A program made the translations under genes and the position numbers. The notes under the pieces were generated by a model. That model was given only the letters and a program-made list of their open reading frames with translations. It was not told the DNA's origin and ran no database searches. Of a stretch of DNA of 64,000 nt, positions 1 to 64,000 are shown piece by piece; position 1 is the stretch's first letter, and each line of letters opens with the position of its first letter. The stretch is from Nitrospirota bacterium (GTDB lineage Bacteria > Nitrospirota > Thermodesulfovibrionia > Thermodesulfovibrionales > Dissulfurispiraceae). The stretch is taken from assembly GCA_009773415.1 (NCBI GenBank), contig WSNO01000019.1, forward strand, positions 1-64,000, written 5' to 3'.

Positions 1-1
1 G

Positions 2-313
2 GAGCTTGCTCCGTGGGCGTTTCATGTGAACCTTGGGTACATCAGAAACGAGAACAGGTTTGAGGATCGCAAGAACCTCTGGCACGCATCTGCGGCGGCT
101 GAAGTTGAAGTCGTCAAGGATCTGAAGGTTGTTGCCAATGTGGGTGTTGAGCGCAATCCGGATGCAACAAGCAGCACGAATCCGGCGTTTGCGCTGGGGG
201 GGCTCATGTATCAGCTATCGGAGAAGTTCAGCGTTGACGGGGGCGTGAAGTTCGGACTGACAAAGCCGGAAGATGATGTGGCGTACCTGTTCGGCGTCAC
301 AATGAAGTTCTGA
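2..313 (+). CDS. Outer-membrane beta-barrel protein, C-terminal part (cut by window edge)
   Basis: The reading frame is open from the left edge, so only the last 103 residues are visible and the true start lies outside. Visible residues show alternating polar and hydrophobic strands separated by short turns, such as FSVDGGVKFGL and a final VAYLFGVTMKF. A terminal phenylalanine is the usual BAM recognition signal of outer-membrane barrels. The pattern is like the phenol-degradation 'MetA-pathway'/transporter barrels, but the family cannot be fixed from a fragment. It ends 11 bases before cbiM on the same strand, so it is probably co-transcribed with the metal importer and could be its outer-membrane partner; that role is inference. 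Confidence 0.7.
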   Translation, partial: ELAPWAFHVNLGYIRNENRFEDRKNLWHASAAAEVEVVKDLKVVANVGVERNPDATSSTNPAFALGGLMYQLSEKFSVDGGVKFGLTKPEDDVAYLFGVTMKF

Positions 314-324
314 GCGAGGCAGAC

Positions 325-1005
325 ATGCATATACCCGACGGTTATCTGAGTCCGCAGACGTACATTCCTCTGTTCGGTGTTGCCGCGATCTTCTGGACTG
401 CCGCAGTCAGAAAGTTACAGACGGTGCTGTCGCATCGCCACATCCCCTATTTGGCAATGGCCGCCGCTTTTTCCTTCCTCATCCAGATGTTCAACATCCC
501 GATACCGGGAGGCACGACCGGCCATGCCGTCGGAGCTGCGGTCGTCGCGATTCTTCTCGGTCCATGGCCCGCCGTGCTGGCGCTGTCCATGGTCCTTGTC
601 ATTCAGGCGATCGTATTTGGCGACGGCGGCATAACGGCAATTGGGGCGAACTGCTTTAATATGGCGGTTGTAATGCCGTTTGTCTCATACTGGGTATTCC
701 GGCTGATCAAAGGAAGTTCCGAAAGCGGCAAGAGAATCTGGGGCGCTGCCTTTCTGGCCGGCTACATCGGCTTGACAATGGCTGCCCTTGCGACGGCGGT
801 GCAGTTCGGAATTCAGCCCTTGATAGCGCAGGATGCGCAGGGACAGCCGCTCTATGCTCCCTATCCGCTGTCGATAGCCGTTCCGATAATGGCGGCGGAG
901 CATCTTCTGCTTTTCGGCGTTGTGGAGGGCGTCATCACCGCATCACTGGTGAAGTATTTTTTAAAGCATGAGCCTGGTCTCATCTATGCCAGCCGGGAGG
1001 TGTGA
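325..1005 (+). CDS. cbiM: Cobalt/nickel ECF transporter substrate-binding membrane protein CbiM
   Basis: This 226-residue integral membrane protein is the S component of a group I energy-coupling factor transporter importing Co2+ or Ni2+. It starts MHIPDGYLSP; in CbiM/NikM the N-terminal Met-His is itself part of the metal site, so the start is secure, and a GAGG ribosome site precedes it. Several hydrophobic segments follow, including a conserved GGTTGHAVGA loop near residue 60 and an AEHLLLFGVVEGVITA helix near the C-terminus, both typical of the family. It is followed by a PDGLE protein, CbiQ and CbiO in the usual order. The sequence alone does not tell cobalt from nickel. Confidence 0.95.
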   Translation: MHIPDGYLSPQTYIPLFGVAAIFWTAAVRKLQTVLSHRHIPYLAMAAAFSFLIQMFNIPIPGGTTGHAVGAAVVAILLGPWPAVLALSMVLVIQAIVFGDGGITAIGANCFNMAVVMPFVSYWVFRLIKGSSESGKRIWGAAFLAGYIGLTMAALATAVQFGIQPLIAQDAQGQPLYAPYPLSIAVPIMAAEHLLLFGVVEGVITASLVKYFLKHEPGLIYASREV

Positions 1006-1006
1006 C

Positions 1007-1342
1007 ATGACGGTATTTCAGAAAAAACTCTGGACAGGTCTTGTGGTGATGGCGCTTCTCAGCCCAATCGGGATCTTCCTGCCGAATTTTTTTAATGCGG
1101 AAGACGCATGGGGAGAGTGGAGCGCCGAAAAATTAAAAGAACTCATCGGCTATGTTCCTGCCGGGCTTGAGAAACTGGCGGATCTCTGGAAGGCTCCGAT
1201 TCCGGATTACAATCCGGGTGGCGAAGGGGCTTCCATGGCTGCTCAGGCAGTCTGGTATGTGGTCTCCGGCCTGATAGGCATACTCCTTGTTGCAGGCGCC
1301 GTGTATCTGCTGGCGCGGCTGCTGCAACGTCATGAGAAGTAG
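1007..1342 (+). CDS. cbiN: PDGLE-domain small membrane subunit of the cobalt/nickel importer (CbiN/NikN-like)
   Basis: A 111-residue protein with one N-terminal hydrophobic segment (about residues 8-27), a soluble loop with LADLWKAPIPDYNPGG, and a C-terminal helix (about 85-105). The loop and two-helix plan match PDGLE/NikN-type accessory subunits, which help CbiM/NikM load metal. The ATG lies one base after the cbiM stop with GGGAGG six bases upstream; an earlier in-frame ATG at 968 lies inside cbiM and lacks such a site. The next gene overlaps its end by 11 bases, so translation is probably coupled. In some lineages this domain is fused to NikM; here it is separate. Confidence 0.8.
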   Translation: MTVFQKKLWTGLVVMALLSPIGIFLPNFFNAEDAWGEWSAEKLKELIGYVPAGLEKLADLWKAPIPDYNPGGEGASMAAQAVWYVVSGLIGILLVAGAVYLLARLLQRHEK

Positions 1343-2258
1343 CATTCCTTCATTTCTTCTCGCGGTAGAGGCACGAGGAGCGGTCGAAGCAGAAGGCAAA
1401 AGCGGGTCTGTCTCGTTTGTCGAGCGGGGCATTGCTGCATTCGCCCGGCTGATGCACGATACGTTTATCCAGTGGGAGCTTGCTTCGCGGAAAGGGTTGC
1501 TGCAGTCGCTTGATGCCCGCATAAATGTGCTTTTCTGGATTACGATGGTTGTCATCGTCAGTTTCAAGAAGACCATAGTTTCACTCGTTTGTATCGGTCT
1601 GCTGGTGTTTGTTCTTGCCGTCATTGCTCGGATAAGCCTGAGAAATGTTTACGGAAGAGTACTGCCGCTGACGTTCTTCTTCGGCTTTCTCGTCTCGGCG
1701 CCCGCCATGCTCAATATCATCACTCCCGGTTCACTGGTCGTCGCGTTTTTTTCACTCTCCGCACCGATGACGTTCTGGAATATTGCTGTTCCGCAGCAGA
1801 TCGGCATCACGGAAGAGGGTGTGCTGGTCTGTCTTCGACTTATGCTCCGGGTGTTTGCCTCACTGTCAATCTCATTTCTGATGCTCTCGGTAACGCCTTT
1901 TTCCGAGATAGTCCGTGCGCTGAAAATGTTTCGCGTGCCTGACTCCCTGCTGCTTGTCCTTACGCTGACCTATAAGTATATCTATCTGTTTGCCCGGATG
2001 ATTCTTGATATGTACCGAGCAAAAAACGCACGCCTCGTGTTGGGTATCTCCGCTGCGGATTATCGGGCATGGTCGGCGGGCCGCATGGCCACCCTTTTCC
2101 GGAAATCACAGGTCCGTGCCGATGACATATACCGGGCAATGCTCTGCCGCGGCTTTTCCGGAGAAATCCGCCTTGCAGGCCGGCAGCCATCTATAAATGT
2201 CCGAAGCGCGGGCGCATTTCTTCTGGTTTTCTTTGTTTTGGTCTCAGCTCTCGTGTAA
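1332..2258 (+). CDS. cbiQ: Energy-coupling factor transmembrane protein CbiQ
   Basis: A 308-residue T component that couples ATP hydrolysis by CbiO to the movement of CbiM. The N-terminal part FVERGIAAFARLMHDTFIQWE and the GLLQSLDARINVLF segment are typical of CbiQ. Four or more hydrophobic helices follow, and the cytoplasmic coupling region near residues 215-275 carries the arginine-rich helix sequences of ECF T components (RAKNARLVLG, IYRAMLCRGFSGEI). The ATG at 1332 overlaps the preceding gene by 11 bases. The first 30 or so residues are poorly conserved, so a start further in cannot be excluded. Confidence 0.9.
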   Translation: MRSSIPSFLLAVEARGAVEAEGKSGSVSFVERGIAAFARLMHDTFIQWELASRKGLLQSLDARINVLFWITMVVIVSFKKTIVSLVCIGLLVFVLAVIARISLRNVYGRVLPLTFFFGFLVSAPAMLNIITPGSLVVAFFSLSAPMTFWNIAVPQQIGITEEGVLVCLRLMLRVFASLSISFLMLSVTPFSEIVRALKMFRVPDSLLLVLTLTYKYIYLFARMILDMYRAKNARLVLGISAADYRAWSAGRMATLFRKSQVRADDIYRAMLCRGFSGEIRLAGRQPSINVRSAGAFLLVFFVLVSALV

Positions 2259-2267
2259 AATGATGCG

Positions 2268-3074
2268 GTGAACTTATTCTCGTTCGATAACGTATCGTTC
2301 AATTACTATCAGCATATTCCTGCCCTGATTGACGTGTCGCTCACCGTCGGACGGGGAGAGCGTTTTGCCGTTATCGGCTCAAACGGAAGCGGCAAATCAA
2401 CGCTGTTGCAGATCTGCGCGGGACTGTTGCACCCGCAGCAGGGATGCGTGATGTTCGACGGAGAGGTTCTTTCAGAACAGTCGCTTAAACAGGAGACCTT
2501 CCGCCGATCTTTTCGCAGCCGGGTCGGATTCATCTTTCAGGATTCGGAGGTGCAGCTCTTCTGCCCGACCGTACTGGATGAGCTGGTCTTCGGTCCGTTG
2601 CAGCTGGGCATTGACACCGAAGCGGCGACGGGCCGTGCGCACGAGATCATGCACATGCTTCAGATTGAGCAGCTCAGTTCGCGTCCGACGCATATGCTTT
2701 CCGGCGGCGAAAAAAAACGGGTAGCGCTTGGCTGTGTGCTGACCATGAATCCCGACGTGCTGCTTTTTGACGAACCGACGAACGGACTTGACCCGCGCAC
2801 GCAGGTCTTTCTTCTTGAGCTGATGCTTGCCTTGAATGAATCGGGCAAGACCATTATCATGGCAACGCACGACCTCGGCATGGTGAGCGAGATTCAGGCG
2901 CGTGTTGCTGTTCTCTCAGAAGAGCACCGTATTGAATGCATCGGCAGCGCTGAAGAGGTGCTGGCTGACGAGGAGTTGCTGCTCCGCGTCAACCTGGTGC
3001 ATGAGCACGTCCATTTCCACGGGGGACAAAAGCACAGCCATCTTCACTCCCACTATCTCTTCCATAAACACTAG
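2268..3074 (+). CDS. cbiO: Cobalt/nickel importer ATPase CbiO with histidine-rich tail
   Basis: A 268-residue ABC ATPase, the A component of the ECF importer. Walker A GSNGSGKST is near residue 37, the signature LSGGEKKRVALG near 144, and Walker B VLLFDEPTNGLD near 164, followed by an ATHDLG switch histidine. The start is a GTG ten bases after the cbiQ stop; an ATG at 2260 runs into a stop after three codons. The last 25 residues are unusual: ten histidines in 24 residues, including VHEHVHFHGG and KHSHLHSHYLFHKH. Such tails bind Ni2+, Co2+ or Zn2+ in other proteins, so storage or sensing of the imported metal is a reasonable inference. Confidence 0.93.
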   Translation: MNLFSFDNVSFNYYQHIPALIDVSLTVGRGERFAVIGSNGSGKSTLLQICAGLLHPQQGCVMFDGEVLSEQSLKQETFRRSFRSRVGFIFQDSEVQLFCPTVLDELVFGPLQLGIDTEAATGRAHEIMHMLQIEQLSSRPTHMLSGGEKKRVALGCVLTMNPDVLLFDEPTNGLDPRTQVFLLELMLALNESGKTIIMATHDLGMVSEIQARVAVLSEEHRIECIGSAEEVLADEELLLRVNLVHEHVHFHGGQKHSHLHSHYLFHKH

Positions 3075-3093
3075 ACTGCAGGCGGAGCGTATT

Positions 3094-3795
3094 ATGCATG
3101 AAATCGAAAAGCTCGTGACCCTTCTCACCCATTGGCAGACACATGAGACCGATCATGCTTCAGCCTACCGCGCATGGGCGCAGAAAGCGCATGCTGCCGG
3201 CCACAGGATTGCGGGAGGCCTGCTTGAGCAGATAGCTGCTTCATCGGAAAATAACAGGGTGCTTTTTGCGGAGGCACTGGCATCAATAGCCAACGGAAGA
3301 AAAGAACAGAAAAGCGGATTCGATCTGCCGAACATTCCGGTCGGCGGCAATGCAGCGCTTCCGGGTCGTCTTCGTGAACTTAACGCCAGACAGCGTTCCG
3401 CAGTGCTCGCCACCAGCAAGGGGGATTATCCCTATACGTCACTCGTCGGCTTTGCGCTGACGCAGAATCTGAAGGGAGCGCTGTTTCTGACTCCGAAGAA
3501 TACGCTGAAATATCGCAATCTTATGGCATCCCCACACGTAGCTCTTTTGATAGACAACAGAACCAATACCACGCTGGACCTTCTTGACGCAGAAGCCGTT
3601 ACGCTTATCGGTACGGCAAGAGCGCTGCGGAAAGGGAAGAGGAAAGATGAGCTGACAGCGCATTTTCTCAGGAAGCATCCGAATTTGCAGTCTTTTGCCG
3701 AAACGCCAACGACCGCTCTTGTCCTGATTGAAGCCGAGCGATACATTCATGTGAGCCGGTTTCAGGCGGTGACGGTGTGGGAAGTGACGAGGTGA
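3094..3795 (+). CDS. Pyridoxamine 5'-phosphate oxidase-fold (split-barrel, FMN-binding) protein
   Basis: A 233-residue protein whose C-terminal 140 residues have the split-barrel plan of the PNPOx-like family: AVLATSKGDYPYTSLVGF strand pair, LFLTPKNTLKYRNLMASP, VALLIDNR, and a C-terminal ERYIHVSRF. These proteins bind FMN, F420 or haem; the ligand cannot be chosen here. The first 75 residues are a charged, probably helical extension. The ATG at 3094 is preceded by GGCGGA; longer readings of the frame overlap cbiO and have no support. It follows cbiO by 19 bases and may belong to the same transcript, but no role in metal uptake is known to me. Confidence 0.75.
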   Translation: MHEIEKLVTLLTHWQTHETDHASAYRAWAQKAHAAGHRIAGGLLEQIAASSENNRVLFAEALASIANGRKEQKSGFDLPNIPVGGNAALPGRLRELNARQRSAVLATSKGDYPYTSLVGFALTQNLKGALFLTPKNTLKYRNLMASPHVALLIDNRTNTTLDLLDAEAVTLIGTARALRKGKRKDELTAHFLRKHPNLQSFAETPTTALVLIEAERYIHVSRFQAVTVWEVTR

Positions 3796-3954
3796 CAGGT
3801 GGACCCTGCCCCGAAATAATGAACCACTGCTGTCAATAGTTCGAGTTCGCCTCTGCTGTGGTTTTTTCGGGGGTGCTCGTTCTTCGATGCTCTGAACTGT
3901 CGTCTTCTCGGGATTCTCTCCACCACTTTTTTCAGCACGACTCAGAATAATCGC

Positions 3955-3984
3955 TTGAATAGAAGTATAAGTGTGTATTATAAT
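3955..3984 (+). promoter_or_regulatory. Sigma-70-type promoter of the toxin-antitoxin pair
   Basis: TTGAAT at 3955-3960 and TATAAT at 3979-3984 are separated by 18 bases, close to consensus. A strong AAGGAGG ribosome site follows at 3991-3997. The surrounding 3796-4008 gap is AT-richer than the neighbouring genes and holds no other recognisable feature. This gives the TA module its own transcription start, independent of the cbi cluster. Confidence 0.5.
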
Positions 3985-4008
3985 AAACATAAGGAGGTGT
4001 ATATTAGT

Positions 4009-4233
4009 GTGGCGAGAATGAACATAACAATGCCTGAAGATGTGTATGGAATCCTGCAAAACGTTAAAAATAAGTCTGCTTATATCGCCGATGCCATACG
4101 AATAAAAAGCAGGCTTGAAGAGAAAGAGCGGGCGAGTCGCGCACTTGAAGCAGCCTATCGGGAAGCAGCTGCGGACGATTATGCGGAATATCGGGAGTGG
4201 GAAGAAACCCTGAAGGACGGGCTTGAAGAATGA
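4009..4233 (+). CDS. Antitoxin of a MazF/PemK-type module
   Basis: A small protein of about 74 residues with a short N-terminal strand (RMNITMPEDVYG) and a long, charged, Glu/Ala-rich helical tail, the layout of ribbon-helix-helix or MazE-like antitoxins that bind DNA with the N-terminus and the toxin with the tail. GTG at 4009 sits about 11 bases after the AGGAGG; ATG at 4018 is the alternative but is some 20 bases from it. The last four bases overlap the toxin start (ATGA), the usual arrangement for coupled translation of a TA pair. The specific antitoxin family is not certain. It would neutralise the toxin and probably repress the promoter at 3955. Confidence 0.75.
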   Translation: MARMNITMPEDVYGILQNVKNKSAYIADAIRIKSRLEEKERASRALEAAYREAAADDYAEYREWEETLKDGLEE

Positions 4234-4565
4234 GGCGTGGAGATATTTATCGGGTTGATTTTGAGCCGGCGGTCGGCTCTGAAATCAGGAAAACCAGACC
4301 TGCTCTTATTGTGTCCTGTGATGAGGCGAACAGGCATCTTCGAACTGTCACGGTCATTCCTTTTTCATCAAAAGTCGACAAAGTATTTCCTTTTGAGGTC
4401 TCTGTGCCAAAGGAAGAAAGCGGTCTTGAACTGGATTCAAAACTCAAGATCCCACAATTGAGGGCGGTGGACAAGGGTTGTTTGTCACGGCAGGTCGGCA
4501 CCTTGAATACCACGCTTATGGCTGCGGTGGATCGGGCTATAAAACTTCACCTTGCTATTGAGTAA
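4230..4565 (+). CDS. MazF/PemK-family mRNA interferase toxin
   Basis: A 111-residue protein matching the MazF/PemK/ChpB family in length and landmarks: MRRGDIYRVDFEPAVGSE at the N-terminus, KTRPALIVS with the catalytic arginine region, VTVIPFSSK, and the LKIPQLRAVDKGCLS segment that carries the conserved active-site polar residue. Members cut single-stranded RNA at short sequence motifs and arrest growth; the antitoxin upstream blocks this. The start overlaps the antitoxin stop by four bases. The toxin ends only seven bases before the convergent cobA-hemD gene, so the TA pair is wedged at the end of the haem operon. Confidence 0.9.
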   Translation: MRRGDIYRVDFEPAVGSEIRKTRPALIVSCDEANRHLRTVTVIPFSSKVDKVFPFEVSVPKEESGLELDSKLKIPQLRAVDKGCLSRQVGTLNTTLMAAVDRAIKLHLAIE

Positions 4566-4572
4566 TGGCCGA

Positions 4573-6120
4573 CTAAAAACTGAGGCTGCCTGATACGTTT
4601 TCCTTATGCTTTGCCACATCCTCGACAATCGCAACAACCATATCACCGATGGTCGCCTTTTCGGGCATGATGGCAACATGCAGTCCGGCTTTTTCGATAG
4701 CGCGTGCCGTAACCGGGCCGATGGTTGCAATTTTCACGTCTTTCAGCGTATCATGGGCGTCGCTGCCCATAATTTCCATGAAGTTGTTGAACGTCATAGC
4801 GCTGGTGAAGGTTGCCACTGTTATACGACCTTCTTTCAGGAAGCGTTTCAGCCGCTTGCCGTGCTTTTCCGATTTGACGCCGCGATAGGTAACCGGCGTG
4901 TCGATTATGCCGCCAAGCGCACGAACCTTGTCGGGGAAGAGCTCGCGCGCCTGGCCTGCGCGCGGCAGGAGGATGCGAACCCCGGCAAGGCTGTTTTTCT
5001 CCTCGAGAAATGCCTCGCAAAGGCCTTCGGCATTGAATTCGGCAGGAACGAGATCGACTTTCAACGCAAAACAGCGGATAGCATCGGCGGTCTTCGGGCC
5101 GATTGCGCAGATGCGAATGCCCTTCAGATCGCGAATGTCACGGCCCAGCGTCATGAAGCGTTCAACAAAATAGTTGAAGCCGTTCGCGCTCGTGAAGACG
5201 AGCCAGTTGTAGCTGTCGATGCGGGCGATCGCCGCATCAAGTTCGGTGTAGTCAGCCGGCGGCACGATCTCGACCGTAGGAAACTCGAACAATTCTGCGC
5301 CGAGGTCTTCCAGAACGCTATACTCGTCGGTATAGTCGCGTGTGATTAAAATGCGATGCCCGAAGAGCAGCTTCTTTTCATACCATGACAGGGCAGGGCG
5401 GAGCCGGACGACTTCGCCGATGACCATTACGGCGGGCGGCTTGATGCCGTGCTCCGCTGCGAGGTCCGCGATCGTGCCGACTGTTCCGACGATTGTTTTC
5501 TGGTCGGGTCGGGTGCCCCAGCGCACGAGCGCGGCCGGAGTTTCAGGGTTCTTGCCGTGCCTGACAAGCTGGTCTGTTATGCCGAGCAGGTTTTTCACGC
5601 CCATGAGAAATACGAGCGTGTCAAAGCTTTTTGCAATCGCATCCCAGTTCATGGTGCTGTCAGATTTCGTTGCATCTTCATTGCCGGTGATGACCGCAAA
5701 GGAAGACGAATATTTCCGGTGGGTAAGCGGAATGCCGGCATATGCCGGCGCTGCGATGGAAGAGCTGACCCCGGGAACGATTTCGAAGGGGATGCCCTCT
5801 GCGAAAAGCACTTCGGCCTCTTCGCCCCCCCTGCCGAAGACGAACGGGTCGCCGCCTTTCAGCCGGCAGACCACCTTGCCCTGTTTCGCCTGTTCAACCA
5901 GCGTCTGATTAATCTCGTCCTGCGTCATGGCGTGGTGTCCGCCGCGCTTGCCGGCATAGATGAACTCGGCATCATGCTTTATGTACGAGAGTATCTGTGA
6001 ATTGAGGTGGAAATCGTAGACGACCGCATCGGCCTTCTGCAGGCAGCGAGCGCCCTTGATGGTAAGCAGCCCGATGTCTCCGGGGCCTGCGCCGATGAGA
6101 TATACCAAACCTGCCGCCAT
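4573..6120 (-). CDS. hemD: Bifunctional uroporphyrinogen-III C-methyltransferase / uroporphyrinogen-III synthase
   Basis: A 515-residue fusion. Residues 1-245 are a SUMT (CobA/CysG-A) methyltransferase: VYLIGAGPGDIGLLT at the N-terminus, VVCRLKGGDPFVFGRGGEE near 85, GVSSSIAAPAYAGIPLTHR near 120. It methylates uroporphyrinogen III to precorrin-2, the branch to sirohaem and cobalamin. Residues 250-505 are HemD, which cyclises and inverts ring D of hydroxymethylbilane. One protein thus makes the common precursor and commits part of it to corrins. It is the last gene of the operon, one base after hemC. This fusion is common in anaerobic Gram-negative bacteria and some Firmicutes. No separate precorrin-2 dehydrogenase or hemB is seen nearby. 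Confidence 0.95.
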   Translation of the reverse strand: MAAGLVYLIGAGPGDIGLLTIKGARCLQKADAVVYDFHLNSQILSYIKHDAEFIYAGKRGGHHAMTQDEINQTLVEQAKQGKVVCRLKGGDPFVFGRGGEEAEVLFAEGIPFEIVPGVSSSIAAPAYAGIPLTHRKYSSSFAVITGNEDATKSDSTMNWDAIAKSFDTLVFLMGVKNLLGITDQLVRHGKNPETPAALVRWGTRPDQKTIVGTVGTIADLAAEHGIKPPAVMVIGEVVRLRPALSWYEKKLLFGHRILITRDYTDEYSVLEDLGAELFEFPTVEIVPPADYTELDAAIARIDSYNWLVFTSANGFNYFVERFMTLGRDIRDLKGIRICAIGPKTADAIRCFALKVDLVPAEFNAEGLCEAFLEEKNSLAGVRILLPRAGQARELFPDKVRALGGIIDTPVTYRGVKSEKHGKRLKRFLKEGRITVATFTSAMTFNNFMEIMGSDAHDTLKDVKIATIGPVTARAIEKAGLHVAIMPEKATIGDMVVAIVEDVAKHKENVSGSLSF

Positions 6121-6121
6121 G

Positions 6122-7081
6122 TCAGTTCATTCCTTTCGAGTAAACTTCATCAAGAATCCTTTTTGCTCCGCGCTGAAGCAGAATGTTTGCAAGCGCGATT
6201 CCGAGCGCTTCCGGTGCAGCATCACTTCCCGTTGCCGATTCTCTGATGATGGAGTCACCGGACACGCTGCCCACGAGGCCGTCGAGACGGAGCGTTCCGT
6301 TTGTCCATTCCGCATGAGCGGCAATGGGAACCTGGCAGCCGCCTTCAAGTCGCTTCAGCAGCGACCGTTCAGCCCGCACGCAGAGAGACGTTGCGGGATG
6401 GTCGAGCGGAGCGATAAGAGCGTTGATTTCGGGGTCGTCTATTCTGGATTCAATGCCGACCGCCCCCTGACCGATGGCCGGAAGGCTGACATCAGCGGGC
6501 AGAACCTCCGTTATGCGGTTTTCCATTCCGAGTCGCTTTACCCCGGCTACGGCAAGAATGATAGCATCAAATTTGCCCTCGTCGAGTTTTCTGAACCGCG
6601 AGTCGAGGTTGCCGCGCAGTTGTGCAATCTTCAGATCCGGACGAATGCTTCTGAGCTGACAGGCGCGTCGCAGGCTGCTTGTGCCGACACACGCGCCCTC
6701 CGGAAGGTCGCGAAACGAGGCAACCGTCGGCTTGCCGTCTTTCATCGGAGCAATAAAGGCGTCATGCGGGTCTTCACGTCTGCAGATTACCGCAAGATGC
6801 AGGCCGTCAGGAAATTCGGTCGGCACGTCTTTCATGCTGTGGACCGCGATGTCTGCCTCATATCGCAGCATAGCCTCTTCAATTTCCTTCACGAAGAGGC
6901 CTTTGCCGCCGATCTGCGCGAGCGGCACATCAAGAATTTTATCGCCGGTCGTCTTGATAATATTGAGATCAATGGTCAGAGCCGGATGAAGCCGCTGCAG
7001 CTCAGCCTTCACCCATTCGGCCTGCCAGAGGGCAAGTCTGCTGCCGCGCGTGCCGATTACAATCCGTCTATTCGTCGTCAT
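6122..7081 (-). CDS. hemC: Hydroxymethylbilane synthase (porphobilinogen deaminase)
   Basis: A cytoplasmic enzyme of 319 residues that joins four porphobilinogen units into hydroxymethylbilane. Landmarks are IVIGTRGSRLALWQA at the N-terminus, KDVPTEFPDGL, GTSSLRRACQLR near residue 130, RGNLDSRFRKLD, and GGCQVPIAAHA near 240, whose cysteine carries the dipyrromethane cofactor. The ATG at 7081 is chosen; a GTG one codon upstream (7084) is also possible. Either start lies inside the end of hemA (overlap about 14-17 bases), so translation is probably coupled. It sits between hemA and the cobA-hemD fusion in pathway order except for the missing hemB. Confidence 0.96.
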   Translation of the reverse strand: MTTNRRIVIGTRGSRLALWQAEWVKAELQRLHPALTIDLNIIKTTGDKILDVPLAQIGGKGLFVKEIEEAMLRYEADIAVHSMKDVPTEFPDGLHLAVICRREDPHDAFIAPMKDGKPTVASFRDLPEGACVGTSSLRRACQLRSIRPDLKIAQLRGNLDSRFRKLDEGKFDAIILAVAGVKRLGMENRITEVLPADVSLPAIGQGAVGIESRIDDPEINALIAPLDHPATSLCVRAERSLLKRLEGGCQVPIAAHAEWTNGTLRLDGLVGSVSGDSIIRESATGSDAAPEALGIALANILLQRGAKRILDEVYSKGMN

Positions 7082-8339
7082 CACCGTTCAGTCCATACAG
7101 TTTTTTTACCGCCATTGCGAGCAGCTCGCGATCGTCCGCGTTCTCCTTCAGAGCGACGGTCGGATTATGAACCAGCTTGTTGACTATCGCCGTCACGAGA
7201 TACTGCACCGCATCACTGGTCGCGGCATCCAGATTCGGGCAGCGGTTCCTGAATTTATCGAGCTCTTCAAGCTTGATCTCATCAGCCTTCTGCCGCAAGG
7301 CCAGTATCAGCGGTACGGTGTCAAGCGATGCCAGCCAGTGCATGAATTTGCCGACTTCCTCGTCAATAATGATTTCGGCTTTTTCGGCCTCTTTCCGGCG
7401 CTCAAGCATATTTGAATCGACCACCTGCTGCAGATCGTCGACATGATAGAGATAGACGTTGTCGAGATCGTTGACAGCGGGATCAATATTGCGCGGCACC
7501 GAAATGTCGATAATAAAGACCGGACGATTGCGGCGTTCGCGCATGACGCGCTGCATCTGCTCTTTTATGAGGACAAATTTCGGCGCACCGGTTGAGCAGA
7601 TAAGGATATCGACATGCGTCATCTGATCGATATACTCGTCAAAACGCACCGGCATGCCGCAGAACACTTCAGCAAGCTCGCAGCAGCGCTCGTACGTGCG
7701 GTTTGCGATGCGGATGTTCTGCACCCCGTTGGTTACCAGATGACGCGCGGCAAGTTCCGCCATTTCTCCGGCGCCGAGGAGCATGACCGCCTTGGTCGAA
7801 AGGTCGGTAAATATCTTTTTGGCGAGTTCAACCGCAGCAAAGCTTATCGAAACGGCATTTTCGGCGATGCGCGTTTCGGTGCGCACGCGTTTGGATGTGG
7901 ATATCGCTTTTTTCATGAGCCGGTTCAGAATGATGCCGGTCGTCTTCCGGGTGAGCGCATAGTCGAACGTATCTTTCAGCTGACCGAGAATCTGGGGCTC
8001 TCCCAGCACCATGGAATCGAGACTGGCGCCGACGCGAAAGATGTGGCGAATGCCGTCAGCCTCTGCATGAACATAGAGCGACGACTCAAAATCCGCACGA
8101 GCCATGCCGTGAAATGCCGCGAGAAAATCCTTGATCTGATTTTCAGCCGCTTCCACCGAGCGGGCTGATGCATATATTTCAACGCGGTTGCAGGTCGAAA
8201 GCAGCGCGGCCTCCTGAACGTCAGGCAACGCATGGATGCCCAGAAGACCGTCCTCAAGCTTCTGCTCGCTGAAGGCAAGGCGTTCACGGATAGTGACGCC
8301 TGCAGTTTTGTGGTTCAGTCCGACAACGAGGATACTCAT
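7068..8339 (-). CDS. hemA: Glutamyl-tRNA reductase
   Basis: A 423-residue NADPH-dependent enzyme that reduces glutamyl-tRNA to glutamate-1-semialdehyde, the first step of C5-pathway tetrapyrrole synthesis. It begins MSILVVGLNHKTAGVTIRE, has the catalytic cysteine in LLSTCNRVEIYA near residue 50, the substrate segment VLGEPQILGQLKD, and the NADPH Rossmann motif LLGAGEMAELAARHL near 190. A C-terminal dimerisation helix region follows. The start codon overlaps the ccsA stop by four bases (ATGA); longer readings of the frame run into ccsA. HemA next to CcsA is a common pairing that joins haem supply to cytochrome c maturation. HemA is usually under haem feedback, but no site for that is visible here. 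Confidence 0.97.
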   Translation of the reverse strand: MSILVVGLNHKTAGVTIRERLAFSEQKLEDGLLGIHALPDVQEAALLSTCNRVEIYASARSVEAAENQIKDFLAAFHGMARADFESSLYVHAEADGIRHIFRVGASLDSMVLGEPQILGQLKDTFDYALTRKTTGIILNRLMKKAISTSKRVRTETRIAENAVSISFAAVELAKKIFTDLSTKAVMLLGAGEMAELAARHLVTNGVQNIRIANRTYERCCELAEVFCGMPVRFDEYIDQMTHVDILICSTGAPKFVLIKEQMQRVMRERRNRPVFIIDISVPRNIDPAVNDLDNVYLYHVDDLQQVVDSNMLERRKEAEKAEIIIDEEVGKFMHWLASLDTVPLILALRQKADEIKLEELDKFRNRCPNLDAATSDAVQYLVTAIVNKLVHNPTVALKENADDRELLAMAVKKLYGLNGDDDE

Positions 8340-9151
8340 TCGAATATATGCACACTCTTGAGCAGAAAATTCACTCCAAAGAACGTAAAGAGTACGGCGA
8401 CAAATCCAAGAACCGAGAGCAGCGCGGCACGTTTCCCGCGCCAGCCGACAACCAGCCGTATATGCAAAACCATGGCGTAAATAAACCACGTAATGAGCGA
8501 CCAGGTCTCTTTCGGGTCCCATCGCCAGTAGCTGCCCCATGCATCTTCAGCCCAGAGTGCGCCGGTAATGATTGCAAGGGTAAGCAGGGGAAAGCCGAGG
8601 GTAATCATGCGGTAATTGATTTCATCCAGAACCTGAATGTTCGGCAGGCGCAAAAACAGTCCGCTCAACTTTTTTGTTTTCAGGTAGTGCTCCTGCAGCA
8701 GGTACATGATGCCGACCCCAAACGCCACGGTAAACGCAGCAAAGCCAAGAAAGGCAAAGACGGTATGAATGAGCAGCCAGGAACTCTGAAGCGCCGGACT
8801 GAGCGGCTTGATTTCGCGCGGGAGCATCGCCGAAGCCAGCATCATGAGGAAGATAAGCGGCAGGATGAACGATCCGAGGATGCCGATCCGGTAGCGGAAA
8901 TGAGTTACCAGATAGAGCAGGGCGATGCACCAGGCAAAAAACGATGCCGATTCATGCATGCTGGTAATAGGCACCTGGCCGGCGCTGAGGTAACGGTATA
9001 TGATGGCAGCGGTGTGGAGGATAAAGCCGACTGCGGTTATCCAGACCGTAAGTTTCGACGCATCCTTGCTGCCGCGGATGAGGTCGACCATGCCGATAAT
9101 GGCGGCAGCGAAGTAACAGGTGAGGGCAAACTCAAAGAGCAGAGTTCCCAT
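8336..9151 (-). CDS. ccsA: System II cytochrome c biogenesis protein CcsA/ResC
   Basis: A 271-residue integral membrane protein with about eight hydrophobic segments. The tryptophan-rich WWD-type loop is seen as WGSYWRWDPKETWSLITW near residue 215, and histidines in helices (such as SWLLIHTVFAFLGFAAF and LHIRLVV) match the external and internal haem ligands of the family. With CcsB/ResB it moves haem across the membrane and attaches it to CXXCH sites of apocytochromes. The ATG at 9151 overlaps the stop of the previous gene by one base (TGATG); a start at 9172 would overlap by 22. No resB is next to it here. Confidence 0.9.
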   Translation of the reverse strand: MGTLLFEFALTCYFAAAIIGMVDLIRGSKDASKLTVWITAVGFILHTAAIIYRYLSAGQVPITSMHESASFFAWCIALLYLVTHFRYRIGILGSFILPLIFLMMLASAMLPREIKPLSPALQSSWLLIHTVFAFLGFAAFTVAFGVGIMYLLQEHYLKTKKLSGLFLRLPNIQVLDEINYRMITLGFPLLTLAIITGALWAEDAWGSYWRWDPKETWSLITWFIYAMVLHIRLVVGWRGKRAALLSVLGFVAVLFTFFGVNFLLKSVHIFE

Positions 9152-9918
9152 CAGAAGCACCCGAGTTCGCACTGCTTTACTTTTATCTTCAATTCATCAG
9201 CAGCCGCACCGACCAATGCATACGCGATGCCGATTTCCTCGGCCACCGCACGAGCAGCGGTGCAGGTGATCCTGCCGTTTTCTGCACGCTCCGTAAGCAA
9301 TGCAGCAAGCTTCTTTTTTATCAGAATATCATCCATGCGTTGTATGAGGCGGTGCATGCCATCAGTGGCGGCTCCGGAAGAGAGGTTGCTCAGTGGTACG
9401 GAGATATCAGCCGGTGAGGCATCCAATGGCTGTTCTGCTGTGATTGATACAATAAGATCCGCAAGCTGCAATGCTTTGCGAGCCGATGGCTTGCCGGAAG
9501 CCGCGCCGAAGCGAACGATACATATTACACCATCAGGCCGGAGAAACTCAATCGGACTGTTCCCTTCAACTAAGATGATGTCGAGATCGGAGAGCATATC
9601 GACCGCCTGCGGCAAAAGATCCTGAAGCTCCTCCGGGGGCGCCTGTATCCACAGCACCCGCTCCGCACCCGCGGCGTGGTACTCTGCTGTATCCTTGTCG
9701 GGCTGCGTGATCAGATGAGGAGCATCGGTTATGCTCGCATAAAAGGCGGTTTTCGTATATTTGATTGCGCCGAGGCGTTTGGGCGGTTTCAGAAGAACGA
9801 GGGTGCTGTCAGGAGGAGAGGGTGCGGCGAGAGAGCGAATGAATGCCGCTCCGAGCGTGGTTTTGCCGATGTTGCTCTTCTCTCCGCCGATGCAGAGAAT
9901 AAGGGGACGGGTCATCAT
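9151..9918 (-). CDS. MobB-like P-loop nucleotide-binding protein with a C-terminal cysteine motif
   Basis: A protein of about 255 residues, first gene of the tetrapyrrole operon. A P-loop GGEKSNIGKTT lies near the N-terminus; the segments DTAEYHAAGAERVLWIQ and DIILVEGNSPIEFLRPD resemble MobB, the GTP-binding adapter of molybdopterin guanine dinucleotide synthesis. The last 50 or so residues (from KLAALLTERAENGRITC) look like a small helical domain and end in CELGCF. I cannot name a reaction for it. Start: two adjacent ATGs at 9918 and 9915, and a TTG at 9936; none has a convincing ribosome site. Its stop overlaps ccsA by one base. The 146 bases upstream to topA hold nothing I can identify with confidence. 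Confidence 0.65.
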   Translation of the reverse strand: MMTRPLILCIGGEKSNIGKTTLGAAFIRSLAAPSPPDSTLVLLKPPKRLGAIKYTKTAFYASITDAPHLITQPDKDTAEYHAAGAERVLWIQAPPEELQDLLPQAVDMLSDLDIILVEGNSPIEFLRPDGVICIVRFGAASGKPSARKALQLADLIVSITAEQPLDASPADISVPLSNLSSGAATDGMHRLIQRMDDILIKKKLAALLTERAENGRITCTAARAVAEEIGIAYALVGAAADELKIKVKQCELGCF

Positions 9919-10064
9919 GTGAGGAAAATATTGCAACCCGGAATATCGGAAGAGCGGAAGTCAGCGGGCGGGAAAGAGAAAGCGCAGAAAACTTTCATTT
10001 CTTTGCTTCCGCGCGAACTGGCTTCCGTGCATCCGCACACTATCATTCTATCTTCTTCCGTATG

Positions 10065-12380
10065 TTATGACTGATTGCCCGGCGCATCGGCTGCTGCAAT
10101 CTCTTCCTTATAGCCGCATTCCTTGCTCAGGCATGCGTGGAAACGCTGGCCTCCCTTGAGCCATTTTTCGACAATGAAGGGGGCTTTGCATTTCGGGCAT
10201 TCCTGTGGCAACGGCCGATACCAGGTTGCATAGGTGCAGTTGGGATAGTTGCTGCAGCTCCAGAAAGCCTTGCCGCGCTTGGATTTGCGCTCAACGAGAT
10301 CGCCGCCGTCGAGCGGGCACTTTACACCGGTCGGAATGGGTTTCGCAGTTTTGCACGCAGGATACTGCGAGCAGGCCATGAATTTTCCGAAGCGGCCTTT
10401 CTTGATAACCATGGGAGAGCCGCACTTCTCGCATTTCTCGTCGGTCATCTCCGGTTCAGCCTGCGGCTGACCGCCTTCTCCCTCAAGCGGTCGCGTGCTC
10501 CTGCACGTCGGGTAGCCGGAGCATGCCATAAACCGTCCATGGCGTCCCCACTTGATGACCATCGGCTCGCCGCATTTCTCGCACTTCTCGTCGGTCGGAA
10601 TGTCCTGCGGCTTTACCTTGGTCGTGTCTTTGGATGCTTCAACAAGGTCCTTGTTGAACGGTGTATAAAAATCCTTTACAACGCGGGTCCATTTCATCTT
10701 CGCCGTTTCGATATCGTCGAGTTCATTTTCCATGTTTGCGGTAAAGCTGAAGTCAATCAGCTCAGGAAACTTTTCGACGAGCAAGTCGTTCACAACAACG
10801 CCGAGTTCGGTCGGCGAAAATCGGTTCTCGAGTTTCTGGACGTATTTGCGATCCTGAATCGTCGAAAGAATGGACGCATAGGTGCTCGGCCTGCCGATGC
10901 CTTTTTCTTCAAGCGCCCTCACAAGTGTGGCTTCCGTGTACCGCGGAGGAGGCTGCGTGAAATGCTGAGACGGAACAACGGCAGCATGCTCCAACGGTTC
11001 ATTTTCATTCACCGGCGGCAGCAATCCTCCCTCATCTTCCGTAATGTCATCGGCCGATTCCGTATAGAGCGCCATAAAGCCGGGAAATCGGATAACCATC
11101 CCGGTTGCGCGGAGTTCAGTGCCGGCTACCGGCGTGCCGGCATCTCTGAGAGCGATGATGTAGGTCGTATGTTCAAGCTGGGCCGGCGCCATCTGGCTCG
11201 CCATAAAGCGGTTCCAGATGAGCTGGTACAGGTTGACCTGATCTTTTGAAAGATATTTTTTGACCTTGTCGGGCAACTTGTCAGGATAGGTCGGGCGGAT
11301 GGCTTCATGCGCCTCCTGCGCATTGCCGCGGCTCTTGTAGACCGGCGGTTTTTCAGGCAGATATTCTTGCCCGAACTTTGCCGAAATGAGCTCGCGCGCC
11401 CACTGCTGCGCTTCAGGGGCGATACGGAACGCATCGGTACGCATATAGGTGATGAGACCGACCGAACCTTCCGGGCCGAGCTCTATGCCCTCATAGAGCT
11501 GCTGCGCCGTCATCATCGTCTTTTTAGCGGTAAACTTGAGTTTGCGGGAGGCTTCCTGCTGAAGCGTGCTGGTGATGAACGGCGCATAGGGCGCACGTTT
11601 CCGCATCTTCTTGTCGATGCCGGCAACAAAAAAGTCTTTTGCGGCGAGGTCGCGAACAATCGTATCGGCGGCTTCCGCATTGGTAATGAGAAAACGTTTG
11701 CCTTCCTCTGCATCGCGCTCGACGACAAGACGATCCTGATAGCGATAAAGACGGGCGGAAAACTGCTGGGCATCGGCTCCCATCTGGTGCACCATGGTCT
11801 CGATGGTCCAGTACTCTTCTTTATTGAAAGCCTCTATTTCGCGTTCGCGGTCAACAACAAGCCGGACTGCAACCGACTGAACGCGGCCCGCGCTCAGGCC
11901 GCGGCGGACCTTTTTCCAGAGAAACGGGCTGAGGGTATAGCCGACGAGACGGTCGAGGATTCTTCGCGCCTGCTGGGCATCCACCTTGTCGGTATCAATG
12001 CTGCCCGGTTTCTGAATCGCTTCCCGGACCGATTTTTCCGTTATTTCATGAAACATGACCCGGAAAATATTGTTCTTCTTCGGCTGACGGATCTCTTCCG
12101 CAATATGATGCGCAATCGCCTCCCCCTCACGGTCAGGGTCGGTTGCGATGTAGATGTTCTCGGCTTTTTTTGCTTCCCGCTTCAGGTCCCTGACGACCTG
12201 CTCCTTGCCGGGAATCACGATGTAGGTCGGCGCGAAATTTTTCGTGACGTCGACGCCGATCTCTTTTTCGGGAAGATCCTTCACATGACCGACGGATGCC
12301 TTTACCCAATAGTCTTTCCCGAGGATTTTGGATATGGTTTTGGCTTTTGCCGGGGATTCAACAATAACAAGTGAACTCAT
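10065..12380 (-). CDS. topA: DNA topoisomerase I
   Basis: A 771-residue type IA topoisomerase that relaxes negative supercoils. The TOPRIM domain opens the protein (LVIVESPAKAKTISKILG) with the acidic triad in IYIATDPDREGEAIAHH; the active-site tyrosine is in GLITYMRTDAFRIA near residue 305. The C-terminal 170 residues carry four C4 zinc ribbons: KCEKCGEPM, KCEKCGSPM, KCPLDGGDL and ECPKCKAPF, each closed by a second cysteine pair such as CSGYPTC or CSNYPNC. The ATG at 12380 is followed at once by the conserved start and preceded by GGGAG; a longer reading overlaps the upstream gene. It is the last gene of an argG-dprA-unknown-topA run. Confidence 0.97.
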   Translation of the reverse strand: MSSLVIVESPAKAKTISKILGKDYWVKASVGHVKDLPEKEIGVDVTKNFAPTYIVIPGKEQVVRDLKREAKKAENIYIATDPDREGEAIAHHIAEEIRQPKKNNIFRVMFHEITEKSVREAIQKPGSIDTDKVDAQQARRILDRLVGYTLSPFLWKKVRRGLSAGRVQSVAVRLVVDREREIEAFNKEEYWTIETMVHQMGADAQQFSARLYRYQDRLVVERDAEEGKRFLITNAEAADTIVRDLAAKDFFVAGIDKKMRKRAPYAPFITSTLQQEASRKLKFTAKKTMMTAQQLYEGIELGPEGSVGLITYMRTDAFRIAPEAQQWARELISAKFGQEYLPEKPPVYKSRGNAQEAHEAIRPTYPDKLPDKVKKYLSKDQVNLYQLIWNRFMASQMAPAQLEHTTYIIALRDAGTPVAGTELRATGMVIRFPGFMALYTESADDITEDEGGLLPPVNENEPLEHAAVVPSQHFTQPPPRYTEATLVRALEEKGIGRPSTYASILSTIQDRKYVQKLENRFSPTELGVVVNDLLVEKFPELIDFSFTANMENELDDIETAKMKWTRVVKDFYTPFNKDLVEASKDTTKVKPQDIPTDEKCEKCGEPMVIKWGRHGRFMACSGYPTCRSTRPLEGEGGQPQAEPEMTDEKCEKCGSPMVIKKGRFGKFMACSQYPACKTAKPIPTGVKCPLDGGDLVERKSKRGKAFWSCSNYPNCTYATWYRPLPQECPKCKAPFIVEKWLKGGQRFHACLSKECGYKEEIAAADAPGNQS

Positions 12381-12399
12381 AGCCTGTCCGCTCCCTTCG

Positions 12400-12684
12400 C
12401 TAATTCCAGATAATCTGGCGGCCACGGCCGAATGTATACGCGTAGATATCCTCAGACTCCAGATCGGTATCTTTCATTAATATGTATGCAAGCAGCGCCC
12501 GGATGGTGTCAAGCTCGGACTCATCTATGTACTTGTTGATTTCAAGCATGTTCAGCTCTTCCCGGACTGTCGAGAAATCGATGTCGATAACCTCAACCCT
12601 CCTGAGCGCATCCTCGGAATCATAGCCCTTCTCGATCAGTTCTTTTGCGAGGGTTCGCAAAATGTCAATAAGCCGCTGTGCCAA
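12400..12684 (-). CDS. Small conserved-position protein of unknown function (dprA-topA intergenic gene)
   Basis: A 94-residue acidic, helix-rich protein with no motif I recognise. The start is a TTG at 12684 with AGGAGG five bases upstream, nine bases after dprA. It ends 19 bases before topA. In many Proteobacteria the gene smg (DUF494) stands exactly between dprA and topA; this protein is shorter than Smg and I cannot confirm homology by eye, though its helical, acidic character (SEDALRRVEVIDIDFSTV, YIDESELDTIRALLAYI) is compatible. The strong ribosome site, tight spacing and lack of better reading frames support a real gene. Confidence 0.7.
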   Translation of the reverse strand: MAQRLIDILRTLAKELIEKGYDSEDALRRVEVIDIDFSTVREELNMLEINKYIDESELDTIRALLAYILMKDTDLESEDIYAYTFGRGRQIIWN

Positions 12685-12693
12685 TCCGTCCTC

Positions 12694-13812
12694 CTAAGCC
12701 AACGTGAATCTTTTGCCTTCAATCTGTCGTATAACGCCTTTAATCTCTAAAGAGAGGAGCATGGCGGAGAGTAGAGAAGGCGGAAACCGTGTTTCCCTCG
12801 CGATAAGGTCAACATGCTTCGGCTCGTCGCCGATCACGTTACATATTGCACATTCTTCCGGAGTAATTTCAAGTCGGGGAATGTGTGCAGCACGATCCGC
12901 TGCCGACGATTTCAGCATCCCCCGCAGTTTCGGCGCCAGCTCTTCAAGCATGTCGTCTACCCGGCGGACAAGCTTTGCACCCTTCTGGATGAGTCCGTTG
13001 GATCCGCTCGCATTCGGCGTGGTAATGTTGCCGGGAACCGCAAAAACATCCTTCCCTTGCTCAAGCGCATATTCGGCAGTGATGAGCGAACCGCTGTTCT
13101 CGGCCGCTTCCACAACCAGAACCGCAAGCGACAGGCCGCTGATTATCCGGTTGCGTCGCGGAAAGTTCTCTTTATTCGGCGGCGTTCCGATTGGAAACTC
13201 GCTGATGACGCTGCCGTGCTGAGCGAGATCAAGAAAGAGAGCCTTGTTTTCAGGAGGATAGGGGCGGTCGATGCCGCAGCCAAGCACTGCGATGCTTCTG
13301 CCGCCTGATGAGAGCGCGCCCTTGTGCGCCGCAGTGTCAATCCCCCGGGCCATGCCGCTGACGACGGTAATGCCCCGTTCAGCGAGACCTGCCGCCATCA
13401 TGTGGGCGACTTTTCTGCCGTACTCGGTCATGCGGCGGGAGCCGACCACGGCGATCGAATAGCAGTCCTCAGGTGCAATGATTCCTTTCTGATACAGGAG
13501 CACCGGGGCATCGTCAAATACCCGGAGCGAGGCAGGATATTCCGGCGCGGTATACGGAACCACCTTCACCTGCAATGCCGCGATTGCGGAACGCTCGCGA
13601 TCGACGCGGTCCCAGCCGTCAAAGGCTGCTATTTTTTGTGCCCGGCCCTCGCCTACATCGGGGATGCCGGCCAGGGCCCGGCGCGATGAGGAGAAAATCT
13701 TTTCGGGCGACCCCAAAGCTGAGATGAGCTTTTTCACGGTCACCGGCCCGATGTCTTTGGTAAAGGTCAGCGCCAGCCAGCACGAAAGCTCGTCACGAAG
13801 CACGGTGTTCAT
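12694..13812 (-). CDS. dprA: DNA-processing protein DprA (Smf family)
   Basis: A 372-residue protein that loads RecA on incoming single-stranded DNA during transformation and is widespread in non-competent bacteria too. The Rossmann core shows IAVVGSRRMTEYGRKVAHM near residue 120, VSGMARGIDTAAHKGAL near 155, IAVLGCGIDRPYPPENKAL, EFPIGTPPNKENFPRRNRI and VVEAAENSGSLITAEYAL, all typical. An N-terminal helix-hairpin region (LTFTKDIGPVTVKKLI) and a C-terminal winged-helix segment (CNVIGDEPKHVDLIARET) flank it. It follows argG by 15 bases and precedes the small gene and topA on one probable transcript. Confidence 0.95.
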   Translation of the reverse strand: MNTVLRDELSCWLALTFTKDIGPVTVKKLISALGSPEKIFSSSRRALAGIPDVGEGRAQKIAAFDGWDRVDRERSAIAALQVKVVPYTAPEYPASLRVFDDAPVLLYQKGIIAPEDCYSIAVVGSRRMTEYGRKVAHMMAAGLAERGITVVSGMARGIDTAAHKGALSSGGRSIAVLGCGIDRPYPPENKALFLDLAQHGSVISEFPIGTPPNKENFPRRNRIISGLSLAVLVVEAAENSGSLITAEYALEQGKDVFAVPGNITTPNASGSNGLIQKGAKLVRRVDDMLEELAPKLRGMLKSSAADRAAHIPRLEITPEECAICNVIGDEPKHVDLIARETRFPPSLLSAMLLSLEIKGVIRQIEGKRFTLA

Positions 13813-13827
13813 TCTGCTGAAAGCAAA

Positions 13828-15021
13828 CTATCCCCGGAGCAGTTTCTGAACCCGGAGGCGCAGGGCATTCAGCTTGATAAAGCCTTCGGCATCCTTCTGG
13901 TTATAGATTTTCTCGGCTTCAAATGTTGCAAGTTCCTGATGATAGAGAGAGCGCGCCGACTTGCGGCCGACAACAAGGCAGTTGCCTTTGTAAAGTTTCA
14001 GGCGTGCCGTCCCGCTGACATTCTTCTGCATCTCGTCAATCATGGTCTGGAGCAGCACGCGCTCCGGGGCAAACCAGAATCCGTAATAAACAAGCTCGGC
14101 ATATTTTGGAATAAGCGAGTCGCGCAGATGCGTAACTTCCCGGTCCAGCGTCAGAGACTCCACTGCGCGGTGTGCGGCATGCAGAACGGTACCTGCCGGG
14201 GTTTCATAGACACCGCGCGACTTCATGCCGACAAAGCGGTTTTCGACAAGGTCGGCGCGGCCGATGCCGTTTTCTCCCGCAATGCCGTTCAGGTTCTTCA
14301 TGAGCTCAAACGGAGTCATCCGCTTGCCGTCCAGTGCAACCGGGTCACCGCCTTCGTATTCAATCTCGATGTAGCGCGGCTTGTCCGGAGCCTTTTCGGG
14401 CGGCACCATCATGGTGTACATGTCGTCGGTCGGCTCAAGCCAGGGGTCTTCCAGTATGCCGCCCTCATAACTGATGTGCAGTACGTTACGGTCGGTGCTG
14501 TAAGGTTTGTCCTTGGTCGCTTTCACCGGAATGCCGTGCTTTTCCGCATAGTCGATGAGCGACTGGCGGGAATTGAATTCCCATTCGCGCCACGGGCAGA
14601 TGGCTTTGATATCCGGCTTCAGTGCGTAGTAGGTAAGCTCGAAGCGGACCTGATCGTTGCCTTTGCCGGTGGAGCCATGCGCTACTGCATTCGCATTCTC
14701 CTTTATGGCAATATCGATCTGTTTCTTCGCAATCAATGGACGGGCAATGGATGTTCCGAGGAGGTAGACGCCTTCGTAAAGTGCATTGGCGCGCAGCATG
14801 GGGAAAATATAGTCTTTTGCAAACTCTTCACGAACATCCTCAACATATGCCTTTGCGGCGCCTGTGTTCAGTGCCTTCTGATCGACCCCTGAAAGATCTT
14901 CTTCCTGACCGAGGTCCGCACAAAAAGCGATAACCTCTGCATCATACTTCTCGATGAGCCATTTAATCGCAACCGATGTATCAAGTCCGCCGGAATACGC
15001 GAGGACAATTCTGTTTTTCAT
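13828..15021 (-). CDS. argG: Argininosuccinate synthase
   Basis: A 397-residue cytoplasmic ligase joining citrulline and aspartate at the cost of ATP, the penultimate step of arginine synthesis. The ATP-binding loop [15 protein letters not shown] opens the protein; other family segments are [19 protein letters not shown] near residue 115, [11 protein letters not shown] and [11 protein letters not shown]. The ATG at 15021 has AGGAG about eight bases upstream, and TTCACA-18-TAAAGT at 15073-15102 is a likely promoter. Being followed by dprA and topA rather than argH is unusual for pathway logic but does not change the call. Confidence 0.97.
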
Positions 15022-15072
15022 GAGAAAATCTCCTTTCATATCAAGAAAAGCAGCATTCATCGTAAGATGATA

Positions 15073-15102
15073 ACTTTAGCAGAAAGGGATCGTGCTTGTG
15101 AA
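15073..15102 (-). promoter_or_regulatory. Probable promoter of argG-dprA-topA
   Basis: On the minus strand TTCACA (15097-15102) and TAAAGT (15073-15078) are 18 bases apart. The start would fall about 45 bases before the argG ATG, leaving a short leader with a good ribosome site. No arginine-repressor box is obvious by eye. Confidence 0.45.
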
Positions 15103-15159
15103 GCATTGCTGATGCCGAATGGCCGGGGGCAAATACAGGGATGCAGGGATGCACTGTTC

Positions 15160-15189
15160 TTGACCGTATCCGCAAACCTTCGTTAAAGT
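15160..15189 (+). promoter_or_regulatory. Promoter abutting panC
   Basis: TTGACC at 15160-15165 and TAAAGT at 15184-15189 are separated by 18 bases. The panC ATG begins eight bases after the end of the -10 hexamer, where transcription would normally start, so the mRNA may have no leader. Confidence 0.5.
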
Positions 15190-15196
15190 ATTTCCT

Positions 15197-16066
15197 ATGG
15201 AAAACATCAGGATTCCGAGAATAGTGAGAGAAACCTCCCGTGCACACCGTTTAAAGGGTAGAAGCGTCGGTTTTGTTCCGACGATGGGATCGCTTCATCA
15301 GGGACATTTAAGTCTGGTCCGATATGCCAAGAGCGAGAACGATGTTGTTGTCGTGAGTATTTTCGTTAATCCGGCCCAGTTCGGACCCAATGAGGATTTT
15401 GCCAAATACCCCCGTGATACGGAGCGTGATCTGGCCCTTCTTGAAAAAGCAGGAGTTGACGTTGCTTTTCTGCCTCAGGCTGATGCCATCTATCCGGACG
15501 GATTTCTCACCGAAATTCGGATCAATGATATCTCGGACAAGCTGTGCGGGGCATTTCGACCGGGACATTTCAGCGGCGTTTCGACGGTCGTGAATAAACT
15601 CTTCAACATTGTACGGCCGGACAGGGCATATTTCGGGCAGAAAGACTATCAGCAGGCGGTTGTCATTCGTAAAATGGCTGAGGATTTGAACATGGATATC
15701 GAACTCGTTGTCTGCCCGACGCTGCGTGAGAAGGACGGGGTGGCGATGAGCTCACGCAACGCTTATCTGGACAAAGCGGAGCGTGCGGCGGCAACAGTGC
15801 TTTTCCGGGCATTGACGGAGGCGGCCTCAGCCATTCGTCAGGGCGGGACGACGCCCCTTTCGGTCACGAAAATGATGCATGAAGTGCTGGCGGCTGAGCC
15901 GCTGGTTACCGAGGTACAGTATGCCGGGGTTTACGATATCAGGACTCTTGATGCCCTGACGGAGTTTCAGAGGGCAAATCTTCTGGCGATTGCGCTGAAG
16001 CTCGGCACTGCCCGGCTGATAGACAATATGCTCATAGAACTGCAGACCGAACAATCAGGAAAGTGA
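15197..16066 (+). CDS. panC: Pantothenate synthetase
   Basis: A 289-residue enzyme that condenses pantoate and beta-alanine with ATP, the last step of vitamin B5 synthesis. FVPTMGSLHQGHLSLV holds the nucleotide-binding HIGH-like motif; SIFVNPAQFGPNEDFAKYPR, KLFNIVRPDRAYFGQKDYQQ and the KMSKS-like VAMSSRNAYL near residue 185 are all as expected. There is no ribosome site before the ATG, in keeping with the promoter lying directly against it. The gene ends inside the convergent glgC by 12 bases. panB and panD are not in the window. Confidence 0.96.
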   Translation: MENIRIPRIVRETSRAHRLKGRSVGFVPTMGSLHQGHLSLVRYAKSENDVVVVSIFVNPAQFGPNEDFAKYPRDTERDLALLEKAGVDVAFLPQADAIYPDGFLTEIRINDISDKLCGAFRPGHFSGVSTVVNKLFNIVRPDRAYFGQKDYQQAVVIRKMAEDLNMDIELVVCPTLREKDGVAMSSRNAYLDKAERAAATVLFRALTEAASAIRQGGTTPLSVTKMMHEVLAAEPLVTEVQYAGVYDIRTLDALTEFQRANLLAIALKLGTARLIDNMLIELQTEQSGK

Positions 16067-17308
16067 AGAAATAATCGCTTTCGGAACGACCACGATACCG
16101 CTTGGGCTCACATGAAAGCGCTTTCTGTCTTCTTCCGGATCATAGCCGATGATAGTTTCCGAAGGGATAAAAACGTTCTTGTCTATGATTGCCCGTCTGA
16201 TTTTGCACTTGCGGCCAATCTCGACATTCTCCATCAGGATTGATTCTTGCACTTCTGCCCAGCTGTTGATGCGCACGTTCGGCGAGAGCACGGAGTTCAG
16301 CACCCGGCCGCCGCTGATGATGCACCCGTCGCTGACAATCGAGTCAAGGGCGTGTCCAAGCCTGCCGCCGGGATATTCCTGGGCAAAGACGAACTTGACC
16401 GGCGGACACTGTCGTTGATGTGTACGGATCGGCCAATGCTCGTCATACAGATTCAGCTGAGGATCTACCGATACCAGGTCCATGTTGGCTTCCCAATACG
16501 CATCGATAGTGCCGACGTCGCGCCAGTACTTGGCGTTTTTCTTGTTCTCATCCTGAAAATTGTATGCGAAGACGCGCCCGGTTTTGATCAGTTCGGGAAT
16601 AATGTTCTTGCCGAAGTCATGGCTGGACGAGCTTGCGGCATCTTTTTTCAGTGAATGAATAATGTCGTCGGTATTAAAAAGGTAGATTCCCATTGAAGCG
16701 AGACATTGCCCCGGCTTGCCCGGAATCGTCTTTGGTTCTGCAGGTTTTTCTTCAAAGCCGATAATCCTGCCGTCTTCATCAACCTGCATGACGCCGAAGG
16801 CCCTGGCAGAGTCTGTGTCGACCTCAATAGCCGCAATAGTGGATAGCGCGCCGTGTTGAATGTGAAAATCGAGCATTTCGGAGTAATCCATCTTGTATAT
16901 ATGATCGCCGGAAAGCACAAGGAGGTAGGGCAGGTTGATTTTTTCGATGAAAAAGATATTCTGGAAGACGGCATCGGCGGTTCCCGAGTACCACCGCTCG
17001 CCAACCTGCTGCTGCGCCGGAACGGTGTAGATAAACTCGCCCAGTTCCGGTGAAACAAGGCGTTGCCAGCCGAGTTGGACGTGACGGTCAAGCGACAGGG
17101 ATTTGTACTGCGTGATAACCGCGATTTTTTTGATAGTGGAGTTGATGCAGTTGCTCAGTGTGAAATCAATAATTCGGTACTTGCCGCCAAAGGGAACAGC
17201 CGGTTTCGCCCGGGGCGTTGTGAGGGGCGCGAGGCGCTCCCCTTTTCCGCCGGCAAGCACGAGTGAAAGAACGCTTCGCGCCTGAGACAGGTGTCCTGTA
17301 AGTGACAT
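16055..17308 (-). CDS. glgC: Glucose-1-phosphate adenylyltransferase
   Basis: A 417-residue enzyme making ADP-glucose for glycogen. The N-terminal nucleotidyltransferase core has LVLAGGKGERLAPLT, KPAVPFGGKYRIIDFTLSN, WYSGTADAVFQNIFF, LVLSGDHIYKMDY and GFEEKPAEPKTIPG; the C-terminal third is a left-handed beta-helix with repeats such as VSDGCIISGGRVLNSVLSP. Residues for the allosteric site are in the same places as in bacterial GlgC, so control by a glycolytic intermediate is likely, though the effector is not readable. A strong promoter lies directly against the ATG. No other glycogen genes are nearby. Confidence 0.96.
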   Translation of the reverse strand: MSLTGHLSQARSVLSLVLAGGKGERLAPLTTPRAKPAVPFGGKYRIIDFTLSNCINSTIKKIAVITQYKSLSLDRHVQLGWQRLVSPELGEFIYTVPAQQQVGERWYSGTADAVFQNIFFIEKINLPYLLVLSGDHIYKMDYSEMLDFHIQHGALSTIAAIEVDTDSARAFGVMQVDEDGRIIGFEEKPAEPKTIPGKPGQCLASMGIYLFNTDDIIHSLKKDAASSSSHDFGKNIIPELIKTGRVFAYNFQDENKKNAKYWRDVGTIDAYWEANMDLVSVDPQLNLYDEHWPIRTHQRQCPPVKFVFAQEYPGGRLGHALDSIVSDGCIISGGRVLNSVLSPNVRINSWAEVQESILMENVEIGRKCKIRRAIIDKNVFIPSETIIGYDPEEDRKRFHVSPSGIVVVPKAIISSLS

Positions 17309-17316
17309 ACGCTGTC

Positions 17317-17345
17317 ACTTTAACAGGAAAAACCGCACGTGTCAA
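17317..17345 (-). promoter_or_regulatory. Strong promoter abutting glgC
   Basis: On the minus strand a perfect TTGACA (17340-17345) and TAAAGT (17317-17322) are 17 bases apart. Only eight bases separate the -10 hexamer from the glgC ATG at 17308, so transcription would begin at or one base before the start codon. Confidence 0.6.
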
Positions 17346-17462
17346 TTGCGTGGACTATTCTCTGCAGGGAAAAGCCGGAAGCATGCTGTGATGACGTTCC
17401 GACTGGAAAATTGAAGGATTTGTCTGATAAAATAATCATTGACTTTTTCAAAGGGGGCCTGC

Positions 17463-18197
17463 ATGAAAGGACAGACAGCACTTATCACCGGAGCAGGGCG
17501 TGGAATCGGCAAGGCTATTGCTGAAGCCCTCGCAAAGAAAGGCGTGAATATCGCTGTAGCTGATGTTAATCTTGAGATTGCTCAGGAGTCGGCGGCAGAT
17601 CTTGCCAGGCTTGACGTCAAGACCATCGCCCTGAAAGTGGATGTTGCGAACGCGGCAGACGTTGCCGCCATGTTTGACGGAACGGTCAAGGCATTCGGCA
17701 AGGTAGAAATTCTTGTGAACAATGCCGGCATTACCCGCGACGGTCTGCTGATGCGCATGAAAGAGGAAGACTGGGATGCTGTTCTGAACATTAACCTCAA
17801 GGGAGCGTTTCTCTGCTGCCGTGAGGGAATCAAGGTCATGGCAAAGCAGCGTTACGGCCGCATCATTAATATCGCGTCCGTTGTTGCCTTTATGGGGAAC
17901 CCGGGACAGGTTAATTACAGTGCGTCAAAAGCCGGTCTTGTTGGTCTGACGAAGACGGCAGCCAGGGAATATGCGAGCCGCGGCATTACCGTCAATGCGG
18001 TTGCCCCCGGCTTCATTCAGACGGCAATGACTGATGCATTGCCTGAGAACGTCAAACAGGACATGATGAAAGCGATCCCGATGAGCAGGTTCGGGACTTC
18101 TGATGACGTTGCCAACGCTGTTGTATTTTTTGCCTCGCCGGAGAGCACCTATGTTACCGGACAGGTGATTCACGTCAACGGCGGCATGTATATGTAG
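17463..18197 (+). CDS. fabG: 3-oxoacyl-[ACP] reductase FabG
   Basis: A 244-residue short-chain dehydrogenase that reduces 3-oxoacyl-ACP with NADPH in fatty-acid elongation. The cofactor motif TGAGRGIGKAIA is at the N-terminus, NNAGITRDGLLMRMKEEDW near residue 85, the catalytic serine near 137, and YSASKAG near 150. The C-terminal YVTGQVIHVNGGMYM is diagnostic of FabG. The ATG at 17463 has AAAGGGGG seven bases upstream; a start eight codons earlier would read through this site. It heads a fabG-acpP-fabF-rnc cluster, the usual order in Gram-negative bacteria, with fabD and plsX-type genes absent. Confidence 0.95.
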   Translation: MKGQTALITGAGRGIGKAIAEALAKKGVNIAVADVNLEIAQESAADLARLDVKTIALKVDVANAADVAAMFDGTVKAFGKVEILVNNAGITRDGLLMRMKEEDWDAVLNINLKGAFLCCREGIKVMAKQRYGRIINIASVVAFMGNPGQVNYSASKAGLVGLTKTAAREYASRGITVNAVAPGFIQTAMTDALPENVKQDMMKAIPMSRFGTSDDVANAVVFFASPESTYVTGQVIHVNGGMYM

Positions 18198-18239
18198 CAA
18201 GGGTAGAAAAAAAGAGCTCGTTCAACGTAAAATATTTAC

Positions 18240-18264
18240 TTCGCGCTCTGGTTAGGAGCGCGAA
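18240..18264 (+). promoter_or_regulatory. Stable hairpin in the acpP leader
   Basis: TTCGCGCTC (18240-18248) and GAGCGCGAA (18256-18264) form a perfect nine-pair stem with a seven-base loop. No T-run follows, so it is not an intrinsic terminator. It lies 21 bases before the acpP ATG, just upstream of the GAGGAGG ribosome site. A role in mRNA stability or processing between fabG and the highly expressed acpP is inference. Confidence 0.5.
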
Positions 18265-18285
18265 CTATTACGAGGAGGTTTCAGA

Positions 18286-18513
18286 ATGGTAGAAGAGAAG
18301 GTAAAAGAGATTATTGCAAAGCAGCTCGGCGTTGATCCGTCCGCGGTTACTCCTGAAGCATCGTTTGTTGAAGACCTCGGCGCTGATTCACTCGATACGG
18401 TTGAGCTTGTCATGGCGTTTGAAGAGGCGTTTAATATCGAGATTCCGGATGAGGATGCAGAAAAGATTACGAAAGTAAAAGACGCAATCGAGTACATCAA
18501 GAATAAAGTTTGA
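18286..18513 (+). CDS. acpP: Acyl carrier protein
   Basis: A 75-residue, acidic four-helix protein that carries growing acyl chains. The phosphopantetheine attachment serine is in [19 protein letters not shown] near residue 36, the universal DSL motif. Length and sequence ([15 protein letters not shown] at the start, [13 protein letters not shown] at the end) match bacterial AcpP closely. A strong GAGGAGG ribosome site precedes the ATG, as expected for one of the most abundant cell proteins. The stop overlaps the fabF start by one base (TGATG). Confidence 0.98.
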
Positions 18514-19754
18514 TGAGCAGAAGGCGAGTCGTTATCACTGGAATGGGGATGATTTCGCCCCTCGGCATCGGAGTGCAGGAGTCGTGGCACGCCGCGATTG
18601 CCGGCACCAGCGGGGTCGGGAAAATCACGCAATGGGATGCATCTGCCTATCCGGTTCAGATTGCCGCGGAGGTGAAGGGTTTTAATCCCGAGCAGTGGAT
18701 TGAGCCGAAAGAGATCAAGAAGATGGACCGCTTCATTCAGTTTGGGCTTGCGGCAGCCCAGATGGCCATCGATGACTCCGGCTTCAGAATTGCGCCGGAG
18801 AATGCGGAACGTGTGGGAGTCTGTGTCGGCGCCGGCATGGGCGGTCTCGGCTCCATAGAGGCATACCATTCAATTCTGGTCGAGAAGGGCCATCGTCGTG
18901 TTTCTCCATTCTTCATTCCTATGGTTATTATCAACCTTGCAGCAGGCAATATTTCTATCCGCTTCGGCGCAAAAGGTCCGAATGTTTCACCGGTTACCGC
19001 ATGTGCTACCGGAACCCACTCGATTGGTGAAGCATTTCGCTGGATTGAGCGCGGTGACTGCGATATGGTCATCGCCGGCGGTGTCGAATCCACGATAACT
19101 CCGCTCGGCATTGCCGGATTTGCTTCGATGAAGGCGCTTTCTACCCGTAACGATGCGCCTGAGAAGGCGAGCCGCCCGTTTGACAAGAACCGTGACGGTT
19201 TTGTCATGGGAGAAGGTGCCGGCATCCTTATCGTGGAGTCGCTCGAAAGCGCTCTTGCCCGGGATGCGAAGGTGTACGCAGAAATTAGCGGCTTCGGCAT
19301 GTCGGGCGACGCATATCACATGTCAGCTCCGGCGCCGCTGGGAGAAGGCGCGGCCCGCTGTATGAAACTCTCGCTTCAGGACGCGGGGATTGCTCCGGAC
19401 TCGGTGCAGTACATAAACGCGCACGGCACATCGACGCCGTTCGGCGATGAACTCGAGACCGCTGCCGTCAAGACGGTTTTTGGCGAACATGCATACAGGC
19501 TGTGCGTCAGCTCGACAAAATCGATGACCGGCCATCTGCTCGGCGCTGCCGGCGGTGTTGAGGCTATTTTTGCCGTGCTGAGCACCGTCAATGATGTTGT
19601 GCCGCCGACCATGAACATTGAAGAGCCGGATCCGGAATGCGATCTTGATTATGTTCCGAACACGGCACGTCAGTTGGAGGTTCAGTATGCACTTTCCAAC
19701 TCATTCGGATTTGGCGGAACCAATGCCTCTTTGCTTTTCAAGAAATATCGCTGA
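18513..19754 (+). CDS. fabF: 3-oxoacyl-[ACP] synthase II FabF
   Basis: A 413-residue condensing enzyme that elongates acyl-ACP with malonyl-ACP. The thiolase-fold triad is complete: cysteine in [15 protein letters not shown] near residue 165, histidines in [14 protein letters not shown] near 305 and in [15 protein letters not shown] near 342. The C-terminal [15 protein letters not shown] is typical. It begins at the ATG sharing its A with the acpP stop; the ACP and its synthase are thus coupled. A second, more diverged FabF-like protein is encoded at 21.9-23.1 kb on the other strand. Confidence 0.97.
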
Positions 19755-20430
19755 GCTTGAAGCGGCATTAGGATACAGTTTCCGCAATGAAGCGTATCTG
19801 GAAGAGGCCGTAACCCATAAATCGTATCAGCATGAACATGCTGAGCGGTCGCATCATTACAATGAACGGCTTGAATTTCTCGGTGACTCAGTCCTCGGGC
19901 TGACCATTGCCGAAACGCTGTTCTCCCTCGAAGCGTCTTTCACAGAAGCCGACATGTCCAAGCTCAAAGCCTATCTTGTGAACAAGACCGTCCTGCATGA
20001 GATCGGCAGAGGCCTTCAGATAGGTCATTATATGCGACTCGGCAAGGGGGAAGAGTCTACCCATGGCCGTCAGAAACAATCCATTCTGGCAAATGCCGTT
20101 GAAGCACTTATTGGTGCTATTTTTCTCGACAGCGGCTATCCGGCAACAAAAGAGGTAATACTGCGTCTTTACGGCAACAGGATTTCCGATGCACTCACCC
20201 AGCGGGAGTGGTATGACTATAAGTCTGCGCTGCAGGAGCATTGCCAGGGATCGTTCGGGGTTCTTCCGGATTACCGGGTAATCAAGCAGGAAGGCGAGGA
20301 ACACAAGAAGGTCTTTACCATCGAGGTCTTTATTCAGGGGCAGACTTACGGCCGGGGCGTCGGCAAAAGCAAAAAAGACGCGCAGATGGCGGCTGCGCGG
20401 GAAGCGCTTTCAAGGATTTCACTCCAATAG
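19723..20430 (+). CDS. rnc: Ribonuclease III
   Basis: A dsRNA endonuclease of about 235 residues that processes rRNA precursors and some mRNAs. The catalytic motif [17 protein letters not shown] lies near residue 50, [16 protein letters not shown] and [17 protein letters not shown] follow, and a C-terminal dsRNA-binding domain covers the last 70 residues ([15 protein letters not shown] to [13 protein letters not shown]). The start is uncertain: the ATG at 19723 is chosen, but an ATG at 19687 has a perfect GGAGG six bases upstream and would add 12 residues. Both start inside fabF. It ends seven bases before the convergent MurC-like gene. Confidence 0.95.
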
Positions 20431-20437
20431 GCTCACA

Positions 20438-21844
20438 TCAGCGTTTGCCGTGATTGTACAGCCGGTTTGCGGCAATTGCCGGTTCATCAGCGGGTATTTT
20501 CTGCGCCAGGGCATCGGCAAATTTTGCCAGTGATTCGTCGCGGGCGCCGAATACAACGAAATTGTTCCAAACTCCGGCTTTTTCAAAAACGTCTTCCCTC
20601 GCAATAACCGCTTCGGCGGACTTTCCCGTTGCCCGGACCCCTTTCGCAAGATCGTCGCTCGAGATGTCATGTTGAGCAGTTCCGCCCGCAAAATAAATCG
20701 GAAGCAGCACAAGATGGTCAGAAGGCCGCAAATGCTCGGAAAATGCAGAAATGTATTCGTTTTTCATCATGCGGGTCGGCCCGAACCCGTGCGGTTGGAA
20801 GATATAGCAAATCGCCGGCTTCACTGCCTGCATTGCCCGCATCATGGAAGCGATTTTGTGTGGATTATGCGCATAATCGTCGATTACAAGGCAACGTCCA
20901 TCATTCCGGTGAATGTCGAACCTGCGTTCAATCCCTGCAAATTCCGGAAGAACAGGAGCGATTGCATCAAGTGGAATACCCATTTCCGCAAGACATGCGA
21001 TGCAGGCCAGCGCATTGTAAATGTTGTACATTCCGGGAAGTGAAATCCGGCACCGAACGTTGCGCACCGTAAATTCCGAACAGAGCGGCTGAAGAATGAT
21101 ATTTTCAGCCTGATAGCCGGACGGTCTTTCAATGGAGAATGATGCAAACTGCTCCCGATGCAGTGAAGACAGATTCCGGTCATCCCAATTTATAACAGTG
21201 GTGCCCGATGTGTGCTGAATGAGCGTTTCAAACATAGACGTGGTCTCCCTGACCGAGTGATGGTCAAGATCGAGATTCAGGAGTATCGTACGCTGAGGAT
21301 AATAGTTGACGATGCTGCCGTCCGACTCGCATGCCTCTATGACAAGGGTGTCGGAGTTTCCGGTCAGGGAATTTCCCGGATTGACTGCTGTTCTGAACTG
21401 TTTTACTCGTCCGCCGCCGATGAAATTCGGCTCAAGGTTGAGACGTTTCATAAGATAGGCAAGCATACCCGACACGGTTGATTTTCCGCTCGTTCCGGCG
21501 ACCGCTGTGGTCTGGAACCCAGAGGCTATCTGTGCGAGGTAATCAGGCCGTGCAACCATACGAACACCCAACTGTCGGGCCTTTTCCAGGTCAGGCTGAT
21601 CTGGTTCGACAGCAGTGCTGTAAATAAGAATGTCGAGATCCGGCGTTATCCCTGTGCCATCGGAAGGGAAAAGAGAGATGCCGGCGGCCTGCAGGGTCTC
21701 GAGGGCCGGGTGATCCGGATGACCTGCAAAAGCTCTGTCGGAGCCTGCAACGATATGACCTCGATCGGCCATAAAACGGGCGAGTGCAGAAACGCCGCTG
21801 CCGCCGATGCCCGAAAAGAAGAGATGTTGCGGTATGTTTTTCAT
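20438..21844 (-). CDS. Mur ligase of the MurC/Mpl group
   Basis: A 468-residue ATP-dependent ligase. The N-terminal domain binds UDP (FFSGIGGSGVSALARFM, GSDRAFAGHPDHPALETL), the central domain has the ATP loop AVAGTSGKSTVSGMLAYL near residue 110 and NLDLDHHSVRETTSM, and the C-terminal domain has VIDDYAHNPHKIASMMRAM near 320. These fit UDP-N-acetylmuramate:L-alanine ligase (MurC) or the recycling ligase Mpl. Standing alone, away from other division and cell-wall genes, it could be a second copy or Mpl-like; sequence reading alone cannot decide. It is convergent with rnc, seven bases apart. Confidence 0.85.
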   Translation of the reverse strand: MKNIPQHLFFSGIGGSGVSALARFMADRGHIVAGSDRAFAGHPDHPALETLQAAGISLFPSDGTGITPDLDILIYSTAVEPDQPDLEKARQLGVRMVARPDYLAQIASGFQTTAVAGTSGKSTVSGMLAYLMKRLNLEPNFIGGGRVKQFRTAVNPGNSLTGNSDTLVIEACESDGSIVNYYPQRTILLNLDLDHHSVRETTSMFETLIQHTSGTTVINWDDRNLSSLHREQFASFSIERPSGYQAENIILQPLCSEFTVRNVRCRISLPGMYNIYNALACIACLAEMGIPLDAIAPVLPEFAGIERRFDIHRNDGRCLVIDDYAHNPHKIASMMRAMQAVKPAICYIFQPHGFGPTRMMKNEYISAFSEHLRPSDHLVLLPIYFAGGTAQHDISSDDLAKGVRATGKSAEAVIAREDVFEKAGVWNNFVVFGARDESLAKFADALAQKIPADEPAIAANRLYNHGKR

Positions 21845-21880
21845 CAGGGTTTTATTGTAGTGAAAATGAGGCAGGTTTGC

Positions 21881-23098
21881 CTATCTGCATTTATTAAGAA
21901 TCAGGACTGCGTTGGCTCCGCCAAACCCGAAGGACGATGTCAGGGCATACGTAGCATCCGTTTTTTCCAGTCTGGTAACAAATGAGAGATCGCATTGCGG
22001 ATCCGGGTCGGAAAGGTTGATGGTCGGCGGAATGTATCCATCTGCGAGCGTCATGGCGGCGCATGCCGACTCAAAGGCTGCCGAAGCAGCGAGCATGTGG
22101 CCGGTCATCGATTTGGCAGCGGTGACCGGCAGGGAGCGGCTTCCGAAAACTGAGCGTATGGCCGCGGATTCAACCGCATCGCCTATCGGGGTCGAAGTTC
22201 CGTGGGCATTGACGAAATCAATATCATCAGGATGAAGGTGCGCATCACGGAGAGCTTTCTGGAGAGCATGAATCTGGCTCGAGAGTCGCGGGCGGGTCAT
22301 ATGATAGGCATCGGCAACATTGGCATATCCGACGATCTCGGCATAGATGTTTGCATTGCGTTTTAGCGCCCCGGCATAGTTTTCCAGTACCAGCATACAC
22401 GCTCCTTCGGAGAGGATAAACCCGTCGCGTTTCATGGCAAAAGGGCGGCTGGCATCAGCAGAGGTTCCTGACGAGAGCGCTCCCGCAGCTCCGTACCCTT
22501 TGAAACAAGTTCTGCAGAGCGGAGCTTCGGTTCCGCCGGCCAGTGCAAGAGTCGTTATCCCCGCGCGTATCTGTCTGAATGCCTCACCCAGCGCGTGGAG
22601 GCCGGATGCGCATGCGGTCGATACCCCTAGACATTCTCCCTGTATGCCGAGCATGCCGGCAACGGTCGACGGGGCAAGATACAGGGTCGAAACGGGCATT
22701 ACAAAGGGGGAAAGACGTTTTTTCCCTGTTGCAACCGTTAGTGCTGCTGCTTCGAGTGTGGTGATGCCTGCCCGGCTCGAACCGACAATGACAGAGGCAT
22801 CGCGGAAGAGAGGGGCATGTTTCAGCGTAGTCAGACCTGCATCTTCGGCAGCCATAGATGCAGCCGCTGCCGCAAATGAAACAAAGGGATCGAGAATACG
22901 GGCTTCGCGAGACGGCAAATAAGCTCCGGGTTCAAACCCTTTCAGTTCCCCCGCCAGTTTCCATTTGAGACCGGACGAATCAAAACGTGACAGCGTACTG
23001 ATTCCTGATACGCCCATTTTGAGCTGAGCCCAGGAATCTCTGAATGTTAACCCGAGTGGGGACACCGCCCCGATGCCGGTAATTACTACACGGTGCAT
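21881..23098 (-). CDS. Second FabF-like 3-oxoacyl-[ACP] synthase
   Basis: A 405-residue condensing enzyme related to the FabF at 18.5 kb but clearly diverged. The catalytic set is intact: cysteine in VSTACASGLHALGEAFR near residue 165, histidines in [14 protein letters not shown] near 300 and AKSMTGHMLAASAA near 335; SSFGFGGANAVLILNK closes it. It could be a chain-length variant of FabF or serve a special lipid or polyketide, but no matching ACP, reductase or tailoring genes flank it. The ATG at 23098 is preceded directly by a 14-base palindrome and lacks a ribosome site; a GTG at 23116 is an alternative. It runs divergently from the RodZ-like gene. Confidence 0.9.
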   Translation of the reverse strand: MHRVVITGIGAVSPLGLTFRDSWAQLKMGVSGISTLSRFDSSGLKWKLAGELKGFEPGAYLPSREARILDPFVSFAAAAASMAAEDAGLTTLKHAPLFRDASVIVGSSRAGITTLEAAALTVATGKKRLSPFVMPVSTLYLAPSTVAGMLGIQGECLGVSTACASGLHALGEAFRQIRAGITTLALAGGTEAPLCRTCFKGYGAAGALSSGTSADASRPFAMKRDGFILSEGACMLVLENYAGALKRNANIYAEIVGYANVADAYHMTRPRLSSQIHALQKALRDAHLHPDDIDFVNAHGTSTPIGDAVESAAIRSVFGSRSLPVTAAKSMTGHMLAASAAFESACAAMTLADGYIPPTINLSDPDPQCDLSFVTRLEKTDATYALTSSFGFGGANAVLILNKCR

Positions 23099-23099
23099 T

Positions 23100-23113
23100 G
23101 TAAACCAGTTTAC
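23100..23113. promoter_or_regulatory. Palindrome next to the second fabF start
   Basis: GTAAAC-CA-GTTTAC is a perfect six-base inverted repeat ending one base before the minus-strand start codon. A third GTTTAC at 23123-23128 repeats the right arm 15 bases on. The arrangement suggests binding of a dimeric regulator to the divergent fabF-like/rodZ-like region; the regulator is unknown. Confidence 0.4.
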
Positions 23114-23153
23114 CACAAAGAGGTTTACAGTGGAAATGCCTGCGCCGATTGGT

Positions 23154-23182
23154 TTTCAAAGAGAATACCATTATGGTATATT
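23154..23182 (+). promoter_or_regulatory. Promoter abutting the rodZ-like gene, with an overlapping palindrome
   Basis: TTTCAA at 23154-23159 and TATATT at 23177-23182 are 17 bases apart, and the ATG follows the -10 after seven bases. ATACCAT-T-ATGGTAT, a perfect seven-base inverted repeat at 23165-23179, lies between the two hexamers and overlaps the -10, the classic place for a repressor operator. Confidence 0.45.
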
Positions 23183-23189
23183 CTTAGCT

Positions 23190-24146
23190 ATGGCTTCCTT
23201 TCTGAAGGAAAAAAGAATTGCTTCCGGAAAGCAACTGACCGAAATTGCTGCTGTTACCCGTGTCCGTGCAAACTATCTGAAAGCGATAGAGGAAGAGCAG
23301 TATGATGAATTGCCCATTCCGGTGTATACCAGAGGCTATATTCGTGAGTACGCGAGAGCTCTTGATGTGGATCCTGCGGCCGATCTCCAGCAGTATGAGC
23401 ATTTTCTTGCCGGTTCGGAAAAAGGAGCGGGGTTCCCCGCTTCGCCGTCACCGCGCAACAATACTGCTGTAACGTCAGCTCCTTCGAATGGGGATCCTTC
23501 CCCGGCTGAACCTCCCCGGGTTACACTGACTGCGGAACGAGAGATTCAGCTTGCAGAAACGACATCGGGTGGGCGCTCTTTAAAGACGTCGCTCGCTTTT
23601 TTTGCTGTGCTTGTCATCGTGGGAGGAATAGTGCTGTATCAGATGTTTGGAGCATCCTCTTTGCCTGTACTCCAGAATCCGAAGCCGGATGTGATTCTCA
23701 AAGAACCTGTTGTCATCAGGACTTCGGATGCACCGGCAATGCCGGCCGACCCGCAGACTCCCCAGTTGCCGGCAGCCGCAAAGCCGGAGCCACAGCAGGT
23801 GTCAATTCCCGCGCCTCTTCCGACTGTGCCGCAGCAGAGCGCGGTGCCTGCAGCGCAAAAAACGTCAGGGATCGGAAAAAAACATCAACTTATGATCACG
23901 GCTGTCGATAAAGTCTGGGTGCAGGTTATTCTCGACCGTACTGACAAAAAAGAAATGCTTTTGAATCCTGGCGACACCCAGCGCTTTGATGCGCAGGAGA
24001 ACGTCCGCCTTTGGATTGGCAATGCCGCCGGCCTGAAAATAGCGTTTGATGGAAAAGAGATAGATCATGGAGGCAAAAGCGGGCAGTCGCTCCGGCTGGT
24101 TCTTCCCGAGGCAGCATCTCCGAATCAGCAGCTGCCAGCACAGTAG
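23190..24146 (+). CDS. rodZ: RodZ-like helix-turn-helix membrane protein
   Basis: A 318-residue protein with the RodZ plan: an N-terminal helix-turn-helix of the HTH_25 type (residues 1-70, with VTRVRANYLKAIEEEQYDEL and VYTRGYIREYARAL), a Pro/Ser linker, one membrane helix at about 134-152 (FFAVLVIVGGIVLYQMF), a second Pro/Ala-rich linker, and a C-terminal periplasmic DUF4115-type beta domain (from about 235, VDKVWVQVILDRTDKKEMLL). RodZ links MreB to the wall machinery. The start at 23190 matches the conserved N-terminus; it has no ribosome site and may be leaderless. The multihaem cytochrome begins eight bases downstream. Confidence 0.8.
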   Translation: MASFLKEKRIASGKQLTEIAAVTRVRANYLKAIEEEQYDELPIPVYTRGYIREYARALDVDPAADLQQYEHFLAGSEKGAGFPASPSPRNNTAVTSAPSNGDPSPAEPPRVTLTAEREIQLAETTSGGRSLKTSLAFFAVLVIVGGIVLYQMFGASSLPVLQNPKPDVILKEPVVIRTSDAPAMPADPQTPQLPAAAKPEPQQVSIPAPLPTVPQQSAVPAAQKTSGIGKKHQLMITAVDKVWVQVILDRTDKKEMLLNPGDTQRFDAQENVRLWIGNAAGLKIAFDGKEIDHGGKSGQSLRLVLPEAASPNQQLPAQ

Positions 24147-24154
24147 CTTGTCGA

Positions 24155-26077
24155 ATGAAAATCGGCAGCCTCAGCGATTGGCTCACCAGAAAGGCACTCA
24201 TTCTTTTCCTGCTGCAGCTTTTCTTCGTTATTTCCCTTCTCGGCTACAATGCATGGCACGACAGCAGTGTTGAATGCGTCCGATGCCATGGCGACCAGAA
24301 GCGCTTAGAGCAACTGGGGTATCCGCAGTTTTATGTAACGCAGGAGATGGTTGAAAAAGAGAGCCGTCATCCGAATGTGAAGTGCCGTGACTGCCATCTT
24401 GGCAACGGACGCGCCACTGATCCTGACAAGGCACATAAAGGAATGCTCACGGCTTTCTATATCAATCACGAGGGAGAGGCGGTTGAGAGAAAGAAACTTT
24501 CAAAAAAGCCCCTCCTGCCTGAAGGTACTGACCGCATCCGCGAAATGCTGCCTCACACAATGGAAAATGGTGAACTGGTGCCACACCCCGAAGTGCGCAA
24601 TGTGCTCTGGCACGACCGCGATAAAACTACCCTGAATTTTGATCCTGAAATAGCAGCAAAGACCTGCGGCAAGTCCGGCTGCCATCCGGATGAGCTGAAA
24701 CAGTTCAAAACGACGGTGATGGCAACTAATTTCCGGCAACGCACCATGACAACATGGCTTAAGCCGTACGGGCCACAGAATTGCGGACCGTCCTTTGCGG
24801 ATGTGCTTCCGGCGGAAGTGCTCAAGGAGACAGGTTTTTCTTTCAAAAATACCGAGGAGATCAACAAGGAGTTAAATGTCCCTTTGACTAAGGATCAGGC
24901 CATGGCGAAGCAGAAGTTCTGCAATGCCTGCCATGCCGGATGTCTGGACTGCCACTATACGCCGGACAGGAAACGCGGCGCCCATGCTTTCTCGAATAAG
25001 CCACCTTCTGAAACCTGCGGCGGGGGCGGCCGCAACACCAGCATGTGTCACGCGGGCTCGTCACACAGCCGTCGCGGCGAGACGTATGTGGGTGGGGACT
25101 ATTCAATACCGACCGGCATGAAGGCGGATGTGCATTACAAAAAGAATATCCACTGCACCGACTGCCATACCACCGGAGAACGCGGCATGGGCGATATGCA
25201 GCGGAAGGCGAACTGTCAGGATTGTCACATCGGCATTCAGGAGGCGCACGAGAAGAGCGTTCACAAGAACCTTGAGTGTGCCGCCTGTCATATAAATGAA
25301 CTGCGCGGATATCAGGTTGTCGTTTGGGGGCCGGGACTGGTCGCAGGCAAGCAGAATCCGATGAAGAAGTATTCGCTGTATTACGGCGTGCAGGGGCCTC
25401 CGATGCTGATGAAGGACCAGAAGGGCAAGTGGATAGCTGTGAAGGTCTTTCCGCATGCCACAGGAAACATTAAACCTGAGGTGCCGGCTTCCGACGGCCT
25501 GCAGTTCCGCTGGAAAAACGGTGAAACCCGCGACCCGTACTATATCGTCGGCACGTTTGAAGCTCCCTCAAACAACAGGCACCTGCTCTGGTTTGAGATA
25601 CAGAATGCGTCTCATCCTTACGGCAAGGGACGGTCGTGCGGAAGCTGCCATCGCGACAAACAGGTGGTCACCTCAAGGTGGGAGTACGAGGATGATCAGG
25701 GTGCAGCGGATTCATTCAGCGGCGGCTATTCCATTGTCGCCGACAAAAACGGCATGAAGATAGTAAACATGCACTATAAAGGCGCCATCACGCCGATGCC
25801 GGGATACAAAACAGAGGACTTTGCATCATGGATCTATTTCAGGGATAAATGGCAGATGCCCGGCGACTTTTCTGTTCCGAGCGAGAAAGAAAAGTACCGG
25901 AAATATTCCGCCCTTTCGCAGCAGATCGGGAAAGAACTGCAACTGCTTGATCGGGTTGTTGTCAAGAAGGACAAAAAAGTACAGAAACAGTACAAGGAAC
26001 TGAAAGGCGTAGCCCTTCACAATGAGGCGCTGGCAATCGGCGCCATCCGGGAATTCCGGACAAAGCAGGGATTGTAA
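24155..26077 (+). CDS. Membrane-anchored multihaem c-type cytochrome
   Basis: A 640-residue protein with an N-terminal membrane anchor (residues 14-31) and, facing the periplasm, eight CXXCH haem sites at about 41, 77, 256, 263, 334, 354, 375 and 495. It also has CGKSGCH at 171-177 (CX4CH spacing) and CGGGGRNTSMCH at 288-299, which may be a ninth and tenth site with unusual spacing. Two sites are only two residues apart (CNACHAGCLDCH). The last 140 residues have no haem motif and end in a charged, probably coiled segment. It probably passes electrons between the quinone pool and a periplasmic partner; substrate and partner are unknown. It lies between rodZ-like and rnr, eight and zero bases away. 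Confidence 0.85.
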   Translation: MKIGSLSDWLTRKALILFLLQLFFVISLLGYNAWHDSSVECVRCHGDQKRLEQLGYPQFYVTQEMVEKESRHPNVKCRDCHLGNGRATDPDKAHKGMLTAFYINHEGEAVERKKLSKKPLLPEGTDRIREMLPHTMENGELVPHPEVRNVLWHDRDKTTLNFDPEIAAKTCGKSGCHPDELKQFKTTVMATNFRQRTMTTWLKPYGPQNCGPSFADVLPAEVLKETGFSFKNTEEINKELNVPLTKDQAMAKQKFCNACHAGCLDCHYTPDRKRGAHAFSNKPPSETCGGGGRNTSMCHAGSSHSRRGETYVGGDYSIPTGMKADVHYKKNIHCTDCHTTGERGMGDMQRKANCQDCHIGIQEAHEKSVHKNLECAACHINELRGYQVVVWGPGLVAGKQNPMKKYSLYYGVQGPPMLMKDQKGKWIAVKVFPHATGNIKPEVPASDGLQFRWKNGETRDPYYIVGTFEAPSNNRHLLWFEIQNASHPYGKGRSCGSCHRDKQVVTSRWEYEDDQGAADSFSGGYSIVADKNGMKIVNMHYKGAITPMPGYKTEDFASWIYFRDKWQMPGDFSVPSEKEKYRKYSALSQQIGKELQLLDRVVVKKDKKVQKQYKELKGVALHNEALAIGAIREFRTKQGL

Positions 26078-28189
26078 ATGCTTACACGTCAGCTTTTTCT
26101 TTCATTTTTCAGGGAGAAGGTCAAGAACCCACTCAGCTACCGTGAACTGACCGAACATCTGAAGCTTCGCGCAGGCGAAAAGAAGTCGGTCAAGAAGTTG
26201 CTTCGCGAACTTGTCGCCGGCGGCGAGATCATTAAAACCCGCAAGGGCCTGTACGGACTTCCTGAAGAAATGAGCCTTGTTACGGGCTATTATGAAGCGC
26301 ATCGTGACGGGTTCGGCTTTGTGATTTCGGAGAAGCCGGGAGAGCGTGATATTTTTGTGGCCGGACGCAATGCTCTTGGTGCAATGAACAACGACCGCGT
26401 TGTCGTGCGCATTGAGAACCGGGAGCGCCGCGACGGCAGAGTCATCCGCATTCTCGACCGCGCACACAGCAGAATTGCCGGAACACTTCAGAGCGATCGA
26501 AAGACATCCTATGTCATCCCGAAGAACCGGTCTATCCCGTTTGATCTCTATGTCGCTCCTGACGATCGTGCAAACGCGTGCGACGGTGATGCGGTTGTTG
26601 TAGAAGTCGTCTCTTTTCCGACAGACAAAAGACCTCCTGCAGCCCGCGTCGTGAAGGTGATTGCCGATCCGAAGAGTCCGCGGGAAGAGGTTGAGGGCAT
26701 TATCGATGAGTTTCACCTGCCGCGCCGTTTTCCGCATGATGTTCTCGAAGAGGCGCGCGCTTTGCATGCCAAAGCTGTTTCAGCCGAAGAGGAAGGCTCG
26801 CGAACGCTTCGCCGAAAAGATCTCCGGGCGCTGAATACGGTTACTATTGACGGTGAAAGGGCGAAGGATTTTGATGACGCCATCTCTGTACAAAAGACTG
26901 AGGAAGGTTTCCGGCTCTGGGTGCATATCGCCGATGTCGGGTTCTTTGTCGCATGGGATTCTCCGCTGGATCTGGAAGCACGAAAACGCGGAACGAGCGT
27001 CTATTTTCCGGACCGTGTCGTTCCCATGCTGCCAAAGGAGCTGTCCGAAGACCTCTGCAGTCTGAAACCGAGAGTCGACCGCCGTGCGTTTACGGTTGAA
27101 ATGGACTTCGACGCTCATGGAATGCGCTCGTCACAGCGGTTTTATCCGAGCATCATCAACAGCAATGAACGCATGACGTACACGTCGGTCAGAAAGATCC
27201 TGGTCGACAAGGATTCTGCAGAGCGTTCACGGTATGCAGCGCTCTTGCCCGACTTTGCGCTGATGGAATCGCTCTGTCATCTCATCAAGTCGCGGCGGAT
27301 AAAGCGTGGCAGCCTTGACTTCGACCTCCCGGAGCCGGAAGTGCTGCTCGATAGCCAGGGGAATCCGGAGTCAATCATCCGTGCGGAGCGCACCTTTGCG
27401 CATATGATAATCGAGGAGTTCATGATTGCCGCAAATGAAGCAGTTGCCGAACATCTTGAAGGGCTTTCAGTGCCAAACCTCTATCGCATTCATGAGGAGC
27501 CCGATCCCCTGAAGTTCGAAGAAATAGCGAAGATGCTGACTGCTCTGGGCATCATTCGCCATCGCCGCCTGATAAAGCCGGGCGATGTTGCCGGGCTGCT
27601 GAGGCAGTTGCAGGGCACTCCTGAAGAATCGGTCTTTCATTCCCTTATCCTGCGCAGCCTGAAACAGGCGCGGTACTCTCCGGTGAACATCGGCCATTTC
27701 GGACTGGCATCAAAAAGCTATTCGCACTTTACCTCACCCATCCGCCGATATCCGGACCTCGTGACACATCGTATTTTGCGGGAAGTGCTCATCAAAAAGC
27801 GGCTCAGCGACAAGCGGGCAGATGAGCTCAATAACCTCCTGCCGGATATCGCGTTTCAGTCATCGCGCACAGAGCGGCAGGCTGATGAGGCCGGGCGGAC
27901 CGTTCTGAATGCCATGCGTGTCTGGTACATGAAGGACAAGGAGGGACAGTGCTTTTCAGGAAGTATTGTTGCTGTCACTGCATATGGGGTGAAAGTCAGG
28001 TTCCATGATGTGTATGTCGAGGGGTTTCTGCACGTTTCAGCCATGACCGATGATTACTATCGCTATGATGAGCAGCGCATGTGCCTGAACGGGCTGAATC
28101 GCCGCAGGCGTTACAGCATCGGACAGGAGATGACGGTTCGGGTTGAGCGGGTCGATATGGCTGAGCGGGAAATTATTCTGGGTCTCTGA
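26078..28189 (+). CDS. rnr: Ribonuclease R
   Basis: A 703-residue processive 3'-5' exoribonuclease of the RNB family that degrades structured RNA. An N-terminal winged-helix region (LTEHLKLRAGEKKSVKKLL) is followed by cold-shock domains, then the RNB core with the active-site acidic cluster in VTIDGERAKDFDDAISVQ and WVHIADVGFFV near residues 250-285, and the DLVTHR segment. A C-terminal S1 domain starts near residue 625 (FSGSIVAVTAYGVKVRFHD). The lysine-rich tail of E. coli RNase R is missing. The ATG directly follows the cytochrome stop. The 243 bases downstream to mutS hold only a likely mutS promoter. Confidence 0.95.
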   Translation: MLTRQLFLSFFREKVKNPLSYRELTEHLKLRAGEKKSVKKLLRELVAGGEIIKTRKGLYGLPEEMSLVTGYYEAHRDGFGFVISEKPGERDIFVAGRNALGAMNNDRVVVRIENRERRDGRVIRILDRAHSRIAGTLQSDRKTSYVIPKNRSIPFDLYVAPDDRANACDGDAVVVEVVSFPTDKRPPAARVVKVIADPKSPREEVEGIIDEFHLPRRFPHDVLEEARALHAKAVSAEEEGSRTLRRKDLRALNTVTIDGERAKDFDDAISVQKTEEGFRLWVHIADVGFFVAWDSPLDLEARKRGTSVYFPDRVVPMLPKELSEDLCSLKPRVDRRAFTVEMDFDAHGMRSSQRFYPSIINSNERMTYTSVRKILVDKDSAERSRYAALLPDFALMESLCHLIKSRRIKRGSLDFDLPEPEVLLDSQGNPESIIRAERTFAHMIIEEFMIAANEAVAEHLEGLSVPNLYRIHEEPDPLKFEEIAKMLTALGIIRHRRLIKPGDVAGLLRQLQGTPEESVFHSLILRSLKQARYSPVNIGHFGLASKSYSHFTSPIRRYPDLVTHRILREVLIKKRLSDKRADELNNLLPDIAFQSSRTERQADEAGRTVLNAMRVWYMKDKEGQCFSGSIVAVTAYGVKVRFHDVYVEGFLHVSAMTDDYYRYDEQRMCLNGLNRRRRYSIGQEMTVRVERVDMAEREIILGL

Positions 28190-28350
28190 GGCAGTATTCA
28201 CACCCCGGAACACAGAATTCAGCAGCACATGTGAGGGATTATCAGGTGCAACGGCAATAAGGCGACCTTGTCAGGTCTGCACTGCAAGGCTCCATTTCCC
28301 AATATCAGCCGGCGCAGCAGCATCTCTTTATTTCCTTTTCGCCGGGTTCT

Positions 28351-28380
28351 TTCTCTATTCCCAGTCGTCTGTTGTATAAT
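28351..28380 (+). promoter_or_regulatory. Possible mutS promoter
   Basis: A perfect -10 TATAAT at 28375-28380 lies about 50 bases before the mutS start. The -35 is weak (TTCTCT at 28351-28356, 18 bases away). Rest of the 28190-28432 gap: no gene or RNA recognised. Confidence 0.35.
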
Positions 28381-28432
28381 CTAGGGATTTCTGATGTCTT
28401 GATCCGGTCAATGAACAGGAGAAAACAGGCCC

Positions 28433-31003
28433 GTGTCCGAGCTTACGCCCTTGATGAAGCAGTATTCCGCAATAAAAGAAAAATATGCTGATTCCATAGT
28501 CCTTTTCCGCCTCGGAGACTTCTACGAGATGTTCGGAGAAGATGCAAAAACAGCCTCCGCAATTCTTCAGATAGCGCTGACTTCCCGCGATAAGAACAAG
28601 GATGAGCCCATGCCGATGTGCGGGGTGCCGTACTTTTCGGTTGATGCTTATATAGCGAAGCTGATCAAGGCAGGCTGCAAGGTGGCGATTTGTGAGCAGG
28701 TTGAAGATCCCAAACTGGCAAAAGGTATTGTCCAGCGCGAGGTGGTAAAGGTTATCACGCCCGGTACGCATGTGCCGGAGCAGCCGAAGGAAAACGCTTT
28801 TCTCATGTGCATTTATCCGGGACAGGGCAAATACGGCATTGCGCTTGCCGATCTATCGACCGGTGAATTTACGGTCTTCGAGACGGATAAGCCGATCGAG
28901 GACGAAATCGGACGATTCGAGCCGCGCGAGGTGCTCTGTCCGCGCAGTGCCGAACATTCATTGCACCTGCAGGAAGCCCTCCAAGGCATGTTCGTTTCAT
29001 ATCATGACGACTGGAACTTTGATTTTACCGAGGCGTACAAGACGCTTTTAAAGTATTTCCGTGTTGCATCACTTGAAGGATACGGGTGCGATGGCCTGCC
29101 CGCTGCGATATCAGCTGCCGGAGCGCTCATCAGCTATCTTGAAGAGACGCAGAAGGTGCTCACCTTCGGCAAGATAACGCTGCTGCAGGACTCCGCAGTT
29201 ATGTTTCTGGACGCGGCGACCAAGCAGAACCTCGAGATTACCCGCACGCTGAAGGACGGCAGCCTTGAAGGCTCATTGCTCTGGGTGCTTGACGAGACGC
29301 TGACACCGATGGGTGGACGGTTTCTGCGCAATGCGATCGTCAAACCGTTGTTGTCGGTTCCGGAAATCCGCCAGCGGCAGGATGCCGTAAGCGCGATTGT
29401 CGAGGATTATGAACTGACGGAAGACCTCAGGACAACGCTCCGGAAAATCCAGGACATTGAACGCATTACCGCACGAATAATTTCCAGGACCGCAATCCCC
29501 CGTGATTTGCTGGCGCTGAAGGGGTCTTTGCAGCACCTGCCGAAATTGCGGAAAATGCTGGTTGCTTCCCAGAACAGGCACTTAAAGCAGATTGGATCCA
29601 TGCTGACCGACATGGCCGAACTTACTGACATTATCGATTTCAGCGTTGTGGAATCTCCGGCAAACAATCCCCGCGACGGCGGAATCATCCGCAAGGGATA
29701 CAGCAGAGAGGTCGATGAATTGCGCGGCATTTCGATTCATGGCAAAGACTATATCGCAAAGATGGAAGCAGAGGAACGTCAGCGCACCGGGATTTCATCT
29801 CTCAAAATCAGCTATAACAGGGTATTCGGCTATTATATCGAAATCACAAAAACCAACCTTCACCTTGCCCCTCAGGACTATATCCGCAAGCAGACGCTTG
29901 CGAACTGCGAGAGATTCATTACGGAGGAGTTGAAAGAGTATGAAGGCAAGGTTCTGGGAGCTGAAGACCGGCTCAGGGAACTTGAATATTCGCTGTTTCT
30001 CAGCCTGCTGGACAGAGTCGGGAAATATGCGCCTCAGGTGTACGAGGCCGCCGCGATTGTTGCGGAGATAGATTTCTATTTGTCCCTGGCGAAAGTTGCG
30101 AAACGATATGACTATGTGAAGCCCGTAATCGACGACAGCGATCTTGTCGAAATTGCCGATGGAAGGCATCCGGTCATCGAGCGGCTTCTCTGCCTCCGGA
30201 CTTTTGCTGCTCGAGACGAACGCTTCATTCCGAACAGCACGCATATGGACTGCGGTTCCAACCGGCTGCTGGTGATTACCGGTCCGAACATGGCCGGCAA
30301 GTCGACATTCATGCGGCAGGTTGCCCTGATTGTCCTCATGGCCCAGATAGGCTCGTTCGTGCCGGCCGAGCGCGCGACTATCGGCGTCGTTGATCGGGTC
30401 TTTACGCGCATCGGCGCGTCGGACAACATTACCCGCGGTCAGAGCACGTTCATGGTCGAGATGATTGAGACGGCAAATATCCTTAACAACGCTACATCCC
30501 GCAGTCTGATATTGCTTGACGAGGTCGGTCGCGGAACGAGCACATTTGACGGAATCAGCATAGCATGGTCTGTTGCCGACCATCTCGTGAATGCAGTAGG
30601 CGCCCGAACCCTGTTTGCCACACACTACAATGAACTGACCGACCTTGCCCACAACATGGAAGGCATCGCGAACTACAACGTTGTGGTGAAGGAATGGGGA
30701 GAAGAGGTCATCTTCCTCCGGAAGATCGAACGCGGGCCCGCCGACAAGAGTTACGGCATTCAGGTCGCAAAGCTTGCGGGGCTGCCGCAGCCGGTCATCG
30801 ATGCTGCAAAGGTAATTCTTGAGAAGCTTGAGAGGAAAGAGGCGCAGACGCTGCGTCCGAAGGCCCGCCAGATGGATCTCTTTTTTGCGGGCGATCCGGT
30901 TGCGCGCGAACTGCTGCAGCTGGATGTCGAGACGCTCTCCCCGCAGAAGGCACTCAGAAAGCTGAAAGAGCTGAAGAAGCTTGCAGAAGAAGGCAATCAG
31001 TGA
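28433..31003 (+). CDS. mutS: DNA mismatch repair protein MutS
   Basis: An 856-residue mismatch sensor. The N-terminal mismatch-binding motif RLGDFYEMFGEDA is near residue 24; the ATPase has Walker A TGPNMAGKSTFMRQ near 620, LILLDEVGRGTSTFDGISIAW near 695 and ATHYNELTDL. The start is GTG with AGGAG ten bases upstream; an internal ATG (MKQYSAIKEKY) seven codons later is possible. The stop overlaps coaE by four bases. mutL is not in the window. Confidence 0.97.
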   Translation: MSELTPLMKQYSAIKEKYADSIVLFRLGDFYEMFGEDAKTASAILQIALTSRDKNKDEPMPMCGVPYFSVDAYIAKLIKAGCKVAICEQVEDPKLAKGIVQREVVKVITPGTHVPEQPKENAFLMCIYPGQGKYGIALADLSTGEFTVFETDKPIEDEIGRFEPREVLCPRSAEHSLHLQEALQGMFVSYHDDWNFDFTEAYKTLLKYFRVASLEGYGCDGLPAAISAAGALISYLEETQKVLTFGKITLLQDSAVMFLDAATKQNLEITRTLKDGSLEGSLLWVLDETLTPMGGRFLRNAIVKPLLSVPEIRQRQDAVSAIVEDYELTEDLRTTLRKIQDIERITARIISRTAIPRDLLALKGSLQHLPKLRKMLVASQNRHLKQIGSMLTDMAELTDIIDFSVVESPANNPRDGGIIRKGYSREVDELRGISIHGKDYIAKMEAEERQRTGISSLKISYNRVFGYYIEITKTNLHLAPQDYIRKQTLANCERFITEELKEYEGKVLGAEDRLRELEYSLFLSLLDRVGKYAPQVYEAAAIVAEIDFYLSLAKVAKRYDYVKPVIDDSDLVEIADGRHPVIERLLCLRTFAARDERFIPNSTHMDCGSNRLLVITGPNMAGKSTFMRQVALIVLMAQIGSFVPAERATIGVVDRVFTRIGASDNITRGQSTFMVEMIETANILNNATSRSLILLDEVGRGTSTFDGISIAWSVADHLVNAVGARTLFATHYNELTDLAHNMEGIANYNVVVKEWGEEVIFLRKIERGPADKSYGIQVAKLAGLPQPVIDAAKVILEKLERKEAQTLRPKARQMDLFFAGDPVARELLQLDVETLSPQKALRKLKELKKLAEEGNQ

Positions 31004-31611
31004 TTGTCTTGGGCATCACCGGCAATATCGGCATGGGCAAGAGTACCGTTGCAAGAATGTTTGAGGAGCTTGGCGCCGTCCGAATAGATGCCGATAAGAT
31101 TGTGAGCGGTCTGCTTGCTGCTCCGGAGGTTATTCGGGATGTGTGCGATCTGTTCGGAGATCACGTTCTTCATGAGGGCGTTCTGGATCGCAAACTCCTG
31201 GCGCATACTGTTTTTTCGAACTCTCGTCTGCGGCTGGGCCTCGAAAATATTCTTCATCCACGCGTATTTCAGGCAGTAGATGCGCAGATAGAGGAGCTTG
31301 CGAAGACTCCCGCTCCCCTTGTCGTTGCTGTTGAGGCTCCGGTGCTGTTCGAACGTGCCTATCAGAACCGCTTCGACAGTGTGCTGACGGTGTTTACCAG
31401 CGAGGAGACGGCTTTCCGGAGACTCCAGGAGAAAGGCATGGCACTGGATGATGCGCGAAAACGCATGGAGAGCCAGTTCCCCATCACCATGAAAAGAGAG
31501 AAAGCAGATATGACAATCGACAATAACGGTACGCTCGGTGAAACACGCGAACAGGTGCGCCGGATTTACGAACTTCTGATGCTCCTGGAGAAGCAGCATG
31601 GATGTAATTAA
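31000..31611 (+). CDS. coaE: Dephospho-CoA kinase
   Basis: A 203-residue P-loop kinase for the last step of coenzyme A synthesis. GITGNIGMGKSTVARMFEELG is the N-terminal P-loop region, IDADKIVSGLL and HPRVFQAVDAQIEEL are family segments, and PLVVAVEAPVLFE carries the CoA-binding part. The GTG start overlaps the mutS stop (GTGA). panC at 15.2 kb serves the same pathway. The downstream ribF overlaps its end by 14 bases. Confidence 0.93.
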   Translation: MIVLGITGNIGMGKSTVARMFEELGAVRIDADKIVSGLLAAPEVIRDVCDLFGDHVLHEGVLDRKLLAHTVFSNSRLRLGLENILHPRVFQAVDAQIEELAKTPAPLVVAVEAPVLFERAYQNRFDSVLTVFTSEETAFRRLQEKGMALDDARKRMESQFPITMKREKADMTIDNNGTLGETREQVRRIYELLMLLEKQHGCN

Positions 31612-32542
31612 CGGACTTCCGGCAACGTTTATGTACACGAATCCTGTCATTACCATCGGCAACTTCGACGGGGTGCATATCGGTCATCAGAAAATATTTG
31701 CCCGCGTTGTTGAAAAGGCGCGTGAGATCGGGGGAACGCCGGTTGCCGTCACGTTCTTTCCGCATCCGGTTGCCGTGCTCGCTCCTGAGCGCGGGTTGCG
31801 GCATATCACCACGTCGAGAGATAAAACGCGTCTTATTGCCGACAACGGACTGGCAGTCCTTGTTTATATCCCGTTCAACCGGGAGTTCGCAAAAACAGAA
31901 CCGGAAGACTTTATCAGACGTGTGCTTGTCGATCTCATGAACGCCAGATGGGTTGTCGTCGGGCACAGCTATTCTTTCGGAAAAGGGAAAAAAGGATCGA
32001 CCGACCTGCTTCGCCGCAAGGGTGAATCGAATGGTTTCGGGTTGACGGTTGTCCGCCATGCCACCGCCTGCGGTGATGTCGTGAGCAGCAGTCGTGTGCG
32101 GGCGTTTCTCCTGAAAGGGAAGGTCAGTGATGCGGCCTGTATGCTGGGACGGGCGTATCACATCGACGGGGTGGTCGTGCCGGGTGCAGGACGCGGCGAA
32201 GCAATTCTGAAGACGCCGACTGCGAATATTGCAACGGCAAATGAGATTATCCCGAATGAAGGTGTGTATGCGGTCCGCATTTCCATGGACGGCCGGATCT
32301 TCGACGGGGTTGCGAACATCGGCAGCAATCCTACCTTCGGCGGCATTGAGATGAGTTATGAAGTGCATTTGTTCGGGGTTCGTGAGTATCTGGTCGGCAA
32401 AAAGCTGAGAGTGCATTTTATCGATCGCCTGCGGGATGAAGCAACGTATCCTGCGGCAGAGGCACTGAAGGCACAGATAAAAATCGACATCGAAAACGCA
32501 CAAGAGATTTTGGGACGTTCCGATCTGAAATTGCTTGCCTGA
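31598..32542 (+). CDS. ribF: Bifunctional riboflavin kinase / FAD synthetase
   Basis: A 314-residue enzyme that phosphorylates riboflavin to FMN and adenylates FMN to FAD. The N-terminal FAD synthetase domain starts with ITIGNFDGVHIGHQKIF and has FFPHPVAVLAPE; SSRVRAFLLKGKV links to the C-terminal kinase domain with GRGEAILKTPTANI and GVANIGSNPTFGG near residues 195-250. GGAG eight bases before the ATG supports the start, which lies inside coaE. It ends the mutS-coaE-ribF run, 64 bases before the convergent priA. Confidence 0.96.
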   Translation: MDVINGLPATFMYTNPVITIGNFDGVHIGHQKIFARVVEKAREIGGTPVAVTFFPHPVAVLAPERGLRHITTSRDKTRLIADNGLAVLVYIPFNREFAKTEPEDFIRRVLVDLMNARWVVVGHSYSFGKGKKGSTDLLRRKGESNGFGLTVVRHATACGDVVSSSRVRAFLLKGKVSDAACMLGRAYHIDGVVVPGAGRGEAILKTPTANIATANEIIPNEGVYAVRISMDGRIFDGVANIGSNPTFGGIEMSYEVHLFGVREYLVGKKLRVHFIDRLRDEATYPAAEALKAQIKIDIENAQEILGRSDLKLLA

Positions 32543-32606
32543 TGATAAGCACAACCTGGCCCATGTTGCTCATGCGAATGAGCAGATGAACGGGCTTGTC
32601 AAGAAC

Positions 32607-34586
32607 TTACATCCGATACGGATCGGCATCAGCCACAACGCGAACGCGTCTTTCGCGCTCAAACATTTTCTGGACTGAACGTGCAAGGTCTCCCGATGTC
32701 TTTCTGTCGGACGTCTTTATCAGAATCTGCCAGCACCGGCGGAAGCCTTTCAGTCCGGACGGGAGTTCCAGAGGTCCCAGAATCTGTGAGGTGTCTTTTC
32801 GCTGTTCGCCCAAAAATGTGTCAAGCTGTTTTGTGATCCGTTCGTCGTTTGCATAATGCACGGAAAGCCGCAGGAGACGTGAGAAGGGCGGATAGTGCAA
32901 AAGCCTGCGCTGCTGGAGTTCATGTGATAAAAAGCCATTGTAATCAAGGCGTCCAATGCATCTGATCAGCGGTTCCCGGCTGTTGCGTGTCTGGATGAAG
33001 AGCGTGCCTCCCGGCTTAACGCAATGAAGAACCTGCACAACATCCTGAAACGTGCGTTCGTGCGCCCGGAAGTCCGGCTGCGAAAGGGTGGCGTCGATGG
33101 AAAGTACAATTGCAGCAGCATACCCATGCTGAGTTCCTGATCGCACCGCATACTCGGTTCCGACGACAAGGGGCGCAAGCTCTGCAAACAGAATATTCTC
33201 GCCGGAGTCGCCGCCGTTCTTTTCCATGATAACCGCGTCCTGCCCGAGCACTTCCGCTATTTCGTCGCGGATGCGCTCGGTTCCGGCACCGACCGGGTGC
33301 AGTGAAACTCCTGCGCATGAAGGGCATTGCTCCGGCAGCTCGCTCTTCGCCATGCACAGGCGGCAGTCGAGTCTGTTTGCAGACTTGTGGAATACGAGGG
33401 CGTTTGAGCAGGTATTGCACCTGATGAGTTCGCCGCAGTCCCGGCATTGCAGAAGCGAATAGCCTTTTCTGTTGATCAGAAACAGAACACGCTCGTGCGT
33501 CTTGAGATAGCCTCGAACTGTCCGAACTACTTCATGAGCAAGCTGTTTCTGCGTGTGCCCTTTGCGGGGGGGCGGCGGAACAATCCGAATTTCAGGCCGT
33601 CTTTCAGTCCCTCGCTTCGTCTTTTGATGGTCGAGCGGATGATACTTCCCAATCTGCACATTGTATGCAGACTCGACGGACGGACAGGAAGAGGCAAGAA
33701 CAACGCACGACTTTTCGAGATATCCGCGCATTACGGCGACATCCCGCCCATGATAGTGCAATCCTTCTTCAGCCTTGTATGCTGAGTTATGCTCGTCGTC
33801 AACGATGATAATGGAGGTTTTGGGCAACGGAGCCAGAACTGCCGAGCGTGTTCCCAGGACAATATCGGCTTCACCTGACCGAATGCGGTGGACTGCCCGG
33901 ATTCTTTGATTCGGCGTCATTTTGCTGTGCAAGACGACGGAGCGTTCCGGTACAAGCATCCTGAGCAGAGGGGCATAGCGCTCAAGAAAGTGGAACTCCG
34001 GAACAATGAGCAGAATGCCCGTCATTGTTGAAACGCTGTTCCTCAGCAGTTCCTGAATGAAAGCATGCGTTCCCAAAGCGACGGGGGCATGGTAGAGATA
34101 TGTCCGGTAAGCGTTGCCGCGAACTGTATCGAGTACTCTTTGGATGCTGGCGAGTTCGTCGCCCCCTAGCAGCAGCATCTCAGGTTCCGCAGCCGCAGGG
34201 AGCGGTTTTCGTGTCTTTCTGAGCACTCCCGCCTTTGCGACTGCATCTTCAAAAAAACAACTTTTCAGTGCAAGGCCTGCCGGAACGAGATAATAGTCCG
34301 CCAGCCACTGCACCAGCTTCATGCCGGCAGGTGACCAGAAATAGCCGCCCGCGGTTTCTATAGCTTTTAATCGCGATTCATCAGGCATCTCTCTGTGCGC
34401 CCGTTCCATATCTTTGTGATGCTTGTATACTGCCACGACGACTCCGGACGTCACACGTCGCCCTAACCCGGCCTGAACAATGCGACCGCTCAGGTTCTCC
34501 GGAGCATCGTCATTCACCCGGTAGGTGAGCGGAGGCAGTTTTTGAGGAAATATGACGTCAGCAAACATCGGCATACGCATAAGCAT
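32607..34586 (-). CDS. priA: Primosomal protein N' (PriA) with degenerate helicase motifs
   Basis: About 659 residues with PriA architecture: an N-terminal 3'-DNA-binding domain, winged helix, helicase core and two zinc sites of eight cysteines (CRDC, CNTC, CRLC, CPSC). PriA restarts stalled replication forks. The ATPase looks inactive: where the family has GVTGSGKTEVYL, this protein has HAPVALGTHAFI (near residue 166); motif II is DDEH; the helicase GTQMxAKGHDF segment is GTEYAVRSGTQHG; and the QVxGRAGR motif is QVLHCVKPGG. GTERI and PDFRAHERTFQ are kept. Starts at 34586, 34580, 34574 and 34568 are all possible and none has a clear ribosome site. The frame is uninterrupted, so it is not a pseudogene by frame. 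Confidence 0.88.
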   Translation of the reverse strand: MLMRMPMFADVIFPQKLPPLTYRVNDDAPENLSGRIVQAGLGRRVTSGVVVAVYKHHKDMERAHREMPDESRLKAIETAGGYFWSPAGMKLVQWLADYYLVPAGLALKSCFFEDAVAKAGVLRKTRKPLPAAAEPEMLLLGGDELASIQRVLDTVRGNAYRTYLYHAPVALGTHAFIQELLRNSVSTMTGILLIVPEFHFLERYAPLLRMLVPERSVVLHSKMTPNQRIRAVHRIRSGEADIVLGTRSAVLAPLPKTSIIIVDDEHNSAYKAEEGLHYHGRDVAVMRGYLEKSCVVLASSCPSVESAYNVQIGKYHPLDHQKTKRGTERRPEIRIVPPPPRKGHTQKQLAHEVVRTVRGYLKTHERVLFLINRKGYSLLQCRDCGELIRCNTCSNALVFHKSANRLDCRLCMAKSELPEQCPSCAGVSLHPVGAGTERIRDEIAEVLGQDAVIMEKNGGDSGENILFAELAPLVVGTEYAVRSGTQHGYAAAIVLSIDATLSQPDFRAHERTFQDVVQVLHCVKPGGTLFIQTRNSREPLIRCIGRLDYNGFLSHELQQRRLLHYPPFSRLLRLSVHYANDERITKQLDTFLGEQRKDTSQILGPLELPSGLKGFRRCWQILIKTSDRKTSGDLARSVQKMFERERRVRVVADADPYRM

Positions 34587-34625
34587 ACCGGATTGGAAAA
34601 TAAGGAAACAAGGGAGATCTGTTCG

Positions 34626-34655
34626 TTGACAAGGTTTCGGATGAGCGAGTAAGAT
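34626..34655 (+). promoter_or_regulatory. Promoter of clpC
   Basis: A perfect TTGACA at 34626-34631 and TAAGAT at 34650-34655 are 18 bases apart, 43 bases before the clpC ATG. No CIRCE-type or CtsR-type repeat is obvious by eye around it. Confidence 0.5.
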
Positions 34656-34697
34656 CAAGAGAAAGGGCAGGGCAATTGCAGTTCAAAGGAGCAGACA

Positions 34698-37151
34698 ATG
34701 TTTGAAAAATTTACCGATAAAGGCCGCAAGATTATTATCTATGCAAAAGAAGAGGCTGAGAAGCGCAGCAATGATTATCTCGGCACGGAGCACCTGCTCC
34801 TCGCGATTCTGCGAGAGGAGGATGGCATTCCCATCACCATGATGAAAAAGATGGGACTGAACATTGAAGAGCTTCGGTATGAGATAGAGCGGAACCTGCC
34901 TGCCGGCACGAATGTTCTGTCGTTCGGTGACATCCCGTTTACGCCACGCGCCAAGAAAGTGCTTGAACTGGGCATTGAAGAAGCTCGGTTGCTCGGCCAT
35001 GCGCACATCGGAAGTGAACATCTTCTTCTTGGATTGATCCGCGAGGACGAGGGGGTCGGCGGCAAGACGCTCAGAAACCTTGGAGCAAATCTGCTCGGTG
35101 CTCGCCAGCTGGCTATTAACCTGTCCATCAAGCCGCAGTTCCAGCAGGCTCATACGCGTGAGCGGGGCAAGAAGTCCAATACGCCGGCGCTTGATGAGTT
35201 TGGGCGCGATCTGACTGCGCTTGCAGCAGAGGGCAAGCTTGACCCGGTTATCGGACGTATGGACGAAATCGAACGCGTCATTCAGGTGCTCGGACGACGT
35301 CTGAAGAATAATCCGGCTGTTATCGGCGAGCCGGGGGTGGGCAAGACCGCCATAGTTGAAGGACTTGCTCAGAAAATTGTTATGGGAGACGTTCCGGATA
35401 TCCTTTCCGGCAAGCGTATTATTTCACTCGATCTTGGAGCTCTTATTGCAGGAACCAAGTACAGAGGTCAGTTCGAAGAACGTCTGAAAGCGGTCATGCG
35501 CGAGATTCTGCAGTCTGAGAACGTAATTCTGTTCATCGATGAATTCCATACTATTGTCGGCGCCGGCGCTGCGGAAGGTTCGGTGGATGCTTCCAATATG
35601 CTGAAGCCTGCTTTGTCGCGCGGCGAACTGCAGTGTATCGGTGCAACTACTCCCGATGAGTATCGCAAGCATATTGAAAAGGACGGTGCCCTTGAGCGCC
35701 GCTTCCAGCCGATTCATGTGGAGGCGCCGACTGTTGATACTACCATCGACATCCTGAAGGGTATCCGCCAGAAGTATGAAAGCCATCACAAGGTGATGAT
35801 AAGCGACGAAGCCCTTGTTGCAGCGGCCAGGCTTTCAGACCGATATGTTGCCGACCGCTTTCTGCCGGACAAGGCTATTGATGTCATGGACGAGACCGGC
35901 TCACGTATCAAGCTCAAGAAGTCGGTCGTACCGGAAGATCTTCGTGAGATGGAAACAGAGCTTATTCAGCTTGCAAAGGAAAAGACGCTCTATGTCCGTC
36001 TGCATGACATCGAAAAGGCGCAACATATCCGTGCACAGGAAGACAAGCTCAAAAAACTGTATGAGGTCCAGTACCGTAAATGGAAGGACTCTCAGACGCG
36101 GGATGTGCCGCTGGTCAGCGTTGAAGACATCTCCTACACCGTGGCAAAGATGACCGGTATTCCGCTGTACAAGCTGGAAGAAACCGAAACAGAGAAGCTG
36201 CTTCGCATGGAGGAACTTCTTCATATGCGGATTGTCGGTCAGGATGATGCGATCAAGAGTGTGTCGCGTGCTATCAGAAGGTCTCGCGCGGGACTGAAAA
36301 GCAAAAACCGTCCGATTGGGTCGTTCTTCTTCCTTGGACCGACCGGCGTCGGGAAAACCGAACTTGCCAAGGCACTTGCTGGATTCATGTTCAATGACGA
36401 AAGCGCACTCATCAAGATTGACATGTCTGAATATATGGAGCGGTTTGCCGTTTCCCGTCTTGCGGGTGCTCCGCCCGGGTATGTCGGCTATGAAGAAGGC
36501 GGACAGCTGACTGAGAAGGTTCGCAAGCGGCCGTATTCGGTGATACTGTTTGATGAGATCGAAAAGGCGCATCAGGATGTCTTCAATGTACTGCTTCAGA
36601 TTCTTGATGAGGGAGTGCTTTCAGACAGCTATGGCCGGAAGGTCGACTTCAAGAATACCATTATCATCATGACATCGAACCTCGGAGCCAGAATCATTGA
36701 AAGGGCGACGCCGCTCGGATTCACGAAAGCATCTGATGCTGATACATACTCGAAGATTAAAGATAATGTCTTGTCTGAGCTGAAGAAGACATTCAATCCT
36801 GAGTTTCTGAATCGTGTCGACGAAACGGTGGTCTTCCACCCGCTGCAGAGGGAACATTTGCTTTCGATCGTCGATCTGCTCCTTGCGGAGACGAATCAGA
36901 AACTCGCAGAGCATGCGCTTTCGATTGATGTTTCCCAGGCGGTGAAAGAGTGGCTGCTGACCAAGTATTATCAGCCTGCTTACGGGGCGCGTCCTATGCG
37001 CCGGGCGATTGACAAGGAGATCGAGAATCCGCTCTCTGAAGAGATTCTGAAAGGTCATTTTCTGAATACAACCGTGATAAAGGTCGTTCTCGAAAATGAA
37101 CAGGTTGTCTTCAGCGAAGCGAAAGATTCGGTGCTTGCCTCGGTAAATTAG
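34698..37151 (+). CDS. clpC: ATP-dependent Clp protease ATPase subunit ClpC
   Basis: An 817-residue AAA+ unfoldase. Two Clp_N repeats fill residues 1-145; AAA1 has [15 protein letters not shown] near 210 and [15 protein letters not shown]; a middle region of about 60 residues (near 410-470) is ClpC-like and far shorter than the ClpB coiled coil; AAA2 has [15 protein letters not shown] near 548 and [16 protein letters not shown] near 675 supplies the hydrophobic loop that docks on ClpP, so partnership with ClpP is likely; no clpP is in the window. AAGGAG precedes the ATG, and a good hairpin terminator follows the stop. Confidence 0.93.
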
Positions 37152-37178
37152 CGGGTAACTCTGTTCTGAACCACGCAT

Positions 37179-37215
37179 GATTGCATTCGGTGTTCCCGGA
37201 TGCAATCTGCTTTTT
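37179..37215 (+). terminator. Intrinsic terminator after clpC
   Basis: GATTGCATTCGG (37179-37190) pairs with CCGGATGCAATC (37196-37207) in a twelve-pair stem with one G-T wobble and a five-base loop, followed two bases on by CTTTTT. It begins 28 bases after the clpC stop. Confidence 0.7.
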
Positions 37216-37266
37216 ATAATCCGCTGCAGCTGCCCGGATTTATTTTGTCGCGAAAGGGTTGTTTCC

Positions 37267-37794
37267 ATGCAAAAAAAAGCTTTGATTCTTATCGCCATGT
37301 TCATTTTTGGCATAGCGGTTGTTTTTACTATAACCGGCGCTCCCGATGTCCGCCAGCCGGCGGCTGTCGTTGTCGGCAGTGCGGCCCCCGATTTTCAGCT
37401 GCAGGATCTGAACGGAAAAACCTGGAAGCTTTCCGATCTGAAAGGCAAGGTTGTGCTGATTCACTTCTGGGCGACGTGGTGTACTACCTGCGAAGCTGAG
37501 AACCCGACGCTTCAGAGACTCTATGAGGCGGAACAGGAGAGCGGGAAGATTGTGCTGCTTTCCGTACTCATTCGGGACAACGCTGAACGCGCAAAAGCAT
37601 ATATGCGCGACAATAAGCTTACCTTCCCGGTGCTGCCGGACACGAAAGCCGTCGGCACTCAGTATGGTCTTCGCGGTGTGCCGGAAACATTTCTGATCGA
37701 TAGAAACGGTATTGTGCGCGACAAGGTTATTGGCCCGAATGTATGGGATACCGCTGAAGTCCGCGCCGCACTTGCCGGGTTTGCCGGCAAGTAA
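37267..37794 (+). CDS. TlpA/ResA-like periplasmic thioredoxin
   Basis: A 175-residue thioredoxin-fold protein with an N-terminal signal or anchor helix (residues 5-24), then APDFQLQDLNGKTWKLSD, the redox motif FWATWCTTCEAENP near residue 77, and the cis-proline segment RGVPETFLIDRNG near 140. Such proteins reduce disulfides outside the membrane, often on apocytochromes before haem attachment, which would fit the CcsA and cytochrome encoded elsewhere in the window; that link is inference. The ATG at 37267 is chosen because the signal helix starts right after it. It is followed by the DUF4416 gene five bases on. Confidence 0.88.
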   Translation: MQKKALILIAMFIFGIAVVFTITGAPDVRQPAAVVVGSAAPDFQLQDLNGKTWKLSDLKGKVVLIHFWATWCTTCEAENPTLQRLYEAEQESGKIVLLSVLIRDNAERAKAYMRDNKLTFPVLPDTKAVGTQYGLRGVPETFLIDRNGIVRDKVIGPNVWDTAEVRAALAGFAGK

Positions 37795-37799
37795 GATTT

Positions 37800-38357
37800 A
37801 TGGGGAATCTGAAGATGCCCGACAGGGCGCTCTTTTTTATCAGTACGCTCTTTGCAGATTCAACGGTATTTGTTGCGGTTTGTGACGAGCTCGAAAAGAA
37901 ATTCGGGTCCATTCTCATGGAATCCCCGACGTGGCCGTGGGACTATGCTGAACACTATTCCGACGAAATGGGCAGCAAACTTTGCCGCCGGTATCTTTTT
38001 TTCGCGGCATCCGTCGGACAGGACGAGATTGCGGCTGCCAAGCTTACGACAAACGAAATTGAACAGCGTTTCACCGAGGATGGCAAGCGTCAAATAAATC
38101 TCGACCCCGGCTATCTCACACTGGCGAAAGTTGTCCTTGCGTCGACCAAGGATTATTCTCACCGGCTCTATCTTGGCAGCGGGATATTTGCCGAGCTGAC
38201 ACTCACGTATCAGCAAGGCAGGTTCTCGGGAGCCATGAACACTTACCGGGACTATCTCGATGAGCGTTCCCTTCGAGTATTTTCCCTTGCTCGCAGGCTC
38301 TTTTCCCTGCTCTTTGACAAAGAGAAGGCCGGGTCAGATCCCGCTTGCGCGCACTGA
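37800..38357 (+). CDS. DUF4416 family protein
   Basis: A 185-residue protein recognisable as DUF4416 by WPWDYAEHYSDEMGSKLCRRY near residue 41, RQINLDPGYLTLAKVVLAS near 99, and the ending FSGAMNTYRDYLDE region. The family is found mainly in anaerobic and thermophilic bacteria and has no assigned function. The ATG at 37800 lacks a ribosome site; the ATG at 37815 has GGGGA nine bases upstream and may be the real start (180 residues). The stop lies inside a nine-pair hairpin at 38329-38362. Confidence 0.85.
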   Translation: MGNLKMPDRALFFISTLFADSTVFVAVCDELEKKFGSILMESPTWPWDYAEHYSDEMGSKLCRRYLFFAASVGQDEIAAAKLTTNEIEQRFTEDGKRQINLDPGYLTLAKVVLASTKDYSHRLYLGSGIFAELTLTYQQGRFSGAMNTYRDYLDERSLRVFSLARRLFSLLFDKEKAGSDPACAH

Positions 38358-38362
38358 CCCGG
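38329..38362 (+). repeat. Inverted repeat across the DUF4416 stop codon
   Basis: CCGGGTCAG (38329-38337) and CTGACCCGG (38354-38362) are perfect nine-base arms around a 16-base GC-rich loop. A run of Ts begins 18 bases later, too far for a standard terminator. It may be a weak terminator or a REP-like element; only one copy was noticed. Confidence 0.4.
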
Positions 38363-38420
38363 ATTTATTGGTTGTCACCTTTTTTTGCCCGACATCAAAT
38401 CAACTGCTTGGGGCGTTCAC

Positions 38421-38449
38421 TTTACAATTAGAGATGGGCGAAGTACAAT
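38421..38449 (+). promoter_or_regulatory. Promoter abutting nadE
   Basis: TTTACA at 38421-38426 and TACAAT at 38444-38449 are exactly 17 bases apart. The nadE ATG starts eight bases after the -10 hexamer ends, at the expected transcription start. Confidence 0.55.
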
Positions 38450-38456
38450 CAATGGC

Positions 38457-40184
38457 ATGAAACAGGTCAGACTCGCCCTCTGTCAGATGAATCCTACTGT
38501 CGGAGATCTGGCAGGCAACACGAAAAAAATACTCTCTTTCCTCAAGGAAGCATCAGCATATCGGCCTGATTTTATCGTCTTTCCTGAACTGGCCGTCACC
38601 GGGTATCCACCGGAAGACCTCGTGTTGAAGCCTCAGTTTGTCGAGGATAATATTGCGGCGCTTGACCAGATTCGCCGAAAAGTCGGGAACTCTATTGTTA
38701 TTGCCGGTTTTATAGACAACTGTGACGGTCTGTATAACGCAGCTGCCGTTCTGCATAAACAACGAATTGTCGATATCTATCACAAAATCTATCTGCCAAA
38801 TTATGGTGTTTTTGATGAATACCGTTATTTCCGGCGTGGTTCCCGCTGCACCGTTTATGAGGCCGGTCCCGTTGTATTCGGCATCAATATCTGTGAGGAC
38901 ATCTGGAACAGCGACGGCCCCGCTGCATATCAGGCTGCCGCAGGTGCACATATCATCATCAATATCAATGCATCGCCGTACCATATGTACAAACATCGTG
39001 CACGGTTTGAGATGCTTGCGGAGCGTGCACGCGACAATGGTGTTGCAATTGCATATCTGAACATGCTCGGCGGTCAGGATGAACTGGTTTTCGATGGGCA
39101 CAGTCTTGTGCTGAATGCTGAGGGACAATTTATAACTGCCGGCAAGCGCTTTGAGGAAGAACTTATTGTAGTCGATGTTCCTGTCTTCACCAATCGCAAA
39201 CATCTGGTTGCCCGACGCCCGCGCGGTAAGACAAAACTGCTTGTCGAACGGGTTGTTATTCATTGCAACGTTCCCCGTGCTGAAACGAAGCGCCGAACTG
39301 TACCCGGCCGATCCTGCGGAGACATTCCGATGTCGCCGGCGGAAGAGGTTTACCACGCCCTTGTGCTCGGTACGCGAGATTACGTCCTGAAAAACGGCTT
39401 TACCGACGCCTGTATCGGGCTGAGCGGCGGCATCGACTCCGCTATCGTGGCAGCTATTGCGGTTGATGCAATAGGCAAAGATCATGTTCATGGCGTTTTC
39501 ATGCCTTCTCCCTTTACCTCGATAGAGAGCAGGGAAGACGTCAAAAAACTTGTCAGGAATCTTGGTATAAGCCTTGCTGATATGCCGATCACACCGATCT
39601 TCAAGGGATATCTCACGGCATTTCAGAAGCTGTTTGGAGGACGCCGGCCCGATACGACCGAGGAGAATATTCAGGCACGTATCCGCGGCAATATCCTGAT
39701 GGCGATGTCCAATAAGTTCGGCTGGCTTGTGCTTACGACAGGTAACAAGTCTGAAATGAGCGTCGGTTATGCCACACTCTATGGGGATATGGCAGGCGGT
39801 TTTGCCGTCATCAAGGATGTCCCGAAGACGCTTGTTTATACGATATCGGCATGGAGAAATCTCCATGCCGGATTCAATCTTATTCCCGGGCGCATACTGA
39901 CAAAAGAGCCGACAGCCGAATTGAAGCCGGATCAGAAAGATACCGACTCACTGCCGCCGTATGAAGTGCTCGATCCGGTTCTGAAAGCTTATATTGAGGA
40001 AGAGAAGGGTTTCGCGGAAATGGTTTCTCCATTATGCGATGCCGACTGCGTGAAGCGTATCCTGCGGATGGTGGATCTGAGCGAATACAAGCGCCGTCAG
40101 TCTCCTCCCGGCATCAAGATTACCATGCGTGCCTTCGGGAAAGATCGTCGCTTTCCCATAACAAACCGTTACAGAGGTTATTAA
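38457..40184 (+). CDS. nadE: Glutamine-dependent NAD+ synthetase
   Basis: A 575-residue two-domain enzyme converting nicotinate adenine dinucleotide to NAD+. The N-terminal nitrilase-type glutaminase (residues 1-270) has the catalytic glutamate in FPELAVTGYPPEDL, lysine in IYHKIYLPNYGVFDEYR and cysteine in INICEDIWN near 148. The C-terminal synthetase has the PP-loop IGLSGGIDSAIVAAIA near 320 and TTGNKSEMSVGYATLYGDM near 432. The frame reads upstream to 38385, but the conserved start is the ATG at 38457. No ribosome site precedes it, matching the promoter position. It overlaps the convergent pbpC by four bases. Confidence 0.97.
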   Translation: MKQVRLALCQMNPTVGDLAGNTKKILSFLKEASAYRPDFIVFPELAVTGYPPEDLVLKPQFVEDNIAALDQIRRKVGNSIVIAGFIDNCDGLYNAAAVLHKQRIVDIYHKIYLPNYGVFDEYRYFRRGSRCTVYEAGPVVFGINICEDIWNSDGPAAYQAAAGAHIIININASPYHMYKHRARFEMLAERARDNGVAIAYLNMLGGQDELVFDGHSLVLNAEGQFITAGKRFEEELIVVDVPVFTNRKHLVARRPRGKTKLLVERVVIHCNVPRAETKRRTVPGRSCGDIPMSPAEEVYHALVLGTRDYVLKNGFTDACIGLSGGIDSAIVAAIAVDAIGKDHVHGVFMPSPFTSIESREDVKKLVRNLGISLADMPITPIFKGYLTAFQKLFGGRRPDTTEENIQARIRGNILMAMSNKFGWLVLTTGNKSEMSVGYATLYGDMAGGFAVIKDVPKTLVYTISAWRNLHAGFNLIPGRILTKEPTAELKPDQKDTDSLPPYEVLDPVLKAYIEEEKGFAEMVSPLCDADCVKRILRMVDLSEYKRRQSPPGIKITMRAFGKDRRFPITNRYRGY

Positions 40185-42391
40185 TCACGCCTTTGAGCCG
40201 GGAGCCGGCTCTGCCGAGAGCCTCTCACTTCAAACGTTACAGCATCAAGAACCGAATTGTTCTTGTTTTTTACGGCAAGCAGATACTTCCCCTCTTCAGG
40301 TTTCCAGAGCACACGTTGTTCGGCTCCTGCAATCTGAAGATTGTTCAAATGCCAATGAAAATCACCTGATCCTGAGGACCGAAAAAAGAGTGCCTGATTG
40401 TCTGAGGGAATATCAGGATCCAGCGCTATGATCGTACCGTCGGGCGGATATATAATCCGGGGTCTTCCGGACTCTTCCGCGGATGAGACGGCGGAAGTCT
40501 CGGTTCCGGAGAGGAACAATTCCTGACGGGAACTGTCGTTTCGCGAGGCAAACACGACGTCATGTGCGATGACGCCTTCCGGTACCTTCGGCTGATGGCT
40601 TGGCGTGTTCCGGTGAAGCATGTTCATCAGTTCTATCCATAAGGGAGCTGCACCAGTGATGCCCGAAACATTCCACATCGGTTCGCCGTTGAAGTTGCCG
40701 ACCCACACACCGACCGTATAGCGCCTGGAGAAGCCGATGCACCAGTTGTCGCGCATATCCTTGCTGGTGCCAGTCTTTACACCAGTCCAGAAACGGGTGG
40801 CCAGCGGATTTTCGAATCCGAAGGTGAGGCTCCGGGCAGCCCGGTCAGAGAGGATATCCGCAATGATGAACGCGGCCCCTGTGTTCATGACGACCCTGGA
40901 GGGTTTCGTTTTTGCGGAGGCGGAAATCCTGAGCGGGCTCCATGTCCCGTTATTGGCGAGCGTTCGGAAGGCATTAACCAGCTCATACAGGCTTACATCG
41001 ACAGCGCCGAGGGCCATGGAGAATCCATAGTAGTCTCCGTCGTTGATATCCTCAAATCCAAGTCTGCGCAGACGTTCTGCGAAGGCATCAGGACCGACCA
41101 GCATGAGCGTCCTGACAGCAGGAATGTTCAACGAAGAGGAAAGGCTTGTCCGAACGCTCACAGGCCCCTTGAAATCGTTGTCATAGTTGCGCGGTACATA
41201 AAGGCCGGTCTCTGTGGTGATAGTAAGAGGAGAATCGTCAAGCAGGGACGCAGCGGTGAGAAGATGCTGCTCAAGCGCCAGTTCATAGAGAAACGGCTTG
41301 AGTGTGGAGCCTGCCTGTCGTTTTGCCCTGATGCCGTCCACATGGCGGGCGCTTGCATCGGCTCCCGCGCTCGCGACATATGCAAGGATTTCACCGTTTT
41401 GGTTGTCGGCGATGAGTACCGCCCCGTCGTGAACGTTCTGGTGTCTGAGCTGCCGCAGTTGGTGACTCAGCATTTCGGAAGCGGTTCGCTGTAGTTTTGC
41501 ATCCAGCGTCGTTGTCGTGCGCAAAGTCTTCGTGCTCAGCAACTGACGAGCGACATGCGGGGCAAGCGCCGCCCGTTGCCGCAGCATATAGCTGCCGTTC
41601 AGGCGGCTTGCGGAAAGTTCCTTCAGTGAGGCGCATGCCGTCGGCACTTTCATGGCTTCGGCAAGCGCGCATGCGCGGGAGGTCACGGTTTCATCGGGGG
41701 CATTGGGAGCCCGTATCAGGACAGCCAGCAGCAGGGCCTCGGCATTGCTCAGACCGTCCGGCTCCTTGTCAAACACGCCGCGGGAGACCGCAGCGATTCC
41801 CTGCAATTCTCCGCGAAACGACACAAGGTTCAGATAGGATTCGAGAATCTGTTCCTTCGTCCAGGTCTCTTCAAGATTGCGAGCCGCCCGAATCTGAACC
41901 CACTTCTGCTCCACCGAACGGCGCTTCGCGCCCTTCGGCTTCAATTCCGTATCGAGCATTGCTGCGAGCTGCATCGAAATGGTGCTGGCGCCGCGTTGCT
42001 GCCCGTTCAACAGGTTCTGAACAGCAGATGATGCGAGGGCCGTCCAGTCGACTCCCCTATGCGCATAGAAGCGCCGGTCTTCCGAGTGCAGGACCGCCGC
42101 AATCAGGGCAGGGGATATATCCTTCAAGCCTGTCCAGTCGAGCCTTCGGCCATGTGCATCGACACGAAGCTCGTGGATGATTTCTCCGTGACGATCGAGC
42201 AAAATCGCGTCAGAGCTGTGATAGCGGTTTCTTGCGTCTTCATACGAAACAAATTCAGCCGAGGCAGGCACATAGAGGCGCAGAATACAGAACGCCAGCA
42301 GGCAGCAGGCAATGCATAGCGGGCAGCGCATCAACGCGGATATAATCTCTCGTCTGTCATCCAGCAGTTGATTTCCGAATCTGTTTTTCAT
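40181..42391 (-). CDS. pbpC: Penicillin-binding protein 1C
   Basis: A 736-residue bifunctional wall enzyme. After an N-terminal membrane anchor (residues 22-40) comes a GT51 glycosyltransferase with the catalytic glutamate in VLHSEDRRFYAHRGVDW near 100 and GASTISMQLA; then a transpeptidase with the SXXK serine in RQAGSTLKPFLYEL near 362, SSSLNIPA, and KTGTS near 548; then a C-terminal BiPBP_C domain (about 650-725). It overlaps the stop of the alpha-2-macroglobulin gene by four bases, the same pairing as pbpC-yfhM in E. coli, where the macroglobulin protects the cell when the wall is breached and PbpC repairs it. Confidence 0.95.
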   Translation of the reverse strand: MKNRFGNQLLDDRREIISALMRCPLCIACCLLAFCILRLYVPASAEFVSYEDARNRYHSSDAILLDRHGEIIHELRVDAHGRRLDWTGLKDISPALIAAVLHSEDRRFYAHRGVDWTALASSAVQNLLNGQQRGASTISMQLAAMLDTELKPKGAKRRSVEQKWVQIRAARNLEETWTKEQILESYLNLVSFRGELQGIAAVSRGVFDKEPDGLSNAEALLLAVLIRAPNAPDETVTSRACALAEAMKVPTACASLKELSASRLNGSYMLRQRAALAPHVARQLLSTKTLRTTTTLDAKLQRTASEMLSHQLRQLRHQNVHDGAVLIADNQNGEILAYVASAGADASARHVDGIRAKRQAGSTLKPFLYELALEQHLLTAASLLDDSPLTITTETGLYVPRNYDNDFKGPVSVRTSLSSSLNIPAVRTLMLVGPDAFAERLRRLGFEDINDGDYYGFSMALGAVDVSLYELVNAFRTLANNGTWSPLRISASAKTKPSRVVMNTGAAFIIADILSDRAARSLTFGFENPLATRFWTGVKTGTSKDMRDNWCIGFSRRYTVGVWVGNFNGEPMWNVSGITGAAPLWIELMNMLHRNTPSHQPKVPEGVIAHDVVFASRNDSSRQELFLSGTETSAVSSAEESGRPRIIYPPDGTIIALDPDIPSDNQALFFRSSGSGDFHWHLNNLQIAGAEQRVLWKPEEGKYLLAVKNKNNSVLDAVTFEVRGSRQSRLPAQRRD

Positions 42392-45300
42392 TTGACTTCA
42401 AGCGTACCGTTCGGGCGTTCGCCGAACATTTCCGGTGAATACATCGCCTCGACGCGAGTCGGGGGAAGGTTGAAAGTCCCTTCATTGTTGAGACGGACGG
42501 TATATTCACAGGACCACGTCCCCTTCGGGACGTATTCATAATACGACCGGTACGTCTCGAACGACCGCTCCTCAAAGACCGGCCAACTCCCGCTTGTCGG
42601 CTGCTCATTCTTCGTCAGCAGTGAAGAATCCCGTCCGAGACCGCCTCCGAGGATAACTGCTCCCGCCGGTATCGGATCGCTCACGACAACCCACGTCATG
42701 TCCGCCTGTGATTCCATGTCGAGCCGCACGCGAACAACGTCACCGCGCGACCAGACGCCGCTTTGCCGTTGCTGAACAGGGGTCAGCGTCTTTTTGATCC
42801 GGTAACCGCTGCTGAGCGTTTCCTTCAGCGGGACTGCGGCGAGACTCTGAACGCTCACCCACGGTTTGCCGCTGCCATGATGGGTCACTGACAGTTGCGC
42901 TGCGCCTTTAGGCCAGGACAGACCGAGCGTGCCGCCTTCGGGATGCGCATTCCAGTCGAGCGTCTTCGACGACTGTCCATTAACACCGGCGACCGTGCTT
43001 CCTCCGACAGACGCCGACTCGAACTTCTGCGAAAACTTCTCCATGGCAAGCACGCCCCATGCATTCGCGGTGGTTGTGTTCCATGCACCGCGGAGCTGCC
43101 GTCCGAGTGCGCCGCGTATAAGACGCGGCATATCTTCTGTCCATGAAGTGTTCTGCAGGAAGGCGAGAATTGTTTTTAGCGCATTCACGTCGCCCGAGAT
43201 CATCAGCCACCAGAGCGAATCGGAACGCTCAGTCGAAAAGCCCATGGACGTGCCCTGAACATTGAGCCGCGAGCGGATAATCTGTTCGGTTTCCCTGAGT
43301 CGCTGCGCGCCGTTCTGAATGCCCTGTACGCGGAGGAGAATGCTGTTCCAGTCGAGCACCGCCGATGTCGGCCAGAGATTCGGATCGATGGATATGCTGC
43401 CCAGCATCTCCGGTCTTGCTTTGCCGGTTCTCGACAGCGCTTCCATTGCGGCGAGTTTCCGGACGGTGAGATCAGCAGTTGGCAGAGGACTGTGACGGAT
43501 GATTTTCACGTTGATGAATGCTTCAAGACCGCTTTCGAGCCTGCCGGACAGTGCTTCCGGTATTTTCCATCCCGCTTCGTCTGCTATGGAATACACATAT
43601 GCGGTGAGTGTGGGATCTCCCAAGCGCATGCTCGGGAAGTATTTCAGCAGGCCGTCTCCGTCAAGATACGACGGCATCGTCGCTACCAGCTGATCCCACA
43701 TCGACGAATCCCTGAGTGCCACGGCACGTGAAACCTTCTGTTCCAGGCAGGTGTAAGGGTAATTCCGCATGTGCCACGCAACGCCGTCAAGGCTATCCGC
43801 CAGCCGCGGCTGCAGTGATATCTTCAACCCGCCCTTGCCTGTAAGGGCGTCTCTCGGTCTTTCGACAGGAATGCTCAGGGGATCTTTTACCTGTGCTATG
43901 GCAGCCTGAAACGGTCTGACCGGCACTGCCGATACAACCTTCTGCGTGATCGAGATCCGGTCGCTGATGTCCGTTCCCTTTGCCTGCGCAGCGACTGTCC
44001 ACGTCAGTTTCTCCGTATTCGCAGGGGCAGTCACATCCCAGCCGACCGTTTTTGCCTGTCCTGCGCCGATCGATTTGGTCAGCGCGGGCAGATTTGGATC
44101 TGCCGATGAAGTTGCCAAAAGCTCCACTGTCATATCATGAGATGTTGTATTGCGGACAGTGAAGTGCGCCCGGAACCTGTCTCCCTCGCGCACCACTTGG
44201 GGCAGGCCGGAATGGATTATCAGGTCTTGGAAACTTCGAATGCTTGCCTGTCCTGTGCCGAAGAGGCTGCTCCCACCTGTAGCGACCGCAACGATGCGGA
44301 AACTGGTAATCGAATCGTTGAGCGGAATCGTAACCTTTGCCTCTCCTTTGCCGTTGAGCGCGACCCGTCCTTTCCAGAGGAGCAGCGTGTTGAACAGTTC
44401 CCGCGTTGTCTTGTTTCCGCCTCCGCCGCCATGCGGCATCGCCTTCAGACCGAAGTGGCGCCTGCCGATGATCTGTATCTGGGCAGTGGAGGTCTGCACT
44501 TCATATCCGCGACGACCCATCATTGTCTCCAGGAGGTTCCAACTTTTGTTCGGCATCAGTTCGAGCAGTCCCTCGTCAACAGCCGCTATCGCCACCTCGC
44601 TGCCTTTCGGCGGAGCCTTGCCCTTTGCTGTTTTCACCGCAACGGTTATGATCGCGTTATCGCGCACCTTATAGATTTTTTTGTCGGTATTTACGTTCAC
44701 CTTCAGCTCGTGCGGCTTCCATCCGACCTTTATTTCCGCGATGCCGAGCTTATATGCCGGCTTGCCGAGGTCGACGAGCGCCGTCGGCTGCATCTCCTCG
44801 ACACGTCCGCGCACCACGAGGGCCGAGATGAAGACGTTCGGAGCGAAGGCCGGTTTCATAGGGACTTCAAATGAGGGGTTTTTGCCGGAGATTTTCTTAA
44901 CAAACGTTTCCAGAATGCCTTCACGTTCGACAGTTACGAGGGCTGTTGCCTCGCGAAACGGCATGCGCACCTGGAACTTAGCCGTGTCGCCTGATTCATA
45001 GTGCTTCTTCTCGGGAAGTACGTCGATGCGATCATTATCGGAGACATCGAACCACCACTCCCCCTTTGCCGCGATCCAAACGTCGCAGTTGGCGGCTGCC
45101 GAGTTTCCCTCGGCATCGCTTGCCGTCGCCTGGAGAATGACATTTCCGGAGACCGATGCGCTGACGTCACAGAATAACATGCCTTTCGCGTCGGTTTTTC
45201 CTGAGCAGAGCGCGCCGATCCGTTTTGTTTCGGTGATGTGCTCATATGAGTAGAATCCTCCTACCAGTCGCTTTCTGTGCGAATAATTCTTTCGCTGGAA

Positions 45301-48282
45301 CAGGTCGACAGCGACGTGGACGCCGCTTGCGGGCTTGCCTCCCAGGTCGAGCGCTGCGACCCGGAATCTGAAAGAGTCTTTCGACGCTGCCCAGTTGTCG
45401 GGCCTGATGCCGAGAATCACGTGGGCAGGCCAGAGCGGGATGCGTGACGACACGGTCTGCACCTCGCTATTTGGGTCGCGGAACTCGAGCTCCGCCATCA
45501 AATCCTGCGGAGTATCGGTTCTGGACAACTCCCGGACCGTCGTCCTGACCGCTCCGGCCTCATCAAGCATCAGCTGAACCGTCTTTGCAGGAGCGCCAGC
45601 AGACGGGCGTTCATCCGGCTCATCCCCGCCTCCATCAATATTGTCCGAGAAGTCCGAATGTCCGGTAATTCCGGTCTTCACCTTGCCGTTTGCAAATGTG
45701 AAATCATCATACTCATCAAAAAAGACGGGGCGGGGCTGTATTGCCGTGCGCAGCTGCACCGGCTCATTGCTCGCGCCTCCTCCGGCGAGATAGGTCACGA
45801 GGAGATCGAGGGTCAGCTCCGACGTGTTGACAGCAGGTTTTTCCGGCGGCTGTATGATGCCTCGCATGAGCGGAACGCGGAATTCCTCGATGCGGAAACT
45901 TCCGGAGTTCCAGCGCGATGCCCGCCAATCGTCATCATCAGCTTCTTCATCGCCGCCGGCGCGTTTGCGTGTCTTCAGCGGTTTCGTATCCCCGGTGAAC
46001 AGAACGATGTTGTAAACACCGAGCTTTGCGTCCTTCGGAATCGGCCACGCAGTTTCCGCAATGCCGCCGGCATCCCATTTCAGCGGAAACTCATACTTCT
46101 GATCGCTGCCGCTGTGCTGTATCGAGACGGTTTTCGGCAGCAGCTTCGAATCGGCGGAAACGACTCCCGTCATGCTGTGGCGGCGGATAATGTGTTTCAT
46201 TGAGACGGTCTCTCCCGCTCTGAGCAGGGACCGGTCAAGCACCGAGTGAGCCATTATCTGCCTCGGCGCAGCGGCTGTCGGGAGGTTGAAGCGCCACGAC
46301 TCAATGCCTTTGTCCCAGCTCGAATGAACAAAGGTGAGATCATTTTCCTTCTTCGCGAATACGTAAATGCCGCCGTTCAGATCCCGAAGCGCCTCCATCT
46401 GCGGATAATCATAGTGGCTGTCGTCGTCTGTCTTTGCAACCTTGCACCGGGGGATGTTTGACGGAGAAGGCAGTTCCCTGCGAATACGAGCAAGGCCGTT
46501 GCCGTCGGTCTTTCCGCTCCAGATGACCTTCCCGCGGCAGTCGCGCAGGGCAACGTCAGCAAGAGCCACTGGTTCGGCCGTGTCCAGAGTCGTCACCCAG
46601 ACCAGCGACGACTCCCGTCCCCACTTGAAGTGCGCGCTCATATTGGTGACCAGCACAGTTGTCGGGACATACATTGGTTTCTGTTTCGCAAGCAGCGCCG
46701 AACCAAGCAGTCTGCTCTCCATTTCGACAACATAAAAACCGGGTTCATGCAGCGGAATCCCGACGACCTCAAACGCTTTGTCGCCGCCCGGCTTTGGCAG
46801 GTCGAACTCGCGTGCGGTCTGACCAGGTTTGAAGATGGAATTCTGACGGCCGGCACTTTTCACCGCGCGCAGCCATTCAATGATTCTGCCGGCTTCCGTG
46901 TCCGGGTCGATTTTGCGAACTTTACCCTTGAGGCCGCTGACGAAGGTGTCCGCTTTCTTTTTCATTGAATCCGGCAGGATAGATGCAATCGCTTCCGCGG
47001 CAGTGGCGGTCTTGTCGAGCGCACCGTCTTTTATTTTTTCGAGCGTGCCCCGCTCATCAAGTGCCGCTATTCTCGTTTTGACCGCAGGTTCGAGGTTGCG
47101 CAACGTGACCGGCAGCACCGCGCTTCCTTTCAGTTCGAGTATTCCGAAGCGTGCGTTGAATTTGGCGAGCGGCGGATACCCGCTGGTCCTGACCGTGAGA
47201 GGGAATTTGTCGCGCGTTATCAGTGTCCGTCCCGCTTCATCTATCATGTTTCTGGGAATGTCGAGCGTGAACGACGCACTCTCGGGAAAGGGACCGTTGA
47301 ACCGGACCGACGATACCGTCTGCAGCTTCTGCTTTTCCTGCTCCTTCGGCGCTTCGCCCGCATCGTCTCCTTCATTATCCCCGAGGACGGACGGATAACT
47401 TCTGTTGTGCGGACCCCGGAGCTTCACTTTTTCGGCGAATAAGATAGGAACGGGTGCTGAAAAACGCAGCTCCATCGGAAGAATCGGAATGCAGTTCGCG
47501 TCCTTCTTTTCCCGGCCGCAGCTGAACTGGACCGTAAACTCCGCACGGACTTTATACGGCAGAATCTGATCTTGTCCGGTTTCGACGCCGGTGCGGGCGG
47601 CGACTCCCCTGCCCCAGACAAGATTGACCTCTGCATTATTGGGGAAGCGCCGTTTTGCCTGAATGACGCACAACGGCTGCTTCGGGTCGGGATTGGTCTT
47701 GCTGATGTAGCCTGTTGCTTCGAGAATCTTTTTTTGTTCGATTCCCTCGAGAATTCTGATTCCTATCTTTTCTCCGACTCCCTTTACGGTGAAGAAAACA
47801 TGCTCAAGGACCGATTCTCTTGTAGCTGCAGCGTCAAGTACCAGAACAAAGGCCTGTTCTTCCTCGATGAGGTTTCCTTGATAGGGACGCATGTCTCGCA
47901 CGGCTGGTCCGCCGGTCGAGAAACTGAAGGAGTTCGGTCCGATGACGGCACTGCCGGCAAGCGTTCTGAGATCATTTCTCAGAGTGAAAGTGCATTGATG
48001 GCCGGCCGGAAGGTCTTCTAAGAAGTCAAATACCCAGTTGCGGCTGTCTGCCCAGCGTCCGCTTCCCTGAAAAGGGCAGGCGAAGGAAAAGGGATCAGTC
48101 AGTCGGGGGTCGCCGAAGGGCACCATCGGCTCGGAAAAGCGTACCGTAACCTGGCGCACATCCTTAGCCGCCCCCTGCGGGGTGAAGAACTCTACTTTTG
48201 CGTCGAATCCTGCCGACGCGGCAGAAGCGAATAAGATGCTAATACAGAGAATGACAGCAATGGCAAAGCATTTTCGATGCAT
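42388..48282 (-). CDS. Bacterial alpha-2-macroglobulin
   Basis: A very large periplasmic protease trap, 1964 residues, longer than E. coli YfhM (about 1650). It has a signal peptide (MHRKCFAIAVILCISILFASA) but no lipobox cysteine after it, so it is probably soluble or held otherwise, unlike lipoprotein YfhM. The thioester motif CLEQ is intact at 43738-43749, within YPYTCLEQKVSRAVA, so covalent capture of attacking proteases is expected. The alpha-helical toroid follows it, and the final 130 residues form the beta-rich receptor-like domain. The ATG at 48282 has GGAGGG five bases upstream. It is the first gene of a pair with pbpC. Confidence 0.94.
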   Translation of the reverse strand: MHRKCFAIAVILCISILFASAASAGFDAKVEFFTPQGAAKDVRQVTVRFSEPMVPFGDPRLTDPFSFACPFQGSGRWADSRNWVFDFLEDLPAGHQCTFTLRNDLRTLAGSAVIGPNSFSFSTGGPAVRDMRPYQGNLIEEEQAFVLVLDAAATRESVLEHVFFTVKGVGEKIGIRILEGIEQKKILEATGYISKTNPDPKQPLCVIQAKRRFPNNAEVNLVWGRGVAARTGVETGQDQILPYKVRAEFTVQFSCGREKKDANCIPILPMELRFSAPVPILFAEKVKLRGPHNRSYPSVLGDNEGDDAGEAPKEQEKQKLQTVSSVRFNGPFPESASFTLDIPRNMIDEAGRTLITRDKFPLTVRTSGYPPLAKFNARFGILELKGSAVLPVTLRNLEPAVKTRIAALDERGTLEKIKDGALDKTATAAEAIASILPDSMKKKADTFVSGLKGKVRKIDPDTEAGRIIEWLRAVKSAGRQNSIFKPGQTAREFDLPKPGGDKAFEVVGIPLHEPGFYVVEMESRLLGSALLAKQKPMYVPTTVLVTNMSAHFKWGRESSLVWVTTLDTAEPVALADVALRDCRGKVIWSGKTDGNGLARIRRELPSPSNIPRCKVAKTDDDSHYDYPQMEALRDLNGGIYVFAKKENDLTFVHSSWDKGIESWRFNLPTAAAPRQIMAHSVLDRSLLRAGETVSMKHIIRRHSMTGVVSADSKLLPKTVSIQHSGSDQKYEFPLKWDAGGIAETAWPIPKDAKLGVYNIVLFTGDTKPLKTRKRAGGDEEADDDDWRASRWNSGSFRIEEFRVPLMRGIIQPPEKPAVNTSELTLDLLVTYLAGGGASNEPVQLRTAIQPRPVFFDEYDDFTFANGKVKTGITGHSDFSDNIDGGGDEPDERPSAGAPAKTVQLMLDEAGAVRTTVRELSRTDTPQDLMAELEFRDPNSEVQTVSSRIPLWPAHVILGIRPDNWAASKDSFRFRVAALDLGGKPASGVHVAVDLFQRKNYSHRKRLVGGFYSYEHITETKRIGALCSGKTDAKGMLFCDVSASVSGNVILQATASDAEGNSAAANCDVWIAAKGEWWFDVSDNDRIDVLPEKKHYESGDTAKFQVRMPFREATALVTVEREGILETFVKKISGKNPSFEVPMKPAFAPNVFISALVVRGRVEEMQPTALVDLGKPAYKLGIAEIKVGWKPHELKVNVNTDKKIYKVRDNAIITVAVKTAKGKAPPKGSEVAIAAVDEGLLELMPNKSWNLLETMMGRRGYEVQTSTAQIQIIGRRHFGLKAMPHGGGGGNKTTRELFNTLLLWKGRVALNGKGEAKVTIPLNDSITSFRIVAVATGGSSLFGTGQASIRSFQDLIIHSGLPQVVREGDRFRAHFTVRNTTSHDMTVELLATSSADPNLPALTKSIGAGQAKTVGWDVTAPANTEKLTWTVAAQAKGTDISDRISITQKVVSAVPVRPFQAAIAQVKDPLSIPVERPRDALTGKGGLKISLQPRLADSLDGVAWHMRNYPYTCLEQKVSRAVALRDSSMWDQLVATMPSYLDGDGLLKYFPSMRLGDPTLTAYVYSIADEAGWKIPEALSGRLESGLEAFINVKIIRHSPLPTADLTVRKLAAMEALSRTGKARPEMLGSISIDPNLWPTSAVLDWNSILLRVQGIQNGAQRLRETEQIIRSRLNVQGTSMGFSTERSDSLWWLMISGDVNALKTILAFLQNTSWTEDMPRLIRGALGRQLRGAWNTTTANAWGVLAMEKFSQKFESASVGGSTVAGVNGQSSKTLDWNAHPEGGTLGLSWPKGAAQLSVTHHGSGKPWVSVQSLAAVPLKETLSSGYRIKKTLTPVQQRQSGVWSRGDVVRVRLDMESQADMTWVVVSDPIPAGAVILGGGLGRDSSLLTKNEQPTSGSWPVFEERSFETYRSYYEYVPKGTWSCEYTVRLNNEGTFNLPPTRVEAMYSPEMFGERPNGTLEVK

Positions 48283-48393
48283 AGTTCCCTCCGGCAAAAC
48301 TGAACAGCAAGAACGCAGAAATCAAACGACACCCCCCAACGAGCATCTGCCTTCTCTGGTTGAATGAGCGTCACGTCTCAGTTGCTATACTCA

Positions 48394-48422
48394 ACATTAG
48401 GAGATTGCACATAAGTTGTCAA
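48394..48422 (-). promoter_or_regulatory. Promoter of the macroglobulin-pbpC pair
   Basis: On the minus strand TTGACA (48417-48422) and TAATGT (48394-48399) are 17 bases apart, giving a leader of about 105 bases before the ATG at 48282. The 48283-48501 gap holds nothing else I can identify, and no clear promoter for ispE. Confidence 0.5.
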
Positions 48423-48501
48423 GGCACGCCGCGATTGCCCTTTTTCTGCTCAGTTCGGTATTCTGAAAGGGCTTTTTCCGGAATTTTCCGATGAGGGAAT
48501 C

Positions 48502-49312
48502 ATGCTGACACTCAAGGCACCTGCAAAGATCAACTGGACGCTTGCCGTGCTCGCCAAACGGATTGACGGCTACCACGACATTCAGTCCCTGATGCAGACC
48601 ATCAGTCTGTACGACAGTCTCGCATTTGCGAAATCCAGGCACCTCCGGGTTGTGTCCAGCCTCACTATTCCGAATGAGCGGAACCTCGTCTACCGGGCGG
48701 CCCAGGCACTTCGCGCCGAGACAGCGTGTTCACTCGGCGCGACTATTACGCTTTCCAAGGATATCCCAACCGGTGCTGGACTGGGCGGCGGCAGCAGCGA
48801 TGCAGCCGCGACACTAAAAGGCCTGAATCAGCTTTGGCAGCTCGGTCTTTCAGTCGGAGAGCTGGCCGAAATCGGAGCTGCTATCGGCTCTGATGTGCCC
48901 TTTTTAGAGGTGTGTGTTGCTGCTTGTTTATCCTCTTTTCGGGGTGTCGACGGTATGGGCATATTCTGCACTGGCTGAGCGACGCGCCCGCGATTTGACA
49001 AATAGTCAGGATAACCTTGATAATATACAGCTATTGTTTGATATCCTTGAAAAAAAGGACTTTTCCCGTAGTCAGCCGTGTCTTCGCAATGACCTTGAAG
49101 AGGTGGTTTCGGCTAAGCATCCTGTTATCGGAGAAATCAGACAGCAGCTGCTTGATGCAGGTGCCCTCGCGGCCCGCATGAGCGGGAGCGGTTCGACCGT
49201 TTTCGGGCTGTTTCCCGATGAAAAAAAGGCGGAAGATGCATCGCTGAGGTTTCCCGGATGCTGGACGCGTGTGGTCCGGACATTGACGTATGCGGACGAC
49301 TGCCGGGGCTGA
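48502..49312 (+). pseudogene. ispE: 4-diphosphocytidyl-2-C-methyl-D-erythritol kinase, broken by internal deletion and frameshift
   Basis: IspE phosphorylates CDP-methylerythritol in the MEP isoprenoid pathway. The N-terminal 134 residues are normal (LKAPAKINWTLAVLAKRIDGYH; ATP motif PTGAGLGGGSSDAAATL near residue 92; AAIGSDVPF), then frame 1 reads on in unrelated sequence to a stop at 48978. The rest continues in the next frame from about 48914 (LLLVYPLFGVSTVWAYSALAE to MSGSGSTVFGLFPDEKKAE) and ends at 49312. Between VPF and LLLVYP only about ten bases remain where the family has some 20-25 residues. So roughly 60 bases are missing and the frame is shifted. Either a real lesion or an assembly error; the locus (ispE, tRNA-Gln, prs, rplY, pth) is the canonical one. 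Confidence 0.85.
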
Positions 49313-49326
49313 CGGGCAGCTTTATT

Positions 49327-49398
49327 TGGGGCGTCGACAAGCGGCAAGTCAGCAGATTTTGGATCTGCCATCCCCAGGTTCGAATCCTGGCGCCCCAG
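49327..49398 (+). tRNA. tRNA-Gln (anticodon TTG)
   Basis: A 72-base cloverleaf: acceptor TGGGGCG pairs with CGCCCCA (49391-49397) plus discriminator G; anticodon stem GCAGA/TCTGC encloses the loop TTTTGGA, giving anticodon TTG; the T arm contains GGTTCGAATCC. The 3' CCA is not encoded. It lies between ispE and prs, as in many Proteobacteria. Confidence 0.96.
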
Positions 49399-49471
49399 TC
49401 TTTTCAGGGTATTAACGGCGGCAAGAGAACAGCCGCCCGGCAGTAATTTTTTCTCCATCGAGGAGTAGAGC

Positions 49472-50413
49472 ATGCCAAATGGAATCAAGGTTCTGACCGG
49501 GAACGCGAACAGGCAGCTGGCGCTGAAGGTATGCGAACATATCGACATTCCTCTCTGCGACGCAAAGGTTGCGACATTCAGCGACGGCGAAATCAATATA
49601 AGCATTAATGAGAATGTGCGTGGTTTCGATGTCTTTGTCATTCAGTCGACCTGCACCCCTGGCAACCGGAATCTTATGGAGCTTTTGCTCATGCTTGACG
49701 CCCTTCGACGCTCCTCTGCGCGCCGTGTGACGGCGGTTATTCCCTACTATGGCTATGCTCGCCAGGATCGCAAAGTGCAGCCGCGCGTGCCGATTTCAGC
49801 GAAGCTGGTTGCGGACTTGCTGACTGCAGCAGGCGCGCATCGTATTCTGACTATAGATCTTCATGCCGGCCAGATTCAGGGCTTTTTCAATATTCCGGTG
49901 GATCATCTGTACGCCGCGCCGGTATTGCACGAATATATTCACAACTGTGATTTCAAGGATCTTGTTATCGTCTCTCCTGACGCAGGCGGCGCAGAGCGCG
50001 CCCGCGATTTTGCAAAGAGGCTTGATGCATCACTTGCCCTTATCGACAAGCGCCGCGAGATGGCAAATGTGTCAAAAATCATGCATGTCATCGGTGATGT
50101 GAAAGGGAAAGACGCAATTATCCTGGACGACATGATTGACACAGCGGGGACGACGACGCAGGCAGCGCAGGCATTGAAGGAAAATGGAGCCAATCGGGTT
50201 TTTGCGGCGTGCACCCATGCAGTGCTGTCCGGCCCGGCGATTGAGCGGATTAACAGTTCGGCTCTGGAGGGGGTTGTCGCGACCGATACGATTGCGCTTG
50301 AAGAAAAAATGATCCAGTGCAGCAAACTGAAAGTAGTCAGTATAGCGAAGTTGCTGGCAGAGGCGATCACGCGTATTCACGACGAGTCGTCCGTCAGTTC
50401 ATTATTTGATTAA
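49472..50413 (+). CDS. prs: Ribose-phosphate pyrophosphokinase
   Basis: A 313-residue class I PRPP synthase making the activated ribose for nucleotides, histidine, tryptophan and [21 protein letters not shown] opens it; [16 protein letters not shown], the ATP flexible loop region [17 protein letters not shown] near residue 93, [11 protein letters not shown] near 130 and the PRPP-binding [17 protein letters not shown] near 213 are all present. GAGGAG precedes the ATG. ADP allosteric inhibition is typical of this class. It sits after tRNA-Gln and 68 bases before rplY. Confidence 0.97.
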
Positions 50414-50481
50414 CACCAGCACATGGGCATCGCCGCGGTGGTTCTGAAAGCGGGACTTCTGGGCGATCGGAGGAGGACGTA

Positions 50482-51126
50482 ATGGAGAAGTTTACACTGC
50501 AGGTTGAGAGTCGTGAAAATGCGGGCAAGGGCGTAGCGCGGAGCCTGCGTCGCCAGGGGAAAACTCCTGGAGTTCTGTATCGTGCCGGAAAGGCAGCATC
50601 TATTCAATTGACCGCAAAAGAGCTTGCACAGTTCATCAACAAGACAGCGGGAGAGATGGTGCTTGTTCACCTCAATTTTGCTGAGGACACAAAACAGGCG
50701 ATTGTAAAGGATTTTCAGTTGGATCCGATTACGAGTCAGGTTCTGCATGTTGACTTTCAGGAAATCGCGGCGGACGAAGAGCTTCGGATTAATGTTCATG
50801 TGAACACCGCCGGTGAGCCGATTGGCGTAAAGCGTGACGGCGGCATGCTTCAGCACGGCCTGCGCGATATCGAAATCTCCTGCCTGCCGGACAAGATTAT
50901 CGGTCACGTTACCGTCGATGTTTCAAAAATGCTTGTCGGTCAGTCGATTCACGTCAGTGACCTGAATCTGGGCGAAGGCATCAAGGTTTTGACCGACGAC
51001 CACGAACTGATAGCCGCGGTTATCGCAGTGAAGGAAACGGTTGTGGCAGCGGAGCCTGTTGTTGCGGCGGTAGCGGAGCCGGAAGTTGTCAAGAAGGGCA
51101 AGAAGACCGAGGAGTCCGGCAAGTAA
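50482..51126 (+). CDS. rplY: Large ribosomal subunit protein bL25, CTC (long) form
   Basis: A 214-residue protein: the N-terminal 5S rRNA-binding L25 domain (residues 1-92, LQVESRENAGKGVARSLRRQ and YRAGKAASIQLTAKELAQFI) followed by the CTC/TL5 beta domain (to about 185) and an Ala/Val/Glu-rich tail ending in KKGKKTEESGK. The long form is usual outside Enterobacteria. A GGAGGAGG ribosome site precedes the ATG. It stands between prs and pth, the conserved order. Confidence 0.96.
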   Translation: MEKFTLQVESRENAGKGVARSLRRQGKTPGVLYRAGKAASIQLTAKELAQFINKTAGEMVLVHLNFAEDTKQAIVKDFQLDPITSQVLHVDFQEIAADEELRINVHVNTAGEPIGVKRDGGMLQHGLRDIEISCLPDKIIGHVTVDVSKMLVGQSIHVSDLNLGEGIKVLTDDHELIAAVIAVKETVVAAEPVVAAVAEPEVVKKGKKTEESGK

Positions 51127-51144
51127 CGCCGTTCAGTTCATACC

Positions 51145-51735
51145 ATGATCTTGATTGCCGGACTTGGAAACCCGGGCGAAAGATATCGCCGGACTCGCCA
51201 CAACATAGGGTTCAGTGTCATCGATCGGCTCTCTGAAGTTCACGGCATCGCGCTGCAGACAAAACAGGATTTTATTATCGGGGAAGGGGCTTTGGAAGGT
51301 CACCGCGTGACACTTCTGAAGCCCCTTACTTTTATGAACCTCAGCGGACGCGCTGTTCAGAGAATTCTCAGGAAATTTCTGGGCGGTGCTGAAGATCCCG
51401 GTGACCGGCTGATAGTTGTCCATGACGATATCGACCTTCCGGTCGGCCGGGTCCGCATCAGGCGCAACGGCTCATCGGGCGGTCATCGCGGCGTCGAATC
51501 GATAATCGCCGAAATCGGAACGCGTGAGTTTGTGCGCATCAAAGTCGGTGTCGGGCGCGATCCCCTTTTGCCGGTTGAGCATTTTGTGCTGCAGTCGTTT
51601 CGTCCTGATGAACGCGAGGACGTCACGGCAGCGGTTGAACGGGCGGCGAATGCTGTCCAAATGGTTATTGTAAGCGGGCTGGATTCGGCGATGAATACCG
51701 CACATCGCCAAAAACCGGGAGAAGAGAAGCCATGA
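51145..51735 (+). CDS. pth: Peptidyl-tRNA hydrolase
   Basis: A 196-residue enzyme that frees tRNA from stalled peptidyl-tRNA. LIAGLGNPGERYRRTRHNIGF carries the catalytic histidine near residue 20; KPLTFMNLSGRAVQ, VVHDDIDLPVGRVRIR (catalytic aspartate) and GSSGGHRGVESII are the other family signatures. It follows rplY by 18 bases and overlaps pepA by four (ATGA). Confidence 0.97.
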   Translation: MILIAGLGNPGERYRRTRHNIGFSVIDRLSEVHGIALQTKQDFIIGEGALEGHRVTLLKPLTFMNLSGRAVQRILRKFLGGAEDPGDRLIVVHDDIDLPVGRVRIRRNGSSGGHRGVESIIAEIGTREFVRIKVGVGRDPLLPVEHFVLQSFRPDEREDVTAAVERAANAVQMVIVSGLDSAMNTAHRQKPGEEKP

Positions 51736-53234
51736 CCAAACTCAAAATAATAAGCAGCAGGGAGCGCTTGACGCAGGCGAAGGCCGATCTGCTGATCGTT
51801 CCCCTGTGTGAAGACACGGCTTTGACTCAGCATCCTGACGGTGATGCCGACATCGGAAAACGTATCGCGGCTGTTGTCAAAAGCGGCGATTTTGCCGGAC
51901 GCAATGGGCAGACATTTCTGATTCCGATACACGCCGGTCGTGCGGCGCGCATTCTGCTGGTCGGCCTCGGAAAGAAGGTCGACGTGACCGCGGAGCGTCT
52001 TCGCCAGGCTGGTGCGAAGGCATTTCTGGCTATCAGGCCGTTCAGGATTGAAACGATTGCCGTTGCTGCACATCTCTTCAATGGCATGGACCGCGAGCGG
52101 ATCGGCTTTGATAGTGCGTCTTTTTATCTGGTGGAAGGCGGTCTGCTGGCGCGCTACCGTTTTCGAAAATATCGGCATGAAGAGCAGGACGATCAGGAGA
52201 GCAATCTCCAGGAAATAACCATTTTTGGTGAAGAAGTGCTGGCAGACGTGCAGCGATTGCTCATATCAATTCAGGCGAACGCCTTAGCGCGTGATCTCGT
52301 GCTGACTCCGGCCAATGAACTTACTCCGGCGGCGCTTGCAGTTGCGGCGCGCGGGGCGGTCGGGAAGAATGTAAGCGTGAGGATTCTGGATAAAAAGACC
52401 ATTGCCCGCGAGGGGATGAGAGCATTTCTTGCGGTTGCGCAGGGTTCTCAGCACGAGCCGAAGCTGATTGTCATGGAGTATAAGGGGGCACAGGGCGCTC
52501 CGACAGCGCTGGTCGGCAAGGCGGTCACTTTTGACAGCGGAGGCATTTCGCTGAAACCGAGCGACGGCATGGAAAAAATGAAGTACGACATGGCCGGCGC
52601 GGCAGCAGTCATCGGTGTCATGCAGGCATTAAGCCGTCTGAAGGCAAAGCAGCATGTGGTTGCGGTTATTCCAGCATGCGAGAACCTTCCCGGCGGCGCA
52701 GCGTTCCGTCCTGGCGATGTGATAAAAAGCCGTTCCGGCAAGACAATTGAGATCATCAGCACTGATGCTGAAGGGCGGCTGATGCTCGCCGATGCTCTCG
52801 ATTATGCAATCAAGCATTTTAAGCCTCGCGAGGTTATTGATATTGCGACGCTGACCGGAGCGTGTTCGATTGCGTTCGGACATGCCGCAATTGCGCTGAT
52901 GAGCACCAGCCCGGATCTTGTCGGGAGGCTCAAGCTGGCCGGTGATGCTACCTATGAGCGTGTCTGGGAGATGCCGCTGTTTGAGGAGTTCCGGGAGTAC
53001 ATCAAGGGAGATGTATCGGATATTAAGAATGCCGGCGGGCGCAAGGGCTCGCTGATTTCAGCAGGCTCATTTCTGAGGGAGTTTGTCGGAGATACACCGT
53101 GGGCGCATCTTGATATTGCGGGCACTGCATGGATAGACAAAGATAAGCCCTACTTCTCAAAAGGGGCGACGGGCGTCGGCGTCCGGCTCTTGCTGGAACT
53201 GCTGAGAGATCGAAGGGGAAAGGGAAAAGAGTAA
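51732..53234 (+). CDS. pepA: Leucyl aminopeptidase (M17)
   Basis: A 500-residue cytosolic dimetal aminopeptidase. An N-terminal macro-like domain (1-165) precedes the catalytic domain with VGKAVTFDSGGISLKPSDGM near residue 260, AGAAAVIGVM, and the M17 signature region STDAEGRLMLADALDYA near 342. Ligands Lys, Asp and Glu are all in place. The start shares ATGA with the pth stop. It is followed two bases later by moeA. Some homologues also bind DNA; that cannot be judged here. Confidence 0.95.
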   Translation: MTKLKIISSRERLTQAKADLLIVPLCEDTALTQHPDGDADIGKRIAAVVKSGDFAGRNGQTFLIPIHAGRAARILLVGLGKKVDVTAERLRQAGAKAFLAIRPFRIETIAVAAHLFNGMDRERIGFDSASFYLVEGGLLARYRFRKYRHEEQDDQESNLQEITIFGEEVLADVQRLLISIQANALARDLVLTPANELTPAALAVAARGAVGKNVSVRILDKKTIAREGMRAFLAVAQGSQHEPKLIVMEYKGAQGAPTALVGKAVTFDSGGISLKPSDGMEKMKYDMAGAAAVIGVMQALSRLKAKQHVVAVIPACENLPGGAAFRPGDVIKSRSGKTIEIISTDAEGRLMLADALDYAIKHFKPREVIDIATLTGACSIAFGHAAIALMSTSPDLVGRLKLAGDATYERVWEMPLFEEFREYIKGDVSDIKNAGGRKGSLISAGSFLREFVGDTPWAHLDIAGTAWIDKDKPYFSKGATGVGVRLLLELLRDRRGKGKE

Positions 53235-53236
53235 AG

Positions 53237-54478
53237 GTGCTCGAAAAAAACTATATTCCGCCTCATGCCGCGCTGCAGTTGCTGCTCGACGCGCTGGCCA
53301 ATCTTCCGCTCCGTTCGGAAAAGCTGGAGCTTGACGCGGCGTTCAGGCGAGTTCTTGCAGAGGATGTCGTTTCATCGGAAGATCTCCCCGGGTTTGCGCG
53401 TTCGACGGTTGACGGCTTTGCCGTTCAGGCCTCTTTCACATTCGGAGCCCGCGAGCAGATGCCTGCCTATCTCACGCTTGCCCCGGAGGTTCTCATGGGC
53501 GAGTCTCCGTCATTCACGCTTCAGCACGGACAAGCAGCACCCGTGCCGACCGGTGGAATGCTGCCCGGAGGTGCCGATGCAGTGGTGATGCTGGAGGATT
53601 GCCAGCGCGTTTCCGACACGACGATCGAGGTGATGCGCGCAGTTGCCCCGGCTGAGAATGTTGTCCAGCGGGATGAGGATATTCACAGGGGGGAACTGGT
53701 GCTTGAGCGCGGGCAGCGTCTTCGCCCGCAGGACGTCGGAGCTCTGGCCGGACTCGGCATAGAGTCGGTCGAGGTGTATGAACGTCCGGTTGTCGCGATT
53801 ATCTCCACCGGCGATGAAGTCATTCCGCTCGGCCTGCCGGTCAGACCGGGGCAGGTTCGCGACATAAATTCTTTTACGCTGCGCGGACTGATTCAGCAGC
53901 AGGGAGCGATACCTGTCTGCCGGGGGATAGTGAGGGACGATTACGAGGCAATAAGGCGGGCCGTGTCGGAGGCACTTGCGGCGAGCGACATGGTGCTCAT
54001 AATTGGCGGCACTTCCGCCGGTGTGCGCGACATGAGTGCTTCGATAATCGATTCATTTGGTGCCCCGGGGGTGTTGTTTCATGGCGTTGCTGTAAAGCCC
54101 GGCAAGCCGATGATAGGCGGGATCATCGGCAAAAAGCCGATTCTCGGGCTTCCCGGCCATCCTGCCGCTATGGCGATATCCCATGCTCTTTTTATTCGTC
54201 CTCTCATTGACCTGCTCCACGGCGCTTATCGGAAGGTGTGCTTTCCCCGCACTGTTTCGGCCCTGATGGCAAAAGCGGTGTCATCGGCGGCCGGACGTGA
54301 AGACCATATCCGGGTGCGCCTTGAGATGTGCGATGAGGTGCATTACGCAGTTCCGGTCCTTGGCAAGTCGGGACTTATTTCGACGCTGGTTCGGGCAGAT
54401 GGCACGGTTACGATTGCAGCACCGAAGCTCGGCCTTGATGCGGATGAGCCGGTATCGGTCAATCTCTTTGAAGCATGA
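53237..54478 (+). CDS. moeA: Molybdopterin molybdenumtransferase MoeA
   Basis: A 413-residue enzyme that inserts molybdate (or tungstate) into adenylylated molybdopterin. Segments SSEDLPGFARSTVDGFAVQ near residue 50, PTGGMLPGGADAVVMLED near 97, VAIISTGDEVIPLG near 185, GGTSAGVRDMSASII near 256 and LGLPGHPAAMAISHALF near 300 are typical. The start is GTG, two bases after pepA. It implies molybdo- or tungstoenzymes, in line with an anaerobic life style; the other moa/mog genes are elsewhere. hypD begins ten bases after it. Confidence 0.94.
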   Translation: MLEKNYIPPHAALQLLLDALANLPLRSEKLELDAAFRRVLAEDVVSSEDLPGFARSTVDGFAVQASFTFGAREQMPAYLTLAPEVLMGESPSFTLQHGQAAPVPTGGMLPGGADAVVMLEDCQRVSDTTIEVMRAVAPAENVVQRDEDIHRGELVLERGQRLRPQDVGALAGLGIESVEVYERPVVAIISTGDEVIPLGLPVRPGQVRDINSFTLRGLIQQQGAIPVCRGIVRDDYEAIRRAVSEALAASDMVLIIGGTSAGVRDMSASIIDSFGAPGVLFHGVAVKPGKPMIGGIIGKKPILGLPGHPAAMAISHALFIRPLIDLLHGAYRKVCFPRTVSALMAKAVSSAAGREDHIRVRLEMCDEVHYAVPVLGKSGLISTLVRADGTVTIAAPKLGLDADEPVSVNLFEA

Positions 54479-54488
54479 AAGGGGCCTT

Positions 54489-55541
54489 ATGAAAGAACTG
54501 ATAGAGAAACTCTACGCAAAGATTAATCGCCCGATCAACCTGATGGAAGTATGCGGCACGCATACGGTTGCACTGTTCAAGCACGGCATCAGAGGGTTGC
54601 TTCCAGATGGACTCAGACTGCTGAGCGGCCCCGGATGCCCTGTCTGTGTCACTTCCATTAAAGACGTTGATAAAGCCATTGCATTGGCGCAGCGGACAGA
54701 TGTTATTCTCGCCACCTATGGCGACATGATGCGCGTTCCGGGCGGCAAGTTGTCGCTCTCTGGTGCCAAGGCGGAAGGCGCTGACATCCGCATCATTTAT
54801 TCACCGCTTGACTGCCTGACAATGGCGAAGGACAATCCCTCCAAAAAAATCGTGTTCTTCTCTGCCGGATTCGAGACGACCGCGCCGAATGCTGCCGCAA
54901 CCCTTGTCGAGGCGGACCGGCAAGGCGTCGAAAACTTTTATGTATATTCAGTACACAAGGTTGTTCCTCCGGCTCTGTCGGCGTTGCTGCAGTCTGACGA
55001 CGTCCGCATCGACGGCTTTCTTCTGCCGGGGCATGTGAGCACGATAATCGGCACCCGGGTGTATGATTTTCTTGCGGCAGATTACGGAAAGCCCTGCGTT
55101 GTGGCGGGGTTCGGCGCTCAGGATATTCTTTCCGCGATTGTGATGCTTCTGCGACAGATGGCTGAGGGGAGGGCTGCTGTCGAAATTCAGTATACGAGCG
55201 TTGTCACTCCTGAGGGGAACCCCAAGGCTGCCAAATTCATCGAGGACTGCTTTGAGCCATGCGACAGCTATTGGCGCGGGATTGGCGTCATACCGGGCAG
55301 CGGTCTGTGCATGCGCGACTCGTTTCGCCACCGAAATGCTGAGGCTGTTCTGCCGGTCAATGTCCCGGATTATCCGGAACCGAAAGGCTGTATGTGCGGA
55401 CTGGTGCTGCGCGGCGTTAAAACACCGAACGAGTGCAGGCTTTTCGGCACTGCCTGTACGCCGGAACGCCCTGTCGGAGCCTGCATGGTCAGCACGGAGG
55501 GCAGTTGCGCTGCTTATTACCGCTTTGCGCCGCCGGCATAG
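54489..55541 (+). CDS. hypD: Hydrogenase maturation protein HypD
   Basis: A 350-residue [4Fe-4S] protein that with HypC builds the Fe(CN)2CO unit of NiFe hydrogenases. MEVCGTHTVALFKHGIRGLLP carries the catalytic CGTH near residue 20; GPGCPVCVTS, FETTAPNAAATLVEA near 120, and the cysteine-rich C-terminus (GCMCGLVLRGVKTPNEC, CMVSTEGSCAAYYRF) bind the cluster. A longer reading of the frame overlaps moeA. No other hyp or hydrogenase gene is in the window, so it is a stray from the usual cluster. Confidence 0.95.
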   Translation: MKELIEKLYAKINRPINLMEVCGTHTVALFKHGIRGLLPDGLRLLSGPGCPVCVTSIKDVDKAIALAQRTDVILATYGDMMRVPGGKLSLSGAKAEGADIRIIYSPLDCLTMAKDNPSKKIVFFSAGFETTAPNAAATLVEADRQGVENFYVYSVHKVVPPALSALLQSDDVRIDGFLLPGHVSTIIGTRVYDFLAADYGKPCVVAGFGAQDILSAIVMLLRQMAEGRAAVEIQYTSVVTPEGNPKAAKFIEDCFEPCDSYWRGIGVIPGSGLCMRDSFRHRNAEAVLPVNVPDYPEPKGCMCGLVLRGVKTPNECRLFGTACTPERPVGACMVSTEGSCAAYYRFAPPA

Positions 55542-55570
55542 ACATTTTTGCTCTGCCGAACCTTCTGATA

Positions 55571-55587
55571 ATTCAGTAAAACTGAAT
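55571..55587. repeat. Short inverted repeat upstream of carB
   Basis: ATTCAGT-AAA-ACTGAAT is a perfect seven-base inverted repeat starting 30 bases after the hypD stop and ending 17 bases before the carB -35 hexamer. It could be an operator or a weak hairpin; it has no T-run. Confidence 0.4.
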
Positions 55588-55603
55588 AGAGTATTTGTTT
55601 CGC

Positions 55604-55632
55604 TTGACGAAAAGAGAGCAATTCCCTATATA
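55604..55632 (+). promoter_or_regulatory. Promoter of carB
   Basis: TTGACG at 55604-55609 and TATATA at 55627-55632 are 17 bases apart, a strong match. The start would lie about 50 bases before the carB ATG. No PyrR-type leader or arginine box is evident. Confidence 0.6.
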
Positions 55633-55687
55633 CTTCGCTAATTTGATTATCAAAAATAAAGTGCTGCTTAATTGCGGGGAGGGCTAT

Positions 55688-58600
55688 ATGCCGAGGCGTG
55701 ATGACATCAAAAAAGTTCTGATTATCGGATCAGGTCCCATTGTTATCGGACAAGCGTGCGAGTTCGACTACTCAGGAACACAGGCATGCAAGGCGCTCAG
55801 AAGCCTTGGGTACAGAATCGTCCTTGTGAACTCTAATCCTGCCACCATCATGACTGACCCCGGCATGGCAGACGCGACCTACATTGAGCCGATGACAGTT
55901 GCTGCGCTCGAAAAAATTATCGAAAAAGAGCGTCCCGATGCATTGCTGCCGAACCTTGGCGGTCAGACCGGCCTGAATCTTTCGGCCGCGCTGAACCGGC
56001 AGGGCATTCTCGAAAAATACGGCGTGAAGATTATCGGCGTCCAGGCGGATGCCATCGAACGCGGTGAAGACAGACTTGTGTTCAAAGCGACGATGGAGCG
56101 GCTTGGCATTCCGATGCCGATGAGTGAGCCGGCCTACAGCGTAGAGCAGGCTGAAGCGATAGCGGGAAGGCTTGGCTTCCCGGTTGTCGTGCGCCCAGCC
56201 TATACCATGGGCGGCACCGGCGGCGGACTCGTTTATAATCTCGAGGAGTTGCATACTGTTGCGAGCAGGGGGCTCTCTGCGAGTCCTGTCGGACAGGTTC
56301 TTATTGAACAGTCGGTGCTTGGCTGGGAAGAGCTTGAACTGGAAGTCGTGCGCGATGCGAAGGATCAGAAGATAACCGTCTGTTTCATCGAAAACGTCGA
56401 TGCAATGGGTGTGCATACGGGCGACTCATTCTGCACTGCGCCCATGCTGACGATAGCTCCTGAGCTGCAGGAGAAGCTTCAGCGGTATTCCTATGCCATT
56501 GTCGATGCAATCCAGGTCATCGGCGGCACCAACGTGCAGTTTGCGCATAACCCTGCAACCGGGGAAGTGGTTGTCATCGAAATAAATCCGCGCACTTCAC
56601 GGTCGTCGGCGCTCGCGTCGAAGGCCACCGGTTTTCCGATTGCCCGCATATCCTCTCTGCTTGCCGCCGGCCTGACGCTTGACGAAATTCCGTATTGGCG
56701 CAAAGGAACTCTCGAAAAATACACACCGTGGGGCGAGTATGTCGTCGTCAAGTTCGCACGGTGGGCGTTCGAAAAGTTTATCGGTGTGGAAGATCGCCTT
56801 GGAACACAAATGCGTGCCGTCGGTGAAGTCATGAGCATCGGCAAGAATTACAAGGAAGCGCTCCAGAAAGCAATCCGGTCGCTCGAAATCGGCCGGTCCG
56901 GCCTCGGATTTGCAAAAGACTTTAATAGCCGCACACTTGCTGAGCTGATGGAGATGCTTTCCGAGCCGACGAGCGAGCGGCAGTTCATCATGTACGAAGC
57001 GCTGCGGAAAGGCGCCGATATCAATGCACTCCACAGAAAAACATTTATTAAGGTATGGTTCATTCAGCAGATGAAGGAGTTGGTCGAACTGGAAGAGAAA
57101 ATCCTCCGCTTCAAGGGGAAACACCTTCCGGATGAACTGCTCGTTCAGGCGAAAAAGGACGGGTTTGCCGATCGCTACCTGAGTCTCCTGCTGGAGTTGC
57201 CCGAAGCCGGGATTCGCGACCGCCGAAAAGCGCTCGGTCTGCATCAGGCATGGAATGCCGTTCCGGTGAGCGGCATTGATAACGCTGCCTATTATTATTC
57301 CACCTATAATGCACCTGATGAACTGCTGACAAGCGACCGCGAGAAGATTATGATTATCGGCGGCGGGCCGAACCGCATAGGACAGGGAATCGAATTCGAC
57401 TACTGCTGTGTTCACGCGGCTTTTGCGCTGAAAGACCTCGGCTATGAAACCATTATGGTGAACTGCAATCCCGAAACGGTTTCGACCGATTACGATACCT
57501 CTGACAAACTCTATTTCGAGCCGATCACGGTCGAAGATGTGCTCAGCATATATGAAAGGGAAAAGCCGGCAGGCGTTGTTGTGCAGTTCGGGGGACAGAC
57601 GCCGCTGAATATTGCGCGTCAGCTTGCTGAAGCGGGCGTCAAAATCATCGGCACGACGGTGGATACGATTGATCTTGCAGAAGACCGTGACCGGTTTCGG
57701 AAGATGATGAACACGCTCGGCATCCCGATGCCTGATGCCGCGATGGCGAGCACCCTTTCCGAAGCACTTGCCGCTGCAGAAAAAATCGGCTATCCGGTCA
57801 TGGTCCGGCCTTCATATGTGCTCGGCGGACGTGGGATGGAGATCGTGCATGATGCGGATATGTTGTCCTATTATGTCGCGAAGGCAGTCGGCATAACTCC
57901 GGAACGCCCGATTTTAATCGATAAATTTCTCTCCAACGCTATCGAAGCAGAAGCCGATGCCATTGCCGACGGCACCGATGCTTTTGTTCCTGCGGTTATG
58001 GAGCACATCGAGCTTGCCGGTGTTCATTCAGGGGACTCCGCATGCGTTATTCCGCCCATCAGCATTCCGGCAAAGCATCTCGAAACCATCCGTGACTATA
58101 CCCGGACGATTGCAGTTGAACTGAATGTCGTCGGCCTTATGAACATCCAGTATGCGATTGCCGATGACGTCGTCTATGTGCTCGAAGCAAATCCCCGCGC
58201 CTCCCGTACCGTGCCGCTGGTCTCCAAGGTCTGCAACATTCCGATGGCTCGTATGGCGACGGAAATGATGCTCGGCGGCAAACTGGCAAGTCTTGACCTC
58301 AGACTGAAGCAGGTGCCGCACTACGGCGTGAAAGAATCGGTATTTCCGTTCTCGATGTTTCCGGAGGTCGATCCGGTTCTCGGCCCTGAAATGCGTTCAA
58401 CGGGAGAGGTGCTCGGGCTTGCTGACAGCTTCGGAGTCGCCTATTACAAGGCACAGGAGGGCGCATTGCAGTCGCTTCCAACGGAGGGCGCCGTTTTGAT
58501 TACGGTTGCAGATTCCGATAAGCAGGCGGCTCTGCTGGTTGCAAAGCGCTTTCGTCAGCTCGGGTTTACAATTATCGCAACGCACGGAACGCACAAGCTG

Positions 58601-58888
58601 CTTGCGGAGCAAGGTGTCCAGGCAGAACGAATCGACAAAATGCATGAGGGACGTCCGAATGTTGTTGATGCCATCAAAAACCGCCAGGTGCAACTCGTTA
58701 TCAATACGCCGGGCAGTCGACTCAGCCAGCATGATGACTCATATATCCGGAAAGCGTCGATCAAATACAAGGTTCCCTATATTACAACCATCGCCGCTGC
58801 TGTTGCCGCAGCGCGAGGCATTGAAGCCTTTCGAACCCGGGGCAGCGGCGTGCAGTCGCTACAGAGTTACCATAGCGCCATACGATAA
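55688..58888 (+). CDS. carB: Carbamoyl-phosphate synthase large subunit
   Basis: A 1066-residue enzyme that makes carbamoyl phosphate for arginine and pyrimidines. It has the duplicated ATP-grasp structure: first half from VLIIGSGPIVIGQACEFDYS, with RPAYTMGGTGGGL near residue 169; second half from IMIIGGGPNRIGQGIEFDY near 553, with RPSYVLGGRGMEIV near 710; then a C-terminal allosteric MGS-type domain (from about 930, GFTIIATHGTHKLLAEQGV). The ATG at 55688 has GGGAGGG upstream; the frame extends earlier without support. carA is not adjacent. Confidence 0.97.
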   Translation: MPRRDDIKKVLIIGSGPIVIGQACEFDYSGTQACKALRSLGYRIVLVNSNPATIMTDPGMADATYIEPMTVAALEKIIEKERPDALLPNLGGQTGLNLSAALNRQGILEKYGVKIIGVQADAIERGEDRLVFKATMERLGIPMPMSEPAYSVEQAEAIAGRLGFPVVVRPAYTMGGTGGGLVYNLEELHTVASRGLSASPVGQVLIEQSVLGWEELELEVVRDAKDQKITVCFIENVDAMGVHTGDSFCTAPMLTIAPELQEKLQRYSYAIVDAIQVIGGTNVQFAHNPATGEVVVIEINPRTSRSSALASKATGFPIARISSLLAAGLTLDEIPYWRKGTLEKYTPWGEYVVVKFARWAFEKFIGVEDRLGTQMRAVGEVMSIGKNYKEALQKAIRSLEIGRSGLGFAKDFNSRTLAELMEMLSEPTSERQFIMYEALRKGADINALHRKTFIKVWFIQQMKELVELEEKILRFKGKHLPDELLVQAKKDGFADRYLSLLLELPEAGIRDRRKALGLHQAWNAVPVSGIDNAAYYYSTYNAPDELLTSDREKIMIIGGGPNRIGQGIEFDYCCVHAAFALKDLGYETIMVNCNPETVSTDYDTSDKLYFEPITVEDVLSIYEREKPAGVVVQFGGQTPLNIARQLAEAGVKIIGTTVDTIDLAEDRDRFRKMMNTLGIPMPDAAMASTLSEALAAAEKIGYPVMVRPSYVLGGRGMEIVHDADMLSYYVAKAVGITPERPILIDKFLSNAIEAEADAIADGTDAFVPAVMEHIELAGVHSGDSACVIPPISIPAKHLETIRDYTRTIAVELNVVGLMNIQYAIADDVVYVLEANPRASRTVPLVSKVCNIPMARMATEMMLGGKLASLDLRLKQVPHYGVKESVFPFSMFPEVDPVLGPEMRSTGEVLGLADSFGVAYYKAQEGALQSLPTEGAVLITVADSDKQAALLVAKRFRQLGFTIIATHGTHKLLAEQGVQAERIDKMHEGRPNVVDAIKNRQVQLVINTPGSRLSQHDDSYIRKASIKYKVPYITTIAAAVAAARGIEAFRTRGSGVQSLQSYHSAIR

Positions 58889-58978
58889 GAGGAGTTGCAG
58901 TGGGGTTCTCTGCAGAAGCAAAGCGATAGCTTAAATGGGGCAATTTCACATGTCGATGGACAATTGCGCATGAAAATC

Positions 58979-58993
58979 TTATTAGCCTAATAA
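58979..58993. promoter_or_regulatory. Palindrome upstream of the por operon
   Basis: TTATTAG-C-CTAATAA is a perfect 15-base palindrome in the 317-base AT-rich gap 58889-59205. It is about 100 bases upstream of the por promoter. It may be a regulator site. Nothing else was recognised in this gap apart from the promoter. Confidence 0.4.
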
Positions 58994-59094
58994 AATAAAT
59001 TAATGTTATACTGTTCCGGCAGGAAGTAAATAGTGGCTCGTTGGTTCGCAATGGAGAATAAATTCCTGAAATAGGGCATATAAATTTTTTTGCA

Positions 59095-59123
59095 TTGTCT
59101 GGCCTGTCTTTTTCTGATACAAT
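59095..59123 (+). promoter_or_regulatory. Promoter of the por operon
   Basis: TTGTCT at 59095-59100 and TACAAT at 59118-59123 are 17 bases apart, with TG two bases before the -10. The leader to the porG ATG is about 75 bases. Confidence 0.5.
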
Positions 59124-59205
59124 GATATTGCATTGAAATATAAGCAAAATCAATAGGTTATGCAAACATATCGTCTTGCGATATGCACTACACAAGGAGG
59201 GAACC

Positions 59206-59781
59206 ATGGCAGAGAATGTAGAAATCAGATGGCATGGCAGGGGCGGACAGGGTACCGTTACTGCGGCCAAAGTCCTCGCTGATGCATGTCTCAGCGGCGG
59301 TCGTGATGTACAGGCCTTCCCGGAGTATGGTCCGGAAAGAGCGGGAGCACCGCTGCGGGCGTACAACAGAATCAGCGACAAGGAGCTTCGGATGCACTGT
59401 CCGGTCAAGAATCCGGGATTTGTTGTGGTTGTCGACGCGACGCTTCTGGATGCAATCGACGTAACCGAGGGTGCTCTGGATAATGCGGCATTCATCGTCA
59501 ACACCAAAAAGGATCCCAAGGAAGTCCGCGCGAAGCTTAAGGCGAAGCCGACCCAGAGAGTCGTAACGGTTGATGCAAGCACGATTGCGCTTGAGACGAT
59601 AGGCCGGGCAATGCCGAATGCACCGATGATTGGCACGGTTACGAGGGTATCGGGCCTCATTACTCTCGAAAACGCAGTGGAAGACGTCAAGAAGAGTTTC
59701 GGCAAAAAGTTCTCCCAGAAGATTATTGACGGCAATGTCGAAGCAGTCAAGCGCGGGTATGCGGAGGTAAAAGAAGGATGA
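59206..59781 (+). CDS. porG: 2-oxoacid:ferredoxin oxidoreductase, gamma subunit
   Basis: A 191-residue subunit. IRWHGRGGQGTVTAAKVLAD at the N-terminus is the family signature; PEYGPERAGAPLRAYNRIS near residue 41 follows. Gamma subunits complete the catalytic assembly of four-subunit pyruvate (or 2-oxoacid):ferredoxin oxidoreductases. AAGGAGGG eight bases before the ATG fixes the start. The next gene overlaps by four bases, and the order gamma, delta, alpha, beta is typical of POR operons in anaerobes. Substrate is best judged from the alpha subunit, which looks pyruvate-type. Confidence 0.93.
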   Translation: MAENVEIRWHGRGGQGTVTAAKVLADACLSGGRDVQAFPEYGPERAGAPLRAYNRISDKELRMHCPVKNPGFVVVVDATLLDAIDVTEGALDNAAFIVNTKKDPKEVRAKLKAKPTQRVVTVDASTIALETIGRAMPNAPMIGTVTRVSGLITLENAVEDVKKSFGKKFSQKIIDGNVEAVKRGYAEVKEG

Positions 59782-60065
59782 AAACATGGAAAGAAGTCAA
59801 CCCGGGTGCGGTTATTCTGGAGCCGGGCAGCGCACGGAAGTTCAAGACCGGCTCCTGGCGCGCAATGAGGCCGAAGTGGATTGAAGAAAATTGCATTCAT
59901 TGCCTGCTCTGCTGGGTTTATTGCCCTGATATGTCCGTCAAGGTCAAAGACGGCAAGCGGGAGCAGTTTGATTACGATTTCTGCAAAGGGTGCGGTCTCT
60001 GTGCCCTCGAGTGCCCCGGCAAAAAAGGCCAGAAGGCAATCGTCATGGAACAGGAGGGCAACTAA
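59778..60065 (+). CDS. porD: 2-oxoacid:ferredoxin oxidoreductase, delta subunit (2[4Fe-4S] ferredoxin)
   Basis: A 95-residue ferredoxin-like subunit with two cluster motifs, CIHCLLCWVYCP near residue 39 and CKGCGLCALECPG near 69. It relays electrons from the thiamine site to external ferredoxin. The start overlaps porG by four bases (ATGA) and the stop shares one base with the porA ATG (TAATG). Confidence 0.95.
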   Translation: MKTWKEVNPGAVILEPGSARKFKTGSWRAMRPKWIEENCIHCLLCWVYCPDMSVKVKDGKREQFDYDFCKGCGLCALECPGKKGQKAIVMEQEGN

Positions 60066-61246
60066 TGTCTAAAAAGGTTGGTATAACCGGCAACGAAGCA
60101 ATTGCCCAGGCAATGCGCATAGCAAACCCGGATGTATGCGGAGCATATCCGATCACTCCGGCAACCGACATCATGCAGCGTTTTACCAGTTTTGTTGCGA
60201 ACTGTGAAGTCAAGACCGAGATGATTCTCACCGAATCCGAGCACAGCGCCATGAGCGCGTGCATCGGCTCGTCTGTCGCGGGCGGCCGTGTCGCAACGGC
60301 AAGTGCAGCGCAGGGAATCGCCCTCATGTGGGAAATGCTTTTTATCGCATCAGGCCTTCGCCTTCCGATCGTCATGGGCGTTGCCAACAGAGCACTCTCA
60401 GCTCCGCTGAACATTCACGGCGACCATTCCGACGGCATGGGCATGCGTGACTGCGGCTGGATTCACTTCTATTCCGAAAATGCTCAGGAAGGCTTTGATA
60501 ACATGCTCATGGCATTTCGGATCGCAGAGCATATGGACATCAGACTCCCGGTCATGGTCGGCCTTGACGGCTTCATCACCAGCCACTCGATCGAGACCAT
60601 GGAGTATGTTGATGATGAGACAGGGCGTGCATTTGTCGGCGAGTTCAAGGCAGTGAATCCGCTGCTCGATATCAAGAACCCGAAAAGCTATGGTCCGCTG
60701 ATTCTGACCGATATGTACATGGAATACCGCAAGGCTCACGATAATGTCATGGCGAAGGTTCCAGGGGTAGTTCTCGAAGTCGCTGCTGAATTTGAAAAAA
60801 TCTCCGGCCGTAAATACGGTCTCTTTGAATCGTACAGGCTGGACGATGCTGAAATCGCCCTTGTTGTCATGAGTTCGGCAGCAGGGACTACCAAGGACGT
60901 CATTGATACATACCGCGCAAAAGGCGTTAAGGTGGGTCTTCTGAAGCCGCGCCTCTACAGACCGTTCCCGTACGAACAGATGGGCGAGGCGCTCAAGCAT
61001 TGCAAAGCGGTTGCTGTTCTGGATCGTGCCGACTGCTTCGGCGGTTCCTACGGCCCGCTTTTTGCTGACGTTTCTAACGCTCTGTATCACTATGCGCAAA
61101 GACCGATCATGATCAACAAGATCTATGGTCTCGGCGGTCGTGACTATATGCCGGATCAGGCTGAGTACACGATTAACGAACTTATCCAGATCGCGAAGGA
61201 CGGCAAGGTAAAGTCTATTAAAGAATATATTGGGGTGAGGGAATAA
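60065..61246 (+). CDS. porA: 2-oxoacid:ferredoxin oxidoreductase, alpha subunit
   Basis: A 393-residue subunit. GNEAIAQAMRIANPDVCGAYPITPATDIM opens it in family fashion (positions 60083-60170), ESEHSAMSACIGSSVAGGR near residue 57, and NRALSAPLNIHGDHSDGMG near 108 with the CGWIHFYSENAQE segment point to the pyruvate-type enzymes. The C-terminal half holds the transketolase C-like domain (KVGLLKPRLYRPFPYEQM near 290). It oxidises pyruvate to acetyl-CoA or runs in reverse for CO2 fixation; direction is not readable. Longer frames upstream overlap porD. Confidence 0.95.
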   Translation: MSKKVGITGNEAIAQAMRIANPDVCGAYPITPATDIMQRFTSFVANCEVKTEMILTESEHSAMSACIGSSVAGGRVATASAAQGIALMWEMLFIASGLRLPIVMGVANRALSAPLNIHGDHSDGMGMRDCGWIHFYSENAQEGFDNMLMAFRIAEHMDIRLPVMVGLDGFITSHSIETMEYVDDETGRAFVGEFKAVNPLLDIKNPKSYGPLILTDMYMEYRKAHDNVMAKVPGVVLEVAAEFEKISGRKYGLFESYRLDDAEIALVVMSSAAGTTKDVIDTYRAKGVKVGLLKPRLYRPFPYEQMGEALKHCKAVAVLDRADCFGGSYGPLFADVSNALYHYAQRPIMINKIYGLGGRDYMPDQAEYTINELIQIAKDGKVKSIKEYIGVRE

Positions 61247-61247
61247 T

Positions 61248-62225
61248 ATGGCGACACCATTGACCTTAAAGGAACTGTCCAGGAAAGAAGAGCTGTTTAC
61301 GCCGGGCCATCGTCTCTGCGCAGGCTGCGGCGCGCCGACCGTCGTGAAGATGGTTCTTCTGGCGACCGATTATCCGGTTATTGCATCGAACTCGACCGGC
61401 TGTCTTGAAGTATCAAGCTGCATCTCCGAGTACACAGCGTGGAAGATTCCGTGGATTCACAGCGCGTTTGAAAACGCGGCCGCCACCATCTCCGGGGTTG
61501 AGACTATGTACCGCTCTCTGAAAAAACAGGGCAAAATCAGCGATGAGATTAAGTTCGTCTCATTTGCCGGAGACGGCGGCACCTACGATATCGGCTTTCA
61601 GAGCCTTTCCGGCGCCATGGAACGCGGGCATGACATGACCTATATCTGTTACGACAACGGCGCATACATGAACACGGGTATTCAGCGTTCGTCTGCAACG
61701 CCGTTCGGTGCCGACACAACCACCTGCCCGGTCGGCAGCCACATTCCGGGCAAACTGCAGCAGCGCAAGGATATGACGAAGATCATTGCCCAGCATGGCG
61801 TTCCGTATGTCGCCCAGTGCTCTCCGAGCCACTGGGGAGATCTCATGAAGAAGGTCCGCAAGGCCCACGAGATAAAGGGCCCCAAGTTCCTGAACATTAT
61901 TGCGCCCTGCAACCGCGGCTGGAGAACCCAGAGCGACGACGCCATCAAGATGGCAAAGCTTGCAGTGGAGACGTGTTACTGGCCGCTTTTCGAGATCGAA
62001 AACGGTGTGACGAAGATTACCCAGAGACCGCGTGAAAAGAAGCCGCTTATCGACTTCCTCAAGCCACAGGGTCGCTTCAAGCACATGTTCGCTCCGGAAA
62101 ACGAGTGGATGCTGAAGGCTGCTCAAGAGCACGTTGATGCATACTGGGAACGTCTGGAAAAGGAAGAAGCCTGCTTTGCACCGCCGGCACCGGCAGCAGC
62201 CGAGGCCCCGAAGGTCGCTGATTAA
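61248..62225 (+). CDS. porB: 2-oxoacid:ferredoxin oxidoreductase, beta subunit
   Basis: A 325-residue subunit binding thiamine diphosphate and a [4Fe-4S] cluster. CAGCGAPTVVKM near residue 24 and a later cysteine in APCNRGWR hold the cluster; FAGDGGTYDIGFQSLSGAM near 105 and CYDNGAYMNTGIQRS near 131 are the TPP and Mg2+ motif. The tail is Ala/Pro-rich (PPAPAAAEAPKVAD). GAGGGA precedes the ATG. It ends overlapping the convergent diacylglycerol-kinase-like gene by four bases. No ferredoxin gene follows. Confidence 0.96.
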   Translation: MATPLTLKELSRKEELFTPGHRLCAGCGAPTVVKMVLLATDYPVIASNSTGCLEVSSCISEYTAWKIPWIHSAFENAAATISGVETMYRSLKKQGKISDEIKFVSFAGDGGTYDIGFQSLSGAMERGHDMTYICYDNGAYMNTGIQRSSATPFGADTTTCPVGSHIPGKLQQRKDMTKIIAQHGVPYVAQCSPSHWGDLMKKVRKAHEIKGPKFLNIIAPCNRGWRTQSDDAIKMAKLAVETCYWPLFEIENGVTKITQRPREKKPLIDFLKPQGRFKHMFAPENEWMLKAAQEHVDAYWERLEKEEACFAPPAPAAAEAPKVAD

Positions 62226-63136
62226 GCGCTGACTCTGCGCATCACAAGCTGCAAACTGCCGGGCACCACGTCGATGACAACGGGCGTGGTGCCCGCATAG
62301 TCTCCATCAATCTGCAGGTGACTTTCTCCGTCAACCCGCACTGAAGTGACTGTCTCGTAGATCGCGCCCGGTATCTTCTTTCCAGTGCCGATGGCGGCGA
62401 GCACGCGCAGAAAATCACCGGGACGCGAGGCTTGCGCGACCATCAGCTTCAGAGAGGGGGATGAGAGGTCTGCCCCGGGAGTTATGATGAACTCTCCTCC
62501 ATACCGGGAGGCATTGCTGACAATAACCGACGTCCCGCTCACTTCTGCAACTGAGCCGTCAACCCGGGCGTAAGCAATGGCCAAGGGTCTGGGCTTATAC
62601 TTCAATACAGTTTTGAATGTGCTGAGCGCATACGCGCCTTTTCCGGCCCAGCGTTTTATCGCGGGATTTATTCTGCACACCACTTCGCCATCGAATCCGA
62701 TGCCTGCCATCAGCAGAAAAAAACGGTTGCTGCCGTCCGGGAAGGCGAGTCTTCCCAAAGATACGGGGTTCGGCGGAGTTCTGAGCGCATACTGAATTGC
62801 CCCTTTAGTGTCTCCGGGCCGAATGCCTATTTCGCGTGCCAGCACGGATGTCGTACCGAAAGGGAGTATGGCCATAGGTACAGACGAACCGGCAAGGCCA
62901 TTGGCTACCTCATTGATAGTCCCGTCTCCGCCGGCAGCAATGACCATTGAGATGCCCGAGGAAGCGGCTTTTTCCCGGATAGCGCGGGCATGACGCTCGG
63001 CGTCGCCCTTCTGCATTGTCAGGTGAAGCAGGACATCACACCCTTGTGCGGTCAGAAGGTCCTGCGCCTTTCGTATTTCTTTTTCAGCGCCGCCGCCTGC
63101 GATGGGGTTGCCGATGAGATAGATGAATTGTTTCAT
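62222..63136 (-). CDS. Diacylglycerol/lipid kinase family protein (YegS/LCB5 type)
   Basis: A 304-residue soluble lipid kinase. IGNPIAGGGAEKEIRKAQ is the N-terminal nucleotide segment, AAGGDGTINEVANGL near residue 68 the catalytic GGDGT motif, and LPFGTTSVLAREIG near 96 the phosphate segment, slightly divergent from the common GTGNDFAR form. The C-terminal beta-sandwich holds lipid substrate. Substrate (diacylglycerol, sphingoid base or other) is not readable. It follows bioW with only two bases between. Confidence 0.9.
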   Translation of the reverse strand: MKQFIYLIGNPIAGGGAEKEIRKAQDLLTAQGCDVLLHLTMQKGDAERHARAIREKAASSGISMVIAAGGDGTINEVANGLAGSSVPMAILPFGTTSVLAREIGIRPGDTKGAIQYALRTPPNPVSLGRLAFPDGSNRFFLLMAGIGFDGEVVCRINPAIKRWAGKGAYALSTFKTVLKYKPRPLAIAYARVDGSVAEVSGTSVIVSNASRYGGEFIITPGADLSSPSLKLMVAQASRPGDFLRVLAAIGTGKKIPGAIYETVTSVRVDGESHLQIDGDYAGTTPVVIDVVPGSLQLVMRRVSA

Positions 63137-63138
63137 AA

Positions 63139-63915
63139 TCAGGTGCGGGGCTGCGGATTTCGTATTTCCATCAGCACGGCTTTCCGTTCAAGATACTCAA
63201 TCATTTTTTCAACGTCAGCCCCGGGCTTCAGAAAGAATACGCGCCCTCCATGAGAAGAACCCATAAGCTTCATGTTCGGAATGCGGAGATAGCCGACTGA
63301 TGGAGCAGCAACATAGCCGGTTGTATAGTCCGGGTCATCGGACATGCAGACTTCAGCAATGATCGACGGGTGGGCGGCAACTTTTGAGGCAAGAGTGAGC
63401 GCCTCACGAACCGTTTCCGTATTGATGCCGCGGCGTGAAAGCATGCGGGCAAGAGATGACCGGGCATTCGCATCAACGCCAAGCCGTGAAACCCTTACAC
63501 CCCGCAGGCTGTCTGGTTCGCAGCGTTTTCCGGACGATGCGTCAATAATTGCCGCTCCGCGCATCTGGCGCTTCCCGGTAAGCACTTTCATGGCATTTAC
63601 GGCCGCCTTGCGTGAAACATCAAGACGCAAAAGAGTATCAAGAACCATCTGCAGTGCCTGCTCGGGGTCGCTGGTGTCGGCAGTGCGAACAGGCAGCATC
63701 GGGATGAGAAGGGGCGGTTCATATAACTGCTCAATCGTCACGATGATGCGGTCAGGCCATCCCCGGGGGTGTGTAAGGGCCCGATGAATGAAACCGGATG
63801 CAGTCCGATCAATATCCTTCCGCTCGCAGATGGTTTCGGCGCCGGAGATGTGAACCTCAGCCTGTTTATTTTCGATCTTTCGCGCCGCTCTCATTCGTAC
63901 ATTCCACATGTTCAT
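63139..63915 (-). CDS. bioW: 6-carboxyhexanoate-CoA ligase (pimeloyl-CoA synthetase)
   Basis: A 258-residue enzyme that activates pimelate to pimeloyl-CoA for biotin synthesis. VRMRAARKIENKQAEVHISGAETI at the N-terminus (with HISGAE as key residues), GAAIIDASSGKRCEPD near residue 126, VRVSRLGVD near 143 and the C-terminal GGRVFFLK match BioW. GAGG about eight bases before the ATG at 63915 supports the start. Its presence means pimelate comes by the BioW route rather than BioC/BioH. bioF, bioA, bioD and bioB may lie beyond the window. Confidence 0.95.
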   Translation of the reverse strand: MNMWNVRMRAARKIENKQAEVHISGAETICERKDIDRTASGFIHRALTHPRGWPDRIIVTIEQLYEPPLLIPMLPVRTADTSDPEQALQMVLDTLLRLDVSRKAAVNAMKVLTGKRQMRGAAIIDASSGKRCEPDSLRGVRVSRLGVDANARSSLARMLSRRGINTETVREALTLASKVAAHPSIIAEVCMSDDPDYTTGYVAAPSVGYLRIPNMKLMGSSHGGRVFFLKPGADVEKMIEYLERKAVLMEIRNPQPRT

Positions 63916-64000
63916 ATATCTTACCTCAGAACCGGCTTAATCAGGAATCCATGCAGTTGGCTTATCAGGTAAGGAAAGAGCGAATGAATATCTCACAGGA

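Follow-up and report, generated by a model that had tools for sequence, protein, structure and literature searches.

A 65-bp frame-breaking gap in the only detectable ispE of a Nitrospirota genome is very probably an assembly error

The window analysed here (64,000 nucleotides, contig C45 of a Nitrospirota genome of 61 contigs and 2.46 Mb) carries ispE in two pieces, raising the question of whether the organism has lost a step of the MEP pathway of isoprenoid synthesis or whether the gene was damaged in the assembly.

Extent of the ispE gap

The lesion was sized against the intact ispE of G001 (locus L018), the sole genome of the same genus compared. Starting with the ATG at 48502, the N-terminal part agrees with IspE as far as ...AAIGSDVPF(F) and ends at 48905/48906; to this point it is normal, as a previous sequence-only reading had described. 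The congener gene runs ...GSDVPFFFAGPGARVEGRGEVVTPMPMTQSYPLLLVYPSFGISTAWAY, and the C-terminal part here reads RCVLLLVYPLFGVST... from 48908, with its stop codon at 49310-49312. The earlier statement that the halves lie in different frames is confirmed by the positions of the open reading frames and of their TIGR00154 matches (Table 1), and the GHMP N and C domains (Pfam) fall one in each piece.

In a one-gap DNA alignment, a gap of 65 bp gives 74 matches to G001 over 104 bases, and no other length between 56 and 74 exceeds 57. The gene is 811 bp long here versus 876 bp in G001, a difference of exactly 65, and because this length is 2 mod 3, the reading frame changes. The gap sits between TTTTT (ending at 48905) and AGAGG (starting at 48906) and takes out about 21–22 residues as aligned to G001, including the near-invariant G-R/K-G-E motif; the loss had been put at 20–25 residues, which was right. 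The roughly ten bases previously regarded as what is left of the missing part turned out not to be a remnant, as AGAGGTGTGTG is the beginning of the C half, where Q-R-C-V is matched by Q-S-Y-P in the congener. An origin in two separate deletions that left AGAGGTG as a survivor of the GRGE region appeared possible by eye and was set aside, since the single 65-bp gap accounts for the length difference as well as for the alignment.

The gene order ispE-tRNA-Gln-prs is common to this genome and the congener. An alpha-2-macroglobulin-like ORF of 1969 aa (assigned by eye; window positions 42388-48297, minus strand) adjoins ispE, and the congener has a galE-like gene at that position.

Table 1. Positions of the features discussed (window coordinates unless a contig is named)
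Feature	Position	Strand	Basis
ispE N-terminal part (GHMP kinase N domain, PTGAGLGGGSSDAA loop, GSDVPF), frame 1	48502..48906	+	TIGR00154 positions 3-143, 146.9 bits; PF00288 2.6e-19
Junction of the 65-bp gap relative to the congener	48905..48906	+	One-gap alignment and length difference; 100 intact ispE sequences
ispE C-terminal part (GHMP kinase C domain), frame 2	48908..49312	+	TIGR00154 positions 166-265; PF08544 4.1e-15
tRNA-Gln (TTG), conserved neighbour	49326..49400	+	ARAGORN; DNA alignment to G001
prs (ribose-phosphate pyrophosphokinase), intact conserved neighbour, control	49472..50413	+	
rpoA (RNA polymerase alpha), two frames	G000:C23 12754-13263 and 13224-13607		L149 (same coordinates), L247, L248

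Conservation and predicted function of the two halves

IspE (TIGR00154; structures from E. coli, 1oj4, and Aquifex aeolicus, 2v2q/2v8p) is 4-diphosphocytidyl-2-C-methyl-D-erythritol kinase. Both halves here are orthologous to it and have in common with it the phosphate-binding loop, the GSDVP segment and the C-terminal GHMP domain. The N part contains the P-x-G-A-G-L-G-G-G-S-S-D-A-A loop of the GHMP N domain and closes with GSDVPF, a G-(S/A)-D-V-P segment whose Asp is the catalytic aspartate known from IspE structures. Unlike in known IspE, the region of the GRGE motif is taken out by the 65-bp gap and the C half is out of frame: the nearly invariant G-(R/K)-G-(E/D) segment downstream of GSDVP falls inside the gap, none of 100 homologues, drawn from Nitrospirota and further phyla, lacks the segment that spans it, and no single frame runs through the GHMP C domain, the C part being in frame 2. 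The protein predicted from the deposited gene would hardly be a working IspE.

A split or recoded enzyme, with the halves joined by frameshifting or bypassing or made as two subunits, might be imagined from the fact that the two halves abut and that a GTG start is available for the C half at 48914. However, the lost residues, among them the G-R/K-G-E segment of nearly all 100 homologues, are in neither half, recoding is unable to supply absent bases, and the arrangement is seen in no relative, making such an enzyme extremely unlikely. Programmed frameshifting or bypass was ruled out, as the sequence itself is missing, and no mechanism that would let the deposited pieces function is credible.

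Loss of ispE across the lineage was also ruled out. The gene is over the cut-off in 57 of the 59 relatives (58 of 60 when the window's own genome is counted) and occurs as two adjacent fragments in none of the 59, the lesion being unique to this genome among them. The two relatives in which no ispE was found, G023 and G028, are members of the same family and are drafts of 92–95% completeness; the absence is probably due to their incompleteness.

Both halves had been described as well conserved, and this is borne out by their dN to the congener (0.160 for the N half and 0.168 for the C half), which is like that of a functional gene, and by the concentration of differences in third codon positions (0.57 and 0.43, respectively). 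The control gene prs, with a dN to the congener of 0.104, is functional-like. No decay is apparent in either half, which excludes an old decay but, at such a distance, not a very recent mutation.

The ispE step in the context of the genome

The genes dxs, dxr, ispD, ispF, ispG and ispH are all present, open and over the cut-off, and IspE is the sole broken step of the MEP pathway in the genome. It had been proposed that a true lesion would call for a further ispE copy, the mevalonate route or scavenging, and neither of the first two was found: with 21.5 kb, in 13 contigs below 3 kb, reading as N, a TIGR00154 search of the 2.46-Mb genome gave no second ispE, HMG-CoA reductase was not detected, and the GHMP N domain, searched to E = 1, returned one chance match and otherwise no further GHMP kinase, mevalonate kinase included. 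These short contigs, masked as a whole, make up the N in the sequence, and N runs are absent from the readable stretches. A GHMP-type homoserine kinase (ThrB) is also apparently absent, the broken ispE being the only GHMP kinase detectable; threonine may be made with a different kinase, or the ThrB gene may be within the masked short contigs.

Taken alone, ispE presents a paradox, because the MEP pathway is otherwise complete and no replacement was detected. A real and recent deletion, either fixed or common among the cells sampled, would be compatible with the clean gap and, if very recent, with the conservation of both halves; survival would depend on an undetected copy (the masked contigs could hide another fragment) or on import of precursors, or else the lineage would be dying. 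However, the pathway is complete both before and after the IspE step, leaving the later enzymes without substrate, the genome has neither another detectable GHMP kinase nor HMG-CoA reductase, and the same assembly bears a lesion in rpoA that is impossible in a living cell, as described below. We consider a real deletion very unlikely, and a version of it in which isoprenoids are made or acquired with a MEP pathway lacking only IspE, by means of an unrelated CDP-ME kinase or precursor uptake, highly improbable.

A second clean gap, in rpoA, and the origin of both

On contig C23, rpoA is interrupted by a clean 37-bp gap and frameshift in the conserved N-terminal domain. In the congener, VNF and YDRLVMEVWTDG are separated by 37 bases (WVEKARVGRATD plus one base), all of which are missing here, and VNF runs straight into (H)DRLVMEVWTDG in a different frame. 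A whole-genome search gave no other rpoA, and neither fragment reaches the cut-off of 227.8 bits (scores of 216.9 and 137.8). By comparison, 28 of 29 relatives, including G001, have rpoA as one open frame that passes the cut-off; the exception, G005, is a draft of 81% completeness in which nothing matched. To our knowledge, no bacterium lives without rpoA, for whose product nothing else can stand in, and a change of frame midway through the N-terminal domain would not be tolerated. The gap is therefore technical and not biological, and the rpoA break is almost certainly an assembly error; the assembly accordingly includes spurious deletions of a few dozen bases within essential, single-copy genes.

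The frame-break survey extended over 878 kb of the assembly (of which 21.5 kb is N, whole contigs shorter than 3 kb), with 129 kb covered by homology to the protein frames of G001 and G006 (same family, one contig) and to the loci of relatives. These 129 kb contain three genuine reading-frame breaks, two in the core genes ispE and rpoA and one in a response-regulator/GGDEF gene; the frame-break rate corresponds to these three events, the last of which was called against a single relative. The GGDEF gene (L133, contig C17 about 9482-9516, minus strand) is split by one inserted base (AGGAAAGTTTTTC) versus a family member, and this insertion may be either an error or a real pseudogene. Apparent breaks at L136, L153 and L150 were discarded as antisense shadow ORFs or a tRNA-overlapping frame.

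The ispE gap is read as an artefact because the sole rpoA carries the same class of clean short deletion with frameshift. On this analogy, the 65-bp gap is very probably an assembly error and not a mutation; one artefact is no proof of the other, and errors of assembly or sequencing more commonly take forms other than clean gaps of 37 and 65 bp whose junctions show no obvious repeat. A false short-cut or a falsely closed join in the contig would produce the ispE gap, and in the organism ispE would most likely be one intact gene at the same place, with the MEP pathway operating normally. We infer a technical cause for both gaps and expect the reads to contain the missing bases. Of the two origins offered by the sequence-only reading, recent or artefactual, the rpoA lesion favours the latter, and its description of ispE as broken holds for the deposited sequence and probably not for the organism.

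A mixture of strains, in which most cells have an intact ispE and the consensus took a minor deletion allele, would be in keeping with the fragmentation of the genome (61 contigs, many of 1–3 kb), as expected of a metagenome bin, and with its closest matches in the named collection, which are Nitrospirota, mostly Thermodesulfovibrionia, and nearly all MAGs. However, an allele with the rpoA deletion is not viable even as a minority. Because such an allele cannot live, the rpoA site requires a technical chimera, and the same would account for ispE; we regard a strain mixture as highly unlikely.

Despite a rating of 100% complete and 0.24% contaminated, the genome has its sole ispE and its sole rpoA both broken by clean gaps, and claims of missing steps or pseudogenes made from it require read support. 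The ispE gap itself probably has no biological significance and is useful as a warning. For public genomes of bacteria, it is documented that many spurious pseudogenes stem from errors of assembly (PMC11017572). Compared with typical homopolymer indels, the gaps reported here are larger (37 and 65 bp); like the pseudogenes made by assembly (PMC11017572), the lesions in ispE and rpoA are clean, frame-breaking gaps in indispensable single-copy genes that show no decay.
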